This document shows, one piece after another, positions 1-64,000 of a stretch of DNA of 64,000 nucleotides (within the stretch, counting starts at the first letter, position 1; every line of letters starts with the position of its first letter). Below the pieces are notes generated by a model. The model made no database searches. It saw nothing but the letters and a program-made list of their open reading frames with translations, and was not told the origin of the DNA. The stretch is from assembly GCF_000299355.1 (NCBI RefSeq), contig NC_018664.1:186001-250000 (forward strand), read 5' to 3'. Position numbers and translations under genes: made by a program. The DNA is from Gottschalkia acidurici 9a (GTDB lineage: Bacteria > Bacillota > Clostridia > Tissierellales > Gottschalkiaceae).

Positions 1-1
1 T

Positions 2-682
2 ATAAAGGAAATAGAATACAAAAAGGAAACTATTTTAACAATAAAGGGTGATGATAAGGAGACTTATAAATACCCGGTAAAAAATAAAGCTACTATAAAA
101 AGAAATAGGAAAACAGCAAGTATAGATGATTTAAGAAGAGGCGACGAGGTAGAAATAACAGTTGAAGATGATGAAATAACAGAAATATATGCTGAATCTG
201 TAGATAAAGATGATAAAGGAACTATAACAGGAATGAAGTATACATCTAGTGGTGTACAGATAACTATATCTAATAATGATGATGATGAAAGTAGTTATTA
301 TATTTCTAAAGGAGCAAGAGTATCTATAGATGGTGAAAGAAAAAGCACATCAGACATTAAATTAGGACAATATGTAGAACTAGAAATAGAAGGGGAAGAG
401 GTAGTATCTGTTAAAGCTAGTGAAGTAAGTGTTAATGATAGCGTTACAGGTATTATAGAATATATTAATAAAAATGCTGAAGTAGTTACTGTTCTATCTA
501 TAGATAGCGGTAATAAGAAAGAAGTACAAGTTTCACTGTATGATGCGAATATAATAGATAGCAAAGGAAATACAGTGAGATTTAGTAGCTTAAAAGAAGG
601 AGACACTGTGACTGTAGTGGGTAACCACGATGGAAGAATATTAAATGCTGCCACAGCTATAGTACTATCTTATAAAAAATAG
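2..682 (+). CDS. Repeat-built, probably cell-surface protein, C-terminal part only
   Basis: The frame is open from the window edge, so the true start lies upstream and only about 226 C-terminal residues are seen. They are hydrophilic and acidic and contain three related beta-rich units. Each has a segment of the type SIDDLRRGDEVEITVEDDEI, SDIKLGQYVELEIEGEEV or SSLKEGDTVTVVGNHDGRI, and the units are joined by linkers with GTITG or TGIIEY. Repeats like these occur in clostridial S-layer-associated proteins, often behind SLH domains. The N-terminus is missing, so surface location is an inference. A strong terminator follows directly. I cannot assign a function. Confidence 0.6.
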   Translation: MKEIEYKKETILTIKGDDKETYKYPVKNKATIKRNRKTASIDDLRRGDEVEITVEDDEITEIYAESVDKDDKGTITGMKYTSSGVQITISNNDDDESSYYISKGARVSIDGERKSTSDIKLGQYVELEIEGEEVVSVKASEVSVNDSVTGIIEYINKNAEVVTVLSIDSGNKKEVQVSLYDANIIDSKGNTVRFSSLKEGDTVTVVGNHDGRILNAATAIVLSYKK

Positions 683-695
683 AATATATATTAGT

Positions 696-737
696 AAAGC
701 AGGTATTATATAAATTTATATAATACCTGCTTTTTTA
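696..737 (+). terminator. Rho-independent terminator after the first gene
   Basis: A perfect stem of about 18 base pairs (arms AGCAGGTATTATATAAA and its complement) is followed by a run of six T. It ends the upstream repeat protein and isolates the regulator gene that follows. Confidence 0.85.
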
Positions 738-804
738 TTGCTTTTAAGTGATAACTATTTATTTCCCATGACTCCTACAAAAATTTAAAAAATTATCAAA
801 AATA

Positions 805-833
805 AGAGGAATAATTTCCCGAATAGAGAATAA
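805..833 (+). promoter_or_regulatory. Sigma-H type promoter upstream of the Spo0F-like gene
   Basis: AGAGGAATA at 805-813 matches the sigma-H -35 consensus RNAGGAWWW at every position. After 11 bases, AGAGAATAA at 825-833 matches the -10 consensus RNNGAATWW at every position. It lies about 70 bases before the response regulator start. Sigma-H drives early sporulation genes, including spo0F in Bacillus subtilis. Confidence 0.7.
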
Positions 834-901
834 GTATTAGTGTAGGGGAAAAAAGTTACTTGGGGAAGTAACCAAAACAGTAGGCAAAGGGGGGTAATCC
901 T

Positions 902-1285
902 ATGAAAAGTAGGGTTATATGTGTAGATGATCAAATGGGGATAAGAATGCTACTGAAAGAAATCTTAAAAGAAGACTACAACGTAAAAACTGTGGGGACA
1001 GGCAAAGAAGCGATACAAGCATTTAAGGATTTTAGACCAGATGTGGTAATGTTAGATATGTGTTTAGAAGACATGAAGGGGACAGAAGTTCTAAATCACA
1101 TAAGAGAAGTAGATAGTAGTACTAAAGTAGTTATGATTACTGGATATACAGAAGACGACATGTTGAGTGAAATTAAGTCATTTGAACCAGAATATATACT
1201 GCATAAGCCATTTGATATATTATCTATGAAGAAAAAGTTGAGGAATATAGTAGAAAGATGTAATTATAGCACATTTTATAATTAA
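902..1285 (+). CDS. spo0F: Spo0F-like single-domain response regulator
   Basis: The protein has 127 residues and is a receiver domain with no output domain. The acidic pocket (Asp9, Asp10), phospho-acceptor Asp52 in VVMLDMCLED, switch Thr80 and Lys102 in HKPF all sit where Spo0F has them. The start ATG is preceded by a GGGGGG ribosome site. The gene lies directly upstream of fba, fsa, glpX and rho, the place spo0F occupies in Bacillus subtilis, and a consensus sigma-H promoter precedes it. Synteny, size and promoter all point to Spo0F, the relay protein of the sporulation phosphorelay. A CheY-like or unrelated single-domain regulator is the alternative, and no Spo0B or kinase is visible here. 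The monocistronic unit ends in its own terminator. Confidence 0.72.
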   Translation: MKSRVICVDDQMGIRMLLKEILKEDYNVKTVGTGKEAIQAFKDFRPDVVMLDMCLEDMKGTEVLNHIREVDSSTKVVMITGYTEDDMLSEIKSFEPEYILHKPFDILSMKKKLRNIVERCNYSTFYN

Positions 1286-1286
1286 T

Positions 1287-1338
1287 AATGACACTATCAG
1301 ACTTACCCTAGACCGTAAGCCTGATAGTGTTATTTTTT
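1287..1338 (+). terminator. Rho-independent terminator
   Basis: The stem CACTATCAG/CTGATAGTG with an inner CTTAC/GTAAG extension is followed by TTATTTTTTAT. It ends the response regulator transcript. Confidence 0.8.
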
Positions 1339-1403
1339 ATTATGGGAAGGAATTATATCATTTATGAAGAATACTTTAGTTATAAGGGGAGGTGCCAGAG
1401 GAA

Positions 1404-2054
1404 GTGATAATCGATAGTAATATTAAAGTCGCTGTAACATGTCATAAATGCGGTAGGATAAATGTTGAACAATTAAATTTATTTAATTTGAATAGAGATG
1501 AAAAAGTAAAACTATCATGTTCATGTGGCTCCTTAAATGCTATAATAAATTCTAGGAATTTAAAAAATATATACTTAAGAATAAATTGTGTTGACTGTGG
1601 CGAAGAACATTTTTATAAATATAAAGTTAAAAATTTTATCAAGGGAACAGAAATACTTTGTATGGAAAATGGCATGGGGATAGCTATTATAGGAAACACT
1701 AAGGATATAAGCAGATATATAAAAGATGCTGAAAAGAATACATTAGAAGCGTTGAATGACGAAAAATTTCAGTATTTCTTCACGGATCACTATATAATGA
1801 AACAAAGTCTTGAAAGATTACAGTGGTTAAGAGAAAATGGAAGGGTAAACTGTGATTGCGGAAATGAGGATATCATTATAGAGGTATACTTTGATAGAAT
1901 AGAATTAAGATGCACTAGATGCCATAGCACAAAGGTAATTTATGCTGAAAGTCAAGAAGACTTAAATAATTTTTATTGTAAAAATAAAATCAATATGCAT
2001 AAGTATGAATTTGAATTTATAGATGCTATAAAAAATTCCGACAACAATAAATAG
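1404..2054 (+). CDS. Cys-rich, multi-zinc-ribbon-like hypothetical protein
   Basis: I do not recognise this family. About 216 residues carry five cysteine knuckles: CHKCG, CSCGS, CVDCGEE, CDCGN and CTRCH. They pair into what look like two zinc-ribbon halves, flanking a central segment without cysteine. GTG at 1392 also opens the frame but overlaps the GGGGAGG ribosome site, so GTG at 1404 (11 bases after it) is the better start. It sits between the Spo0F-like gene and fba with only 25 bases before fba, so it may be co-transcribed with the sugar-phosphate genes. A nucleic-acid- or metal-binding role is inference from the cysteines only. Confidence 0.6.
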   Translation: MIIDSNIKVAVTCHKCGRINVEQLNLFNLNRDEKVKLSCSCGSLNAIINSRNLKNIYLRINCVDCGEEHFYKYKVKNFIKGTEILCMENGMGIAIIGNTKDISRYIKDAEKNTLEALNDEKFQYFFTDHYIMKQSLERLQWLRENGRVNCDCGNEDIIIEVYFDRIELRCTRCHSTKVIYAESQEDLNNFYCKNKINMHKYEFEFIDAIKNSDNNK

Positions 2055-2079
2055 ATGAAAAAACACAAGGAGTGATAGA

Positions 2080-2931
2080 ATGTTAGTAACAGGTAAAGAA
2101 TTATTATTAGATGCTGAAAAAAATGGATATGCAGTAGGTGCTTTTAACGTAAATAATATGGAGATAGTGCAAGCCATAATAGAAGCAGCTGAGGAAACTA
2201 AGTCACCAGTTATATTACAAGCTAGTCAAGGTGGATTAAAATATGCAGGAGTAGAATACATAGCTGCACTTGGACAATTAGCTGCAAAAAATGCAAGTGT
2301 TCCAGTGGCTATTCACTTAGATCATGGTACAGATTTTACACAAATAATGAAGTGTATAAGATATGGATTTACTTCAGTTATGATAGATGGATCTAAATAT
2401 GTACTAGAAGAAAACATAGCTATAACTAAAAAAGTTATAGAAGTAGCAAGAGCTGTAGGAGTTTCAGTTGAGGCAGAGCTTGGTAAAATTGGTGGAACAG
2501 AAGACGATATAACTGTAGATGAGAAAGACGCTCTATATACAAATCCAGAAGAAGCACAAAGGTTTGTAGAAGAAACAGATGTAGACTTCTTAGCAATAGC
2601 TATAGGAACAGCACATGGACCATATAAAGGAGAACCAAAGTTAGATTTTGATAGACTTAAAGATATAAGAGAAAGAATAAGTACACCAATAGTACTTCAT
2701 GGTTCATCAGGAGTACCATATGAAAGTCTTAAAAAGGCTATAAGTTTAGGTGTAAGTAAAATAAATATAGATACAGACGTTAGAATGGCATTTGCTAAGG
2801 GAGTAAGCGAACTTATATCTAAAAATCCTAACGAATATGACCCAAGAAAAATACTAGGGCCTGCTAAAGAAGAAATGAAAAAAGCTGTAATGGAAAAAAT
2901 GGAAGTATTCGGATCAGTAAATAGAGCATAA
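2080..2931 (+). CDS. fba: Class II fructose-1,6-bisphosphate aldolase
   Basis: This zinc enzyme splits fructose 1,6-bisphosphate into dihydroxyacetone phosphate and glyceraldehyde 3-phosphate in glycolysis and acts in reverse in gluconeogenesis. The 283 residues match the FbaA family length. HLDHG at 79-83 holds the catalytic Asp81 and metal ligand His82; AIGTAHGPYKG and LHGSSGVP supply the other metal histidines and the phosphate loop, and INIDTD completes the active site. The start ATG follows an AAGGAGTG ribosome site. With fsa and glpX downstream it forms a sugar-phosphate cluster in the same order as Bacillus subtilis fbaA-ywjH-glpX. Confidence 0.95.
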   Translation: MLVTGKELLLDAEKNGYAVGAFNVNNMEIVQAIIEAAEETKSPVILQASQGGLKYAGVEYIAALGQLAAKNASVPVAIHLDHGTDFTQIMKCIRYGFTSVMIDGSKYVLEENIAITKKVIEVARAVGVSVEAELGKIGGTEDDITVDEKDALYTNPEEAQRFVEETDVDFLAIAIGTAHGPYKGEPKLDFDRLKDIRERISTPIVLHGSSGVPYESLKKAISLGVSKINIDTDVRMAFAKGVSELISKNPNEYDPRKILGPAKEEMKKAVMEKMEVFGSVNRA

Positions 2932-3043
2932 TTGGGAAATTATTTCTAATGGTTTTATAAAATTATAATAATTAGTTATTTCTGAGTAATAATATACTCG
3001 CGGGAGTTGAATTTCCTGAGAGGAAAGCTAAAGGGGGATTATA

Positions 3044-3685
3044 ATGAAACTATTTATAGATACTGCTAATATAGAAGAAATAAAAGAGATAAATGACTGG
3101 GGAGTAATAAACGGGGTAACCACAAATCCATCCTTAATAGTAAAAGAAGGAAGAGACTTTGTAGAAGTTATAAAAGAAATAACATCTATAGTTGATGGGC
3201 CTATAAGTGCAGAAGTAATAAGTCTTAAGTCAGAAGAGATGGTACAAGAAGCTCTGGAACTTTCAAAAATCCACAAAAACGTGGTTATAAAAGTTCCGAT
3301 GACGGATGAGGGATTAAAAGCTGTAAAGGTATTATCAAGTAAAAGTATAAAGACTAATGTTACATTAGTGTTTTCGGCTAACCAAGCTCTTTTAGCAGCT
3401 AAAGCTGGAGCAAGCTATGTAAGTCCATTCGTAGGAAGAATGGATGACATAGGAAATGAAGGAATTAATATAATAGAGGATATAATAACAATATTTGATA
3501 TACATGGATTAGAAACAGAAGTAATATCGGCAAGTATAAGACACCCTATGCATGTTTTGGACTCAGCAAAAGCAGGTGCACATATATCTACAATACCATA
3601 TAAAGTATTTAAGGATATGCTAAAACATCCAATGACTGACATAGGGATAGAAAAATTCTTAAAAGACTGGGAAGGTGCTAAGTAA
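3044..3685 (+). CDS. fsa: Transaldolase / fructose-6-phosphate aldolase family
   Basis: The 213 residues are the compact TalC/Fsa type of class I aldolase, which uses a Schiff-base lysine, here Lys83 in VIKVPMT. The family signatures [23 protein letters not shown] and SPFVGRMDD are all present. Members act either as transaldolases of the non-oxidative pentose phosphate pathway or as fructose-6-phosphate aldolases, and sequence alone does not decide which. ATG follows an AAAGGGGG ribosome site. The neighbours fba and glpX fit a role in sugar-phosphate exchange. Confidence 0.92.
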
Positions 3686-3796
3686 CTTAAAAGTTTACCT
3701 TTCAGATATCTTTTTAAGAAGAGATACTTAAGTCTTGAATATTTTAAATATTATTATTAACTAAAGACATAAAGAAGAAAGGAATGCTTAAATAGT

Positions 3797-4768
3797 ATGG
3801 ATAGAAATTTAGCTTTAAATATGGTCAGAGTAACTGAGGCAGCTGCATTAGCTTCTGCAAAGTATTTAGGAAGAGGAGATAAAATTGCAGCAGATCAAGC
3901 AGCAGTAGACGGAATGAGAAAAATGTTTGATACATTAAACATAGATGGAACAGTAGTAATAGGTGAAGGTGAAATGGATGAGGCTCCTATGCTTTATATA
4001 GGAGAGCAGATAGGAAAAGGTAGTGAGAATGGAATAAAAGTAGATATAGCAGTAGATCCTGTAGATGGAACTACTGCAGTTGCAAAAGGACTTTCAAATG
4101 CTATAGCAGTAGTGGCGATAGCACCTAAGGGATGCTTACTTCACGCACCAGATATGTATATGGATAAAATAGCAGTAGGACCAAAGGCAAAAGGATGTAT
4201 AGATATAAATGCACCAGTAGAAGAAAATTTAAAAGCAGTTTCAAAAGCTCTTAAAAAGGATATATCAGAACTTACTGTAACTATATTAGATAGAGAAAGA
4301 CATCAAGAAACTATAGATAGGATAAGAAAAGCAGGAGCAAGAATAAAGCTTTTTAATGATGGTGACGTGGCTACAGCTATAGCTACGTGTTTTGATGATT
4401 CAGGAGTAGATATTATGCTAGGAATAGGAGGAGCACCAGAAGGAGTTATAGCAGCAGCAGCACTTAAATGCATGGGCGGGGAGTTCCAAGGTAAATTAGT
4501 ACCATATAATGATGAAGAACGTCAAAGATGCAAAGACATGGGAATTAGCGATGTTAATGAAGTATTAACTATGGAAGACTTAGTAAAAGGAAATGAAGTA
4601 TTCTTTGCAGCAACTGGAATATCGGATGGAGACTTACTAAAAGGTGTAGTATACTTTGAGAACAATAAAGCTAAGACTCATTCTATGGTTACAAGAGCTG
4701 AGACTGGTACAGTTAGATTTGTAGAAGCGGTTCACAGATTAGATCAAAAACCTGAATACGCATATTAA
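3797..4768 (+). CDS. glpX: Class II fructose-1,6-bisphosphatase
   Basis: GlpX-type phosphatase removes the 1-phosphate of fructose 1,6-bisphosphate, the committed step of gluconeogenesis. The 323 residues match the family. The metal and phosphate motifs [15 protein letters not shown] and [12 protein letters not shown] are intact, as are [16 protein letters not shown] and [10 protein letters not shown]. It is preceded by an AGAAAGGA ribosome site and followed by a GC-rich hairpin at 4779-4803 without a clear T run. Together with fba it allows carbon to flow in both directions through the triose/hexose node. Confidence 0.95.
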
Positions 4769-4928
4769 TATAACTAATCGGGGTAGTAAAATATTACTGC
4801 CCCTTACATATTCTATATACGTTGACTATAATAATTCTAAGTGGTAATATAAAATATAGTTATAGAAAAGTCCTGTCCTGACATGCTAATCTTATATAAT
4901 TCCACAAAATTCGGAGGTGCAAACTCGA

Positions 4929-6275
4929 TTGAATCGAAACGAACTAAGTAGTAAAAAATTAGATGACTTAAGAGAGATAGCTAAATCTATTGGTATAAAA
5001 AGCCATACTAAATATAGAAAAAGTGAATTAATAGATTTAATTTTAATGAATAAAGATAAAGAAGAAATTCAAAGTGAAGAAGAGAAAGAAGTAAAGGTAG
5101 AGGATGAAATTACATACAAAATTCCTCAAAAATTAACAGAAGAAATGGAATGTTCAGATGATATAAACACAGCAGAGGGAATACTAGAACTTATAGAAGG
5201 TGGTTATGGGTTCTTAAGGTGTGAAAATTATTTATCTGGAAGTGAAGATATATATGTATCTCCGTCTCAAATAAGAAGATTTAACTTAAGAACAGGAGAC
5301 AAAATATTCGGAATAACTAGACCACCTAAAGCTGGAGAAAAATATAAAGCACTACTGTATGTAAAAAAGGTAAACGGAGAAGATCCAGAAACTGCAACCA
5401 GAAGACCTGATTTTGACACTCTTACCCCAATATATCCAGAAGAAAGAATAACTTTAGAGACTAATAAAGAAAACCTATCTATGAGAGTAATAGACCTTAT
5501 AGCTCCATTAGGAAAGGGACAAAGAGGTATGATAGTAGCACCTCCTAAAGCTGGAAAGACTATACTTCTAAAAAATATAGCTAATAGTATAGCTGAAAAT
5601 CATCCTGATATTGAAATAATATTTCTTTTAATAGATGAAAGACCAGAGGAAGTAACAGATATGCAAAGATCTGTGAAAGGTGATGTGGTATATTCAACTT
5701 TTGATGAGCTTCCAAGACACCATGCGAAAGTTGCGGAAATAGTTTTAGAAAGAGCTAAAAGACTAGTGGAGCATGGTAAAGATGTAGTAATTCTTTTAGA
5801 TAGTATAACTAGATTAGCAAGAGCTTATAACTTAACTATACCACCTACTGGAAGAACGCTTTCAGGGGGACTAGATCCAGGGGCATTACATAAGCCTAAG
5901 AGATTTTTTGGTGCAGCTAGAAATATAGAAAATGGTGGAAGTCTTACTATACTTGCTACTGCCCTTATAGAAACTGGAAGTAGGATGGATGATGTTATAT
6001 TTGAAGAGTTTAAAGGGACAGGAAATATGGAAATACATCTAGATAGAAAACTTTCAGAGAAAAGAATATTCCCTGCTATAGATATCCATAAATCAGGAAC
6101 TAGAAAAGAAGATCTACTTCTAAATAAAGATGAGTTGGAAGTAACATGGTCTATAAGAAGGGCTCTTTCAAATTCACCAGTAGCAGAAGTAACAGAAAAT
6201 GTGATCGATAAACTTTATAAAACACGAAATAATATGGAATTTATAGACATTCTATCCAAAATGAATGAAGAGTAA
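4929..6275 (+). CDS. rho: Transcription termination factor Rho
   Basis: Hexameric RNA-dependent ATPase that releases RNA from RNA polymerase. About 448 residues: Rho-N (SAP-like) domain near 3-45, an acidic linker, the RNA-binding cold-shock-like domain starting at [14 protein letters not shown], then the ATPase domain with Walker [19 protein letters not shown] and [14 protein letters not shown]. An upstream GTG at 4917 falls inside the GGAGG ribosome site, so TTG at 4929, 11 bases behind it, is the probable start. Followed by rpmE as in many Firmicutes. Confidence 0.96.
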
Positions 6276-6390
6276 AATAAATTATATATATTCTTGAATT
6301 TAGGAAATTCATATGATATACTAAATTAGTTGAAAACTAAATCAAAATTAAATATATAGTTTTATACACTTAAAGAGAGAGGTGAATGTT

Positions 6391-6591
6391 GTGAAACAAG
6401 GAATACATCCAGATTACAAAAAAGCTAAAGTTAGCTGTGCATGTGGAAGTACATTTGAATCAGGTTCAGTAAAAGAAGAAATTAAAGTTGAAGTTTGCTC
6501 AGAATGCCACCCATTCTTCACAGGACGTCAAAAATTTGTTGACGCTGGTGGACGTGTAGAGAAATTCAATAAAAAATATGGTGTTAAATAG
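6391..6591 (+). CDS. rpmE: Ribosomal protein L31, zinc-binding type
   Basis: Large-subunit ribosomal protein of 66 residues. The cysteines in SCACGST and VCSECHPFF form the zinc site of the C+ form of L31, the form usually made under zinc-replete conditions. [20 protein letters not shown] is the family signature. A GTG at 6382 in the same frame lies within the ribosome site AGAGAGGTG, so GTG at 6391 is preferred and gives the normal start [10 protein letters not shown] terminator follows directly. Confidence 0.96.
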
Positions 6592-6622
6592 GCTAGATGC
6601 TTTAAGCTTCTAGTCTTTTTTT
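6591..6622 (+). terminator. Rho-independent terminator after rpmE
   Basis: Stem CTAGATGC/GCTTCTAG with a TTTAA loop and seven T. It overlaps the rpmE stop codon. Confidence 0.75.
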
Positions 6623-6642
6623 AATAGTTCGGAGGTGAAATC

Positions 6643-7602
6643 TTGTCAAGTATAAAGGACTTAGATAGAAAACCCAAACATATAACTAAAATAGGTGGTC
6701 AGGCTCTTATAGAAGGAGTTATGATGAGAGGACCTAAAGATATAGGAATAGCAGTTAGAAAGCCAGATGGAGAAATAGAATTAAAAGTAGATCCAATAGA
6801 AAATTTAACCACTAGAAATAAATTCTTTAAGCTTCCAATTATAAGAGGTGTGGTAGGTCTTATAGAAGCAATGGTTTTAGGTACTAAATCACTTATGTAT
6901 TCAGCGGAATTTTTTGAGGATACAGGTGAAAGTGAACCTACTAAGTTTGACAAATTTATAGAAAAAGTATTTAAAGATAAAGCAGAAGACATATCTATAT
7001 ATATCACAGTTTTTGTATCTATATTAATATCTATAGGACTTTTCATGTTAGCACCTACATTTGTAACAAATTTTCTTAAAAATAAAGTACAAACACCTAT
7101 ATTGCTAAATCTTCTAGAAGGATTGATAAGAGTAGCAATATTCTTAATATATGTATTATCTGTATCTAGATTAGAAGATGTTAAAAGAGTATTTGAGTAT
7201 CATGGGGCAGAGCATAAAACTATACATTGTTATGAAAATGAAGAAGAACTTACAGTAGAAAATGTAATGAAGTATCCAATCCTTCATCCAAGATGTGGAA
7301 CTAGCTTCCTGTTTACAGTAATGATAATAAGCATATTAGTTTTCTCATTTTTTGGATGGCCAAGTCCGCTTCAAAGATTTATATCAAGAATAGTGCTATT
7401 ACCAGTAATAGCAGGTATATCTTATGAAATAAATAGAATTATAGGTAAAAGCAATGGGAAATTCGCCTATATCGTTTCTTATCCAGGACTTCTAATTCAA
7501 AAATTCGCCACAACAAAAGAACCAGATGCTTCTCAGATTGAAGTAGCTATAGCAGCACTCAAAGGAGTATTAGTAGAAGATAAGGAAGCGGACAAATGGT
7601 AG
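6643..7602 (+). CDS. DUF1385 family membrane protein
   Basis: The 319 residues match the DUF1385 family, which commonly lies between rpmE and prmC in Clostridia and has no settled function. The N-terminal signature GGQALIEGVMMRGP is followed by four to five hydrophobic segments (for example around residues 119-145 and 225-250) and the family motifs YHGAEHKTIHCYE and HPRCGTSF, whose His and Cys residues suggest metal binding. It starts at TTG behind TCGGAGG. The stop overlaps the start of prmC by seven bases, so translation is probably coupled. A ribosome-linked role is only suggested by the neighbours. Confidence 0.85.
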   Translation: MSSIKDLDRKPKHITKIGGQALIEGVMMRGPKDIGIAVRKPDGEIELKVDPIENLTTRNKFFKLPIIRGVVGLIEAMVLGTKSLMYSAEFFEDTGESEPTKFDKFIEKVFKDKAEDISIYITVFVSILISIGLFMLAPTFVTNFLKNKVQTPILLNLLEGLIRVAIFLIYVLSVSRLEDVKRVFEYHGAEHKTIHCYENEEELTVENVMKYPILHPRCGTSFLFTVMIISILVFSFFGWPSPLQRFISRIVLLPVIAGISYEINRIIGKSNGKFAYIVSYPGLLIQKFATTKEPDASQIEVAIAALKGVLVEDKEADKW

Positions 7603-8489
7603 AATATACTATAAATACACTTTTAAAAAAAGGAATAGAAAATTTAGGGGAAGGGGATTATTTAAATCCTCTTCTTGATTCACAAATACTTTTAGGATTT
7701 GTACTAGATGTTGAAAGAATGTATCTTTATACTCATAAAGATGATATTGTAGATAATAAAGATATGGAAAGATTTCTTGAATTAATAGAAAAAAGAAAAA
7801 AAAGATATCCTCTTCAGTATATTATAGGAAAGCAGGAATTTATGGGATTAGACTTCTTCGTAAAAGAAGGGGTTCTAGTACCTAGAGCAGATACAGAAAT
7901 TTTGGTAGAAAGTATAATAGATATAGTGAAAAATGGGTATTTTAAAGATAAAGAAAACTTGAATATAGTAGATATAGGTACTGGAAGTGGAGCTATAACA
8001 TTAAGTTTAGCTCACTACATAAAGAATTCTTTTGTTTATTCTGTAGATATTAGTGATATACCTATAGAAGTAGCAACGAAAAATAGTATAAATCTTTCAC
8101 TAAATAATAGAGTGAAATTTTTGAAAGGAAACTTACTGGAACCTTTACAAAAAGAAGAGTTAAAAAATAGAGTTGATATATTAGTATCTAATCCACCATA
8201 TATCCCATCAAATGTTATAGATGATCTTCAAACAGAAGTTTCAGATTATGAGCCTAGGCTGGCACTAGATGGTGGAGAGGATGGATTAGACTTCTATAGA
8301 GATATAATAAAAAGTTCTGATATATATTTATCATCAAAGGGTATGATAGCATTTGAGATAGGATATGACCAAGGAGAAGCAGTAAAAAATCTATTGAAAA
8401 AAAATGGTAAATTTGAAGATATAAAAATAATTAAAGACTTATCAGGATTAGATAGAGTTGTATTAGGGTTTCACGATGAACAAAGTTAG
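7596..8489 (+). CDS. prmC: Peptide chain release factor glutamine methyltransferase
   Basis: PrmC methylates the glutamine of the GGQ motif of release factors RF1 and RF2 using S-adenosylmethionine. The 297 residues contain the N-terminal helical domain, the SAM-binding loop DIGTGSGAITLSLA and the catalytic VSNPPYIPS. Its substrate gene prfA lies 1.2 kb downstream, separated by the chromate transporter pair. The start ATG overlaps the end of the DUF1385 gene. Confidence 0.95.
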   Translation: MVEYTINTLLKKGIENLGEGDYLNPLLDSQILLGFVLDVERMYLYTHKDDIVDNKDMERFLELIEKRKKRYPLQYIIGKQEFMGLDFFVKEGVLVPRADTEILVESIIDIVKNGYFKDKENLNIVDIGTGSGAITLSLAHYIKNSFVYSVDISDIPIEVATKNSINLSLNNRVKFLKGNLLEPLQKEELKNRVDILVSNPPYIPSNVIDDLQTEVSDYEPRLALDGGEDGLDFYRDIIKSSDIYLSSKGMIAFEIGYDQGEAVKNLLKKNGKFEDIKIIKDLSGLDRVVLGFHDEQS

Positions 8490-8557
8490 ACTACTTTAGA
8501 TTTGCACTAAGTCTAAGATAAGTAAAACCTTTAGTTTTAAAGCAGGGAGTTGTAAAT

Positions 8558-9118
8558 ATGAATTTATTTAAGCTTTTTATAGCTTTTTTTAAGATAGGAT
8601 TTTTCACTATTGGTGGGGGATATGCAATGCTTCCTCTTATACAAAGAGAGGTTGTAGATGAAAATGGTTGGCTTACGACAGATGAATTTCTAGATGCAAT
8701 TGCCATATCACAAACTTCACCAGGTGCAGTAGCGATAAATATATCTATATTTATTGGATATAAGTTAAATGGATTTCTAGGAGCAATAGTATGTACACTT
8801 GGAACAGTTCTCCCATCTCTTATATCTATCTTAGCTATAGCTATGTTTTTTTATAAATTCAAAGATATAGAGGTAATAAAAAAAATATTTTTAGGTATAA
8901 GACCAGCAGTAGTGGCAATGATTGCATCAGCTGTATACTTTTTAGGTAAATCATTAAAATTAAAAAAAGAAACAACTATAATGGCTATAGTAAGCTTTAT
9001 TATAATAGTCTTTTTAGATGTGAATCCTGTAATTGTAATACTAATAGGAGGAACATTTTCTGCATTTTACTATAAGTATAAAGATGCTGGAGAAGATAAA
9101 GAAGGTGAAGGGGAATGA
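8558..9118 (+). CDS. Chromate transporter family protein, half-size subunit 1
   Basis: A 186-residue CHR-family membrane protein with the signature FFKIGFFTIGGGYAMLPLIQ and the TSPGAVAINISIFIGYK motif, plus about five hydrophobic segments. Single-domain CHR proteins are made as pairs of unlike subunits, and the next gene is the partner, overlapping by four bases (ATGA). The family exports chromate in some bacteria; substrates in anaerobic Clostridia are not established. The charged tail GEDKEGEGE is cytoplasmic by inference. Confidence 0.88.
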   Translation: MNLFKLFIAFFKIGFFTIGGGYAMLPLIQREVVDENGWLTTDEFLDAIAISQTSPGAVAINISIFIGYKLNGFLGAIVCTLGTVLPSLISILAIAMFFYKFKDIEVIKKIFLGIRPAVVAMIASAVYFLGKSLKLKKETTIMAIVSFIIIVFLDVNPVIVILIGGTFSAFYYKYKDAGEDKEGEGE

Positions 9119-9630
9119 TTTTTAAATTATTTTGGGCTTTTTTCAAAGTAGGAATGTTTAGCTTTGGTGGAGGATATGCAATGCTTCCATTCATGCAGAA
9201 AGAAGTTATAGAAGTACATAATTGGTTAACTCCTCATGATTTTTTAGATATTCTAGCAATAGCTCAGATAACACCAGGTCCAGTGTCTATAAATACAGCT
9301 ACGTTTGTAGGATATCAGCTAAAAGGGGTTTTAGGATCTATAGTAGCTACAACTGCAGTAGTTATGCCTTCGTTTATCATAGTACTACTTATATCTCTAT
9401 TCTTTGAAAAGTTTAAAAAGTCTAAAACTGTAGAAAGAATATTCAAGGGGTTAAGACCCATAATACTTGGACTTATAGCATCGGCAGCAGTAGATATAGG
9501 AAAAGGAGTATTTATTGACTTTAAAAGTGTACTTATAGCTATTTTGATATTTTACTTGATGGCATTTAGGAAAGTAAATACAATATTAATTATTGTTTTA
9601 TCTGGTGTATTAGGTGTTTTACTTTATTAA
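9115..9630 (+). CDS. Chromate transporter family protein, half-size subunit 2
   Basis: A 171-residue partner of the preceding gene, with the same fold and signatures (FFKVGMFSFGGGYAMLPFMQ, ITPGPVSINTATFVGYQ). The two subunits are about as alike as duplicated halves of the full-length transporter and are probably inserted in opposite orientation. The overlapping start implies coupled translation in equal amounts. Substrate not shown by sequence. Confidence 0.88.
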   Translation: MIFKLFWAFFKVGMFSFGGGYAMLPFMQKEVIEVHNWLTPHDFLDILAIAQITPGPVSINTATFVGYQLKGVLGSIVATTAVVMPSFIIVLLISLFFEKFKKSKTVERIFKGLRPIILGLIASAAVDIGKGVFIDFKSVLIAILIFYLMAFRKVNTILIIVLSGVLGVLLY

Positions 9631-9724
9631 ATAAATATGCTAAAATATATGGTTGAATGAATTCAAAAAGAAACTGTAAATGAGATTGAAAAATTTTCAT
9701 ATAATTATATGAGAGGTGAAAAAT

Positions 9725-10792
9725 TTGTTAGACAAATTGGAATTTATAGAAAAAAGATATCAAGAACTAAATGAAAAGATAGCTGATCCAGAAATCATTA
9801 GCAATATTTCAGAGTGGCAAAAATACGTTAAAGAACATTCAGATATAGAAGATGTAGTACTAAAATACAAAGAATATAAAGCTTGTTTAGAACAATTAGA
9901 AGAAAATAAAGAAATGTTAAAAGATAAACTAGATGAAGACTTTAGAGAGTTAGTGAAATTAGAAGTAGATGAACTAGAAGAAAAAATAGAGGTAATATCT
10001 GAAGAATTAAAAGTATTACTAATACCAAAGGATCCTAATGATGACAAAAACGTTATAGTAGAAATTCGTGCAGGTGCTGGTGGAGATGAAGGTGGTATCT
10101 TTGCAGGAGACTTACTTAGAATGTATACTAGATACGCAGAAAGACAAGGTTGGAAAACTGAAATGATGAGCTTACACGATCAAGGTGTAGGAGGAGTTAA
10201 AGAAGCATCTTTCCTAATAAAAGGTAAGGGAGCATATAGTAGACTTAAATATGAAAGTGGAGTACACAGAGTACAAAGAGTTCCAGCAACAGAATCAAGT
10301 GGTAGAATTCATACTTCAACAGCTACTGTAGCAGTACTTCCAGAAGCAGATGACGTAGATATAGTAATAAACCAAAATGATGTAAGGGTAGATGTTTTCC
10401 GTTCATCTGGTAATGGTGGGCAAAGTGTTAATACTACTGACTCGGCAGTTAGACTTACACACACACCTACAGGTATAGTTGTATCTTGTCAAGATGAGAA
10501 ATCGCAGCTAAAAAATAAAGAAAAAGCATTTAAAATTCTTAAGGCTAGACTTTATGATAAAATGATAGAGGAGCAAAATGCTGAAATAGCTCAAGAAAGA
10601 AAGTCTCAAGTTGGTACTGGAGATAGAAGTGCAAAAATAAGAACTTATAACTTCCCACAAGGAAGAATAACAGACCATAGAGTCAACTTAACAGTATATA
10701 AGCTAGACGCATTTTTAGATGGTGATATAAACGAAATGTTAGACTCATTGATAACTACAGCACAAGCAGAAAAACTACAACAAGTGGAGTAA
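9725..10792 (+). CDS. prfA: Peptide chain release factor 1
   Basis: RF1 recognises UAA and UAG and releases the finished protein. About 355 residues, the normal length. The ribosomal peptidyl-transferase motif is intact as [12 protein letters not shown], and the stop-recognition region carries [22 protein letters not shown] at 9716 sits inside the GAGAGG ribosome site, so TTG at 9725 is chosen; it gives the family start [16 protein letters not shown]. It lies downstream of its modifying enzyme PrmC. Confidence 0.96.
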
Positions 10793-11533
10793 TTATATTA
10801 CTCCACTTATAAACATTCCTAATAAAAATCCTACACCTATTCCAATTGTGGAAAATCTTCCTTTATATAGACCTTTAGCATTTGGAATAAGCTCACCACA
10901 AGTTATGTAAAGCATAGCACCACCAGCAAATGCTAAGCAAAGAGCTATAAGATTACTAGAGATGTTACCTAAAATAGCACCTAAAAGAGCACCAATTCCA
11001 GTAGGAATACCTGTAAGAATACTTAGTAGAAATATTCTTAGATCAGACATACCACCAATTTTTAAAGGAATGGCTACAGCCATACCCTCTGGTAGATCAT
11101 GTAGGGCTATAATAATAGCCATAGTTAAGCCGAACTTAGGGTTAACTATGAAACTAGAACCTATAGCTAAACCTTCTGGAAAGTTGTGTAGTCCTATACC
11201 TATACCTAAAAGTATACCAGCCCTGGTAAATTTATTTTTGCTTTTATTAAAAGAATTAGAGTTGCCTTCATGCATAAGATTTTCAACAAGGAACATTATC
11301 AGCATACCAAGGGATACTCCAAATATTTCAATCCATAGTCCTCCAATTTCAAAAGACTCAGGTAAAAGATCGAAAGTTACTACAGCTAACATAACTCCAC
11401 TAGTTATACCTAACACAAGACCCATGACTCTATCACTAGGTCGTATAAACTTAACTGCTAAGATAGCACCTAGTCCAGCTCCTAAAACACCAACTAGGCA
11501 TCCAATTAGTGAAATAACTAAAGTATCATTCAA
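10793..11533 (-). CDS. ZIP family metal (zinc) transporter
   Basis: A 246-residue polytopic membrane protein of the ZIP/ZupT type. It has eight hydrophobic stretches and the two metal-binding helices HNFPEGLAIG and HDLPEGMAVAIPL, whose His and Glu residues form the transport site. It probably imports Zn2+ or other divalent metals. TTG at 11533 is the best start: it follows AAGGTGG by eight bases, while GTG/ATG codons just upstream are too close to the ribosome site. It is the only minus-strand gene in the first 40 kb and its stop is adjacent to that of prfA. Confidence 0.9.
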   Translation of the reverse strand: MNDTLVISLIGCLVGVLGAGLGAILAVKFIRPSDRVMGLVLGITSGVMLAVVTFDLLPESFEIGGLWIEIFGVSLGMLIMFLVENLMHEGNSNSFNKSKNKFTRAGILLGIGIGLHNFPEGLAIGSSFIVNPKFGLTMAIIIALHDLPEGMAVAIPLKIGGMSDLRIFLLSILTGIPTGIGALLGAILGNISSNLIALCLAFAGGAMLYITCGELIPNAKGLYKGRFSTIGIGVGFLLGMFISGVI

Positions 11534-11652
11534 GAACATCACCACCTTAGTAAAAGATATGAATATAGTAGAGAAAATATTATTTAAAAAATGGATTACT
11601 ATATAGAATATGTGGTATAATAACGTTAAATTAAGTTGGAGAGGTGATATGC

Positions 11653-11934
11653 ATGGAAAATGAAATATTAAGAATATTAAAAGACATGCAAAAGGATTTA
11701 TCTAGGTTGAAAGAAGATATATCCAGTATTAAAGCCACTCAAGAAGAACACACTCAATTATTAAGAATCTTAGAACACAAAACGGATGTTGTAAAAGCAG
11801 AACAAGATAAAACTAACGTGAATTTAGCTCATATTGAAGGAGAAATTGGGGGAATTAGGTCTGATATATCAAAAGTAGAAATTATAACAGCAAAGAATTG
11901 GTCGGATATAGCAACATTAAAATTAACTAAATAG
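11653..11934 (+). CDS. Small coiled-coil hypothetical protein
   Basis: A 93-residue protein made almost wholly of heptad-patterned helix (ILRILKDMQKDLSRLKEDIS and so on), without signal or membrane segment. ATG at 11653 follows GGAGAGG; an earlier GTG at 11644 lies in the ribosome site. Short predicted coiled-coil proteins of this kind are common in Clostridia and have no known role. It is monocistronic, with its own terminator. Confidence 0.65.
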   Translation: MENEILRILKDMQKDLSRLKEDISSIKATQEEHTQLLRILEHKTDVVKAEQDKTNVNLAHIEGEIGGIRSDISKVEIITAKNWSDIATLKLTK

Positions 11935-11948
11935 AACTTAACTTCTTT

Positions 11949-11973
11949 TAAGGGGATAGCCCCTTATTTTTTT
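11949..11973 (+). terminator. Rho-independent terminator
   Basis: Stem AAGGGG/CCCCTT with loop ATAG and a run of seven T, directly after the coiled-coil gene. Confidence 0.8.
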
Positions 11974-12011
11974 GTGAAAAATACTAATTAATAAATTAGG
12001 AAGGGAAAAAT

Positions 12012-13068
12012 ATGAAAAAAGTCTACAAAACTAATAAAGATAAAAAATATAAATACTGAAAGAGAAAAGATGAAAGAAGCTTCTCAGGTAATAAAAGAAG
12101 GTGGCCTAGTTGCATTTCCTACAGAAACAGTATATGGGTTAGGAGCAAATGCATTAGATGAAAATGCAGTATCAAAAATATTTAAGGCAAAGGGCAGACC
12201 AAGTGATAATCCACTTATAGTTCATATATGTGATGTAAATCAATTAGATGATTTAGTAGAAGAAATACCTGAGAGAGCAAAAATCTTAATGGAAAAGTTT
12301 TGGCCTGGATCTTTAACACTTTTATTTAAAAAAAGTCAATTAGTACCACTAAAGACTTCTGGTGGTCTAGATACAGTAGCTATAAGAATGCCAGATAATA
12401 AAATAGCATTAGAACTAATAAAACAGTCCAACTTACCAATAGCAGCACCAAGTGCAAATACATCTGGAAAACCAAGTCCTACAAATCCATCACATGTTAT
12501 GGAAGATTTAGAAGGAAAGATAGATGTATTAGTAGATGGAGGAAATACAGGAGTAGGACTAGAATCAACAGTTCTAGACATATCTACAGAAATACCAGTG
12601 ATACTAAGACCAGGTGGTATTACGTTGGAAGATTTACTTTTGATTTTTCCAAAAGTAGAATATGATCCAGCACTAGAAAACAATAATCAGGATATCACTC
12701 CAAGATCACCAGGACAAAAATATAGACATTATTCACCAAAAGCAATGATGAAAATATTTAGTGGAAATTCAGAAAATGTATATAATGAGATACAAAAATT
12801 AAGTAATGAATATGTAAAAGAAGGTTATAAAGTAGGCATAATGATTACTAGTGAAAGCAAAGACAGATACAGCTGTGAAAATACTATAGTAATGGGTGAC
12901 AAAAAAAATCCACAAACAATAGCTACAAATCTATTCCATATACTTAGACAATTTGATAAACTAAATGTAGACATAATAATAGCAGAAGGTGTAGAAGAAA
13001 GTGGAATAGGAAAAGCTATTATGAACAGAATGAAAAAAGCAGCTGGTGGAGATATAACTTACGTATAA
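12012..13068 (+). CDS. ywlC: L-threonylcarbamoyladenylate synthase, frameshifted at the start
   Basis: Sua5/YwlC-type enzyme that makes threonylcarbamoyl-AMP for the t6A modification of tRNAs reading ANN codons. It has the nucleotide/threonine motif FPTETVYGLGANAL, a linker with SPGQKYRHYSPKA, and a C-terminal Sua5 domain. The open frame begins only at ATG 12070, but the upstream codons in that frame read STKLIKIKNINTEREK, the normal N-terminus, and contain no start. ATG 12012, behind AGGAAGGG, joins that frame only if the A6 tract at 12015-12020 were five A. So either this base is a sequence error, or a slippage event or late start is used. Confidence 0.88.
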
Positions 13069-13106
13069 TATATAGTGTAGGTTTTGAAAGATAGGGAGGT
13101 ATTTTT

Positions 13107-13565
13107 TTGAAGGTTCTATTTGTATGTACAGGGAACACTTGTCGTAGTAGTATGGCTGAAGGACTATTTAAAGATATGCTTAAAAGTTTGGGAAAAGATA
13201 ATGAAATATCTGTATCGTCAGCAGGAATATATGCTATGAATAATCAAAGTGCATCTGAGAACGCTATAATAGCTATGAAGAATAAATTAGTAGATATTTC
13301 AAATCATAGATCTAAACAAATAACTATGGAAATGATAGAAGAGTCTGATATAATACTTACGATGACTAATGGACATAAGCAAGCTATATTACAAGCAAGT
13401 CCTGGTATAAATAGTAAAGTATTTACACTCAAGGAATTTGTAGGACTAGATGGAGATATAGCAGATCCATTTGGAGGATCGATAGAAATATACGAAGAGA
13501 GCTTAAAAGATATAAAAATAGCTTTACAAAGACTAACTCAAAAGTTAATAGAGGAGGAGCGCTAA
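13107..13565 (+). CDS. ywlE: Low-molecular-weight protein arginine/tyrosine phosphatase
   Basis: A 152-residue phosphatase of the LMW-PTP fold. The P-loop CTGNTCRSS near the N-terminus has the nucleophilic Cys7 and Arg; the acid Asp is in DPFGGS near the C-terminus. The threonine in CTGNTCRS is the feature that in Bacillus YwlE favours phosphoarginine, so an arginine phosphatase is likely. It starts at TTG behind GGGAGG and overlaps the next gene (rpiB) by one base, the order ywlC-ywlE-rpiB seen in Bacillus subtilis. Confidence 0.88.
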   Translation: MKVLFVCTGNTCRSSMAEGLFKDMLKSLGKDNEISVSSAGIYAMNNQSASENAIIAMKNKLVDISNHRSKQITMEMIEESDIILTMTNGHKQAILQASPGINSKVFTLKEFVGLDGDIADPFGGSIEIYEESLKDIKIALQRLTQKLIEEER

Positions 13566-14014
13566 TGAAAATAGGATTAGGTAGCGATCATGGTGGTTAT
13601 CAGTTAAAAGAAAAGATAAAAAAACACTTAGAAGAAAAAGGCATAGAATGCATAGACTATGGAACTAACTCAGAAGATTCTGTAGACTATCCGGAGTTTG
13701 GAAGAAAAGTAGGAGAAGCGGTTGTAAGTGGAGAGTGTGATAAAGGTATAGTTTGCTGCGGGACAGGTATAGGAATATCTATAGCAGCTAACAAAGTAAA
13801 AGGAGTAAGATGTGCTTTATGTGGCGATACATTCTCAGCTAAGATGACTAGAGAGCATAATGATTCAAACGTACTAGCCCTTGGACAAAGAGTGACAGGG
13901 GAAGGACTAGCATTAGAAATAGTTGATACATGGATAAAAACAGACTTTGAAGGTGGCAGACATCAAACAAGAATAGAGAAAATTAGTGATATAGAAAAAG
14001 ACTATATGAAGTAA
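13565..14014 (+). CDS. rpiB: Ribose-5-phosphate isomerase B
   Basis: A 149-residue RpiB/LacAB-family isomerase that interconverts ribulose 5-phosphate and ribose 5-phosphate. Signatures GSDHGGYQLKEKIK, DYPEFGRKVGEAV and CCGTGIGISIAANK are present, the last with the catalytic Cys. ATG overlaps the ywlE stop codon, so the two are translationally linked. It provides ribose phosphate for the PRPP used by the uracil salvage gene downstream. Confidence 0.93.
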   Translation: MKIGLGSDHGGYQLKEKIKKHLEEKGIECIDYGTNSEDSVDYPEFGRKVGEAVVSGECDKGIVCCGTGIGISIAANKVKGVRCALCGDTFSAKMTREHNDSNVLALGQRVTGEGLALEIVDTWIKTDFEGGRHQTRIEKISDIEKDYMK

Positions 14015-14110
14015 AAATTACAACAAAAAACTATATATAAAATTTTTGAAATTGAAAGATACATAAAGTTCAATTTTAAAAATTTTATATACTTGAGAGG
14101 AGATTTTTAT

Positions 14111-14740
14111 ATGGAAAAACTCATAGTTATGGATCATCCATTAATAAAACACAAAATAACTTATATTAAAGACAAAAGTACAGGAGCAAAAGAATTTAGA
14201 GAGCTTATAAAAGAAGTAGCAATGCTAATGGCCTACGAAGTTACTAGAGAGCTACCTCTTAAAAAAGTAGAAATAGAAACTCCACTTACAACTACAGAGT
14301 CAGAAGTTATATCAGGTAAAAAATTAGGAATAATACCTATATTAAGAGCTGGACTTGGAATGGTAGATGGTATGCTAAACTTAATACCAACAGCTAAGGT
14401 AGGACATATTGGATTATATAGAGATCCAGAAACATTAGAGCCAGTAGAGTACTACTGCAAATTACCAACAGATGTAGAAGAAAGAGAGCTTATAGTTATA
14501 GATCCTATGCTTGCTACTGGCGGATCAGCTAAGGCTGCTATTACATTCCTGAAAAATAGAGGAGCTAAAAATATAAAATTAGTAAGTATACTAGGATGCC
14601 CAGAGGGAGTAGCTACAATTCATAAAGAGCATCCAGATGTAGATATATACTTAGGATGTTTAGATGAAAAATTAAATGATCATGGGTATATACTTCCGGG
14701 ACTTGGAGATGCAGGAGATAGACTATTCGGAACAAAGTAA
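14111..14740 (+). CDS. upp: Uracil phosphoribosyltransferase
   Basis: Converts uracil and PRPP to UMP (pyrimidine salvage). 209 residues, the normal length. The PRPP loop is [14 protein letters not shown] and the uracil-site signature is [17 protein letters not shown] at 14111 lies behind GAGAGGAG and gives the usual start [11 protein letters not shown]; the frame is open further upstream but the ribosome site rules that out. Ends in a strong terminator. Confidence 0.96.
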
Positions 14741-14744
14741 AAAG

Positions 14745-14794
14745 TAAAAGGCACTGTCAATATATTAAGTTTAATATTGACAGTGCCTTTTTAA
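14745..14794 (+). terminator. Rho-independent terminator after upp
   Basis: Perfect stem AAGGCACTGTCAATATTA with its complement, loop AGT, then five T. Confidence 0.88.
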
Positions 14795-14880
14795 TTATTT
14801 TGTTTCTTGAAAATGACAACTAAAATAAACTATAATAGAATTAAAAGAGATTGTTGGAGACTATTTTATAGGAGGCTAAT

Positions 14881-15318
14881 ATGAGACCTACATGGGATGA
14901 ATACTTTATGGAAATAGCCAATGTGGCCAAAAAGAGATCAACATGCTCAAGAAGACAAGTAGGAGCAGTAATAGTAAAAGAAAAAAGAATATTATCAACA
15001 GGATATAATGGAGTTCCTACGGGAATTAAACATTGTGATGAGGTAGGATGTTTAAGGGATAAACTAAAAATACCATCAGGAGAAAGACATGAACTTTGTA
15101 GAGGATTACATGCTGAACAAAATGCAATCGTAAATGCAGCAAATTTTGGAGTTAGCCTAAAAGGTTCTATTCTTTATTCCACTACGCAGCCATGCATACT
15201 ATGTACTAAAATGATAATAAATGCAGGTATAGAAAAGGTAGTTTATGAGAATGGATATCCAGACGGACTGTCTTTAGAAATGCTGAAGGAAGCAGGGATA
15301 GAACTACTACAGATATAA
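14881..15318 (+). CDS. comEB: Deoxycytidylate (dCMP) deaminase
   Basis: A zinc enzyme of 145 residues that deaminates dCMP to dUMP for thymidylate synthesis. The cytidine-deaminase signature is intact: HAEQNAI gives the zinc His and catalytic Glu, and PCILCTK gives the two zinc cysteines. The N-terminal region has the additional Cys residues typical of the dCMP subfamily. Bacillus subtilis ComEB is the close relative. ATG follows AGGAGG. Confidence 0.93.
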
Positions 15319-15395
15319 ATATGTAATAAAATTTTAATAAATAGCTAAAACTTAGTAATATACGAATATATGAACTGTAGATAATGCTAGATACA

Positions 15396-15424
15396 TTGAC
15401 TAAGGAATATATATATAGTAAAAT
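15396..15424 (+). promoter_or_regulatory. Sigma-A promoter upstream of the tagO-like gene
   Basis: TTGACT (15396-15401), 17 bases, TAAAAT (15419-15424). A small hairpin TAGAAGT/ACTTCTA at about 15447-15470 lies in the leader before the ribosome site. Confidence 0.6.
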
Positions 15425-15486
15425 CTTTCTAAGATGTGTATCTAGGTAGAAGTGTGTGTACTTCTAGATAAGAGGAGAGTGCTGAT

Positions 15487-16563
15487 ATGACAATATCTTA
15501 CTTAATAGCCTTTATTTTACCATTCGTATTGGCTTATATATTTACACCAATTGCTAAAAAGTTAGCTCACAAAGTAGGAGCTATAGACGTTCCAAAAGAT
15601 GAGAGAAGAGTTCACAAACAGCCTATACCAAGACTTGGAGGTCTAGCAATATATTTAGCAACTATCATTTCGATAATAATTTTAGCTCCAATAGATAAAA
15701 CTACTATATCTATTCTAATAGGTGGAACGATAATAGCTGTAACTGGAATTATAGATGATATAAAACCGATGTCAGCTAAAGTTAAACTGTTATTTCAAAT
15801 ATTAGCAGCAGTAGTAGTTATCTTTGGAGGAGTCAAAATAGAATTTATTACAAATCCTTCTAGTAAAGAACTTTTAGCATTAAAAGGATTTGCCATACCT
15901 ATAACTATATTTTGGATAGTTGGAATAACTAACACATTAAATCTTATAGATGGACTGGATGGACTTTCTGCTGGAGTAAGTGGAATTTCATCCTTATCAT
16001 TTTTATTTGTTGGACTAAATGTAGCTTCAAAGCTTGATGATCCTAGCATTATGGTATTACCAATACTTATGGCAGTAATATTAGCAGGATCTGCGTTTGG
16101 ATTTTTACCACATAATTTTAATCCAGCTAGGATATTTATGGGGGATACTGGTTCGCTGTTTTTAGGATTTATGCTTTCTATCATAGCTATAGAAGGATAT
16201 CTAAAAAGCTTTGCTACTATAGCAGTAGTAATACCAATACTTATATTAGGTATACCAATATTTGACACATCATTTGCAATACTTAGAAGATTAGCAAATA
16301 AAAAACCTATAATGGAAGCAGATAGAGGGCATCTCCATCATAGACTTTTAGATAAAGGATTTTCTCAAAAACAAACAGTATTAGTACTATATAGCATAAG
16401 TATATTACTGGGAATATCTGCCATACTATTTACAAATTTAAGCTTTGGAATTGGAGTAGTAGTTCTAGGACTAGTATCAAGTTTAATTTACAATGCAGCT
16501 AGTACAAGAAATAAACTGGGAATAAGAGCAACTCAAACGAAAAGAAAACATAAAGATAGATAG
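15487..16563 (+). CDS. tagO: Undecaprenyl-phosphate GlcNAc-1-phosphate transferase (WecA/TagO family)
   Basis: Integral membrane enzyme that moves a sugar 1-phosphate from a UDP-sugar to undecaprenyl phosphate, starting wall polymer or polysaccharide synthesis. 358 residues with about ten membrane segments. Signatures: PRLGGLAIY, DDIKPMSAK, NLIDGLDGLSAG, GDTGSLFLGF and the C-terminal HLHHRLLDKG, the HIP-type motif of the WecA/TagO branch rather than MraY. Preceded by a clear promoter. The next gene makes UDP-ManNAc, as expected for wall teichoic acid or similar polymer linkage units. Confidence 0.92.
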   Translation: MTISYLIAFILPFVLAYIFTPIAKKLAHKVGAIDVPKDERRVHKQPIPRLGGLAIYLATIISIIILAPIDKTTISILIGGTIIAVTGIIDDIKPMSAKVKLLFQILAAVVVIFGGVKIEFITNPSSKELLALKGFAIPITIFWIVGITNTLNLIDGLDGLSAGVSGISSLSFLFVGLNVASKLDDPSIMVLPILMAVILAGSAFGFLPHNFNPARIFMGDTGSLFLGFMLSIIAIEGYLKSFATIAVVIPILILGIPIFDTSFAILRRLANKKPIMEADRGHLHHRLLDKGFSQKQTVLVLYSISILLGISAILFTNLSFGIGVVVLGLVSSLIYNAASTRNKLGIRATQTKRKHKDR

Positions 16564-16568
16564 GAGAT

Positions 16569-17693
16569 ATGAAGATGAATAAAATAAAGGTGTTAACTGT
16601 ATTTGGGACAAGACCTGAAGGTATAAAAATGGCACCTATAATAAAAAAATTAAACGAAAACGAAAATATAATTCACAAGGCTTGTGTTACAGGTCAGCAT
16701 AGAGAAATGCTAGATCAAGTATTAGAGATATTCAATATAGTACCAGATTATGATTTAAATATTTTTCAAAGTGGACAAACACTTACAGAGATAACTACTA
16801 GATCATTAGAAGGATTAGAAAGTATAATAAAAGAATTTGAACCAGATATACTTCTAGTTCAGGGAGATACAACTACAGTATTTTCTGGTGCACTAGCAGG
16901 ATTCTATAATGGAGTGAAGATAGGTCATGTTGAAGCAGGACTTAGAAGTGGAGATCTTTATTCTCCTTTTCCCGAAGAAGCAAATAGAAAGCTAACAGGA
17001 GTTGTTACGAATTTTCACTTTGCTCCTACAGAAACTAGTAAAAGAAATTTATTAAGTGAGGGTTATGAAGAAGAAAAGATATATATAACAGGAAATACAT
17101 CAATAGATGCATTGTTACAAGTGGTTTCTGATGACTATAAGTTTGAAAATGATCTACTGAACAATTTAGACTATAAAAATAAAAAGATAATATTATTAAC
17201 TTCTCATAGAAGAGAAAATTTAGGAACACCTATGGAGAATATATTTACTGCTATGAAAGAAGTAGTAGAAAAAAATGAAGATGTAGAAGTTGTATTTCCT
17301 ATACACTTGAACCCAAGAGTAAGAGAAATAGCAAATGGAATTCTATCTAATCATGATAGGATACATATAATAGAGCCATTAGACTATTTACCATTTGCAA
17401 ACCTTCAAGCTAAAACTTATCTAATAGTTACAGATTCTGGAGGTATACAGGAAGAAGCACCAACTCTTGGCAAGCCTGTATTAGTAGTTAGAAAGGAAAC
17501 AGAAAGACCAGAGGGAATAGAATCTGGTACGGCAAAATTATTAGGTCTGGAAAAAGAAGACATATTTAGAGAAGTAGACTTACTTGTAAACAACAAAGAT
17601 GAATATGAAAAAATGGCTAATGCAGTTAATCCTTATGGAGATGGCAAGGCTTCGGATAGAATAGTTGAAATAATAGTAAAAAATTTAAAATAG
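16569..17693 (+). CDS. mnaA: UDP-N-acetylglucosamine 2-epimerase
   Basis: Non-hydrolysing epimerase converting UDP-GlcNAc to UDP-ManNAc. 374 residues; signatures FGTRPEGIKMAPII, VTGQHREML, VQGDTTTVFSGAL, HVEAGLRSGDLYSPFPEE and DSGGIQEEAPTLGKPVLV are all present. ATG at 16569 or 16575 is possible behind TAGGAGA. It lies five bases behind the tagO-like gene, so the two are one operon supplying the ManNAc-GlcNAc linkage unit of a surface polymer. Many Clostridia keep this pair immediately ahead of the ATP synthase operon. Confidence 0.95.
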   Translation: MKMNKIKVLTVFGTRPEGIKMAPIIKKLNENENIIHKACVTGQHREMLDQVLEIFNIVPDYDLNIFQSGQTLTEITTRSLEGLESIIKEFEPDILLVQGDTTTVFSGALAGFYNGVKIGHVEAGLRSGDLYSPFPEEANRKLTGVVTNFHFAPTETSKRNLLSEGYEEEKIYITGNTSIDALLQVVSDDYKFENDLLNNLDYKNKKIILLTSHRRENLGTPMENIFTAMKEVVEKNEDVEVVFPIHLNPRVREIANGILSNHDRIHIIEPLDYLPFANLQAKTYLIVTDSGGIQEEAPTLGKPVLVVRKETERPEGIESGTAKLLGLEKEDIFREVDLLVNNKDEYEKMANAVNPYGDGKASDRIVEIIVKNLK

Positions 17694-17703
17694 AATGGTG
17701 AAA

Positions 17704-17776
17704 TAATAAGACAAGTAATTGTATCATGTATACAGTATGTGTATACATGGTCAGATATACTTGTCTTATTTTTGTT
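17704..17776 (+). terminator. Long-stem terminator after mnaA
   Basis: Outer arms ATAAGACAAGTA/TACTTGTCTTAT enclose an inner palindrome CATGTATAC/GTATACATG, followed by TTTTTGTTTTT. Separates the wall genes from the ATP synthase operon. Confidence 0.8.
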
Positions 17777-17938
17777 TTTGTTTTACAATAGAAAACAAAC
17801 GATCAAGAATTTTGTAGGTATTTGTATCATGAATTGAAAATTTTCCAAGAACTAAACATATATTATTTGAAAAAGTATGCTTGTAAAGATTTTAAATTTT
17901 ACTTATATAGTGTTGCAAAAAAAATAGGAGTGATAAAA

Positions 17939-18163
17939 TTGAAGTTAAATAAAAAAGCACTTCAAAATATTGCCTTGGTTTCACAAATAGGAATATCTAT
18001 GATAACACCAATCATAATATGTATATTATTAGGCAATTATTTGGATAAAAAGTTTAATACTAATCTTATTTTTTTAGTCATATTCATAACTATAGGGGTA
18101 GGATCAGCATTTACAAGTGTTTATAAGTTGGTATCTAAAGACTTTGACGAAAAAAGGAAGTGA
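17939..18163 (+). CDS. atpZ: AtpZ/AtpI-type small membrane protein of the ATP synthase operon
   Basis: A 74-residue protein with two membrane segments (IALVSQIGISMITPIIICILLG, split here only by function, and LIFLVIFITIGVGSAF) joined by a NYLDKKF loop, the hallmark of the F0F1-ATPase-associated gene 1 family. Such proteins help c-ring assembly or Mg2+ handling. TTG at 17939 follows AGGAG by eight bases; the frame extends further upstream without a better ribosome site. First gene of the operon. Confidence 0.82.
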   Translation: MKLNKKALQNIALVSQIGISMITPIIICILLGNYLDKKFNTNLIFLVIFITIGVGSAFTSVYKLVSKDFDEKRK

Positions 18164-18167
18164 AAAT

Positions 18168-18551
18168 ATGAGCTTAGGTGAAAATTACTTTAGTACAATT
18201 GTAAAGCGAAGTATAATACTAGTAGCCATTATTTCAGGAATAATACTGATAACTTTTAAAGACCCTAAGCCATATTTATATGGAATTATATTTGGCTCTA
18301 TTATAAATCTTTTGAACTTTAGGCTTATGTATATATCGACAAAAAAAGCCATGTCACTTTCATTTGGTGGTGCACAGTCTCATGTAACAAGAAACTACTT
18401 TATACGATTCACTATATACGGCATAGTTATATTGGTAGCCTCCAAAGCAGATTATATAAATTTAATAACAGTAATATTAGGTTTTTTTATAGTCAAAATA
18501 GTTATTCTAGCAGACACTTTTCTTGACGAAATAAGAGGAAAACGAAAATAA
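18168..18551 (+). CDS. atpI: ATP synthase protein I
   Basis: A 127-residue membrane protein with four hydrophobic segments, of the ATP synthase I family, which assists c-ring assembly. ATG at 18168 follows AAAAGGAAG and lies four bases after the stop of the preceding gene. Position before atpB and the motif GIIFGSIINLLNFRLMY support the assignment. Confidence 0.85.
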   Translation: MSLGENYFSTIVKRSIILVAIISGIILITFKDPKPYLYGIIFGSIINLLNFRLMYISTKKAMSLSFGGAQSHVTRNYFIRFTIYGIVILVASKADYINLITVILGFFIVKIVILADTFLDEIRGKRK

Positions 18552-18717
18552 ATGTAAAATATATATAGAGTAGTTATTATTTTGTATGTCCAAATCGCAA
18601 GAAAACGTTACCCAACTAAAGATATTTTAATATAAATTTAAAATATAAATTTTTTAATTTTCAAACATCAATATTAATCTAAAACTTAAACCAGCAAGAA
18701 AGGAGGTAAAACTACGT

Positions 18718-19413
18718 ATGGGGATTGAACTTAAAATATTTGGTAGCACTATCAATGATACAGTTGTGAACTCATGGATTATAGTTATAGCCTTGTCCAT
18801 ATTCGCTATAATTATAAACAAGAAAATTAAAAATACTAATCCTGGTGAAAAACCTAAAGGAATATTAAATGTATTAGAAATACTTGTAACAGCAGTTCAG
18901 GGCTTGGTTGATCAGACTATGGGTAAAGGTAAAACTAGAGATGCATTGAAGCCATATATATTTACATTGGCAATTTTCTTAGCATGTGCTAATTTATTTG
19001 GACTTCTAGGATTTTCGTCGCCAACCTCAGACTATAATGTTACACTAGGGCTTACTATAATAACTTTTGGACTAGTGCACTATTACGGGTTGAAAACTAA
19101 TAAGCTAGGGGGATATCTTAAAGGATATTTCGAACCTGTAGCTGTAATGTTCCCACTTAATGCAGTAGGTGTATTTGCAGATCCAATTTCACTTTCTTTC
19201 CGTTTATTTGGAAACATATTAGCAGGTGGAATAATATTAAGTCTAGTATACAATGGGTTAAAAGCAATAACAGCATTTATAGTACCATTTGTATCATTAC
19301 CCTTACATGCTTACTTTGACGTATGGGGAGGACTACTACAAACATTTATATTCATTATGATCTCTATGGTTAAAATAAGTGAGAATTTACCATCTGAAGC
19401 AGATGATAAATAA
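18718..19413 (+). CDS. atpB: F-type ATP synthase subunit a
   Basis: Membrane stator subunit providing the ion half-channels. 231 residues with about six membrane segments. The essential arginine sits in LSFRLFGNILAGGII, and the C-terminal helix ends GLLQTFIFIMISMVKISE. ATG follows AAAGGAGG. The ion carried is set with subunit c, which here has a sodium signature. Confidence 0.95.
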   Translation: MGIELKIFGSTINDTVVNSWIIVIALSIFAIIINKKIKNTNPGEKPKGILNVLEILVTAVQGLVDQTMGKGKTRDALKPYIFTLAIFLACANLFGLLGFSSPTSDYNVTLGLTIITFGLVHYYGLKTNKLGGYLKGYFEPVAVMFPLNAVGVFADPISLSFRLFGNILAGGIILSLVYNGLKAITAFIVPFVSLPLHAYFDVWGGLLQTFIFIMISMVKISENLPSEADDK

Positions 19414-19445
19414 GTTTATAGCAAAGTTAATTTCTTAATATATAA

Positions 19446-19766
<321 letters not shown>

Positions 19767-19857
19767 GATATATGAGTGAGATATAAGAGAGAGGTGGGTT
19801 GACCTATCCATCTCTTAAATATATTTCCCTTTATATGAAAGAAGGAGGCGAACTATA

Positions 19858-20351
19858 TTGGAAGTAAAATTAATGCCAGACATACCCAATTTAGTGCTGC
19901 AAATTTCATCTACACTAGTTTTATTTTTAGTTTTGAGACACTTCTTATATGCACCAATAGTGAGAATGCTAGCAGCTAGAAGTGAAAAGGTTTATGAAGA
20001 AATGGCAGAAGCTAAAAAACAAAATGAAGAAGCTACAAGCTTAAGAATAGAGTATGAATCAAGAATTCAAGAAGCTAAAGACGAGGCAAGAAATATAGTA
20101 GAAGGAGCTAAGAAAAGAGGAGACCAACTCAAAGATGAAATTGTTCTGGAAGCTAAGAATGAGTCAAGCAATATACTAGCAAAAGCTAGAACTGATATGG
20201 AAAGAGAGAAAGAAAAAGTTCTTAATGACTTAAAATCAGAAGTAGTAGAAATAGCAATGCTTGCAGCTACTAAAGTAGTAGAAAAAGATTTAGATGAAAA
20301 TACCCACAAAAACATGATAAACAAGTTTATCACTGAGGTAGGGGAATCAAA

Positions 20352-20364
<13 letters not shown>
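19858..20364 (+). CDS. atpF: F-type ATP synthase subunit b
   Basis: Peripheral stalk subunit of 168 residues: one N-terminal membrane helix (LQISSTLVLFLVLRHFLYAP) and a long charged helix. TTG start behind GAAGGAGG. The last 13 bases overlap the start of atpH, giving coupled translation of the two stalk subunits. Confidence 0.94.
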
Positions 20365-22421
<2,057 letters not shown>

Positions 22422-22466
22422 AACTAAAGATCGGCAAGCACTTAAAGAAAGAGGTGAATACAAGCC

Positions 22467-23324
22467 GTGGCTCAAGGAATGAAAGACATAAAGAGAAGGA
22501 TGCGTAGTATCGGAAGTACTATGAAGATCACTAAAGCTATGCACCTTGTTTCCTCAGCGAAATTAAGAAAAGCTAAGGAAAACGTTGAAAAAAGTAGACC
22601 TTATTATGAAACTATAGTAAATAGTGTAAAAAGAATACTATCTTCAACTACTGGGCTTAAACATCCTTTTCTAGAAAATAGAGAAGTTAAAAAAACAGCG
22701 TATATAGTAGTAACAGCTGATAGAGGGCTAGCAGGAGGATTTAACAGTAATATTCTTAGAGTATCTGAGCATGAAATAGATAAAGAAAAGTCAGTTGTAA
22801 TAGTAATGGGTTCTAAAGGAAAAGATTACTTTACTAAAAGAGGCTATAATGTTATAGAGTCTTATATTGGTATGACTGAAGAGCCAGAATTTATTCATGC
22901 AAGAAATGCTGCAAATATAGCTATAGAGTTATATAGAAAAAGAGAAGTGGATGAGGTAAAACTTATCTATACAAAATTTATAAGTGTGATATCTCAGGAG
23001 CCTACAGTAAATAAACTTCTTCCATCAGATATAGATACAGACAATGTACAAGAAGAGAAGAGTTTGGTACAAGTACAGTATGAGCCGTCACCAGAAGAGG
23101 TTATAGATTATCTTATACCTAAGTACATCCAAAGTGCTATATATGGCGGACTTGTAGAATCTGCTGCAAGTCAACAAGGAGCCAGAATGACAGCTATGGA
23201 GTCTGCTACAGATAATGCAGAGGAAATGATAGATGAACTAGGATTAAAATATAACAGAGCACGTCAGGCTGCTATAACTCAGGAAATATCAGAAATAGTA
23301 GGTGGAGCAGAGGCTCTTAAATAG
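22467..23324 (+). CDS. atpG: F-type ATP synthase subunit gamma
   Basis: Central rotor shaft subunit of 285 residues. N-terminal helix MKDIKRRMRSIGSTMKITKAM and C-terminal helix ending ITQEISEIVGGAEAL form the coiled-coil shaft. GTG start behind AAAGAGGTG. Confidence 0.95.
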   Translation: MAQGMKDIKRRMRSIGSTMKITKAMHLVSSAKLRKAKENVEKSRPYYETIVNSVKRILSSTTGLKHPFLENREVKKTAYIVVTADRGLAGGFNSNILRVSEHEIDKEKSVVIVMGSKGKDYFTKRGYNVIESYIGMTEEPEFIHARNAANIAIELYRKREVDEVKLIYTKFISVISQEPTVNKLLPSDIDTDNVQEEKSLVQVQYEPSPEEVIDYLIPKYIQSAIYGGLVESAASQQGARMTAMESATDNAEEMIDELGLKYNRARQAAITQEISEIVGGAEALK

Positions 23325-24755
<1,431 letters not shown>

Positions 24756-24789
24756 TAGACCCTTAAAGGTATAAAGGGAGGTGCAACAT

Positions 24790-25188
24790 TTGTCACAGTT
24801 TAAACTAGAGATAGTAACTCCAGATAGAAAATTTCTAGAAGCAGATGTATCGATGCTTGTGGCTAGAACTATAGATGGAGATATGGCTATACTTAAAAAT
24901 CATATTCCTTTAGTAACACCTCTAGATATAGGAATAATAAAGATGAACTATGAAGATGGAACATCTAAAAAGGCTTCTATAGCTGGAGGGTATATGGAAG
25001 TTACTAAGGAGAAAACTACTATAGTGACAGAAAGTGCAGAATGGCCAGAAGAAATCGATAGAAGAAGAGCCGAAGAAGCTAAAAAGAGAGCTGAAGAACG
25101 AATTAGCAAAAAGAATAAGGATACAGATGTTCTTAGAGCAGAACTCGCTCTTAAGAGAGCTATAAATAGAATAAGACTTGGAGATTAA
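24790..25188 (+). CDS. atpC: F-type ATP synthase subunit epsilon
   Basis: A 132-residue regulatory subunit with an N-terminal beta-sandwich (FKLEIVTPDRKFLEADV) and a C-terminal helical hairpin ending LALKRAINRIRLGD. GTG at 24781 lies in the GGGAGG ribosome site, so TTG at 24790 is chosen. Last gene of the operon, followed by a terminator. Confidence 0.94.
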   Translation: MSQFKLEIVTPDRKFLEADVSMLVARTIDGDMAILKNHIPLVTPLDIGIIKMNYEDGTSKKASIAGGYMEVTKEKTTIVTESAEWPEEIDRRRAEEAKKRAEERISKKNKDTDVLRAELALKRAINRIRLGD

Positions 25189-25193
25189 AGATA

Positions 25194-25226
25194 AAAACTA
25201 CCTATGGAATAGGTAGTTTTTTTTAT
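25194..25226 (+). terminator. Terminator of the ATP synthase operon
   Basis: Stem AAAACTACCTAT/ATAGGTAGTTTT with loop GGA and eight T. Confidence 0.88.
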
Positions 25227-25273
25227 ATAATTTTTTAAAAATATGTATATAAACTTTATAACGGTTAATACTT

Positions 25274-25354
25274 AGAATAAGGAAAGAGCAATTTGAAAGT
25301 AAATATGTTTTCCCCCTTTACAGACTTACTTTCAAATCTATCTTTCCTTGTTCT
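25274..25354. repeat. Imperfect long inverted repeat between atpC and ywmB
   Basis: The left arm at 25274-25306 contains AAGGAAAGAGCAATTTGAAA; the right arm at 25321-25354 is its near complement (AAGGAAAGATAGATTTGAAA on the other strand), around a TTTTCCCCCTTT centre. There is no T run suited to a terminator, as one already lies 50 bases upstream. The rest of 25227-25555 shows no gene. It could be a small repeat element, a bidirectional regulatory hairpin or a leader structure for ywmB. Confidence 0.6.
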
Positions 25355-25555
25355 ATTTATAACTTAATATATACATAATTTAAAAGATCTATTTTTTATA
25401 TGTAATAGATTGAAAGTTTTAAGCATAATTAAATAGTCCAAGCCCATAAATATAAATATAACTAGTTACTTTTATAACAAAGTAAGGCTAAAATTTTTTC
25501 AGATATAATCGAAATGGCATAAATTAATGTCTTTATCATATGTGGAGGTGCAATT

Positions 25556-26305
25556 ATGAAAAAAAGAGGAATACTGTACATAACATTAGCAATATTATTA
25601 GTAGTGATGGGTTCTGTTAAAGCAGATAAAAACAAATTAACAAACGAAGATATATTAATCAAGGCTTTTGAAAAAACAGATAGCAATTTTCAGAGTTTTA
25701 ATATAAACTATAGAGGTGTGCTATCAAATAAATTTACAAATATAGAAGATCTAAGACAAACAACTGAAGATATAAGTAAATCAATTGGTCTCATAAAAAT
25801 AAATAGTGAAGAGATAGAGGAAACGAATATGAATCAAGTAACTACATATGCACAAGATGATAGTGAAAGAAACATAACAATAGTAGCATATTCGTTTTTT
25901 GATGAAGAATCTCAAAAAGGAGAAACGACTATCTTTTTAGACATTAATGAAACCAATAAATATGAGGAATTAGATGAAATGACTAGTAAATTGTCTCATA
26001 CACTCAAAAAATATGATACAAACGTAGAAATCACCAGTTGCATTGTTGGAACATTTGAGGGAAAATTAGAAAGTGACTATAAGATGGGAAAAATAGAACA
26101 GATAGTAAACATAACTAAAGGCAAGCCAGTAGAGTCTCTTATAGACCCATCTATAACTAGTGTTTCGCTATATTCAGAATATATAGATAGATATATATTT
26201 TCAGGAGATAAAAAAATGAATTTAAATGTATCGATGAGATATAATGAATATGAAAATAAAACATATATGTTAATAGGGACACCTATAATTACAACAGGGT
26301 ATTAA
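25556..26305 (+). CDS. ywmB: YwmB-like exported protein
   Basis: 249 residues with an N-terminal signal/membrane segment (GILYITLAILLVVMGSVKA) and a mixed alpha/beta exterior domain. The size and the position between the ATP synthase operon and murA-spoIID match Bacillus subtilis ywmB, whose product belongs to a TATA-binding-protein-like fold family of unknown role. Sequence identity is not obvious by eye, so the call rests mainly on gene order and architecture. ATG behind GGAGGTG; murA starts 15 bases after the stop. Confidence 0.6.
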   Translation: MKKRGILYITLAILLVVMGSVKADKNKLTNEDILIKAFEKTDSNFQSFNINYRGVLSNKFTNIEDLRQTTEDISKSIGLIKINSEEIEETNMNQVTTYAQDDSERNITIVAYSFFDEESQKGETTIFLDINETNKYEELDEMTSKLSHTLKKYDTNVEITSCIVGTFEGKLESDYKMGKIEQIVNITKGKPVESLIDPSITSVSLYSEYIDRYIFSGDKKMNLNVSMRYNEYENKTYMLIGTPIITTGY

Positions 26306-26320
26306 AGGGGAGGAACAATT

Positions 26321-27574
26321 GTGCCAAAGATTATAGTTGAAAAAAGTCCAGCCTTAAAAGGAAGTGTAAGAATAAGTGGAGCAAAGAATTCAGCACTTCC
26401 AATTTTAGCAGCTTCATTGCTATCATCTGAGACTTGTGTACTAGAAGATGTGCCTATGTTAGAAGATGTAAAAATAATAAGTGAAGTATTAAGTATATTA
26501 GGTGCAGAGGTAAAAGAAATAGGTAAAGAAAAGATTGAAATAAACTCTTCAAATATAAAAAGTATAACAGCACCATATGAGCTAATGAGCAAAATGAGAG
26601 CATCTTTCTTAGTAATGGGTCCATTAATAGCTAGAATGGGTAAGGCTAAGATTTCGCTACCAGGAGGATGTGCTATAGGTACTAGACCAATAGATCTTCA
26701 TCTAAAAGGATTTAAAGCTCTTGGGGCTGAAATAGAAGTTGGAAGTGGATATGTAGAAGCAAGAGCAGAAAAGTTAATAGGAAATAGAATTTACTTGGAC
26801 TTTCCAAGTGTCGGAGCGACAGAAAATATAATGATGGCGGCATCGCTTGCAGAGGGAGAAACTATAATAGAAAACTCTGCTATGGAACCAGAAATAGTTG
26901 ATTTAGCTAATATCATAAATAAAATGGGTGGTAGTGTAAAAGGAGCAGGAACTAGCACTATAAGAATAAACGGAGTTAAGTCTTTAAAAGGATGTAGACA
27001 TACTGTAATACCAGATAGAATAGAAGCCGGAACATTTATGGTAGCAGCAGCACTAACAGATGGGGACGTTACAGTAGAAAATATAATTACAGATCATATG
27101 AAACCTATAATAGCTAAATTAAAAGAGGCAGGAGCAAAAGTAGAGGAAAATGGAGAGAGCATAAGAGTCAAAGGAAATGGGAAGTTAAAGCCTATAGACA
27201 TTAAGACACTGCCATATCCGGGATTTCCTACAGATATGCAGTCTCAGTTTATGACACTTATGGGGTTAGCTAAAGGAACTAGCATGATGATAGAAACTGT
27301 ATTTGAAAACAGATTTATGCATGTAGATGAGTTAAAGCGAATGGGAGCTAATATAAAGATAGACGGAAGAAGCGCTATAATACAAGGTGTAGATAAGCTA
27401 CAGGGAGCACCTGTAAAAGCCACTGACTTAAGAGCAGGAGCAGCTCTTATACTGGCAGGACTTATATCAGATGGAAAAACAGAAATAAGTGACATCTATC
27501 ATATAGATAGAGGATACTCTGATATAGAAGATAAATTTAGAAGTCTAGGTGCAAATATATATAGAGTTGAGTAG
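26321..27574 (+). CDS. murA: UDP-N-acetylglucosamine 1-carboxyvinyltransferase
   Basis: First committed enzyme of peptidoglycan synthesis: transfers enolpyruvate from PEP to UDP-GlcNAc. 417 residues; [10 protein letters not shown] with Lys22 and Asn23, the catalytic Cys117 in [18 protein letters not shown] (the fosfomycin target), and [14 protein letters not shown] are intact. GTG start behind GGGGAGGA. Located between ywmB and spoIID as in Bacillus subtilis murAA. Confidence 0.96.
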
Positions 27575-27630
27575 AAAAAGCTCTAAATTTTCTTATGTTT
27601 AGATATAGGAAAATTTAGAGCTTTTTTTTA
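27575..27630 (+). terminator. Terminator after murA
   Basis: Stem AAAAGCTCTAAATTTTC with complement GGAAAATTTAGAGCTTTT and eight T. Confidence 0.88.
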
Positions 27631-27646
27631 TTTGTCTATAAAAATC

Positions 27647-27673
27647 ATATATTCACTTAATATAACATATAAA
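27647..27673 (+). promoter_or_regulatory. Possible sigma-E promoter of spoIID
   Basis: ATATT at 27649-27653 and CATATAAA at 27666-27673, spaced 12 bases, resemble the mother-cell sigma-E pattern (-35 ATATT, -10 CATACAAT). spoIID is a known sigma-E gene in related bacteria. In such AT-rich DNA the match is weak evidence. Confidence 0.35.
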
Positions 27674-27719
27674 TTATAAAGAACTAAACTGTTAGAGAAA
27701 AAAGGAAAGGGGTGGATAT

Positions 27720-28724
27720 ATGAAAAAAATAGGAATATACGTACTATTTATACTATTTGCTACTATTATAATACCTTCAATTTTAGTACAAGTATATAAA
27801 AGCGAAAAAGGTGAAAGTAATATGTCAAAAGCTGATATAAGCACAATACAAGATATAAACTTTAAAGATACGAAGAAAATAAAAATATATAATACAAAGA
27901 CTAAAAAGACAGAAGAAATAGGTTTGGAAGAATATATATTAGGTGTAGTTGCATCTGAAATGCCAGCAGCTTTTCATGAAGAAGCGCTAAAAGCACAAGC
28001 AGTAGCAGCAAGAACATACGCTTTAAGTAGAGCAGAAAAGTTTAAAGAAGGACATCCGGATCATAAAGATGCACCATTATGTACAGATGTACACTGTCAG
28101 GCATGGAAGTCAAAAGAAGAATTAATACAGACCCATGGAGAGCAATGGATAGCAGACTACTGGGAGAAACTGCAGAACGTGATTGAAGGAACTAAAGGAC
28201 AAATACTGACATATGAAGGTAATTTAGTGAGTGAGCCACTATTTCATTCAACAAGTGGGGGAAAAACAGAAAGCTCGGAAGCGGTTTTTGCAGTATCACA
28301 CCCTTATTTAAAATCAGTAGATAGTCCACTAGAAGAAAATGCACCGAAGTTTAAAGATAGTGTAAGTATGACTGTAGATGAATTTATAAAGACTATAAAG
28401 CAAAAGTACCCTGGTGCTAATATAGATAAGAATAATTTAAAAGATAAAATAAAAGTAGGAGAGAAGACTGATGCAGGAAGAATAAAAAAAGTAGTAGTGG
28501 ATAATCAATTTATAGAAGGTTCAGAGTTTAGACAAATGTTTAACTTAAATTCTACTAACTTTAAAATAAAACTAGCAGGAGATAATATAAATATAGAGAC
28601 TATAGGATACGGACATGGAGTTGGAATGAGCCAATGGGGAGCTAATGGAATGGCTAAAGAAGGAAAAACTTATAAAGAAATATTAACTCATTATTATACA
28701 GGTACAGTTGTAGAAAACTTTTAG
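27720..28724 (+). CDS. spoIID: Stage II sporulation protein D
   Basis: Lytic transglycosylase of the engulfing mother-cell membrane that, with SpoIIP and SpoIIM, thins septal peptidoglycan. 334 residues: N-terminal membrane anchor (IGIYVLFILFATIIIPSILV), then the SpoIID domain with YILGVVASEMPAAFHEEALK (catalytic Glu), AVAARTYAL, CTDVHCQAW, and the C-terminal GYGHGVGMSQWGANGMA. ATG behind AAAGGGGTG. Confidence 0.95.
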   Translation: MKKIGIYVLFILFATIIIPSILVQVYKSEKGESNMSKADISTIQDINFKDTKKIKIYNTKTKKTEEIGLEEYILGVVASEMPAAFHEEALKAQAVAARTYALSRAEKFKEGHPDHKDAPLCTDVHCQAWKSKEELIQTHGEQWIADYWEKLQNVIEGTKGQILTYEGNLVSEPLFHSTSGGKTESSEAVFAVSHPYLKSVDSPLEENAPKFKDSVSMTVDEFIKTIKQKYPGANIDKNNLKDKIKVGEKTDAGRIKKVVVDNQFIEGSEFRQMFNLNSTNFKIKLAGDNINIETIGYGHGVGMSQWGANGMAKEGKTYKEILTHYYTGTVVENF

Positions 28725-28725
28725 A

Positions 28726-28758
28726 TGACTTCTGATTTAATCAGGAGTCATTTTTTAT
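28726..28758 (+). terminator. Terminator after spoIID
   Basis: Stem ATGACTTCTGATT/AATCAGGAGTCAT followed by six T. Confidence 0.85.
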
Positions 28759-28948
28759 TATGAAACCAGTTTTAGAAATTCTCTAAAAGTATATTTATAA
28801 CTTAATAATATATGTAGTTTTATAGGAATATACTGATTTTATACTCAAGTACTAAAGGCGATTATTTCAATATAATTAACACGATAAAGTGCTAATAACC
28901 TTCACTATATAAATAATAACAAAATATGAAAAATTGATTTTTTTATAT

Positions 28949-28976
28949 GTATGGAAAAAATTAAACAGGCCATAAT
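28949..28976 (+). promoter_or_regulatory. Possible sigma-F promoter of spoIIQ
   Basis: GTATG (28949-28953), 14 bases, GGCCATAAT (28968-28976), which fits the forespore sigma-F pattern (GYWTA then GGNNANANT). In Bacillus subtilis spoIIQ is sigma-F dependent. The rest of the spoIID-spoIIQ gap shows no gene. Confidence 0.45.
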
Positions 28977-29006
28977 AATAATAACAATACAGTGGAGGTG
29001 GTATAC

Positions 29007-29788
29007 GTGGATAGACTAAAAAAGATCATTATGAGAGATCCATTTTATGTAGTCCTATTCGTATGTATATGCATAGTAGCAATATCAGGAGTATGGGTTT
29101 CAAAGAGCAATTTAGATATAGCAAAAAAATTCAATGAAGAAAGTGACAGTAAAGAAGAAATAGAGTTAAACCTAGAAAAAGCTCCAATAGAAAAGAAAGC
29201 AGATATAGAAAAGGAACAAGTTCAAAAAGAAGAAACTGAGCAAGAAGTTGCAAAACAAAAGACAGAGGAAGTAGAACAATCTAATCAAGCACAAAATAAA
29301 GTAGCTCAAAACAACATACAATCACAAGCTCAAGCACAGCCACAAACCCAGGCAGCTTCAAGTGATATAACAGAGCAATCAGCTATAGCAATGAATCATC
29401 CAGTTAAAGGTAATATTTCTATAGATTTTGCTAAAGACAAGCTTGTGTATTCTAAAACACTAGAACAATGGACTACCCACAGTGGAATTGATATACAAGC
29501 TAGTGAAGGTACAGCAGTTTTAGCAGCCATGGATGGTACTATCAAAGAGATAAAAAAAGATGATGCACTCGGAATAGTTATAACAATAGACCATGGAAAT
29601 GGACTAGAAACCAAATATGGAAATTTAGCAACAGATGACATGATTAAAAAAGGACAAAGTATAAAAAAGGTAGTGCTATAAGCAAGGTAGGAAAAGGAGC
29701 AGGATTTTCAAAGTTAGAAGATCCCCATGTACATTTTGAAGTTATAAAAAATGGGAAAAACTTAGATCCAAAACAATTTATTAAATAA
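29007..29788 (+). CDS. spoIIQ: Stage II sporulation protein Q (M23/LytM), frameshifted
   Basis: Forespore membrane protein forming the SpoIIQ-SpoIIIAH channel. Membrane segment near residues 12-33, a Gln/Glu-rich linker, then a LytM domain. The frame stops at 29681 after KKGQSIKKVVL; the next frame continues AISKVGKGAGFSKLEDPHVHFEVIKNG to 29788. One extra A in the A6 tract at 29654-29659 would join them as QSIKKGSAISKVG. HSGID and HVHFEV show a complete zinc site, as in clostridial SpoIIQ and unlike Bacillus. GTG at 29007 is eight bases behind GGAGGTG; the frame also opens at 28992. Confidence 0.85.
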
Positions 29789-29994
29789 AGAAATATATTT
29801 AATAAAACTGTTAAAAACAGGCGTAAATATTCAAAATACTTAACTAAATGATTATTTAATATTCTCGATCGTTCAGAGAGTATGCTAATCTAACTATCTT
29901 TTTAAATAATAAAACCAGTTCTATACAATAAACAAAATGCATAAACATTAAGAAAGTGTTCTATTTAAGGAAATGGTAAAAAGGGGGGTACACT

Positions 29995-30252
29995 TTGAAA
30001 GAGTATATAGAAGAAAGAGCACTAGAGATTGCGAAATATATAATAAAGAAAAAATCCACAGTAAGACAAACAGCCACCATTTTTGGTGTCAGTAAAAGCA
30101 CTGTACATAAAGATGTAACAGAACGCCTTCCTAAAATCAATCCTCTTCTGGCAGGGAAAGTTAAATGGGTACTAGATATGAACAAGGCAGAAAGACATAT
30201 AAGAGGCGGAGAAGCAACTAAACTAAAATATGAAAATACTGGTGAACAATAA
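29995..30252 (+). CDS. spoIIID: Sporulation transcription factor SpoIIID
   Basis: An 85-residue helix-turn-helix DNA-binding protein that adjusts sigma-E and sigma-K mother-cell genes. STVRQTATIFGVSKSTVHKDVTERL (given here by its core VSKSTVHKDV) is the recognition region, followed by LPKINPLLAGKV and the basic C-terminal helix. TTG start behind AAAAGGGGGG. Located directly before mbl as in Bacillus subtilis. Confidence 0.95.
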   Translation: MKEYIEERALEIAKYIIKKKSTVRQTATIFGVSKSTVHKDVTERLPKINPLLAGKVKWVLDMNKAERHIRGGEATKLKYENTGEQ

Positions 30253-30262
30253 ATGATAAGGA

Positions 30263-30312
30263 AAGATATTATTTCTATATAAATATAGAAATAATATCTT
30301 TTGTTGTTTTAT
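30263..30312 (+). terminator. Terminator after spoIIID
   Basis: Stem AAAGATATTATTTCTATAT with its complement, then TTTTGTTGTTTT. Confidence 0.78.
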
Positions 30313-30461
30313 AAACCAATTATATGAACACGGAGAAAAATATTTAATCTTTGGTAAAAAAATAAGAATTTTGCTTTAAATAAAAGGATTTAGTAAAAAA
30401 AATAGAAATATATAGGGATAGATATTTATACGAATAGATTATGATAGGTTGAAGGGAGAAG

Positions 30462-31469
30462 TTGAGTAAAGTGTTTTTTAAAAGTGATATAGGTATAGAC
30501 TTAGGGACAGCAAGTGTATTAGTATATATAAAAGGAAAAGGGGTAGTAATACAGGAACCTTCTGTAGTTGCAATAGATAGAGATACTAATAAGCTATTAG
30601 CAGTAGGAGAAGATGCTAGAAGAATGTTAGGAAGAACTCCGGGAAATATAATAGCTATAAGACCATTAAAAGATGGTGTTATATCTGACTATGAAGTGAC
30701 ACAAAGAATGCTTAAATATTTTATAGAAAAGGCCATAGGAAAAAATAATCTTTTTCTAAGACCAAGAATTGTAGTTTGTGTTCCAAGTGGAATAACTGAA
30801 GTTGAAAAAAGAGCGGTAATACAAGCGAGTAATCAAGCAGGAGCAAGAAAAACATATCTTATAGAAGAGCCTATAGCAGCAGCAATAGGAGCGGATTTAG
30901 ATATAACAGAACCAAGAGGAAAAATGATAATAGATATAGGCGGTGGAACTACAGACGTAGCGGTAATATCACTAGGTGGAATAGTAGTAAACAGTTCTAT
31001 AAAGGTAGGCGGTAATACATTTGATACGTATATAACTAGATATATAAGAAAAAAACACAATCTCATGATAGGAGAAAGAAGTGCGGAAGAACTAAAAGTA
31101 GTTATAGGTACGGCGTATAAAAGAGAAAAAGAAGTTTCTATGGATATAAGAGGAAGATACCTATTAACGGGACTACCAGAGATAGTACAAGTTACATCTT
31201 CAGAACTGCTAGAAGCATTAAGTGAGCCACTAGAAGCTATAGTAGACGCAGTAAAATCTGTGCTAGAAAAAACGCCACCAGAATTAGCATCAGATATAGG
31301 TGAAAAAGGGATTATGATGACAGGTGGAAGTTCATTACTTCACGGGATAGACAAGCTAATAAAAGAGAGAACGGGAATAAAAGTAAATATAGCAGAAGAT
31401 CCAGTATCATGTGTAGCGACAGGAACAGGAAGATCATTAGAATCAATTGATGTTTTAGAAAATATTTAA
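30462..31469 (+). CDS. mbl: Rod-shape actin homologue (Mbl/MreB)
   Basis: Membrane-associated actin-like ATPase that directs lateral wall synthesis. 335 residues with the phosphate loops DIGIDLGTASVLVY and MIIDIGGGTTDVAVIS, the connecting EEPIAAAIGADL, and the adenosine motif MMTGGSSLLHGID. TTG start behind GAAGGGAG. Synteny spoIIID-mbl-flhO-flhP identifies it as the Mbl paralogue rather than MreB of the mreBCD operon. Confidence 0.93.
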   Translation: MSKVFFKSDIGIDLGTASVLVYIKGKGVVIQEPSVVAIDRDTNKLLAVGEDARRMLGRTPGNIIAIRPLKDGVISDYEVTQRMLKYFIEKAIGKNNLFLRPRIVVCVPSGITEVEKRAVIQASNQAGARKTYLIEEPIAAAIGADLDITEPRGKMIIDIGGGTTDVAVISLGGIVVNSSIKVGGNTFDTYITRYIRKKHNLMIGERSAEELKVVIGTAYKREKEVSMDIRGRYLLTGLPEIVQVTSSELLEALSEPLEAIVDAVKSVLEKTPPELASDIGEKGIMMTGGSSLLHGIDKLIKERTGIKVNIAEDPVSCVATGTGRSLESIDVLENI

Positions 31470-31563
31470 ATTTTTAATTTTAGATTTAGAAGAAGAATAT
31501 AAAGAAAAAATTTTATAGCCGATATATCTAACAGAGAAAATTAAAAAGAAAGGAGTAAATTTT

Positions 31564-32646
31564 ATGAATAACTCCATGTATATAGCGACAACATCAATGA
31601 TAACAAATCAGAAAACTACAGATATAACATCTAATAATTTAGCTAATGCAAACACTACTGGATTTAAAAGAGACATGCCTATAATAGAATCTTTTCCAGA
31701 AGTTTTACTCGCTAAAATTAAAGACAAAGATGACCTTGACAATCACGTACCATTTACAGGAGTAAAGATAGAAGAAAGTGAAGATGGAGTGTATTCACTT
31801 TCTATAAACTCAGGATATTTTAGACTGAGTACACCAGCAGGAATGAGTCATAATAGAGAAATAGAATTTACTATAGATCAAAATGGATATCTAAAAACTT
31901 TCTATACAGATATAGACGGAAATAGAAGAACTAATGATGAAAATTATTTATTGGGTAGGAATGGTAAGCCTATAAGAGTAGAAGGACAAGATATACAGAT
32001 ATCTCCAAATGGAAACATAATATCGAATGGTCAAGTAGTAGATAACATATTATTTTTACCAAGTCATCAGATTATAGGAACTACTAGTGCAGGGGTTAGA
32101 CTAGACAAAGTAATAACAGACTTTACTGATGGAAGCTACATAAAAACAGGAAACGATCTGGACTTTGCTATAAAAGGACAGGGATTTTTTAAAGTACAGT
32201 CACAAGATGGGCAAATTTATTATACTAGAGATGGCTCTTTCACAATAAACAATGAAGGAACACTTATGACTAAGGATGGAAAAATAGTTTTAGGTCAAGA
32301 TGGTCCAATACAATTACAAGGGAATGAAATAGAGCTACACGAAAATGGAAGCATATTCTCAAATGGACAACTCATAGATATGTTAAATATAGTTCAAGTT
32401 AATAACAAAGAAGACCTAAGAAAGCAAGGCGATAATCTATATGCAGCAGTAGAAAATAGTCAGATACAAGAAGCACCTTTTACTGGTGAAGTTGTGAATG
32501 GATATATAGAAGGCTCTAACGTAAACGTAATAAAAGAGATGGTAAACATGATTACAGCTTTTAGAAATTATGAATCAAGTCAAAAAATCATAACTACTCA
32601 GGATGAACTACTAGGAAAAGTGGTGAATGATTTAGGAAGAGTATAA
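31564..32646 (+). CDS. flhO: Flagellar basal-body rod protein, FlgF/FlhO type
   Basis: Proximal/distal rod component exported by the flagellar type III system. 360 residues, longer than usual because of an inserted segment near 40-150. The N-terminal rod signature TTDITSNNLANANTTGFKRD, the central GNDLDFAIKGQGFFKV and the C-terminal GSNVNVIKEMVNMITAFRNYE are present. ATG behind AAAGGAG. Paired with flhP downstream. Confidence 0.9.
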   Translation: MNNSMYIATTSMITNQKTTDITSNNLANANTTGFKRDMPIIESFPEVLLAKIKDKDDLDNHVPFTGVKIEESEDGVYSLSINSGYFRLSTPAGMSHNREIEFTIDQNGYLKTFYTDIDGNRRTNDENYLLGRNGKPIRVEGQDIQISPNGNIISNGQVVDNILFLPSHQIIGTTSAGVRLDKVITDFTDGSYIKTGNDLDFAIKGQGFFKVQSQDGQIYYTRDGSFTINNEGTLMTKDGKIVLGQDGPIQLQGNEIELHENGSIFSNGQLIDMLNIVQVNNKEDLRKQGDNLYAAVENSQIQEAPFTGEVVNGYIEGSNVNVIKEMVNMITAFRNYESSQKIITTQDELLGKVVNDLGRV

Positions 32647-32681
32647 GAGCATATTAAGAAAGTTTAGGGAGGAAAAATAAA

Positions 32682-33479
32682 ATGATGCGTGCACTATGGA
32701 CTTCTGCAACAGGAATGAAAGCCCAACAATTAAATGTAGATGTAATATCGAATAACCTTTCAAACGTAAATACAACAGGATATAAGGGTCAAAGAGCAGA
32801 GTTTAAGGATTTACTATATGTAAATATGCAAAAAAGCAATAGAAATGAAGGTGTAGGTAGACCAGTAAACTTACAAGTTGGACATGGAGTAGCTACAGTT
32901 GCTACAACTAGAGACTTCAAAAATGGAGGACTAATAGATACACAAAATAATCTGGATGTAGCTATTGAAGGTAGTGGATTCTTTTCAGTTCAAATGCCAA
33001 ATGAAAATATAAAGTATACTAGAGATGGTAGCTTTAAATTAAGTGTAGAAGATGGATCAAGATTTTTAGTTACGTCTGATGGATACTATGTATTAAGTGA
33101 AGATGATGATATAATAGAAATAGAAGAAGGACTTAAAGAGTTACAAATAGATGAACTAGGATACATAACAGCTGAAGATGAAGATGGAGAGATAGTAGAA
33201 ATAGGAAGACTAAAATTTGTGGACTTCATAAATCCATCAGGACTTTTAAGTGAAGGTAAAAATCTTTACTCGCAAACACAAGTTTCGGGAGAAGCTGTAG
33301 ACATACCATCAGAAGAAATGGAAAGTAAAATACTACAAGGATACTTAGAATCATCAAACGTTCAAGTAGTAGATGAGATGGTGAAGATGATAACGGCTCA
33401 AAGAGCATATGAAATAAATTCAAAAGCCATAACGACAGCAGATGATATGTTACAAATTGCAAATAACTTAAAAAGATAA
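32682..33479 (+). CDS. flhP: Flagellar basal-body rod protein, FlgG/FlhP type
   Basis: Distal rod subunit of 265 residues. N-terminus MRALWTSATGMKAQQLNVDVISNNLSNVNT contains the rod motif (core ISNNLSNVNTTGYK), middle NNLDVAIEGSGFFSV, and C-terminus SSNVQVVDEMVKMITAQRAYE. ATG behind AGGGAGG; 35 bases after flhO. Confidence 0.92.
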   Translation: MMRALWTSATGMKAQQLNVDVISNNLSNVNTTGYKGQRAEFKDLLYVNMQKSNRNEGVGRPVNLQVGHGVATVATTRDFKNGGLIDTQNNLDVAIEGSGFFSVQMPNENIKYTRDGSFKLSVEDGSRFLVTSDGYYVLSEDDDIIEIEEGLKELQIDELGYITAEDEDGEIVEIGRLKFVDFINPSGLLSEGKNLYSQTQVSGEAVDIPSEEMESKILQGYLESSNVQVVDEMVKMITAQRAYEINSKAITTADDMLQIANNLKR

Positions 33480-33494
33480 TTTGAGGTGATGTAG

Positions 33495-33854
33495 ATGGCT
33501 ATGATAGATGGAATCTCAAATGCACTTATACCTACTGATACTTATAAAGAGGATAATATAAAGAGGTTAAGTGAAAGTAGTGATATGTCAAAAGATGAAA
33601 AAGCCTTAATGAAATCATGCCAAGACTTTGAAGCTATATTTATTCATATGATGTTGAAAAGTGCACGATCTTCCTCAGCATCAGAAGATGGATTAATACC
33701 AAAAAGTCAGGGTACAAAGATATTTGAAGATATGTTTGACCAAGAGATAGCGGGCAATATAAGTACATCTAATGATGGTGGAATCGGAATTGCTAAGATG
33801 CTCTATGATCAGATGAAAATGAGCTTAAATCACAGTAGCATTAATAAGGATTAG
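33495..33854 (+). CDS. FlgJ-like rod-binding protein
   Basis: A 119-residue protein matching the N-terminal rod-binding domain of FlgJ ([46 protein letters not shown]), without the muramidase domain of the enterobacterial protein. It likely acts as a rod cap. ATG behind TTGAGGTG; follows flhP by 15 bases in the same operon. Confidence 0.88.
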
Positions 33855-33870
33855 AAAAGGAGGCGGAAGC

Positions 33871-34299
33871 TTGCTAGATAATATACAAATTCAAAAACTT
33901 ATACCACACAGATATCCGTTCCTATTAGTAGATAAGATATTAGAACTTGAAGAGGGAAAAAGAGCAGTAGGACTGAAAAATGTAACAGCAAATGAACCTT
34001 TCTTTCAAGGTCACTTCCCAGGAAATCCACTTATGCCAGGAGTACTTATAGTTGAGGCTATGGCGCAGGTAGGAACTGTTGTACTTATGTCTTTAGAAGA
34101 GTATAGAGGGAAGCTTGCAGTATTTGCAGGTATAGATAAAGTAAGATTTAAAAAACAGGTTAGACCAGGAGACACGCTTAAAATAGAAGTAGAGTTAACA
34201 TCTATGAGAAGAGGAATAGGAAAAGCAGATGCTATAGCTTATGTAGATGGTGAACTGGCTTGTAAAGGTGAGCTTATGTTTGCAATTACAGAGGTATAA
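33871..34299 (+). CDS. fabZ: 3-hydroxyacyl-ACP dehydratase
   Basis: Dehydrates 3-hydroxyacyl-ACP in fatty acid elongation. 142 residues, hot-dog fold, with catalytic His48 in [12 protein letters not shown] and Glu62 in VEAMAQ; N-terminal [11 protein letters not shown] is typical. TTG start behind GGAGGCGG. Placed at the end of the mbl-flhO-flhP group, as in Bacillus subtilis. A copy of its 3' end recurs 3 kb downstream. Confidence 0.95.
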
Positions 34300-34370
34300 G
34301 CAGATAACACAACATCTTTTAACACCCCCTTATAAGTACGATAATGTACTTATAAGGGGGTGTTTTATTA
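34270..34370 (+). repeat. fabZ tail plus terminator, direct repeat copy 1
   Basis: The last codons of fabZ (identical 22 bases at 34270-34291) and the hairpin at 34321-34367 recur in the same order and spacing at 37304-37325 and 37357-37396. The two copies flank the phoA-yibEF pair. Confidence 0.75.
34321..34370 (+). terminator. Terminator after fabZ
   Basis: Long stem AACACCCCCTTATAAGTAC with complement, loop GATAAT, then TTTTATTATA. Confidence 0.88.
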
Positions 34371-34533
34371 TAAAATGAAATACTCTAGCTGGTATTAGCT
34401 ATAAGAATATAAAAATCAGTATTTTATGGATTTTACATAAGTTTAACCATATGCTTACTTTAGTCTAACCTAGATTTAATACTATTGTTTTATGATTACT
34501 TTGAAACGAAAATAAATAATAGGAGGTTAAGCT

Positions 34534-36060
34534 ATGTTTAAGAAAATTTTATCAGCATCATTATGTACTATAATGTTACTAGCAATCATGGCAGGAGCTA
34601 TACAAACCCAAGAATCAGGCGTTGCTCCACAATCAATAAATGTTGTAAATGCAGCTAGTACAGGAAAAGCTCCTAAATACATATTTATGTTTATTGGAGA
34701 TGGCATGAGTCATGTTCAAGTAAATTCAGCACAGGTATATGAAGGAAATAATACTTATGGAGAGGTTAATACTAGAAATTTAAACTTTTCTAAATTCCCA
34801 GTAGCAGGATATGCTACAACTCACGATTCAACATCTTTTGCTCCAGACTCTGCTTCAACTGCTACTTCTCTTTCTTCTGGAATAAAAACACATAGTGGTG
34901 TTATAGGTCTTGGAGCAGATAAGACTACAAAACCTAAAGCTATAACAGAATTACTTAAGGAACAAAAGGATATGAAAGTAGGTATAGTATCAACAGTTAC
35001 AATAAACCATGCAACTCCAGCGGCATACTATTCTCATGTAGCTTCAAGAAGCAACTACTATGATATAGCGATGCAAATGGCAGACTCAGGTTTTGACTAC
35101 TTTGCAGGTGGTTCAATAAGTCAACCAACAGGTAAAGATAAAGACCAAAAAGATGCTTATGAAGTTCTAAAGGATAAAGGTTATAGTATTGTAGATACAA
35201 AAGAAGATATAATGGCACTTAATAATAAATCTGGAAAGACTTATGCCGTAAGTCCAGTACTTCAAGATAGTGGTGCTATGCCTTATGCAATAGACAATAA
35301 AAAAGGAGACTTAACTCTTGCTGATTTTGTAAAGAAAGGTATCGATGTGTTAGATAATGAAAAAGGATTCTTTTTAATGGCTGAATCAGGCAAGATTGAC
35401 TGGTCAGGTCATGCTAATGATGCAAAGAGTAATATTCATGATGTTCTTTCGCTTGAAAGTGCAGTTCAAGTAGCTCTTGATTTTGCAAAAAAATACCCAG
35501 AAGATACATTAATAGTTGTAACAGGAGATCACGAGACTGGCGGTATGACAATAGGCTATGCGTCAACTGGCTATGATACAGCGTTTAATATACTTGATCA
35601 TCAAAAGATGTCTTATGTAGCTTTTGATGAATTAATGGGAGGTTTAAAGAAAAAAACTCCTAATATGACGTTTGAACAAGTAATGCCAATTATTACAGAA
35701 AACTTTGGTCTAGTTTTGCCTAACTCTGGTGAAGCAAAAAGTGAAAAAAATTCAGCACTAGTTCTATCCGAATTAGAGCTAAAAAAATTAAAAGATGGAT
35801 TTGCTGAATCAATGAAGTCTGAAAGTGAGCGTATCAAAAGTGAAGAAACAGAACTTTTATATGGTGGATATGATCCGCTTTCAGTAACACTTACTCATAT
35901 ACTAAATAACAAAGCAGGTATTGGTTGGACATCATATTCTCATACAGGTACTCCAGTACCAGTATACGCATATGGGCAAGGAGCGGAAGTCTTCAGTGGA
36001 TCATACGATAATACAGATGTATTTCACAAGCTTATCCAGGTTACTAAGATTAAGAAATAA
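34534..36060 (+). CDS. phoA: Secreted alkaline phosphatase
   Basis: 508-residue exported phosphomonoesterase. A signal peptide (SASLCTIMLLAIMAGA region, cleavage probably near VVNAAS) precedes the catalytic domain. Metal and nucleophile motifs are in order: IFMFIGDGMSHVQ, DSASTATSLSSG with the Ser nucleophile, ESGKIDWSGHANDA, VVTGDHETGG and SHTGTPVPVYAYG. ATG behind AGGAGG. It and the next gene are bracketed by direct repeats of the fabZ tail, which suggests later arrival in this place. Confidence 0.92.
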   Translation: MFKKILSASLCTIMLLAIMAGAIQTQESGVAPQSINVVNAASTGKAPKYIFMFIGDGMSHVQVNSAQVYEGNNTYGEVNTRNLNFSKFPVAGYATTHDSTSFAPDSASTATSLSSGIKTHSGVIGLGADKTTKPKAITELLKEQKDMKVGIVSTVTINHATPAAYYSHVASRSNYYDIAMQMADSGFDYFAGGSISQPTGKDKDQKDAYEVLKDKGYSIVDTKEDIMALNNKSGKTYAVSPVLQDSGAMPYAIDNKKGDLTLADFVKKGIDVLDNEKGFFLMAESGKIDWSGHANDAKSNIHDVLSLESAVQVALDFAKKYPEDTLIVVTGDHETGGMTIGYASTGYDTAFNILDHQKMSYVAFDELMGGLKKKTPNMTFEQVMPIITENFGLVLPNSGEAKSEKNSALVLSELELKKLKDGFAESMKSESERIKSEETELLYGGYDPLSVTLTHILNNKAGIGWTSYSHTGTPVPVYAYGQGAEVFSGSYDNTDVFHKLIQVTKIKK

Positions 36061-36082
36061 TAGTTTTAAGTAAATATAATGA

Positions 36083-36117
36083 AATTAGGCTGGATAGATA
36101 TCCAGCCTAATTTTTTG
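36083..36117 (+). terminator. Terminator after phoA
   Basis: Stem AAATTAGGCTGGATA/TATCCAGCCTAATTT followed by T run. It lies directly before the ribosome site of the next gene, so read-through or a separate promoter is needed. Confidence 0.78.
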
Positions 36118-36131
36118 AAAGGAGTAATATT

Positions 36132-37292
36132 TTGATTAAGATACTTAAAAATGCAGATAGAAAAGAAGTAGCCTTTACTATTAGTTTCATTATCATACTA
36201 GCGATACTAAGTATTATACCAACTGGATTTGAAAAAGCAATTTATTTTAATTCTGAGGGTGTCCGTGCAAAAGTAATTTCTACAGATAATTCAGGAATAT
36301 ATAAGACAGGCATTATTAATCAAGGTAGTCAAATATGTCTGATTGAAATAGAGACAGGAACTCATAAAGGAGAACAAATTGAAGGAACTAATTTATTAAT
36401 AGGTAAATTAGAATTTGATAAGATTTTTCAAGTAGGAGATAAAGCTTGGGTTTTGTTAGAGTTTGATGAAGAAGATAATATTATACTTGGAAATATGATA
36501 GATCACTATCGTATAAATAAGGAAATAATTTTGATTGGTCTGTTTGCATTGACAATTATTATATTTTCAGGCTTTACGGGTGTTAGAACTCTACTTTCAT
36601 TTGCTTTTGCGTTGCTAAGTATATGGAAAATACTTATCCCATTAATGCTAAAGGGATTAAACCCCCTACTTATAGCATTAATTGTTGGAAATATATTAAC
36701 TATCGCTACACTTCTATTGGTAGCAGGATTTACAAAAAAGGCATATGCTGCAATACTAAGCTCTATAGTCTGTTCTTTGGTTACATGTATACTGGCCATA
36801 ACATTTGGCAATTTGTTCAAAATACATGGTGCAGTAATGCAGTGGTCAGAGTCATTGCTTTATGCTGGATTTATGAATCTTAATCTAACTGCTATATTTC
36901 AGTCTGGAATATATTTAGCGTCATCAGGTGCTATACTTGACTTGGCTATAGATATATCATCTGCATTAGAAGAAATTGTAAGAAACAATCCAAATGTATC
37001 TAAAAAAGATTTAGTGAAGTCTGGACTTAATATTGGTAAGTCAGTAGTTGGGAGTCAAACTACGACATTGCTTCTTGCTTACATGGGTAGTTACATAACA
37101 GTTATGATGGTATATATGGCTCAGGGAACTCCAATGATGAACATACTAAATTCCAAGACTATATCAGCAGAGATATTGCATACTTTTGTAGGTTGTATAG
37201 GGTTAGTACTGGTATCACCTCTTACATCTCTTATCTGTGGATTTATATATGACAAAGAAATATCATGGGAGAAATATAGTTCGTTAAACTAA
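36132..37292 (+). CDS. YibE/F-like integral membrane protein
   Basis: 386 residues. One N-terminal membrane segment (VAFTISFIIILAILSIIPTG), an extracellular beta-rich domain to about residue 120, then six to seven membrane helices with the family's conserved GFTGVRTLLSF, GLNPLLIALIVGN and DLAIDISSALEEI motifs. YibE/F proteins are of unknown function. TTG start behind AAAGGAG, only 15 bases after the phoA terminator. Inferred partner of phoA by adjacency only. Confidence 0.82.
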   Translation: MIKILKNADRKEVAFTISFIIILAILSIIPTGFEKAIYFNSEGVRAKVISTDNSGIYKTGIINQGSQICLIEIETGTHKGEQIEGTNLLIGKLEFDKIFQVGDKAWVLLEFDEEDNIILGNMIDHYRINKEIILIGLFALTIIIFSGFTGVRTLLSFAFALLSIWKILIPLMLKGLNPLLIALIVGNILTIATLLLVAGFTKKAYAAILSSIVCSLVTCILAITFGNLFKIHGAVMQWSESLLYAGFMNLNLTAIFQSGIYLASSGAILDLAIDISSALEEIVRNNPNVSKKDLVKSGLNIGKSVVGSQTTTLLLAYMGSYITVMMVYMAQGTPMMNILNSKTISAEILHTFVGCIGLVLVSPLTSLICGFIYDKEISWEKYSSLN

Positions 37293-37303
37293 CTTTAAAA
37301 GAT

Positions 37304-37396
37304 GAGCTTATGTTTGCAATTACAGGGATAGAATAGTATTCAAACTGTAATAAAAGAACCTTCTTATCTGTACTATAATGTACTTATAAGGAGGTT
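37304..37396 (+). repeat. fabZ tail plus terminator, direct repeat copy 2
   Basis: 37304-37325 is identical to the fabZ 3' end over 22 bases and is out of any gene. The degenerate terminator hairpin at 37357-37396 follows at the same distance as in copy 1, with the loop region and ATGTACTTATAAGG conserved. Confidence 0.75.
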
Positions 37397-37400
37397 GTTT
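37357..37400 (+). promoter_or_regulatory. Hairpin covering the ribosome site of the SLH gene
   Basis: Arms at 37357-37373 (AACCTTCTTATCTGTAC) and 37380-37396 pair over most of 17 bases; the right arm contains AAGGAGG, the ribosome site of the gene starting at 37402. The same hairpin followed by GTTTT resembles a terminator. The gene may be attenuated or translation-limited by it. Confidence 0.55.
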
Positions 37401-37401
37401 T

Positions 37402-38697
37402 ATGTATAAAAAAGTATCTACTTTATTTATAGCTTTAACTATAGTAATGAATAGTATCCTATTACCTATAGAGGTTATGGCTAAACAAGAATATAGAATA
37501 GAATTTTTTCATCAGTTAGCAGAGGGTATAAATAGTTTATACTATAAGGAAGTTATAGTAGGACTAGACGTTGCCCATCAAATATATGGTGAAAGTGAGC
37601 TTCTAGACAATATTTCAAAAGAGCTAGAGAGTAATATTGAAGTTAAAACATACTTAGAAAGTAAAGGTTTCACTCTAGATAAGATTGGTGAAATAATAGC
37701 ATTCATAGATGGTGAGATCCCTCAATTAAGTGATTTAGATAATGAGGAGAACTTAATAAATTCTATTATAAAAACTGTGTTAGTAGATAAAGAAGGATCT
37801 TTAGATTATTTAAAATATGATGATAAAATAGATACTTTAGCAAAAAATCTATATGATATAATGCCTGATGAATTTAAAAATACACTAGACAACCACTATG
37901 AAGATGAAGAGGAAAAAATAGACGTTCTAATAAAAATAATAGTTGAAACTATACATAGTGGATATGGAGTAGGATTCTATGACATATATAGTAGAGAATT
38001 TAAGGAATTGAAATTACAAATTAAAGATGAACTTATACAAAATATTAATAAAAGTACAAAATTAGAGTTAAGTAATAAAGATAAAGAAGGAGTAAATTTA
38101 ATATTAAAGGGACTTGAGAACACAATAAGATATAAAGGTTTAGAAAGAGTCTATAGCGATATATGTGGAGTAATAGGACTTATAGATATAAAGCCAATAG
38201 TACTACAGCAAGAAGATAGTGCTGTAAAGGGTGCTAATAGTGAATTAAATCAAGAAATAAGTAGGGCTGAATTGCTTGAAGAGATATTTAAAAATAGTAG
38301 TATAGAATTTACAAAATATCAGGATGAGTTTATAGATGTAGGTGAAGAAGATGAATACGCGGACTATATATCTACGGCTAAGAAGCTAGGGCTTGTAAAT
38401 GGATATGGTGATAATACATTTAGACCTGAATCTAAAGTATCAAGAAGTGAAATGGCAGTTGTTCTAAGTAATGTTACTAAGTATAAAGATAGTATTATAA
38501 ATATGAGCGAACAAGATATAGAAAAGACACTAGAGGTATTTAAGGATAAGGAAGATATAGAAGACTGGGCTAAGCCACATGTAGCAAGACTTATAAAACT
38601 TGATATATTAGAAGGTAAGTCTGAAAACGAGTTTGATCCTAAGGGAAAAGTGACTAAAGGGGAAGCAAAAGCTGCAATATATAGACTATTTAATTAA
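37402..38697 (+). CDS. Secreted protein with two C-terminal SLH domains
   Basis: 431 residues. A signal peptide (KKVSTLFIALTIVMNSILLP) is followed by a mostly helical acidic region of unknown role (to about 290) and two S-layer-homology domains: FIDVGEEDEYADYISTAKKL to NTFRPESKVSRSEMAVV, and FKDKEDIEDWAKPHVARLI to FDPKGKVTKGEAKAAIYRL. SLH domains bind pyruvylated secondary wall polymers, so it is anchored on the cell surface. Only two domains are present, fewer than the usual three. ATG is eight bases after AAGGAGG, which lies within a hairpin. Confidence 0.85.
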   Translation: MYKKVSTLFIALTIVMNSILLPIEVMAKQEYRIEFFHQLAEGINSLYYKEVIVGLDVAHQIYGESELLDNISKELESNIEVKTYLESKGFTLDKIGEIIAFIDGEIPQLSDLDNEENLINSIIKTVLVDKEGSLDYLKYDDKIDTLAKNLYDIMPDEFKNTLDNHYEDEEEKIDVLIKIIVETIHSGYGVGFYDIYSREFKELKLQIKDELIQNINKSTKLELSNKDKEGVNLILKGLENTIRYKGLERVYSDICGVIGLIDIKPIVLQQEDSAVKGANSELNQEISRAELLEEIFKNSSIEFTKYQDEFIDVGEEDEYADYISTAKKLGLVNGYGDNTFRPESKVSRSEMAVVLSNVTKYKDSIINMSEQDIEKTLEVFKDKEDIEDWAKPHVARLIKLDILEGKSENEFDPKGKVTKGEAKAAIYRLFN

Positions 38698-38757
38698 TAC
38701 TCTGACGTATGCTATAATATATATTAAATAATTGTTAAAACTGTAAGGGGGATATGA

Positions 38758-39609
38758 ATGAATCCGCAGCTAGGTATATGCATACATGGAGTTGGAGTAG
38801 AGTACATTCAAAAACATGAATATAAGAGAATACAACTTTGTCATAAGTTTTCAGGAGCAGGTGATATAACTTCACTACTTAGAATGAATAAAAATCATCC
38901 TATAAGAGTGAGTTATCATGCACCTGTTTTTCATCAAGTAGACCCTACGCTTACGTACTACTTAAATAGCAACTTCAGACTAAGAGAAGCTACATTTGAA
39001 ATATTAGAAATAAATTTAAAGATGGCTCAATCTTTACCTACAGACTATGTAATAATACATTTCACTTCTAATAGCATGAATGAAAATATAACTGATCATG
39101 AACTTAGACATTTTGCTAACAAAAGTGCAGAAAGAATAGATATGTTAAGTAGACAATATGAATTGCCTATTTATTTAGAATATACAAGTTATAATAATAG
39201 ATTCGATAAACCAGAAGACTTTGTAGAAGTGGTTAAAGATTACGATAATTTAGGAATATGTTTAGACATAGGACATTTATACATGGTATGTCAGACTTAT
39301 GGTCTAGACTATTTTACGGAGCTAGAAAAACTATTACCATATACGAAGGTTATGTATTTGTGGAATGTAACTTCTAAAGAATGTATGCAAGAATACGGAT
39401 ATATACCTGTTCATCCAAGTCAAAAGAGCGAAGACGGATGGATAGATATTGAAGAAACTTTAAATTTGGCATTAAATTATAATAAGGACATATATATAAT
39501 ATTTGAGCCTAACTTTGAATATAAAGGTGAAAAATATTTTGAAGAGGGTATAAATTGGGTAAATGAAATAATAGGTAAGAGTAAGTTATGCAAGGGGGAA
39601 GCTTTATGA
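38758..39609 (+). CDS. TIM-barrel sugar phosphate isomerase/epimerase-like protein
   Basis: 283 residues resembling the xylose isomerase/AP endonuclease IV superfamily: YHAPVFHQV, DYVIIHFTS, IYLEYTS, LGICLDIGHLYM and IIFEPNFE carry the His, Asp and Glu residues where these enzymes bind divalent metal. The substrate cannot be told. ATG behind GTAAGGGGG. The stop overlaps the start of the next gene (ATGA), a phosphohexomutase, suggesting a shared sugar-phosphate pathway. Confidence 0.72.
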   Translation: MNPQLGICIHGVGVEYIQKHEYKRIQLCHKFSGAGDITSLLRMNKNHPIRVSYHAPVFHQVDPTLTYYLNSNFRLREATFEILEINLKMAQSLPTDYVIIHFTSNSMNENITDHELRHFANKSAERIDMLSRQYELPIYLEYTSYNNRFDKPEDFVEVVKDYDNLGICLDIGHLYMVCQTYGLDYFTELEKLLPYTKVMYLWNVTSKECMQEYGYIPVHPSQKSEDGWIDIEETLNLALNYNKDIYIIFEPNFEYKGEKYFEEGINWVNEIIGKSKLCKGEAL

Positions 39610-41327
39610 GTTTTTTAGAGAAGTACAATCAATGGATTAAAGATGAAAGTATTGACGAGGAAACTAGAAAAGAGTTAGAAACTATTAAAAATGATCAGGC
39701 GGAAATAGAAGATAGATTTTATAAAGATTTAGAATTTGGAACTGGAGGATTAAGGGGAATTGTAGGAGCAGGAACTAATAGAATGAATAGGTATACAGTG
39801 GCAAGAGCGACACAAGGACTTGCAGATTACTTAAAAGAAAATTCTAAAGGGAAGCCACTTAGTGCAGTTATAGCTTACGACTGTAGAAATAAGTCAGATG
39901 AATTTGCTAAGATATCTGCATTGGTTCTAGGTGGAAACAATATAAAAACTTATTTATTTGAAAGTTTAAGACCTACTCCTGAACTTTCTTTTGCTATAAG
40001 ACACTTAAAAGCTGATACAGGCATAGTAATAACTGCAAGCCATAATCCACCTAAATATAATGGATATAAAGCATATGGTAGCGATGGTGCACAACTACCA
40101 CCTAAAGAAGCAGACATAGTAGTAGAAAAGGCGAAGCAAGTTGGAAGTATTGAAAATGTAAAAATGATAGATGAACAAGAAGCCAGAATAAAAAATCTTT
40201 TAAGTATAATAGGAAGTGAAATAGACGATGTATATATTGATAAAGTTAAAAAACAGAGTCTAAGAGAAGATATAGATAAAGATATAAATATAGTATATAC
40301 ACCTTTACATGGTGCAGGTAATGTACCTGTGAGAAGGGTATTAAGAGAAGTAGGATTTAAGAACGTACATGTAGTAGAAGAACAATCAAAACCAGATCCT
40401 GACTTTTCAACAGTTTCATATCCTAACCCAGAAGATCCAAAGTCTTTTGAATTGTCTATAGAACTTGGAAAAAAAGTAGATGCAGATATTCTAGTAGCAA
40501 CAGATCCGGATAGTGATAGAATAGGTATTGTAAGTAAAAATAACGATGGTGATTATACCCTTATAAGTGGAAATGACACAGGTGCACTACTACTGGATTA
40601 TGTACTAAGTGGGAAAAAAGAAAAAGGTATATTGTCTAAGAATGGAATAGTAGTAAAAACTATAGTTACTAGTGAAATAGGAAGGAAAGTAGCTGAATAC
40701 TATGAACTAGAGACTATAGATACCCTTACAGGATTTAAATTCATAGCAGGAAAGATAAGGGACTTTGAGAGAGAAGGTAACTTTACTTATGAATTTGGAT
40801 ATGAAGAAAGCTTCGGATATCTACCATGGACAGAAGCTAGAGATAAAGATGGTGTGCTTTCAACTATGTTGGCATGTGAAATGGCTGCATACCATAAAAA
40901 ACAAGGAAAGACTTTATTAGAGGCACTCGAGGAGATATATAAGAAGGTAGGATATTTTACAGATGATTCATATTCAATAGTATTAGAAGGAGTAGAAGGT
41001 AAAGCTAAAATAGAAAAGATCATGGATTCATTTAGGAATGAATATAGTAAGAAGATAAAAGATTCCAACCTTTTACAAGTAAGTGACTATAAAGAGGGAA
41101 CAGTTACAACCCTTGCTACAGGAAAAATAGAAGATACTAATTTGCATAGAGAGAACGTAATGAAGTATGTATTTGATAATGAGTCATGGTATGCGCTAAG
41201 ACCTTCAGGGACAGAACCAAAACTAAAGGTATATATATCAGCTATGGGAACAAGTATGGAAGAGTCAAAATTAAAGGTAGAAGCTATAAGAGAAGTAATA
41301 AATAACAAGATGGAAAACTTAATATAA
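39606..41327 (+). CDS. pgcA: Phosphoglucomutase/phosphomannomutase
   Basis: About 573 residues, alpha-D-phosphohexomutase family of the PgcA type, which interconverts glucose 6-phosphate and glucose 1-phosphate. Phosphoserine loop TASHNPPKYNGYK, metal loop ATDPDSDRIGI, sugar loop GYEESFGYL and phosphate loop RPSGTEPKLKVY are intact. ATG at 39606 behind AAGGGGGAAGC; the frame is open further up but overlaps the previous gene deeply. Supplies glucose 1-phosphate for UDP-glucose and wall polymers. Confidence 0.93.
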   Translation: MSFLEKYNQWIKDESIDEETRKELETIKNDQAEIEDRFYKDLEFGTGGLRGIVGAGTNRMNRYTVARATQGLADYLKENSKGKPLSAVIAYDCRNKSDEFAKISALVLGGNNIKTYLFESLRPTPELSFAIRHLKADTGIVITASHNPPKYNGYKAYGSDGAQLPPKEADIVVEKAKQVGSIENVKMIDEQEARIKNLLSIIGSEIDDVYIDKVKKQSLREDIDKDINIVYTPLHGAGNVPVRRVLREVGFKNVHVVEEQSKPDPDFSTVSYPNPEDPKSFELSIELGKKVDADILVATDPDSDRIGIVSKNNDGDYTLISGNDTGALLLDYVLSGKKEKGILSKNGIVVKTIVTSEIGRKVAEYYELETIDTLTGFKFIAGKIRDFEREGNFTYEFGYEESFGYLPWTEARDKDGVLSTMLACEMAAYHKKQGKTLLEALEEIYKKVGYFTDDSYSIVLEGVEGKAKIEKIMDSFRNEYSKKIKDSNLLQVSDYKEGTVTTLATGKIEDTNLHRENVMKYVFDNESWYALRPSGTEPKLKVYISAMGTSMEESKLKVEAIREVINNKMENLI

Positions 41328-41359
41328 ATGGCTTTATATAATAAAGTTTCATAAAATGT

Positions 41360-41407
41360 AAAAATGCTAGATTTCAAGTTATATTGGAGTTTAGCATTTT
41401 ATTTTTT
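41360..41407 (+). terminator. Terminator after pgcA
   Basis: Stem AAAATGCTA/TAGCATTTT with a loop of about 20 bases and TATTTTTT. Confidence 0.65.
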
Positions 41408-41453
41408 GAGCACAATAAGGATATAAAGAAATGAAATATGAAAGGGGATAAAA

Positions 41454-41606
41454 ATGGACACAAGTAAAGTTTATTATTCAATTATAGCCATTATATTAAC
41501 AATTATTACTATGATGTTTATATCTACATTAAAGATAGAAGTAGATTATTCAGAGGGGGATATCCCCCTCGTATCTACTTCTTATTTTATAGGTAGTATT
41601 TCATAA
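41454..41606 (+). CDS. Possible 50-residue single-span membrane protein
   Basis: ATG follows AAAGGGG. The product has one hydrophobic helix (YYSIIAIILTIITMMFI) after a short N-terminus, and a short polar tail. The coding end runs through the terminator hairpin shared with the converging minus-strand gene and overlaps that gene's 3' end by 25 bases, so the C-terminus is suspect. Unknown family; could be chance. Confidence 0.35.
   Translation: MDTSKVYYSIIAIILTIITMMFISTLKIEVDYSEGDIPLVSTSYFIGSIS
41533..41588. terminator. Bidirectional terminator between converging genes
   Basis: Arms AGATAGAAGTAGA and TCTACTTCT enclose an inner perfect GAGGGGGATATCCCCCTC. It lies at the end of the minus-strand glycosidase gene, with A/T-rich flanks on both sides. 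Confidence 0.65.
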
Positions 41607-44353
41607 GTTATATCTCCGTTATTTACAGCAAACTGAATATAATTTCCAGATTGGTTAAGATTAATTTCAAAATACTTTACACCATCTTTTAACTCTATAG
41701 CGGTTTTATTTCCACCATATACTATATACATATTTTTACCTTTAGATTTGTACTCTTTAATAAGATTATGGAATAACTCTTCTTCCATCTTATCGTTGAA
41801 TCCATATATAGATCTAGGTAAGAATAATACTATATTTTTTTCGGTAGCATTACTTAATGCAGATTTTAGCCATAACCATTGCTCAGAATTAGAAGCTCTT
41901 ATACCTCCGTTAGCATTGTTCACTTTTATAAATGCAGTGTCCTTATCATTCTTAACTTCAAAACCATTATCTAAAGACACTATGCTAGTATTTAATCCAT
42001 TAGATATAGCTGGGTTTAATCCTCCAAGTAAAAACGCATGTTTATTATCACCTAATATATTTCTAAAAGGATCAGTATTAGATACGAAAGAAGCTAAGAA
42101 TTTATATCCACCCTCTGTCATTTCAGCTTTTTTGTTATATTCATCTACAAATACAGTAGAGGTAGGAAGCTTAGATTTATCTTCTTCATTTACATCCTTA
42201 GCGTATAATCCAGAAAGTCCGTCTATCATTATACTATTTGCAGCTTTATTATTAGGATCTGTTTGAGCTACATATACTGTTTTTAGAGTTACAGGATAAC
42301 TCATACCAGTTGGCATTTGAGCATTAGTCCACTTCCAACCGTTCCAGTCTACTTCCTTTGCAAAGTCTACTTTGAAAGTCTTTCCAGTAGAATCTACTAT
42401 ATCACCTCTAACCCAAGTGTTGTCAGCATTACCATTTATCCATAGCCCTAGTCCACTGATTTCATTACTTAAAGAAATTCCTTGTCCTAGTGAAGCATAA
42501 AATGCTCTAGTTTGATCAGTTTTAGTAAAATCATAGTTAAGCTTAATAGAAGCATTACCAACTTTGCTGTCTCCACTTAATTCTACTCCACCAGTAACTA
42601 AATTTTGTGGATAAGAAGAAACACCTATTCCATCTACAGACTCAAGATCATTTATAGGTCTACTATCTAATCCTACAGAAACTAAGATAGTTTTAACAGC
42701 ATCTCCTAATCTAGCTACTATAGCACCCGATGCAGAGTTATCAGAAGCATAGAAAACACCATCTTTTACGCTACCAACGTTTCCTATAACTTCCCAATTT
42801 ATATCACCAGGATTAAACTTAGACTTAACGCCTTTATTATCTATACCGTACATGTCCCCTAAAGGTACGCTAGCAGAAGTACCTATACCTATTTTATCAA
42901 AGTCAGTTTTGATTTCTTTCACGCCACTTAATACATTTATTGGAATCTCACCAGTAGCTCCGTTTAGTTCAGCTTTAACTTTACCCATACCAGTAGAACT
43001 TGCAATTAATTTGTTTCCTTCAAAAGTTCCTTCTACACCTTCAACAGTAAACTTAACATCATTTATATTTACATTCATAGGATGAAAGAACTCATCGTAT
43101 CCTTTTATAGAAAAGCTTCTAGAAGTATTAGCAAACATATTAGTATCATCAGTAGATAATTCTAGATATTTTAAATTACCCATAGGGGCATTATCAAATA
43201 CTCCAAGACCATTAGTTATTCTTCTTTGATTTCCATCAGAAGGAATGTTTACAAGCTTAACACCTGTATCTTCCCTCTCTCTTACAGCCATAGTAGTAGA
43301 TCCACCACCGTCAAGGTTGATAGCATCATAAGCACCTAAGTGTTTCATTATATCAGCAACTACTTCTTGAGACACACCACTGTAAACTTTATTTCTTCCA
43401 TCTTGATCTATAGTCATCATTATAAGTTGTTTTCTATCTTGAGTTATACCAACTGCAGTTCTAGAACGATTACCTGTTACATTCATGTCGAAGCCAGTTT
43501 TAGCACCATCTTTTAGAAGCCAGCTACCACCACCTATAGCAGCAGTTATATTATCAAAATTAACATTACCACTAGTTTGGAATGTAAGTTTACTTCCAAC
43601 TGCAAAATTGTTTAAAAGAAACTCTTTAGCAGGACCTTTTCCGGACACAACATAACCTTGATAAGGAACATATATTGGAGCTTGTCCAACTCTCACCTCT
43701 GTTACAACACCATTTTGAACTACTAAGTCTACTACATCACTTGTTTTTCCATTATGAGAAAGACCTCCCCAGCTATCATTAAATACAATAGCTTGGTGTT
43801 GACTACCAGAATCTTTGTTTATAGTAATAACAGGTAGAGTGTTTCCATTTTCAGCTACCACATTGATACTCCAATCCCAATACGATATAGATGGATTCTT
43901 AGCATTGTCAACAGTAAATACAGGAGACATTCCTTTACCTTCATTAAACTTTGGAGAAGAAATTATCTTACCGTTAGATACAGTAGGACCTATAGGAAAT
44001 CCTGGATTTGACATAGAGAAAAAGTCACCATTTATAGCTCCTATAACATTAGGATCATCTTTCATCATATTAGTTAAAGTATCTTTTTGAGAAATCCCTT
44101 TATTACTAAAAAGAGTTCCTATATTAGTATATTGATCATTTAAATTTACTCTAAGTACATTAATATTCCACCAGCCATTAGCATGAAATTGCTTTATACT
44201 CTCATGTACTACACCGCTAGATAGATTCTTACTAGTTTTATCCTCATGTAACAATAGGGGCATAGCTAGTGCCGAACTAAAACTAGAAAAAGTAATAGTA
44301 ATAGAAGTAAGCCCTATCATTACTTTCTTAACAAATTTATTCAATGAAATCAT
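41582..44353 (-). CDS. Large secreted phosphodiester glycosidase family protein
   Basis: 923 residues. Signal peptide (KVMIGLTSITITFSSFSSALA) then a domain like the phosphodiester glycosidase / NAGPA family, marked by AINGDFFSMSNPGFPIGPTV, AIGGGSWLLKDG, NRSRTAVGITQD and YDAINLDGGGSTTMAV. After it come bacterial Ig-like segments and, from about residue 560, a region resembling a carbohydrate-binding beta-sandwich; the C-terminal ~180 residues are unassigned. Probable role is wall or exopolysaccharide processing at the surface. ATG behind AAAGGATG on the minus strand. Confidence 0.85.
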   Translation of the reverse strand: MISLNKFVKKVMIGLTSITITFSSFSSALAMPLLLHEDKTSKNLSSGVVHESIKQFHANGWWNINVLRVNLNDQYTNIGTLFSNKGISQKDTLTNMMKDDPNVIGAINGDFFSMSNPGFPIGPTVSNGKIISSPKFNEGKGMSPVFTVDNAKNPSISYWDWSINVVAENGNTLPVITINKDSGSQHQAIVFNDSWGGLSHNGKTSDVVDLVVQNGVVTEVRVGQAPIYVPYQGYVVSGKGPAKEFLLNNFAVGSKLTFQTSGNVNFDNITAAIGGGSWLLKDGAKTGFDMNVTGNRSRTAVGITQDRKQLIMMTIDQDGRNKVYSGVSQEVVADIMKHLGAYDAINLDGGGSTTMAVREREDTGVKLVNIPSDGNQRRITNGLGVFDNAPMGNLKYLELSTDDTNMFANTSRSFSIKGYDEFFHPMNVNINDVKFTVEGVEGTFEGNKLIASSTGMGKVKAELNGATGEIPINVLSGVKEIKTDFDKIGIGTSASVPLGDMYGIDNKGVKSKFNPGDINWEVIGNVGSVKDGVFYASDNSASGAIVARLGDAVKTILVSVGLDSRPINDLESVDGIGVSSYPQNLVTGGVELSGDSKVGNASIKLNYDFTKTDQTRAFYASLGQGISLSNEISGLGLWINGNADNTWVRGDIVDSTGKTFKVDFAKEVDWNGWKWTNAQMPTGMSYPVTLKTVYVAQTDPNNKAANSIMIDGLSGLYAKDVNEEDKSKLPTSTVFVDEYNKKAEMTEGGYKFLASFVSNTDPFRNILGDNKHAFLLGGLNPAISNGLNTSIVSLDNGFEVKNDKDTAFIKVNNANGGIRASNSEQWLWLKSALSNATEKNIVLFLPRSIYGFNDKMEEELFHNLIKEYKSKGKNMYIVYGGNKTAIELKDGVKYFEINLNQSGNYIQFAVNNGDITYEILPIK

Positions 44354-44576
44354 CCTTTCATAGATTAGAATATAAATCTCTTATTATTAACGTATATCTA
44401 TTATATAACAAAAAAGGTTTAGTTTACTTTACAAGTGTATTACAATAAGTCGGCGGAAAGCTCACCACTTTACTAATGAAATGAATAGCCTTTTTTAGTC
44501 TTTTAAATACATGGGTGATTTTAAAAATATCTATAAATAAATTAACAACATACACATATAATTATATAGTTTAATT

Positions 44577-44712
44577 ATGAAAAACTATAGAAGAGCTAAA
44601 ACAACAGTATCATTAATAAACTGCCATTTTGTATTCTGTCCTAGATTATAGAAGGAAAGTATTTGATGTACAAAGTGTAGAAATTAGATTTAAAAGGACT
44701 ATAGAGTTGTAG
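44577..44712 (+). pseudogene. IS200/IS605 TnpA transposase remnant
   Basis: ATG at 44577 begins KTTVSLINCHFVFCPRL, stops at 44651, and continues one base out of frame as DYRRKVFDVQSVEIRFKRTIEL before stopping again. This is the N-terminus of the small HUH (Y1) transposase of IS200/IS605 elements. The catalytic half is absent, and the one-base T insertion breaks the CPRYRRK motif. Dead element. The sequence before it (44440-44480) may be part of the old left end but is not certain. Confidence 0.75.
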
Positions 44713-44747
44713 CATAATTAGATGATTATTACATAAAAATATTTGCT

Positions 44748-45420
44748 GGCTTAGTTTTTAATGATAAGTTCTTGAAGTATAGTAAGGATGAAGTCTTAGA
44801 GGTACTAACATCATTCTATTTAGCTTTTTTAAATACTGCTGCTTCTTTCAAAAAGTTAAGAAGTATAAAAGTATCTAAAGATAAACAAAACTATGAATTG
44901 ATAGGATAAGCAGAGTTCGGCAGACCATTCTTAAAAGATACTTTGGTAACTAAAAATTAAAAGAGTTAATTCAAAGGATCTTGATAGAATTGTATGTAAA
45001 ATAAAAGATATAGGTCTTAGTGTAACTAATATAGTTAAAAGGACTAAAGATAATGTATCTAAAGTTACTGGGTATGTTATAGGTATTAATCAAAATGCTT
45101 TGAGCAAGTTATTTAGACCTTTTATATCTAAGTCACATATAAAAAATAATCCTTTAGCTTTCAATATAGTTGATAAGATATTAGCTAATATAGGTCTATA
45201 TAAGTTCTTTAAAGATAAAGAAGCATTAGAGGATATGACTCAAATGTACGTGGAATACGGAGATTTATATTTCAATGCGGGGATTGCAGCACTATAAGGA
45301 GTTTTACATAATAATCATGGAGAATTACTAGATGCAGATGGAAGTAAAATAGAACAACTATGTGCATACTTTAGAACTTCTGTAGAAGCATTTATAGACA
45401 CGTGTAAGAATAAAAAATGA
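44748..45420 (+). pseudogene. Decayed gene of unknown function
   Basis: Three open stretches that read as one broken protein: 44748-44909 (AGLVFNDKFLKYSKDEVLEV and on), 44950-45297 (VNSKDLDRIVCKIKDIGLSV to NAGIAAL) and, after an in-frame TAA, 45298-45420 (GVLHNNHGELLDADGSK to TCKNKK). The composition is helical, charged and lacks a signal. I cannot name the family; an intact relative should be about 220 residues or longer. Neighbouring an IS remnant, it is probably debris of an acquired gene. Confidence 0.5.
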
Positions 45421-45927
45421 ATTTACACAATTGAATATTTTAAAATAGAAGGATACGGATCTTCTGTTTCTTCATGCTTTAATTTAATATTTAAACTAAT
45501 TTTATAACTATTTTTAACTAAAATCTTTTGACATTAACAGAGATTTTTATTATTAATATTAAGTCAGAGTTTATATAATGTTAGCCTTAGTTTTATACTT
45601 ATCTAGTCTGACTTAGTTTTTAACATAACTCTTATAATTGTTGATAATGCTTGCATCTAGCTTTTTTGTCTTTTTCTATATTAACCGATATCTAAAATTA
45701 CTAATAAATTAGATGTACTGAACTATCAGACTAGTTTCTGAGAGTTAGTGATTCTATATCTATTTAGTATATGTATTTTTTAGAGGTTTATAACTTACTA
45801 TGATTATGTCTATAAGTTGAAGGTATTGACCTTTTAGAAATAAGATGTAATAGTGTGATATTATATGAGTGATGAGTGTGCGAATAGTGCTACTAGAGTA
45901 TTTAATTGAAAAAGGGGGTCTAGTCTA
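45421..45927. other. Gene-free stretch
   Basis: About 500 AT-rich bases with no credible reading frame. Only AAGTCAGA (about 45564) and TCTGACTT (about 45607) form a distant inverted repeat, followed by a T run. A ribosome site AAAAGGGGG at the right end belongs to the next gene. Confidence 0.5.
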
Positions 45928-46386
45928 TTGCAAAAAAAAATTAAGTTAGCTGCAGTCGCAATAACTTTATTATTACTAATAAGTAAATATTATGATTTTA
46001 ATAAATATGTAAAAGTAATTTTTAACGATTTTAAGCTAAATAGTTTTGATCAAGTCATAGGATTGAAACTATCTTTTGATAATAGAGAAGATTCTGATTA
46101 TAGAAAAGACAATGATATAGACCACATAAACAAAATACTTGAATACTTTAATTCTTTTGAATATGAAAAATGTGAGGAATTTAACTTTGATGATGAAGTC
46201 ACTAAATTTATGTTTGAGAATACTAAAACAGGTGAAGAAAAGAGTATTCATGTTTATAACGAAAATGAAATAATGGTATATATACAGAGAGGAAAAGATC
46301 AGATATTTCTTTTAAAGGTTAAAGATGATGCTTTAGATATTGAATACATTGAGAATTTATTTAATAATTTAAATGAACGTATCTAA
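45928..46386 (+). CDS. Small exported or membrane-anchored hypothetical protein
   Basis: 152 residues, TTG start behind AAAAGGGGG. An N-terminal hydrophobic segment (LAAVAITLLLLISKYY) lies after a basic start, with no lipobox cysteine. The exterior part is acidic (DNREDSDYRKDNDIDHIN) and contains YEKCEEFNFDDEVTKFMF and VYNENEIMVYIQRGKDQIFLL. Not recognised. It stands alone in the accessory region. Confidence 0.55.
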   Translation: MQKKIKLAAVAITLLLLISKYYDFNKYVKVIFNDFKLNSFDQVIGLKLSFDNREDSDYRKDNDIDHINKILEYFNSFEYEKCEEFNFDDEVTKFMFENTKTGEEKSIHVYNENEIMVYIQRGKDQIFLLKVKDDALDIEYIENLFNNLNERI

Positions 46387-46708
46387 ATTTTAATCGTTTT
46401 TATTGAATAAAGTATAGTTTTATATTAACTTGGGTTAGAAAACTAAATATAAGTCTTGTAAGAGGTTCTAGAGCATAAGAAACAGGAATATGCTTTATTA
46501 GAACATTCCCATTTTTTATGAAATATTAGCTTCTTGACAACTTATAACTTTTAAACAACAGAACTCTTCCAGAGGGTATATATAAATCATGCAGCGATTT
46601 AATTCCCGATTAAGTAAAAAAATGGACAAAAAAAGCTATATTCAGCTTATTGTCCATTTTTCTGTTTTTACTTATATACACAAGAATTTTACTCATTAAT
46701 ATTTTCTT
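46387..46708. other. Gene-free stretch with two hairpins
   Basis: Holds a weak hairpin at about 46463-46506 (GTTCTAGAGCAT with GTTCTAATAAAG on the other strand) that may end the upstream gene, and the stronger terminator at 46616-46662. No coding signal seen. Confidence 0.45.
46616..46662 (-). terminator. Terminator of the minus-strand secreted/membrane pair
   Basis: Stem AAAAATGGACAATAAGCT with its near complement; on the minus strand a T run follows. Usable in both directions. Confidence 0.65.
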
Positions 46709-46900
46709 TTAATATACTAAATAAGATACTAAATAGAAAAATACAACTACAATATAGATTGAAAATAAAATTTTTTGACATAAATGATTAGGAGTGAATA
46801 TTTTTTCAACCCATAAAGAAAGTATCCAAAATGCTAGTGTTATAAGTAGTAAAATATGAGCATTGTTTTTTATAAAATTTTGATATCCCATATAAGACAT
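46709..46900 (-). CDS. 63-residue two-span membrane protein
   Basis: Two hydrophobic helices (AHILLLITLAFWILSLWV and ILFSIYIVVVFFYLVSYLVY) joined by a short polar loop. Starts 16 bases after the stop of the secreted protein gene on the same strand, behind GTAGGT, so they are probably one operon. Unknown family. An immunity or assembly role for the secreted neighbour is only a guess from the layout. Confidence 0.55.
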   Translation of the reverse strand: MSYMGYQNFIKNNAHILLLITLAFWILSLWVEKIFTPNHLCQKILFSIYIVVVFFYLVSYLVY

Positions 46901-46916
46901 GAAGATTTACCTACTT

Positions 46917-47558
46917 TCACCAAGAGATTCTATCACTATTGTATAAGTAAGCAAAGTGATCTAGTTTACCTGAAACTTTAAGTGATAATGTACCTGATTC
47001 TCCAATACCAAGTCCTCCACCAACTTCAACACCTAATTGGCTATTCCTATAAAAATCGCCATTGATAGAATAGTATATAGACTTGCTATTTTCTAAATTA
47101 ACATAAATATCACCCTGGAATCCATATGTACCACCCCTATAACCCCTATCTAAAGTATAGTTCAAAATTCTATGAATAACCATAGGGCCAGATTTATTTA
47201 CTTCACAGTAAAAAACCATTTGAACGTAATATTTACCTTTTACGAATATAGTTTGAGAAATCTCCCTATATTCTGTTCCACTAGCAGTACGTAAAGATAT
47301 AGCATCTGTTTCTAAACTATTTTGAAGCATTTCTTTAGCTTCATTTTTACTAATATTAGATTTTTCAGATAAGCTTTCTGCTAATTCATCTAGTGTTTTA
47401 GGATCACTAATTGTAACATCAGAGTTATTTAAATCCAAAGTTTGTGTGGAATCAATCGTGTCATTAGAAGCATAAGAATCAATAGAAACTGATAAAGTGA
47501 GTATGGTAGCAATTAAAAAAAGTGATAGATATTTGGTTAACGATTTAATCATTCTCAT
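46917..47558 (-). CDS. Secreted hypothetical protein
   Basis: 213 residues. ATG at 47558 behind GGAAAGGG begins a signal peptide (YLSLFLIATILTLSVSI, cleavage near SYAS). The mature part has an acidic helical pro-region with LDELAESLSEKSNISKNEAKEMLQ, then a beta-rich glycine-containing domain (YREISQTIFVKGKYYVQMVF, GVEVGGGLGIGESGTLSLKV). Not recognised. The frame is open back to 47630, but the ribosome site and signal peptide fix the later start. Co-directional small membrane protein follows. Confidence 0.6.
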   Translation of the reverse strand: MRMIKSLTKYLSLFLIATILTLSVSIDSYASNDTIDSTQTLDLNNSDVTISDPKTLDELAESLSEKSNISKNEAKEMLQNSLETDAISLRTASGTEYREISQTIFVKGKYYVQMVFYCEVNKSGPMVIHRILNYTLDRGYRGGTYGFQGDIYVNLENSKSIYYSINGDFYRNSQLGVEVGGGLGIGESGTLSLKVSGKLDHFAYLYNSDRISW

Positions 47559-47983
47559 ATAAATATGCACCCTTTCCATTTGTTTTTTCAACGTTGAAAT
47601 ATTAAATTTACAAATGCTAGCATAAATCAATCATATGACATAAAGAATTAAGTGTCAAATTAAACTATTTTTTATTTAAATACCTATTACAGGTTAAAAT
47701 GTTTAGATTGTAATCAAGGTAGAGTTTTACACTAAGAACCGAAGATCAACCGAATGTTTTTCTCAGTTATCCTTCTGGCTCACGCGAGTGTTCCTGAAGG
47801 GAAATAAAGTTTTAGTTAATTTTTTAAAAAAGGTTATAGGTTATCTGAATACTAGAGTAAAGCCTTGTCTTTTAAGCCTGTGGAGCAAATTATCCTTACA
47901 TGATCTTTTTATAATAATCATGGAAGAGAGGTTGCAGTGAGAGGGTTTTAGGTATAAAAAAAGATATGCAATTAATACATCTC
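47559..47983. other. Gene-free stretch
   Basis: About 425 bases without a convincing frame. Around 47768-47810 there is an unusually GC-rich patch with a CCTTC/GAAGG pair that may be a hairpin. No RNA class was recognised. Confidence 0.4.
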
Positions 47984-48255
47984 TTAAGGGTTACAAACTT
48001 TACAGGCAGTATATACCGTGACTTGAGCTTCACTTGACGTAACGTATTGCTTTATTTGTCTTACAGTTCTACAGTTAGCTCTGTGATACTTTTTATCTGT
48101 CATGACTATAACAAGATCTACACTGGTGTTTTGCTGTGATTGAGTATTCGCATTATAGTTATTACTAGCAGTACTTTAGCTTCGTATTGAGCCTTAGCAG
48201 ATTCGTTCCAAAGTCCTGTACTATTATCTTTGGCTTCTGATGTAAAACTAGTATT
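47984..48255 (-). pseudogene. Thermonuclease (SNase-like) C-terminal remnant, copy 1
   Basis: On the minus strand a fragment reads TSFTSEAKDNSTGLWNESAK, the C-terminal end of a staphylococcal-nuclease domain, then after a frameshift STASNNYNANTQSQQNTS and KKYHRANCRTVRQIKQYV ending CKVCNP. The last part is the Ada-like zinc motif found at the end of many secreted Firmicutes nucleases. The catalytic N-terminus is gone. A second copy lies at 53739-54050. Confidence 0.7.
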
Positions 48256-48540
48256 GGAATATTAAAGTTAGATTATTAGTTAGTAAGAACTGAAAGCAAG
48301 ATAATAGAAGCATCAACAGAACACTTAGAGCAGTACCTGTAAGTAGAGATGAACTTATAGATTAAAAGTCAAATACAAAACTTATTATAAAAAAGCCGAT
48401 GTTGCATGTATTGTTGGGAGTTCAAGAAAGTATATGAAGAAAGAAGGACTGTAATTAGCATGTGAGTTTGAGATAGCTATTGACATAAAAAAACTATGTG
48501 GTAACATTACTCTATTGAAAATAGAATAAAAAACTTGATT
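48256..48540. other. Gene-free stretch before the SAM riboswitch
   Basis: Short broken frames only. One, near 48400-48480, reads DVACIVGSSRKYMKKEGL then a stop and LACEFEIAIDIKKLCG, possibly the debris of a gene. The promoter of the metK transcript should lie just before 48541 (TTGACA at about 48480-48485 with TAGAAT-like sequence near 48521 is one possibility, with poor spacing). Confidence 0.35.
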
Positions 48541-48646
48541 ACCTTATCAAGAGAGGTGGAGGGACAGGCCCTATGAAACCCGGCAACCGATAATTTAAAT
48601 TATTTGGTGCTAAATCCTGCAGGACTAGAGTTCTGGAAGATGAGGT
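48541..48646 (+). promoter_or_regulatory. SAM-I (S-box) riboswitch
   Basis: P1 arms ACCTTATC (48541-48548) and GATGAGGT (48639-48646) pair. Between them are the hallmark GAGAGGTGGAGGGA, GAAACCCGGCAACC, TGGTGCTAAATCCTGCAG and CTGGAAGATGAGG segments. It binds S-adenosylmethionine and, through the adjacent terminator, turns off transcription of metK, which makes that compound. Confidence 0.95.
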
Positions 48647-48664
48647 CTTATTATAATAAGAAAT

Positions 48665-48695
48665 AAGGGCTCTTCTTTTAGAAGGGTCCTTTTTA
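48665..48695 (+). terminator. Expression-platform terminator of the SAM-I riboswitch
   Basis: Stem AGGGCTCTTC/GAAGGGTCCT with loop TTTTA and five T. The upstream AATAAGAAATAAGGG can pair in the alternative antiterminator state. Confidence 0.85.
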
Positions 48696-48869
48696 GTTAA
48701 CAAACCAATTTCAATGTACTTTTGAAATTACATGAGTTATTAATATTCTTATCAATGACATAGAAGAAACTATCGACATAGGGGATTAAGAATTATAAAC
48801 AATGAGAAGGATAAGATACTCAATATGCGTCTTATTGTGAATAATAAATATAAGGAGTGATATGTTAAA

Positions 48870-50057
48870 ATGAGAAAATGGTTATTTACATCGGAGTCAG
48901 TAACAGAAGGACATCCAGATAAAATGTGTGATCAAATATCAGATGCTATACTAGATGCTATGCTTGAAAAAGATCCATCGTCAAGAGTTGCTTGTGAAAC
49001 TACAGTAACTACAGGGCTTGTGATGGTAGCAGGGGAAATAACTACAAATACTTATGTGGACATACCTAAGTTAGTAAGAAAGACTGTAGAAGAGATAGGG
49101 TATACTAGAGCGAAGTATGGATTTGATGCAGAAACTTGTGCAGTTATGACTACTATAGACGAACAGTCAGCAGATATAGCTCAAGGAGTAGATGAAGCTT
49201 TAGAACATAGAGAAGGGCAAAAAAATGAATTAGATCTAATTGGAGCAGGAGACCAAGGTATAATGTTTGGTTTTGCTTGTAATGAGACTAAAGAGCTTAT
49301 GCCGCTTCCAATATCATTAGCTCATAAACTAGCAAAGAGATTAACAGATGTAAGAAAAGATGGAACACTAGACTACTTAAGACCAGACGGAAAAACTCAA
49401 GTAACAGTAGAATACCATGATAATAAACCAGTTAGAGTAGACGCTATAGTTATATCTACTCAACATGGACCAGAAATAGATCAAGAGACTATAGAGAAAG
49501 ACTTAAAAGATAATGTAATAAGTCCAATAATACCAAAAGAATTATTAGATGAAGATACTAAATACTATATTAACCCAACTGGAAGATTCGTAGTTGGAGG
49601 GCCACAAGGAGATACTGGACTTACAGGAAGAAAAATAATCGTAGATACTTATGGTGGATATGCAAAACATGGAGGAGGAGCTTTCTCAGGAAAAGATCCA
49701 ACAAAAGTAGATAGATCAGCTGCCTATGCTGCAAGATACGTTGCAAAAAATATAGTAGCTGCAGGACTTGCAGATAAATGTGAGCTTCAACTTGCATACG
49801 CTATAGGGGTTGCACAACCAGTATCTATACTTGTAGATACTTTCGGAACTAATAAGATAGAAGAAACTAAAATAGAAGAACTAGTTAAAAAACATTTTGA
49901 CTTAAGACCAGCTGCAATAATAAGAGATTTAGACTTAAGAAAACCAGTATACAGACAAATAGCAGCATACGGACACTTCGGAAGAGAAGACTTAGGATTA
50001 TCTTGGGAGAAAACAGATAAAGCTGAAATCTTAAGAAAAGAAGGACTAGGACAATAA
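48870..50057 (+). CDS. metK: S-adenosylmethionine synthetase
   Basis: Makes SAM from methionine and ATP. 395 residues; [33 protein letters not shown] and [20 protein letters not shown] are the family signatures and are intact. ATG lies behind AAGGAGTG. Under control of the SAM-I riboswitch 220 bases upstream. Between the riboswitch and the gene there is about 170 bases of non-coding leader. Confidence 0.97.
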
Positions 50058-50075
50058 TAAACCAATAAAACAATA

Positions 50076-50105
50076 AAAAAGAGCCTATACAAGGCTCTTT
50101 TTTAT
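50076..50105 (+). terminator. Terminator after metK
   Basis: Stem AAAAAAGAGCCT/AGGCTCTTTTTT with loop ATACA. Confidence 0.85.
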
Positions 50106-50257
50106 TGCAAAAAAATACAAGTAGTTAATGAAACTCTATTACATAGTTAGCACGACTTTATATATACACTAAATAGAAAAGAACGGACTTGAAAGATATC
50201 TTAAGCGGACTTTTACTCAACTCCTAAATTTACCAAATAAGTCTACATATATAAACT

Positions 50258-50306
50258 ATACTTACCTAGGAATAAACAATGGAGTACTCCTAACGGAGGT
50301 AAGTAT
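50258..50306 (+). promoter_or_regulatory. Inverted repeat overlapping the ribosome site and start of the sigma gene
   Basis: ATACTTACCT (50258-50267) and AGGTAAGTAT (50297-50306) are exact complements. The right arm includes part of the GGAGGT ribosome site and the first two bases of the ATG at 50305. An inner palindrome GGAGTACTCC (50281-50290) can form a second hairpin. This would hide the start of translation, or could be a DNA operator. Confidence 0.55.
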
Positions 50307-50880
50307 GTATATAAAGATAAATCACTTTTACGAACAGATTAAAAGTGGAGGACCAATAGATAGTAAATATAAAGAGGAGATTTTAGAAGATTTGAAACCA
50401 CTGATAATATCGTCAATAAAGAAATACTATAATAATTATCAAATGTACGATGACCTTATTCAAGAAGGATATGAAGTTATATTAACTATATTGCAAGAAA
50501 AGAAACTAGAAAGTGGAAAACACTTCTTAGGATATATAAAGAATGCTTTAAGGTTTCATTACTTAGACAAACATAAAATAAAGGAAAGTTCTATATCTAT
50601 AAATCACAATATAAGTGATGGTGAAAATTTAGAACTAGTAGATATGTTAGAAGATCCTAACTTAACTCAGGACAACATCATAGTAAAAAAAGAAGAACAA
50701 AGAGAACTTTGGAATAGTTTATTAGAACTTACGGAAAGACAACGAGATATAGTTATACTTTTTTATGTAGAGGAAAAGTCCATAAATTATATAGCAAAAA
50801 AGTTGGGTATATCTTACAGAACAGTTGTAAATACAAAAACCACAGCATTAAAAAAGCTTTTTACTTTAAATGAAAGATAG
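50305..50880 (+). CDS. Small sigma-70 family RNA polymerase sigma factor
   Basis: 191 residues with region 2 (YYNNYQMYDDLIQEGYEVIL, core-binding) and region 4 (LTERQRDIVILFYVEEKSIN to LGISYRTVVNTKTTALKKL, a helix-turn-helix for the -35 element). No region 3 or 1.1, so it belongs to the ECF-like/UviA-TcdR-size group. The next genes encode DUF1659, DUF2922 and YvrJ proteins, a set often found with such a sigma factor in Firmicutes; these may be its targets. A hairpin covers its ribosome site. Confidence 0.85.
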   Translation: MYIKINHFYEQIKSGGPIDSKYKEEILEDLKPLIISSIKKYYNNYQMYDDLIQEGYEVILTILQEKKLESGKHFLGYIKNALRFHYLDKHKIKESSISINHNISDGENLELVDMLEDPNLTQDNIIVKKEEQRELWNSLLELTERQRDIVILFYVEEKSINYIAKKLGISYRTVVNTKTTALKKLFTLNER

Positions 50881-51034
50881 ATGTATCAGATACCTAGCTT
50901 TGTTCGTAAGCACACTCAATCCTTTATGGTTACTATATAATCAATTCCTAAATTAAAGAAACTTTGAATTTAATTTTCTTCTTATAGTAAATACATCTCC
51001 TTATTTCTATATAGGGATTAAAGGAGGTGACAAC

Positions 51035-51259
51035 ATGCCAATAACAACAGAAACTAAAAGTTCAAAATTAAAACTTATTTTAGAGAAGGGAAAAAACGAT
51101 AAAGGTGAACCAATCGCAAAATCTAAAACTTTCTCAAATCTAAAACCAGAAGCAACAAATGAAAGCATCTATCAAGTAGCAGATACAATATCTAAGCTAC
51201 AAAAGCTACCCCTTATAGAGGTATCAAGAGTAGATGAAGTAGTAATCTCGAAACAATAA
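51035..51259 (+). CDS. DUF1659 family small protein
   Basis: 74 residues. The pattern SKLKLILEKGKNDKGEPIAK then SKTFSNLKPEATNESIYQVA matches DUF1659, a family of unknown function. ATG behind AAAGGAGG. Usually located beside a DUF2922 gene, as here. Confidence 0.85.
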   Translation: MPITTETKSSKLKLILEKGKNDKGEPIAKSKTFSNLKPEATNESIYQVADTISKLQKLPLIEVSRVDEVVISKQ

Positions 51260-51290
51260 GTAACTACACAGTAGAAAGGAAGGTGATATA

Positions 51291-51512
51291 GTGAAGACTG
51301 AAAAACTACAACTAATATTTAAGAATGAAAGTAACTCAAACGTAACCCTAACTGTAGAAGATCCAAGTAATGAATTAACTGAATTAGAAGTAAAAGCTGC
51401 TATGGAAGATATAGTAAGCGAAGATGTATTTAGAACTAAAACCGGAAATATAGTTTCAATATCAAGAGCAAAAATAGTAACAACTGAGACTAGAGAATTA
51501 GAAGTACAATAA
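51291..51512 (+). CDS. DUF2922 family small protein
   Basis: 73 residues resembling the preceding protein in fold: EKLQLIFKNESNSNVTLTVE, then ELTELEVKAAMEDIVSEDVF and ARIVTTETRELEV-like end. GTG start behind GGAAGGTG, 31 bases after the DUF1659 stop. Function unknown. Confidence 0.85.
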   Translation: MKTEKLQLIFKNESNSNVTLTVEDPSNELTELEVKAAMEDIVSEDVFRTKTGNIVSISRAKIVTTETRELEVQ

Positions 51513-51516
51513 AAAA

Positions 51517-51549
51517 AGGAGAAAGGAGCTGATTATCAGCTCCTTTCTA
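51517..51549 (+). terminator. Hairpin between DUF2922 and yvrJ genes
   Basis: Perfect stem AGAAAGGAGCTGA/TCAGCTCCTTTCT with loop TTA. No T run follows, so it may be an mRNA processing or attenuation element rather than a full terminator. Confidence 0.55.
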
Positions 51550-51579
51550 ACATCCAAATTGAAAGCGAGGCTGATAAAC

Positions 51580-51726
51580 ATGGAGAATATATACACTAAT
51601 GTAGCAAATCTAGGATTTCCTATAGTAGTTTCTATCTATTTGCTAGTTAGGATTGAAGGAAAATTAGACCACCTTACGGAAAGCATAGATAATCTTTCAA
51701 AAGTTATAATTTCTTCAAAGATATAG
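51580..51726 (+). CDS. YvrJ family membrane protein
   Basis: 48 residues, too short for most gene finders. One hydrophobic helix (VANLGFPIVVSIYLLVRIE) followed by the amphipathic tail KLDHLTESIDNLSKVI. This is the YvrJ family pattern, in Bacillus subtilis near the sigO-rsoA sigma system. ATG follows GAAAGCGAGG. The last 50 bases recur, decayed, at 55415-55464. Confidence 0.82.
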   Translation: MENIYTNVANLGFPIVVSIYLLVRIEGKLDHLTESIDNLSKVIISSKI

Positions 51727-52038
51727 GGTCATTTTTTAAAAGACTATAACGGAGAAGAAATAAGAGTATGTATAAATCTCATGAATATTTCTGTTGAAGT
51801 TATAGTCTAAATATATAAAATCAGATGGCAAATTGAAGTGTTTTTTATAGATAAAACAAAATTAAATATAAAAAAGTCTTTGGAGCAACTGAAAATGCTG
51901 TTGCTTCTTTTAATGTAACATAAAGTATAAAAAATGAGTTTTGTAAATAATTTTGTAGTAAAATGTTGAAATACCATATAAATCAATGAGTTCATAAATA
52001 GTTAAAGTTATGTTATAGTGTAGTAAGGAGGTAATTAT
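51727..52038. other. Intergenic stretch with the agr promoter region
   Basis: No gene seen. From 51916 (AACATAAAGTATAAAAAATG) to the start at 52039 the sequence matches the region before the second agr copy (54061-54184), so this block is the duplicated promoter and leader. The ribosome site is AAGGAGG at 52024-52030. Confidence 0.55.
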
Positions 52039-52881
52039 ATGGATATAATGAAGTTTATTGACTTCGCACTAGTAGGAGTGCCAGAAACGACTATGATGTT
52101 GCTTATAGGACTTTTATTAGGTTATGGTAAGGGGTTTTATAAAAGATTAAACTTTTTAATGTTTAGAGTTGTAATAGCAACTGTCTTAATACTTTGTGCT
52201 ATATTCTTTGTTAGAAGCAGATTGACTAGTATACAAGCTATAGGTATGTCTAGTCTTTTAATCTATATAGTAACTTTCAAGAGTTTGTTTGGAATGAATA
52301 TAAGAAAAAGCATAGTAACTGGAAGTCTAGCGATCTTTATAATATCTGCAACTGAAATAGTTACCTTTCCTATACTGAAATACATTGCAGAAGGTAAATA
52401 CTTTGAAGATAGATTTAACGTAACTTTAATTACTAGAATTATACAATTTATAATTTTAATATGCTTACATAAATTTGAGATTTCACTAACTAATATTAGC
52501 GCAGTTAGTAGAGGGTGGTATAGATTAAAAACCAATGAAAAGATCACATCGATATTTGTTATGCTATTACTTATGCTATGTGTTATATTCAACACAAGCT
52601 ATTCTGATTTATGCTTAAAGATAAATATGAACACTTTAAATTCAAAAGACTTGAATATAAATATGACTATATATTTTATAGAAAACTTATTATTTATAGC
52701 AGTAACAGTTTATATCTTAAATAGAACAAAAGATTACTATAAGTATGAAGAAATTCTATTAAAAGGAGAGGATGAGTTGTTACTAAGGTTACTAGATGCA
52801 ACAGATGATAGTGATACTATAAGAAGGTATATAAGATTATGTGAAGCATATTTAGAAAAGTCTATAAAGGAGGTGAAATAA
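52039..52881 (+). CDS. AgrC-like sensor domain protein without kinase domain
   Basis: 280 residues. The start KFIDFALVGVPETTMMLLIG, with its VPE motif in the first membrane helix, and the six to seven membrane segments that follow are what the sensor half of clostridial AgrC histidine kinases looks like. After the last helix (IYFIENLLFIAVTVYIL) only about 50 residues remain (LLRLLDATDDSDTIRRYIRL), too few for a dimerisation and HATPase domain, and none of the N, G1 or G2 boxes are present. The stop is one base before the AgrD-type gene. Role as a peptide receptor or modulator is inference. Confidence 0.68.
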   Translation: MDIMKFIDFALVGVPETTMMLLIGLLLGYGKGFYKRLNFLMFRVVIATVLILCAIFFVRSRLTSIQAIGMSSLLIYIVTFKSLFGMNIRKSIVTGSLAIFIISATEIVTFPILKYIAEGKYFEDRFNVTLITRIIQFIILICLHKFEISLTNISAVSRGWYRLKTNEKITSIFVMLLLMLCVIFNTSYSDLCLKINMNTLNSKDLNINMTIYFIENLLFIAVTVYILNRTKDYYKYEEILLKGEDELLLRLLDATDDSDTIRRYIRLCEAYLEKSIKEVK

Positions 52882-52882
52882 A

Positions 52883-53020
52883 ATGAATAAAAAATTTGCA
52901 AAGATATTAGGGACAGGCTTAGTTGCTTTAGTAGGTGTATTTACTGTGTTTGTACAACAAGCTTCAGCTTGTGCAGTAAATTTTGGAGAAACTAAAATGC
53001 CGAAAGCTTTAAATAAATAG
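52883..53020 (+). CDS. agrD: AgrD-type cyclic lactone autoinducer pro-peptide
   Basis: 45 residues: amphipathic leader (KKFAKILGTGLVALVGVF), then ASACAVNF and the acidic recognition tail GETKMPKALNK. Cys30 and the Phe at 34 are placed to form a five-residue thiolactone ring CAVNF; the P-x-x-L pattern after it (MPKAL) is the site used by AgrB-type proteases. ATG follows AAAGGAGGTG, and the start is one base after the preceding stop. The mature peptide boundaries are predicted, not shown. Confidence 0.85.
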   Translation: MNKKFAKILGTGLVALVGVFTVFVQQASACAVNFGETKMPKALNK

Positions 53021-53072
53021 AGTATGGGGGGAAATCCCCTCAACCTTTATTTTAAAATGAGGGTGAGAATAG

Positions 53073-53639
53073 ATGAGCAGAGTAGTAAAAAAGATAGCTA
53101 ATGATACATATGAATTTAGTCGTGGCAAGTATAGTAAGGAAGATTGGATTGAAATTCTAGAATATATGTTTCATAGAATGACTGTATTTACACTGTTTAT
53201 ACTATCATTAGCTATACTGATATATATTTTTAAGTTAGATATGAACATATATGTATTTACAGGTAGTTTTTTATTATTAAGAGCGAAGTTTGGAGGTGTA
53301 CACTTAGAAAGTGAACTTTTATGTTTCGTTGCAAGTGTAATATTTCCATTTTCAGTATACTTCTTCTTCAAAGACATACATATAAGCAAAATTACAATCC
53401 TAAGCACTTACTTAATTTCTGCACTTATATTATTTAAATTAGGAACAATTGATAATAAAAACAGACAATTAACTATAGAAGCTAAGAAGAGATTCAAAAA
53501 GCAAGGAATGATAGTTTTAACAATACTTCTTATAATAAATATTTTTACATTAAATAAATTTATAACTCTATCTGTTATATTTACAGTCTTAAGTTGTATA
53601 GCAGGTAAAATTAGAAATAGAGAGAAGGCTGAAATTTAG
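53073..53639 (+). CDS. agrB: AgrB-type pro-peptide processing membrane protease
   Basis: 188 residues with five to six membrane segments. The catalytic pair is in LRAKFGGVHLESELLC: His77 and Cys84, the same positions as in Staphylococcus aureus AgrB. It should cut the C-terminal tail of the AgrD-type peptide and close the thiolactone. The start follows ATGAGGGTGAG. Ends in a strong terminator. No AgrA or kinase gene follows, unlike canonical agr. Confidence 0.9.
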   Translation: MSRVVKKIANDTYEFSRGKYSKEDWIEILEYMFHRMTVFTLFILSLAILIYIFKLDMNIYVFTGSFLLLRAKFGGVHLESELLCFVASVIFPFSVYFFFKDIHISKITILSTYLISALILFKLGTIDNKNRQLTIEAKKRFKKQGMIVLTILLIINIFTLNKFITLSVIFTVLSCIAGKIRNREKAEI

Positions 53640-53671
53640 AGTTGTAATATAAGGAGTATGAAGATATATAT

Positions 53672-53719
53672 AGAAAACGAGCAACCTGACTATTAAGTTG
53701 GTTGCTCGTTTTCATTTTA
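53672..53719 (+). terminator. Terminator of agr-like copy 1
   Basis: Stem GAAAACGAGCAACC/GGTTGCTCGTTTTC with loop of about 15 bases and TTTTAT. Near-identical to the one at 55335-55382. Confidence 0.85.
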
Positions 53720-53738
53720 TCAAATTAATATCAGAATT

Positions 53739-54050
53739 CTAAGGATTACAAACTTTACAGGAAGTACATCCCATATTTTGATCTTCACTTGCTGTAATAT
53801 ATTGTCTCATTTGTTTTACAGTCCTACAATTAGCCTTGTGATACTTTTTACCTGTCATAGTTGTAACAAGATTTCAACTAGTATTTTGCTGTGATTGAGT
53901 ATTTGTACTGTAATTACTATTAGCAGTATTAGTAACACTTTTACTAGCTTTATATTGAGCCTTAGCAGATTCATTCCAAAGTCCAGTACTATTATTTCTA
54001 GCTTCAGATGCAAAACTAGTAAATGTATTATTATATTTTACGCCTGGATT
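53739..54050 (-). pseudogene. Thermonuclease (SNase-like) C-terminal remnant, copy 2
   Basis: The minus strand reads NPGVKYNNTFTSFASEARNN and STGLWNESAKAQYKASK, typical of the end of an SNase domain, then NTQSQQNTS, a TGA stop at 53874-53876, and KKYHKANCRTVKQMRQY to GCTSCKVCNP, a Cys/His zinc motif. The N-terminal catalytic part is absent. Better kept than copy 1 at 47984-48255. It separates the two agr-like copies, in the opposite direction. Confidence 0.75.
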
Positions 54051-54184
54051 TTAAATAACTGTAATATAAAGTATAAAAAATAAGTTTTATAGACAAATTT
54101 GTAATAAAATGATGAAATATAATATAAATGAATGGGTTCCCAGGTAACTAGATTAATGTTAGCATATAGTAGAGGGGGTATTAT

Positions 54185-55012
54185 ATGGATGAGATGAAGT
54201 TCATCGACATCGTACTAGTCGGAGTACCAGAAATAACTATTATGTTAATTATAGGACTTTTGCTAGGTTATGGTAAAGAGTTTTATAAAAGATTAAACTT
54301 TTTAATATTTAGAGTTGTAATAGCAAATGTCTTAATACTTTGCATTATATTCTTTGCTAGAAGTAGATTGACTAACATACAAGCTATAGGTATATCTAGC
54401 CTCTTAGCTTATATAGTGACTTTCAGAAGTTTATTTAGAATGAATATAAGAAAAAGTATAATAATTGGAAGTTTAGTAATGTTTATAATATTTTCAACTG
54501 AAATAATCACCTTTCCTATACTGAAATACATTGCAGAAGGTAAATACTTTGAAGATAGATTTAACGTAACTTTAATTACTAGAATTATACAAATTATAAT
54601 TTTAATATGCTTACATAAATTTGAAATTTCACTAACTAATAATAGTGTAGTTAGTAGAGGTTGTTATAGATTAAAAGCTAATGAAAAAATCATAATGATA
54701 CTTCTTATATTTAACTCAACCTATACAGATTTATACTTAAAGATAAATATGAACATTTTAGATCCAAAAGACTTGAATCTAAATATGACTATATATTTTA
54801 TAGAAAATCTATTATTTATAGCAGTAACAGTTTATATCTTAAATAGAACAAAAGATTACTATAAGTATGAAGAAACTTTACTAAAAGAAGGTGATGAGTT
54901 GTTACTAAGATTATTAGATGCAACAGATGATAGTGATACTATAAAAAGATATAAAAGAGTATGTGAAGCATATTTAGAAAAGTCTATAAAAGAGGCGGAA
55001 TCAAATGAATAA
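54185..55012 (+). CDS. AgrC-like sensor domain protein without kinase, paralogue 2
   Basis: 275 residues, closely alike to the protein at 52039-52881 over its whole length, with the same VPE motif start (VGVPEITIMLIIGLLLGYG). One membrane segment is shortened by about eight residues (IIMILLIFNSTYTD against ITSIFVMLLLMLCVIFNTSYSD, the latter shown by its ends only). The frame is intact although the neighbouring peptide and AgrB copies are dead. ATG behind AGAGGGGG. Stop overlaps the start of the decayed agrD by eight bases. Whether it is still used is not known. Confidence 0.65.
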   Translation: MDEMKFIDIVLVGVPEITIMLIIGLLLGYGKEFYKRLNFLIFRVVIANVLILCIIFFARSRLTNIQAIGISSLLAYIVTFRSLFRMNIRKSIIIGSLVMFIIFSTEIITFPILKYIAEGKYFEDRFNVTLITRIIQIIILICLHKFEISLTNNSVVSRGCYRLKANEKIIMILLIFNSTYTDLYLKINMNILDPKDLNLNMTIYFIENLLFIAVTVYILNRTKDYYKYEETLLKEGDELLLRLLDATDDSDTIKRYKRVCEAYLEKSIKEAESNE

Positions 55013-55142
55013 AAGATTTGCAAAGATATTAGGGACAGGCTTAGTTGCATTAGTAGGTGTATTTACTATGGTTGTATAATAAGCTTTAGTTTGTTCATAA
55101 TCTTTTGTAGAAACTAAAATGCCGAAAGTTTTAAATAAGTAG
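55005..55142 (+). pseudogene. Decayed AgrD-type pro-peptide, copy 2
   Basis: Same length (138 bases) as the intact copy and the same leader (KRFAKILGTGLVALVGVF), but the two glutamine codons CAA-CAA are TAA-TAA, and a further TAA lies in the ring region. The tail ETKMPKVLNK is still readable after the stops. Cannot make a signal peptide. Confidence 0.85.
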
Positions 55143-55154
55143 GGTATAAGGAGT

Positions 55155-55303
55155 GATTCAAAAAGCAAAGAATGATAGCTTTAACAATATTTCTTATAAC
55201 AAATATTTTCACATTAAATAAATTTATAACTCTATCTGTTATATTTACAGTCTTAAGTTGTCTAGCAGGTAAAATTAGAAATAGAGAGAAGGCCGAAGCT
55301 TAG
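55155..55303 (+). pseudogene. AgrB-type protease C-terminal remnant, copy 2
   Basis: Reads FKKQRMIALTIFLITNIFTL to KIRNREKAEA, the last 50 residues of the intact AgrB. The first ~420 bases, including the catalytic His and Cys, have been deleted; the junction is near 55150. The terminator that follows is kept. Confidence 0.85.
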
Positions 55304-55334
55304 AATTGTAACATAAGGAGTATGAAGATATATA

Positions 55335-55382
55335 TAGAAAACGAGCAACCTGACTATTAAGTTGGTTGCTCGTTTTCATTTT
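55335..55382 (+). terminator. Terminator of agr-like copy 2
   Basis: The same hairpin and flanks as at 53672-53719; similarity ends just after the T run. Confidence 0.8.
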
Positions 55383-55394
55383 ATCTAATTCTTA

Positions 55395-55464
55395 TTCGAA
55401 CTTAATAGTATTTACGGAAATCATAGCTAATCTTTTAAAAGCTATAATTTCTTCAAAAAATTAA
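55395..55464 (+). pseudogene. YvrJ gene 3' remnant
   Basis: Bases 55415-55464 match the last part of the yvrJ gene at 51677-51726; the frame reads EIIANLLKAIISSKN then stop, against ESIDNLSKVIISSKI. No start or membrane segment. The rest up to the folD promoter (55465-55694) shows no gene. Confidence 0.6.
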
Positions 55465-55694
55465 TAAAGTAAACGATTTTTCAGACAGTCATATTGATAA
55501 CAGTATTAAAATACTATTTAACTATATGGCTTTTTTAGTATATAATGTTAGATAGTATGTTGATATAATTGTAGAAAACTAATAGACTTTATTAAAATTT
55601 ATGATAATATATATATGATAAGAAAAACTGCACTTTATACATAGTGAAAATGTGAATAAAAAATATAAATTATATAAATGGAGGAGATATTAAA

Positions 55695-56546
55695 ATGGCA
55701 ACAATAGATTGTAAAGCAATAGCAGCAAAATTAAGAGAGAACGTAAAAGCAGATATAGCAGCTGCAACACAAAAACATGGTGAAAAACCATTTCTTGAAA
55801 TAGTACAAGTAGGAGCTCATCCATCATCAGTTTCATATGTAAAAAGTATAATCAGAACTTGTGACAATATGGAAGTAAACCATAACTTTGCACAATACGA
55901 TGAAAACATAACAGAAGCAGAATTAATAAAAGAAATAGAAAGATTAAACAATGATCCAAAAGTACACGGAGTAATAATCCAATACCCACTACCAAGACAC
56001 ATAGATCAAGACAAAATAGCTAATACACTATCACCAGACAAAGATGTTGACGGAATAACTTCAGTAAACTTAGGAAAACTTTTAATGGGAATAGAAGGAA
56101 TGGTTCCTTGTACTCCAAAAGGTATGGTAAGAATCCTTAAAGAATCAGGAGTAGAACTACAAGGTAAAGACGTTACACTAGTAGGAAACGGACGTACAGT
56201 AGGAAAACCAATATCTCAATTATTATTACATGAGGGTGCAACTGTAACAGTATGTCACCAATTTACAAAAGATCTTAAAAAACACCTACAACAAGCAGAC
56301 ATAGTTATAGGGGCAGCAGGAGTAGCAGGATTAATACCTGGAGATGCAGTTAAAGAAGGCGTAGTAGTTATAGATGCAGCTATAAACGTATTAGAAGATG
56401 GAAAAATAGTAGGAGATGCTGACTTTGAAGAAGTATCGAAAAAAGCATCATTAATAACTCCAGTACCAGGAGGAGTAGGAACTACAACTAACGCAATGTT
56501 AATGGAAAACTTATTAGGACTATTCTTAGGACATAAAGAAAAGTAA
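55695..56546 (+). CDS. folD: Bifunctional methylene-THF dehydrogenase/cyclohydrolase
   Basis: Interconverts methylene-, methenyl- and formyl-tetrahydrofolate with NADP. 283 residues; signatures YVKSIIRTCDNM (catalytic Lys), IIQYPLPRHID, LVGNGRTVGKPISQLL, and PVPGGVGTTTNAML are intact. ATG behind GGAGGAG. Monocistronic with its own terminator. Confidence 0.95.
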   Translation: MATIDCKAIAAKLRENVKADIAAATQKHGEKPFLEIVQVGAHPSSVSYVKSIIRTCDNMEVNHNFAQYDENITEAELIKEIERLNNDPKVHGVIIQYPLPRHIDQDKIANTLSPDKDVDGITSVNLGKLLMGIEGMVPCTPKGMVRILKESGVELQGKDVTLVGNGRTVGKPISQLLLHEGATVTVCHQFTKDLKKHLQQADIVIGAAGVAGLIPGDAVKEGVVVIDAAINVLEDGKIVGDADFEEVSKKASLITPVPGGVGTTTNAMLMENLLGLFLGHKEK

Positions 56547-56558
56547 ATATTAAATATA

Positions 56559-56593
56559 GAAAACATTAGAGTATTATACTCTAATGTTTTTTT
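56559..56593 (+). terminator. Terminator after folD
   Basis: Stem AAACATTAGAGTAT/ATACTCTAATGTTT and seven T. Confidence 0.85.
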
Positions 56594-56626
56594 ATGCTCT
56601 GAAACTCCTAAAAAATTCAAACAAGC

Positions 56627-56655
56627 TTGACATCGAACACATGTTCGATTAAAAT
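56627..56655 (+). promoter_or_regulatory. LexA-controlled promoter
   Basis: TTGACA (56627-56632), 17 bases, TAAAAT (56650-56655). The spacer holds TCGAAC-ACAT-GTTCGA (56633-56648), which matches the Gram-positive LexA (DinR) box CGAAC-N4-GTTCG exactly. Bound LexA would block the promoter until DNA damage. Confidence 0.85.
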
Positions 56656-56678
56656 GTTTAAAAAAGGAGTTGATAATA

Positions 56679-57266
56679 TTGGATAAAATGAAAGAATACT
56701 ATAAAAATGGCATAATGGCTTTAATCCCGACCTATATAGAAATGATAGGAGATTCAACAAAAGTTATAACCAAAAACTCTAACGAATATTACATATATAA
56801 AAGTATAAGGGCAATAATAAATCTTCTAGCAAGATATAACCATATTGATTTGAAGGAAACTAGAAGATTTTATGGAAATAAGATAGGCTGTAAAAACTTA
56901 ATTCCAATACCTTTTAGTAAAGAAAATATATTTGCTCCTATAAAAGTAAGAGCGGCAATAAGTAAAAATGATAGTTCATTTGGATATATAAATATAAAAT
57001 ATATAGAGAAGATAAAAGAAAAAGATGAACTAGGAGTAATTTATCTTAATGATGGTGTACAGATAGATACATATCAAAGACTAGAAACTGTAGAGAAACA
57101 CATAAGAAACGGAAAGTTGGTAGAAAGTATATATAATGGTAGAGGTAACGTTATAGTATCAGAAAGAAATATCGATTTTTATCAAGATTACAATACTCCA
57201 GCAACAAAAGGCGACATAGCAGCCCTTAGAAATGATATACTGTATATGATAAAAGAAGTTAAGTGA
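56679..57266 (+). CDS. ComK-like protein under LexA control
   Basis: 195 residues. The middle, ETRRFYGNKIGCKN then IFAPIKVRAAISKNDSSFGYINI, and VIYLNDGVQIDTYQRLETVE follow the pattern of ComK, the competence master activator (CRFFGSSxxGRK, PPI, GWIS, VTFSNGK, RTAxL). Length is close to ComK of Bacillus subtilis (192). The C-terminal helix (ATKGDIAALRNDILYMIKEV) is extra. TTG at 56679 is nine bases behind AAAGGAG. It lies upstream of recD2 and comF. The family call is mine by eye and needs a profile search. Confidence 0.55.
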   Translation: MDKMKEYYKNGIMALIPTYIEMIGDSTKVITKNSNEYYIYKSIRAIINLLARYNHIDLKETRRFYGNKIGCKNLIPIPFSKENIFAPIKVRAAISKNDSSFGYINIKYIEKIKEKDELGVIYLNDGVQIDTYQRLETVEKHIRNGKLVESIYNGRGNVIVSERNIDFYQDYNTPATKGDIAALRNDILYMIKEVK

Positions 57267-57390
57267 AATGTGGGTTATAAGTGGTATACTAGACTAAGTT
57301 AAGAATTTTAAAAATAAATTGTATTTAAATACTACATTAGTTTTTAATGTTTTATCAGATGATAGTAGCTGAGTAAAATGGAGGGATAGC

Positions 57391-59616
57391 GTGATAACAC
57401 TACAGGGAGATATAGAAGAAATAATATTTCATAATGAGGATAATGGATACACTGTAGCCATATTAGGAACAGAAGATGATGTAGTAACTATAGTAGGAAA
57501 TATCCCTTTAATCAGAGACGGAGAATCATTGAAAGTACATGGAACAATAATAAATCACCCTACATACGGAGAACAGCTAAAAGTAGAAGCATATGAGCTA
57601 ATAGCACCAGCTACAATTAATGGAATAATAAAATATTTATCATCAGGTTTAATACCGGGAATAGGTCCTAAAACGGCAGAAAGAATAGTAGAAAGATTTG
57701 GAACAGATTCACTGGACATACTTCAGTATAATCCTAATAGGTTAAAAGAAATAGAGGGAATCGGGGACAAAAAGTTAGAAAAGATAGTGGCATCATTTGA
57801 AGAACAAAGAGAATTAAAAGATATAATGGTATTTTTACAACAGTATGATATAACTCCAGCATTAGGAATAAAGATATATAAAAAGTATGGTACGGAGACC
57901 ATAGAAAAAGTTCAGGAAAATCCTTATAGATTATCAGAAGAAATAATAGGAATAGGATTTAAGTTAGCAGATAAAATAGCAAAAAGCATGGGTGTTGAAC
58001 CAAACTCTAGTTATAGAATAAGTGCGGGAATTAAATTTTGTTTAACTGGATTTGCATCAGAAGGCCATACATATGCACCAAGGCAAGAACTAATACATAA
58101 ATGTTCAAGATTACTGGAAGTAGATAATACATTAGTTGAAGAAGGACTTATGGATTTAGCATTAAGGCAAGAAGTACAATTAGAAAACTTTGATGATGAA
58201 ATATGCGTGTACTATATGCCATACTATTACGCAGAGACTAATGTAAGCAAAAAGATAATAGAATTATCACAAAGTGAAATAAAAAAGTTAGAAGTAAATA
58301 TAGAAAATGAAATAGAAGAACTAGAGAGCGAAAATAATATAAGTTTAGCAGATAATCAAAAAGAAGCTATTAGACAATCAGTAGAAAACGGATTATTAGT
58401 AATAACAGGAGGACCTGGAACAGGTAAGACCACGACTATAAATACAATAATACAGCTATTTGAAAGTCAGGATTTAAAAATACATTTAGCGGCACCAACA
58501 GGAAGAGCAGCTAAGAGAATGAGCGAGGCTACTGGAAGAGAAGCTAAAACAATACATAGGCTATTAGAGTATGGATTTGTGGACGAGAGTATTGGGATGA
58601 TATTTTCAAAGGACGAGGGAACTCCGCTAGAAACAGATGTGATAATAATAGATGAAATGTCAATGGTAGATATATTACTTATGAACAATTTATTAAAGGC
58701 AATTATGCCAGGAACTAGAGTAATATTAGTGGGAGATACAGATCAGTTACCATCAGTAGGAGCAGGAAATGTACTAAAAGATATAATAGAAAGTAAAATA
58801 GTAAAAGTAGTAAAGTTAGATGAGATCTTTAGACAAGCACAGGAAAGCATGATAATAGTGAATGCACATAAGATAAATAAGGGAGAACATCCTAAGTTGA
58901 ATGTAAAAGATAAGGACTTCTTCTTTCTAAATGGACAAAAACCGGAGGTTGTAGTAAAAACGGTAATAGATTTAGCGAAGGAGAGACTTCCTAAATATAA
59001 TGGATATGACCCAATAAAAGATATACAGATACTTTCATGTAGTAGAAAAGGCGACGTAGGGGTTAATATACTAAACGATAAACTACAAGAGGCATTGAAT
59101 CCAAAAGCAAGGTATAAAAGTGAGAGAAAAATAGGTGACCAGATACTAAGAGTCGGAGATAAGATAATGCAGATAAAAAATAACTATAATACAAAGTGGA
59201 AGTTATTAGAGGGGGATAGGATCACACAAGAAGGAGAAGGCGTATTTAATGGAGATTTTGGATTAATAACAGATATAGATGAAGAAGAAAATGAATTAGT
59301 AGTATTATTTGATGATAACAGAGAAGTAATATATAATTTTAGTCAATTAGATGAGATAAGATTAGCGTATGCAACCACAGTTCACAAAAGTCAAGGTAGT
59401 GAATTTCCAGTCGTAATAATGCCAATATATTGGGGACCACCAATGCTATTAATGAGAAATCTATTATATACAGCAATAACTAGAGCAAAGGAACTAGTAG
59501 TTTTAGTGGGAGATCAAAAATGTTTGGGGTATATGATAAATAATAATAAAATAACTAAGAGATATTCAGGGCTCAATAAGAGGTTGTTTAAAGTTTTTGA
59601 GTATTTAATGAGGTGA
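57391..59616 (+). CDS. recD2: RecD2-type ATP-dependent DNA helicase
   Basis: 741 residues, 5'-3' helicase acting in DNA repair without RecBC. N-terminal OB-like domain and helix-hairpin-helix repeats (GLIPGIGPKTAERIV, LKEIEGIGDKKLEKIV), then the helicase core: Walker A TGGPGTGKTTT, Walker B IIDEMSMVD, VLVGDTDQLPSVGAGNVL and the C-terminal TTVHKSQGSEFPVVI. GTG start behind GGAGGG. Its stop overlaps the start of comF. Confidence 0.95.
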   Translation: MITLQGDIEEIIFHNEDNGYTVAILGTEDDVVTIVGNIPLIRDGESLKVHGTIINHPTYGEQLKVEAYELIAPATINGIIKYLSSGLIPGIGPKTAERIVERFGTDSLDILQYNPNRLKEIEGIGDKKLEKIVASFEEQRELKDIMVFLQQYDITPALGIKIYKKYGTETIEKVQENPYRLSEEIIGIGFKLADKIAKSMGVEPNSSYRISAGIKFCLTGFASEGHTYAPRQELIHKCSRLLEVDNTLVEEGLMDLALRQEVQLENFDDEICVYYMPYYYAETNVSKKIIELSQSEIKKLEVNIENEIEELESENNISLADNQKEAIRQSVENGLLVITGGPGTGKTTTINTIIQLFESQDLKIHLAAPTGRAAKRMSEATGREAKTIHRLLEYGFVDESIGMIFSKDEGTPLETDVIIIDEMSMVDILLMNNLLKAIMPGTRVILVGDTDQLPSVGAGNVLKDIIESKIVKVVKLDEIFRQAQESMIIVNAHKINKGEHPKLNVKDKDFFFLNGQKPEVVVKTVIDLAKERLPKYNGYDPIKDIQILSCSRKGDVGVNILNDKLQEALNPKARYKSERKIGDQILRVGDKIMQIKNNYNTKWKLLEGDRITQEGEGVFNGDFGLITDIDEEENELVVLFDDNREVIYNFSQLDEIRLAYATTVHKSQGSEFPVVIMPIYWGPPMLLMRNLLYTAITRAKELVVLVGDQKCLGYMINNNKITKRYSGLNKRLFKVFEYLMR

Positions 59617-60338
59617 TGAAGATTTTTAAAACCTTAATAAACTTAGTATTTCCAGAAAAAAATATATGTTTTATATGTGATGAATATGATATCACTATAA
59701 AAAACAACCTGTGTCCAGACTGCATATCGAAGCTAGTGTTTATAAAAGAAAGTAAGTGCAAAACATGTGGAAGAAAAATAGATACGAATAGTGATAAACT
59801 AATAAAATGTAGAAACTGTCTAAAGACTCCACACTACTTTACTAAGACAGTAGCACCGTTAGTATATAATGAGGCAATAAAAAAGGCTATATACGACTTT
59901 AAATATAATAACAAACCATATATGTACAAGTTGTTTGGGGAACTCATGGTTAAGTCGGTTGTTGATAATGACCTAGAATACATAGATATGATAGTACCAG
60001 TACCACTTCATAAGTATAGACAAAGAAAAAGGGGATTTAACCAGTCCTATCTATTGGCAAAATATATATCAAAAAAATTAGAATTACCAATAGATAAAGA
60101 AAATCTAATAAGAATAACCAAAACACAAGAACAAAATAAACTAAAGAGAAGCGAAAGAATAAGAAATGTAGAAGGAGTTTTTAAAATAATAAAGAAAGAT
60201 ATATTTATCCAAAAGAGAGTACTGTTAATAGACGATATATATACAACAGGATCAACAGTAGATGAATGTTCAAAACTACTATTAGATAATGGAGCAAAAG
60301 AAGTATTTGTGGCAACTATTGCGATTGCCTCACAATAA
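59613..60338 (+). CDS. comFC: ComF family phosphoribosyltransferase-like protein
   Basis: 241 residues. N-terminal zinc knuckles (CFICDEY, CPDCISK, CKTCGRK, CRNCLK), then a phosphoribosyltransferase fold with PVPLHKYRQRKRGFNQS and LIDDIYTTGSTVDEC. ComFC proteins are needed for DNA uptake or processing in transformable bacteria; the biochemical activity is uncertain. The start GTG-ATG overlaps the recD2 stop. Gene order comF-yvyF-flgM-flgN-flgK matches Bacillus subtilis. Confidence 0.93.
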   Translation: MMKIFKTLINLVFPEKNICFICDEYDITIKNNLCPDCISKLVFIKESKCKTCGRKIDTNSDKLIKCRNCLKTPHYFTKTVAPLVYNEAIKKAIYDFKYNNKPYMYKLFGELMVKSVVDNDLEYIDMIVPVPLHKYRQRKRGFNQSYLLAKYISKKLELPIDKENLIRITKTQEQNKLKRSERIRNVEGVFKIIKKDIFIQKRVLLIDDIYTTGSTVDECSKLLLDNGAKEVFVATIAIASQ

Positions 60339-60367
60339 AGGCTATATAACAGATAGGAGGAATAAAT

Positions 60368-60793
60368 ATGGATATAAGAAGCTGTTTAAAATGCGAAAGA
60401 GCATTCTCATATGATGGTGAGGATTTATGCCCAAAGTGTAGATATGAAGATGATGAAGATTTTAAAATAGTAAAAGAATATTTATATGATAATCCAGGAG
60501 CAGATGTAAACAAAGTAACAAAAGAAACAGGAGTAGATCTAAAAAAAATATTACGATATTTAAAAGAAGGTAGAATAGAAATAGCAGAAGGAAGTGCTAA
60601 CACATTGCTTTCGTGTGAAAGATGTGGGAAAGCAGTAAATACAGGTAGATTCTGTAAGAAATGTGTAGCTGAAATGGAAAAAGAATTTAAGGGAGCTATA
60701 GGTGAAATAAAGCCAGAGGCACCAAAGCAAGAGAAAAAGGACTCTAAAAAGGCTGATGAGAAGATGCATGTAGTATTTAGATATAAAAAATAA
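60368..60793 (+). CDS. yvyF: YvyF-like flagellar-operon protein
   Basis: 141 residues. N-terminal zinc ribbon CLKCERAF to CPKCRYE, a winged-helix-like region (DEDFKIVKEYLYDNPGADVN, TGVDLKKILRYLKEGRIEI), a second CERCGKA/CKKC pair, and a Lys-rich tail. This matches the family found between comF and flgM. Function not established; DNA binding is possible. ATG behind GGAGGAA. Confidence 0.85.
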   Translation: MDIRSCLKCERAFSYDGEDLCPKCRYEDDEDFKIVKEYLYDNPGADVNKVTKETGVDLKKILRYLKEGRIEIAEGSANTLLSCERCGKAVNTGRFCKKCVAEMEKEFKGAIGEIKPEAPKQEKKDSKKADEKMHVVFRYKK

Positions 60794-60800
60794 ATAAATT

Positions 60801-60827
60801 TAAAGTATGCCCCGTTTTTACCGATAA
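60801..60827 (+). promoter_or_regulatory. Sigma-D (sigma-28) promoter of flgM
   Basis: TAAA (60801-60804), 15 bases, ACCGATAA (60820-60827), close to the flagellar sigma-D pattern TAAA-N15-GCCGATAT. Located about 40 bases upstream of flgM, as in Bacillus subtilis. Confidence 0.8.
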
Positions 60828-60864
60828 GAAGTATAAGAGTACAGGTAGGAATGGGGTGTTTTTT

Positions 60865-61155
60865 ATGAAGATATTTGGAAATAGAATAGAAAATATTCTT
60901 AACATATATAGAAATAATGGAAATACAAAAAAAGTAAATAAAGCTCAACAATCTAAGAAACCAGACCAAGTTAATATATCAAATATGGCAAGGGATTGTC
61001 AGTTTGCAAAAAATGAAGTTAAAAAATTACCAGACATAAGAACAGAAAAAGTTGAAGAGATAAAAAGACAAATACAAACAGGAACGTACGAAATAAATGC
61101 AGATAAAATAGCAGAGAAAATAGTAGAAAGCTCTAAGATAGATATTAAACTATAA
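60865..61155 (+). CDS. flgM: Anti-sigma-28 factor FlgM
   Basis: 96 residues; binds sigma-D and holds back late flagellar genes until the hook-basal body is ready. The C-terminal sigma-binding helices LPDIRTEKVEEIKRQIQTGT and YEINADKIAEKIVE are the family signature; the N-terminus is basic and disordered. ATG at 60865 behind GGGGTG. Preceded by a sigma-D promoter, which makes negative feedback likely. Confidence 0.9.
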   Translation: MKIFGNRIENILNIYRNNGNTKKVNKAQQSKKPDQVNISNMARDCQFAKNEVKKLPDIRTEKVEEIKRQIQTGTYEINADKIAEKIVESSKIDIKL

Positions 61156-61211
61156 GTGGTAGCTAAGAAGTAAATTTTCTTTATTAATTTAAAAGCTAGG
61201 AAGTGAAACAA

Positions 61212-61703
61212 GTGAAAAAAATACAAATGCTTAAAGATATACTTTTACAAGAAAATGAAATATATAAAAAAATACTAGAACTTGCAAACAAAAAAACACA
61301 GCTTATATCAGAAGATAATATAGATGAAATACAAAAAATAACTAAATTAGAAGAACAATATGTACAAGATGCAAAAATACTAGAATATAAAAGAGAAGAT
61401 AGAATAGCAGAAATAGAAAAAGAGTTGAGTATAGAAAAAGTAATAGATATATCTACACTTTTAAGTCACATATTAGATGAAGAATTAAGAAAAGAGCTAC
61501 AAAGTACAAAAGATGAATTTGCAAAAACACTTACACAATTAAAAACTGTAAATGACTTAAATAATATATTAATAAAGGATGCACTAGAATATATCGGGGT
61601 AAGCTTGAATCTAATGACAGCAGCAACCAGTGAAGGAACATATGGGTCTAAAAGTGGAGAAATAGAAACACAAAATAGAAATTTATTTGACATAAAAGGA
61701 TAG
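61212..61703 (+). CDS. flgN: FlgN-type flagellar export chaperone
   Basis: 163 residues, mostly long helices (LKDILLQENEIYKKILELAN, EIQKITKLEEQYVQDAKILE), ending in a flexible tail; the FlgN/YvyG pattern. It keeps FlgK and FlgL unfolded for export. GTG at 61212 is eight bases after AGGAAG; GTG at 61203 overlaps it. Followed by flgK, its client. Confidence 0.88.
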   Translation: MKKIQMLKDILLQENEIYKKILELANKKTQLISEDNIDEIQKITKLEEQYVQDAKILEYKREDRIAEIEKELSIEKVIDISTLLSHILDEELRKELQSTKDEFAKTLTQLKTVNDLNNILIKDALEYIGVSLNLMTAATSEGTYGSKSGEIETQNRNLFDIKG

Positions 61704-61733
61704 AAAGATAAAAAGAGGGAGAGGCGTGAGAAT

Positions 61734-63212
61734 ATGAGTTCTTTTGGAAGTTTATCTATAGGGATATCAGGATTATTAGCGAATAGAAGGGCATTGGAAA
61801 CAGTGTCACATAATATAGCTAACGCAGATAATCCAACATACACTAGACAGAGAGTTACAAGTGCGGATTCACCGTATATAAATGTTGGAAGTCAAAAGCG
61901 TGGAACAGGAGTAAGTGTTCAATCTATAAATCAAATAAGGGACGAGTTTTTGGACACAAAGCTTAGAAATGAAGTTTCTAAATATGGATACTGGGGACAA
62001 AGATACAGTATCTTTAGTCAAGTTGAAAGCATAATAAATGAAAAAGGTCAAATAAATGACAAGGTAACAGGAGGACTAGCAAAAACAATGGATGACTTCT
62101 GGAAGTCATGGGATGAACTAGCCAAAGATCCAAGTAACTTAACAGTAAGAGGAGTTCTAAAAGAAAGCTCCGAAGGATTTGTTACTGTTGTAAGACATAT
62201 GTATGACCAGTTAGATACATTACAAAAAAACTTAAACACAGAAGTAATAGATTTAGTAGATGAAACTAATAAGATAGCTAGAGAAATAGCAGATTTAAAC
62301 AAAAAAATAGTATCAGGGGAAGCAAGTGGAGTAAAGGCAAATGACTATAGAGATCAAAGAAATGGACTAATAGATAGATTATCTCAGATAGTAGATATAT
62401 CAGTAAGTGAAGATTCAAAAGGATATGTGAATGTAGCCATAGCTGGAACTCATATAGTACTTGAAGGGTCAGCTAAAGAACTAGAGTATAAAACACCTAT
62501 GCCACCTGATAAAGGACACCTAGTAAATGTACATTGGAAAGATGAAAAAGATCCTCTAGTTCTAGGAAAGGACTTAAAGGGTGGAGAATTACTAGCAGTA
62601 TTGCAGGCTAGGGGGAGCGGAGAAGGAAAAAAGCCAAATCCTAATTCAGGTGAATTTATAGAAGTAATACCTACTATGAAAGAAAAATTAAATGAACTCG
62701 TAAGGATTATAGCAACAGCTATAAATGAACAACAAACAAATGGATATACATTGGATAGTGTAGAAGGAGATCCTAAGACGGATAAATTATTTTTTATTTC
62801 TGAGGATGGAGGAGATATAGATGCGAGTAATATAAGATTAAATATAGAGAGTTTAAATGATATAGCAGCATCCGATCAAGCTGGAGTAAAGGGAAATAGC
62901 AAGAATGCAGAAGCAATCCTTAAAATTAGAAAACAACTACTATATAATAGTGGAAAGTTAAATATAGATGATTATTATAGAGACGTAATATCAGACTTCG
63001 GAATAGGCGGAGAAGCAGCATACAATATGATGGAGTCACATGGAAGAATAATAATAGAATTAGACAATAAGAAACAATCTATATCAGCAGTTTCACTAGA
63101 TGAAGAAATGTCAGATATGCTAAAGTTTCAGCATGCGTATTCGGCAAATACAAGGTTTATAAATGCAATAGATGAAATGTTAGATGTGATAATTAATAGA
63201 ATGGGAAGATAA
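61734..63212 (+). CDS. flgK: Flagellar hook-associated protein FlgK, paralogue 1
   Basis: 492 residues. First hook-filament junction protein. N-terminal SIGISGLLANRRALETVSHN and IANADNPTYTRQRV, and C-terminal SVSLDEEMSDMLKFQHAYSA, end ANTRFINAIDEMLDVIINRM, form the paired-helix ends of the family. ATG behind GAGGGAGAGG. A second FlgK-like gene follows after 17 bases. Confidence 0.92.
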   Translation: MSSFGSLSIGISGLLANRRALETVSHNIANADNPTYTRQRVTSADSPYINVGSQKRGTGVSVQSINQIRDEFLDTKLRNEVSKYGYWGQRYSIFSQVESIINEKGQINDKVTGGLAKTMDDFWKSWDELAKDPSNLTVRGVLKESSEGFVTVVRHMYDQLDTLQKNLNTEVIDLVDETNKIAREIADLNKKIVSGEASGVKANDYRDQRNGLIDRLSQIVDISVSEDSKGYVNVAIAGTHIVLEGSAKELEYKTPMPPDKGHLVNVHWKDEKDPLVLGKDLKGGELLAVLQARGSGEGKKPNPNSGEFIEVIPTMKEKLNELVRIIATAINEQQTNGYTLDSVEGDPKTDKLFFISEDGGDIDASNIRLNIESLNDIAASDQAGVKGNSKNAEAILKIRKQLLYNSGKLNIDDYYRDVISDFGIGGEAAYNMMESHGRIIIELDNKKQSISAVSLDEEMSDMLKFQHAYSANTRFINAIDEMLDVIINRMGR

Positions 63213-63229
63213 AATAGGGGGGATGAGTT

Positions 63230-64000
63230 TTGGCTTGGTTAGGACTTAATACGGCGGTATCAGGATTGTTTGGAAGTCAGAGAAAGTTGTATACAGTAAA
63301 TCATAATGTAGCAAATGCAAGTAGAGAGGGTTATTCGAGACAAAAAGTAAATGAAAGTTCGAGTATACCTAGACATATAACAGGAATGGGATATATAGGA
63401 ACAGGGGTAAGCATAAATTCAGTAGATAGGATAAGAGATATATATCTAGATAAAAAGTACAGAACAGAAAGTGCATCTCTTGGAGAATGGAACATAAAGC
63501 AATTAGGATTAAGTGAAATAGAAAATGTACTAAGAGGAAGTCAAGAAGAAGGTATAAATGTAAATATAGATGAATTTTTTAAGGCAATAGGAGATCTTAG
63601 TACAGATCCAAGTGATATGTCACGTAGAACTGCATTCAGAGAAAAGACAAATACACTTAATGTTACTATAAATGAAACAGTTAAAAGATTATATAAACAA
63701 CAAAAAGATATAAACTTTGAAGTAAAAACGAAAGTTAAAGAAATAAATGATTTAGCAGATCAAATAAAGTCTCTAAATGATCAAATATTCGTGATGGAAG
63801 TGGATGGCCATAAAGCGAATGATTTAAGAGATCAAAGAGATATTATAGTAGATAAATTATCACAAATAGTAGATATAGAAGTAGAAGAAAAAGTAGTAAA
63901 TTTAGAAGAGAGCAAACAAAAAGGAAAAATAGAAGTAAGGCAATTTGAAGTACGAATAGGAGGAATGACTTTAGTAGACCATAATAGAACTAGTAAATTA
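63230..64000 (+). CDS. flgK: Flagellar hook-associated protein FlgK, paralogue 2, truncated by the window
   Basis: 257 residues seen, open to the window edge. TTG start behind AGGGGGGATG begins MAWLGLNTAVSGLFGSQRKL and VNHNVANASREGYSRQKVNE, the FlgK N-terminus. It is clearly homologous to the gene just before but diverged (for example RDIYLDKKYRTESASLGEW against RDEFLDTKLRNEVSKYGYW). Probably a second junction protein exported with the same chaperone. A FlgL gene is expected beyond the edge. Confidence 0.85.
   Translation, partial: MAWLGLNTAVSGLFGSQRKLYTVNHNVANASREGYSRQKVNESSSIPRHITGMGYIGTGVSINSVDRIRDIYLDKKYRTESASLGEWNIKQLGLSEIENVLRGSQEEGINVNIDEFFKAIGDLSTDPSDMSRRTAFREKTNTLNVTINETVKRLYKQQKDINFEVKTKVKEINDLADQIKSLNDQIFVMEVDGHKANDLRDQRDIIVDKLSQIVDIEVEEKVVNLEESKQKGKIEVRQFEVRIGGMTLVDHNRTSKL

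Follow-up and report, generated by a model that had tools for sequence, protein, structure and literature searches.

We found that a 280-residue membrane protein of C. acidurici, encoded immediately upstream of agrD and agrB, shares its sensor domain with a lineage of histidine kinases and has lost the kinase. We refer to this domain as the PE domain, a name coined here after its Pro-Glu motif. Because kinase-less proteins of this type are conserved as a pair with AgrD, and because they align end to end with PE kinases, the protein is, judging from these comparisons, a maintained member of a receptor lineage and not a chance truncation. Our preferred reading, which we hold tentatively and place slightly short of even, is that it derives from a PE-type Agr receptor that lost its kinase, that it is dedicated to the peptide from the adjoining agrD, and that it gives its output by contact. 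Agr systems, as described, comprise AgrB, AgrD, the kinase AgrC, and the regulator AgrA.

The module lies within C2:186001-250000 of C. acidurici 9a, whose replicons have 3,105,335 and 2,913 bases (according to the available portion of PMC3519856); we call this whole 64,000-nucleotide stretch, which was analyzed together, the window. An earlier note on this DNA had described a sensor-like protein, agrD, agrB, and a terminator, in that order. The sequence and its list of open reading frames (ORFs) have all of these parts at the described positions and in this order from 5' to 3' (Table 1), and the tight coupling that had been claimed amounts to a single base (52882) between the membrane-protein gene and agrD. 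The note's estimate of about 50 cytosolic residues at the end of the protein also held up: no hydrophobic peak follows after about residue 229, which leaves about 51 residues. As had been proposed, there is no HATPase (GHKL) domain in the protein (no Pfam match) and no kinase nearby: none of the 24 matches to HATPase_c_5 in the genome, and none of the 49 matches to our split-kinase profile, are within the window. No AgrA-like ORF was seen on reading the ORF list from 46 to 60 kb.

The other parts of the module could be assigned to known families. AgrD only just reaches the curated cut-off of TIGR04223 (19 bits), and its ring is predicted, by analogy, to be C-A-V-N-F. AgrB matches PF04647 with E = 3.4e-22 and 79.1 bits (the cut-off is 23), and its H77 and C84, which we take to be the catalytic residues, are invariant in all five AgrBs that the genome encodes. 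The terminator hairpin is far more stable than expected (z = -8.0, with none of 200 shuffled sequences folding as well). A weaker hairpin lies between agrD and agrB (-17.4 kcal/mol and z = -2.95 for the fold of 53015-53060, with 4 of 200 shuffles as good). Both of the intact loci in C. acidurici carry a hairpin after agrD, and the one at the locus outside the window (L003 2485-2530) has z = -5.73. The hairpin at 53025-53042 is a possible attenuator or processing site, and perhaps it sets the ratio of agrD to agrB.

We also noted several features of the surrounding DNA. Upstream of the module (50305-51726) are a sigma-factor gene and then genes from the DUF1659, DUF2922, and YvrJ families. Two similar ORFs of 39 amino acids with a Cys/His pattern flank the region (47984-48103 and 53739-53858, both on the - strand) and are perhaps remnants of a repeated gene. 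Further downstream, a protein of 198 amino acids (56670-57266) has a weak match to ComK (E = 0.006), which is below the cut-off.

Table 1. Features of the module and of its second copy, with positions in the window
Feature	Positions	Strand	Basis
Kinase-less multi-pass membrane protein, 280 aa, with PE sensor domain and ~51-residue tail	52039-52881	+	ORF, profile matches
agrD, 45-aa pro-peptide	52883-53020	+	NCBIfam TIGR04223, 19.0 bits
Hairpin between agrD and agrB	53025-53042	+	Terminator-like site, fold of 53015-53060
agrB, 188-aa membrane peptidase	53073-53639	+	Pfam AgrB match, H77 and C84 kept
Terminator hairpin, then T-rich stretch	53673-53713	+	Fold of -25.7 kcal/mol
Second membrane protein (275 aa; BLAST identity 83%; one hydrophobic helix shorter by 8 residues)	54185-55012	+	
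agrD remnant of second copy, in-frame stops	55005-55141	+	Read from sequence
agrB remnant of second copy, C-terminal part	55147-55303	+	BLASTN of both copies, ORF 55172-55303

C. acidurici has two more copies of the membrane protein. A second, decaying copy of the module follows the first (54056-55390; 86% DNA identity over the first part and 94% over the end), and BLASTN of both copies shows that about 457 bp of agrB are missing ahead of the remaining C-terminal part. The third locus, at C2:1510168, is intact: its membrane protein shows 48% identity, and after it come an agrD-like ORF that overlaps the membrane-protein gene by four bases, an ORF for a soluble protein of 95 amino acids (L003 2538-2825), and agrB. 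The agrD-like ORF has no match to TIGR04223 and was recognized from its position and pattern only. By eye, the 95-residue protein had resembled the C-terminal domain of Spo0A; we rejected this, as Pfam gave no such hit and no credible match of any kind. Between the two window copies, dN/dS is 0.31 for the whole membrane protein and 0.28 for the tail; against the third locus, the values are 0.30 and 0.34. We considered whether the window protein might be a functionless, decaying remnant of a kinase gene, as the second copy, with its stops in agrD, its missing part of agrB, and its shortened helix, might suggest. The dN/dS of 0.31 between the window copies, the intact third locus, and the equally long relatives in 13 of the 14 genomes of another family (see below) all argue against this, and we consider it extremely improbable.

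The 280-residue protein does not match any model in Pfam or NCBIfam, and PHROGs gave just two matches at the level of chance. When we searched 249 genomes of the order with the three paralogs from C. acidurici, three genomes had matches: C. acidurici itself, which was the only one with strong matches, and two with weak partial matches (L018 and L019, over 69 and 53 positions), which we set aside after listing their ORFs. Across the phylum, 5 of 398 genomes had matches, namely C. acidurici and four with short hits. On reading, three of these short hits (L157, L158, and L160) were PE proteins that adjoin a separate kinase.

The link to the PE domain came from the neighbors of agrB. Relatives of the window's AgrB are found in 44 of the 249 genomes of the order, and they led us to membrane proteins of about 150-160 amino acids that adjoin agrB and share their N-terminal domain with histidine kinases, some of which adjoin agrB as well (profile comparison, probability 97.2). 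The profile of this PE family matches residues 1-120 of the three C. acidurici proteins with a score of 55.1, as compared to a maximum of 27.7 for the reversed profile and 40 column-shuffled versions, which places the window protein in the PE family. The earlier note had viewed the protein as resembling the peptide-binding half of AgrC, and this is partly right: its multi-pass sensor domain shares homology with the sensor portion of the PE-type receptor kinases, but two ordinary AgrC kinases encoded in this genome did not match it in direct profile comparison. The window protein is related to a sensor lineage other than ordinary AgrC, to which its links are at best distant.

Structural searches added little. 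Searching the PDB with the PE alignment gave one chance hit (E = 0.82), and AlphaFold models of the three paralogs had a mean pLDDT of 41.3, too low to be of use. We also considered whether the module came from a phage or a plasmid, and we rejected this idea: tblastn found no relatives of the membrane protein in phages, plasmids, genome contigs, or viral contigs, and AgrB had no match in plasmids or viral contigs and just three partial matches in phages (65-71% of the query at 24-34% identity).

To describe where the PE domain occurs, we searched 391 genomes of the class and obtained 45 matches in 35 genomes. The corresponding frames were 214 amino acids or less in 39 cases, 287 in one case, and 456-462 in five cases. 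We then read 50 neighborhoods, which were chosen from the hits and do not amount to a census; a PE ORF was absent from one of these loci. Considering PE ORFs of at least 100 amino acids, with GGDEF called by its motif and AgrB and kinases by our own HMMs, there were 52. The PE domain is fused to a kinase in 6 of these, and in 13 it is a protein of its own whose neighbor is a kinase with two transmembrane helices and about 280-310 amino acids (one of these kinases is cut off by the end of the contig), so the sensor part does exist as a subunit of its own. Another 14 have an ORF with the GGDEF motif no more than 2.5 kb away, 8 are near another kinase ORF of at least 350 amino acids, 7 are accompanied by AgrB only, and 4 have no kinase, GGDEF, or AgrB.

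The 14 PE loci of the GGDEF type (L098, L100, L101, L107, L108, L116, L125, L126, L130, L131, L132, L134, L138, and L143) have AgrB next to PE, and in most of them AgrD lies between the GGDEF ORF and AgrB. This arrangement may link Agr peptides to c-di-GMP enzymes; we found no paper on such a link among the top matches in the openly licensed literature.

The 13 separate PE proteins raise the possibility that the window protein is a co-receptor, which would pair in a heterodimer with a kinase from another locus and alter how that kinase responds to the peptide. A kinase of 431 amino acids (C2:883844-885139) matches an alignment of 18 kinase-less relatives, described below, with a score of 77.2 (nulls of 40.7 or less). 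However, the three C. acidurici proteins by themselves do not significantly match this kinase (probability 3.9), and there is no kinase near the window locus. The PE profile also detected no PE kinase in C. acidurici, although this is a weak argument, as it failed to detect the window protein as well. We consider a co-receptor to be fairly improbable. For another kinase, at C2:67887, the scores were 34.0 with the PE profile and 40.1 with the 18 relatives; these two figures have no null.

One of the four PE ORFs with no kinase, GGDEF, or AgrB nearby, L094, has 282 amino acids and is followed by agrD. The three C. acidurici proteins match it over residues 1-183 (probability 89). In the family that L094's genome belongs to, which is distant from C. 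acidurici, 13 of 14 genomes encode kinase-less relatives of about 280 amino acids, for a total of 18 copies including L094 (frames of 279-301 amino acids). The C. acidurici proteins align with these 18 over residues 1-270 (score 85.1, nulls of 44.1 or less). When all 21 kinase-less proteins were pooled and compared to the six fused PE kinases, they aligned over their full length with the membrane portion and the DHp domain of the kinases (268 columns, score 115.9, nulls of 35.6 or less).

The earlier note had proposed a survey of other genomes for the same three-gene order. The membrane protein followed by agrD does recur, in every copy in this other family: an AgrD-like gene lies 37-615 bp downstream in 18 of 18 cases. 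However, the conserved pair does not include agrB, as none adjoins any of the 18 copies in the stretches that we read (about 1.5 kb on each side, or less at contig ends). The 18th AgrD peptide (L177) contains the sequence of another (L180), and all 17 of the distinct peptides that we scored pass TIGR04223 (37.5-57.6 bits, as compared to the cut-off of 19). The ring position is Cys in 13 of the AgrDs and Ser in 5. Directly upstream of the membrane protein, we read an XRE-type helix-turn-helix regulator at all 13 group-1 loci and a STAS-type protein at 3 of the 5 group-2 loci; these labels come from reading the sequences and not from a family search. No such upstream regulator was seen at the C. 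acidurici loci.

The pairing with AgrD without an adjoining AgrB, in 18 of 18 copies, might also indicate that these proteins are not receptors and that they aid or replace AgrB in the processing or export of AgrD. Short PE proteins often adjoin agrB, and three of the genomes (G332, G1005, and G1006) showed no AgrB at all. However, these three are drafts in many contigs, and one of the drafts is 55% complete; 11 of the 14 genomes in this family encode AgrB elsewhere; and C. acidurici has AgrB next door. Also, this domain serves as the sensor in histidine kinases. A role in maturation or export therefore seems improbable.

The tail of the window protein is probably the remnant of a DHp domain that has lost its histidine, as judged by how it aligns. 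At the aligned DHp position, the six fused PE kinases have His followed by Asp or Glu. In the kinase-less proteins, this position is Asp (the three C. acidurici proteins), Asn (13 of the 18 relatives), or Arg (the other 5), and it is followed by a Glu that is invariant in 21 of 21. Taken by itself, the match of the tail to DHp is no more than suggestive: the scores in five comparisons were 29.8, 30.8, 20.5, 26.6, and 27.0, while the maxima of the nulls, in the same order, were 23.8, 30.2, 14.2, 22.2, and 28.5. The second half of the C. acidurici proteins by itself did not match kinases significantly. Having neither the phosphoacceptor His nor the HATPase domain, which are two of the AgrC features that we tested, the window protein is not an AgrC by definition, yet it is of AgrC-type descent.

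The tail also bears on whether the protein is a decoy or an immunity protein, which would bind the cell's own cyclic peptide and keep it away from a catalytic AgrC, or else shield the producer from an inhibitory peptide. A sensor domain without the catalytic part would suit this role, and there are complete Agr kinases in the same genome. Furthermore, in Clostridium thermocellum, a cyclic lactone of the AgrD type slows growth at 50 uM while the linear peptide does not (as stated in the available portion of PMC5322536). However, conservation of the tail would serve no purpose in a pure sink, and the tail is constrained and keeps its invariant Glu. We consider a decoy or immunity protein to be unlikely.

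We return to a kinase-less receptor for the adjoining peptide. AgrB is established to cut and cyclize AgrD, and the window's AgrB would process the adjoining AgrD to a cyclic peptide. This would bind the multi-pass sensor domain of the kinase-less receptor. The short DHp-like stub, which would be helical and which has neither the phosphoacceptor His nor the ATPase, would then contact a cytosolic partner or another receptor and give an output without autophosphorylation. The gene order, the homology, the lack of the ATPase and of His at the aligned position, and the conservation over a long time are observed in the sequences, while we infer the binding of the peptide, the direction of its effect, and the identity of the partner. 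More broadly, there might be a class of Agr systems in which the receptor for the cyclic peptide is an AgrC-type descendant without His or ATPase and the output is by contact, for instance with the helix-turn-helix regulator encoded directly upstream at the group-1 loci of the other family; we view this generalization as possible but doubtful. If true, it would provide the missing receptor for orphan clostridial AgrD peptides, possibly including the lactone that slows the growth of C. thermocellum.

Elsewhere in the C. acidurici genome, there is another set of kinase-less proteins, at L152 3491-9330 (G000:C2:750490-756329). Here, three membrane proteins encoded in tandem (277, 277, and 272 amino acids) are 50-63% identical to each other, and they match a kinase encoded three genes on (47-52% identity over 167-172 residues). 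They keep the QH motif and have no HATPase domain. The tandem genes are followed by a response-regulator-like ORF, an ORF of 84 amino acids, and the kinase (338 amino acids), with agrD and agrB on the other strand. On the basis of these similarities, L152 is a second and separate case of kinase-less AgrC-like proteins.

Some clostridial AgrD peptides have no known receptor, and a conserved, kinase-less, receptor-like protein that is paired with AgrD is a concrete candidate for their partner. Among the top matches in the openly licensed literature, we found no paper that describes an AgrC without a kinase or a protein partner for an orphan AgrD. Such proteins raise the question of how a receptor works after the loss of both the phosphoacceptor and the ATPase.

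Compared to known systems, the window protein resembles AgrC in that it is a multi-pass sensor beside agrD and agrB whose tail aligns with the DHp domain of PE kinases. It differs in having no HATPase domain, in the replacement of His by Asp, Asn, or Arg across the kinase-less set, and in having no response regulator nearby. The fused and split PE kinases that lie beside AgrB in Clostridia have the same N-terminal sensor, which in the split form is a separate protein, but they have a kinase with His and HATPase in the same gene or the next one. Two systems described in the available portion of PMC3901668 likewise lack a complete pair of receptor and regulator: agr1 of Clostridioides difficile, which consists of agrB1 and agrD1 only, and agr3 of the phage phiCDHM1. 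Unlike the window locus, agr1 has no receptor gene, and the AgrC of phiCDHM1 is the reverse of the window protein, as it has HATPase and, as published, no identified receptor domain. A further parallel is the orphan AgrD Clo1313_2818 of C. thermocellum, which also lies outside an apparent agr operon. In the available portion of PMC5322536, mass spectrometry proved that its product is a cyclic lactone formed by residues S25-F29, with Y30 and P35 after the ring in the precursor; no candidate for AgrB, AgrC, or AgrA is identified there and no receptor is proposed. The AgrDs behind two of the kinase-less proteins (L178 and L179) share S25, F29, Y30, and P35 with Clo1313_2818 (positions counted by eye), and from this similarity we predict a tie between the kinase-less set and the C. 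thermocellum peptide. Because this peptide is known and has been synthesized, the question of how such a receptor works can be tested directly in C. thermocellum.
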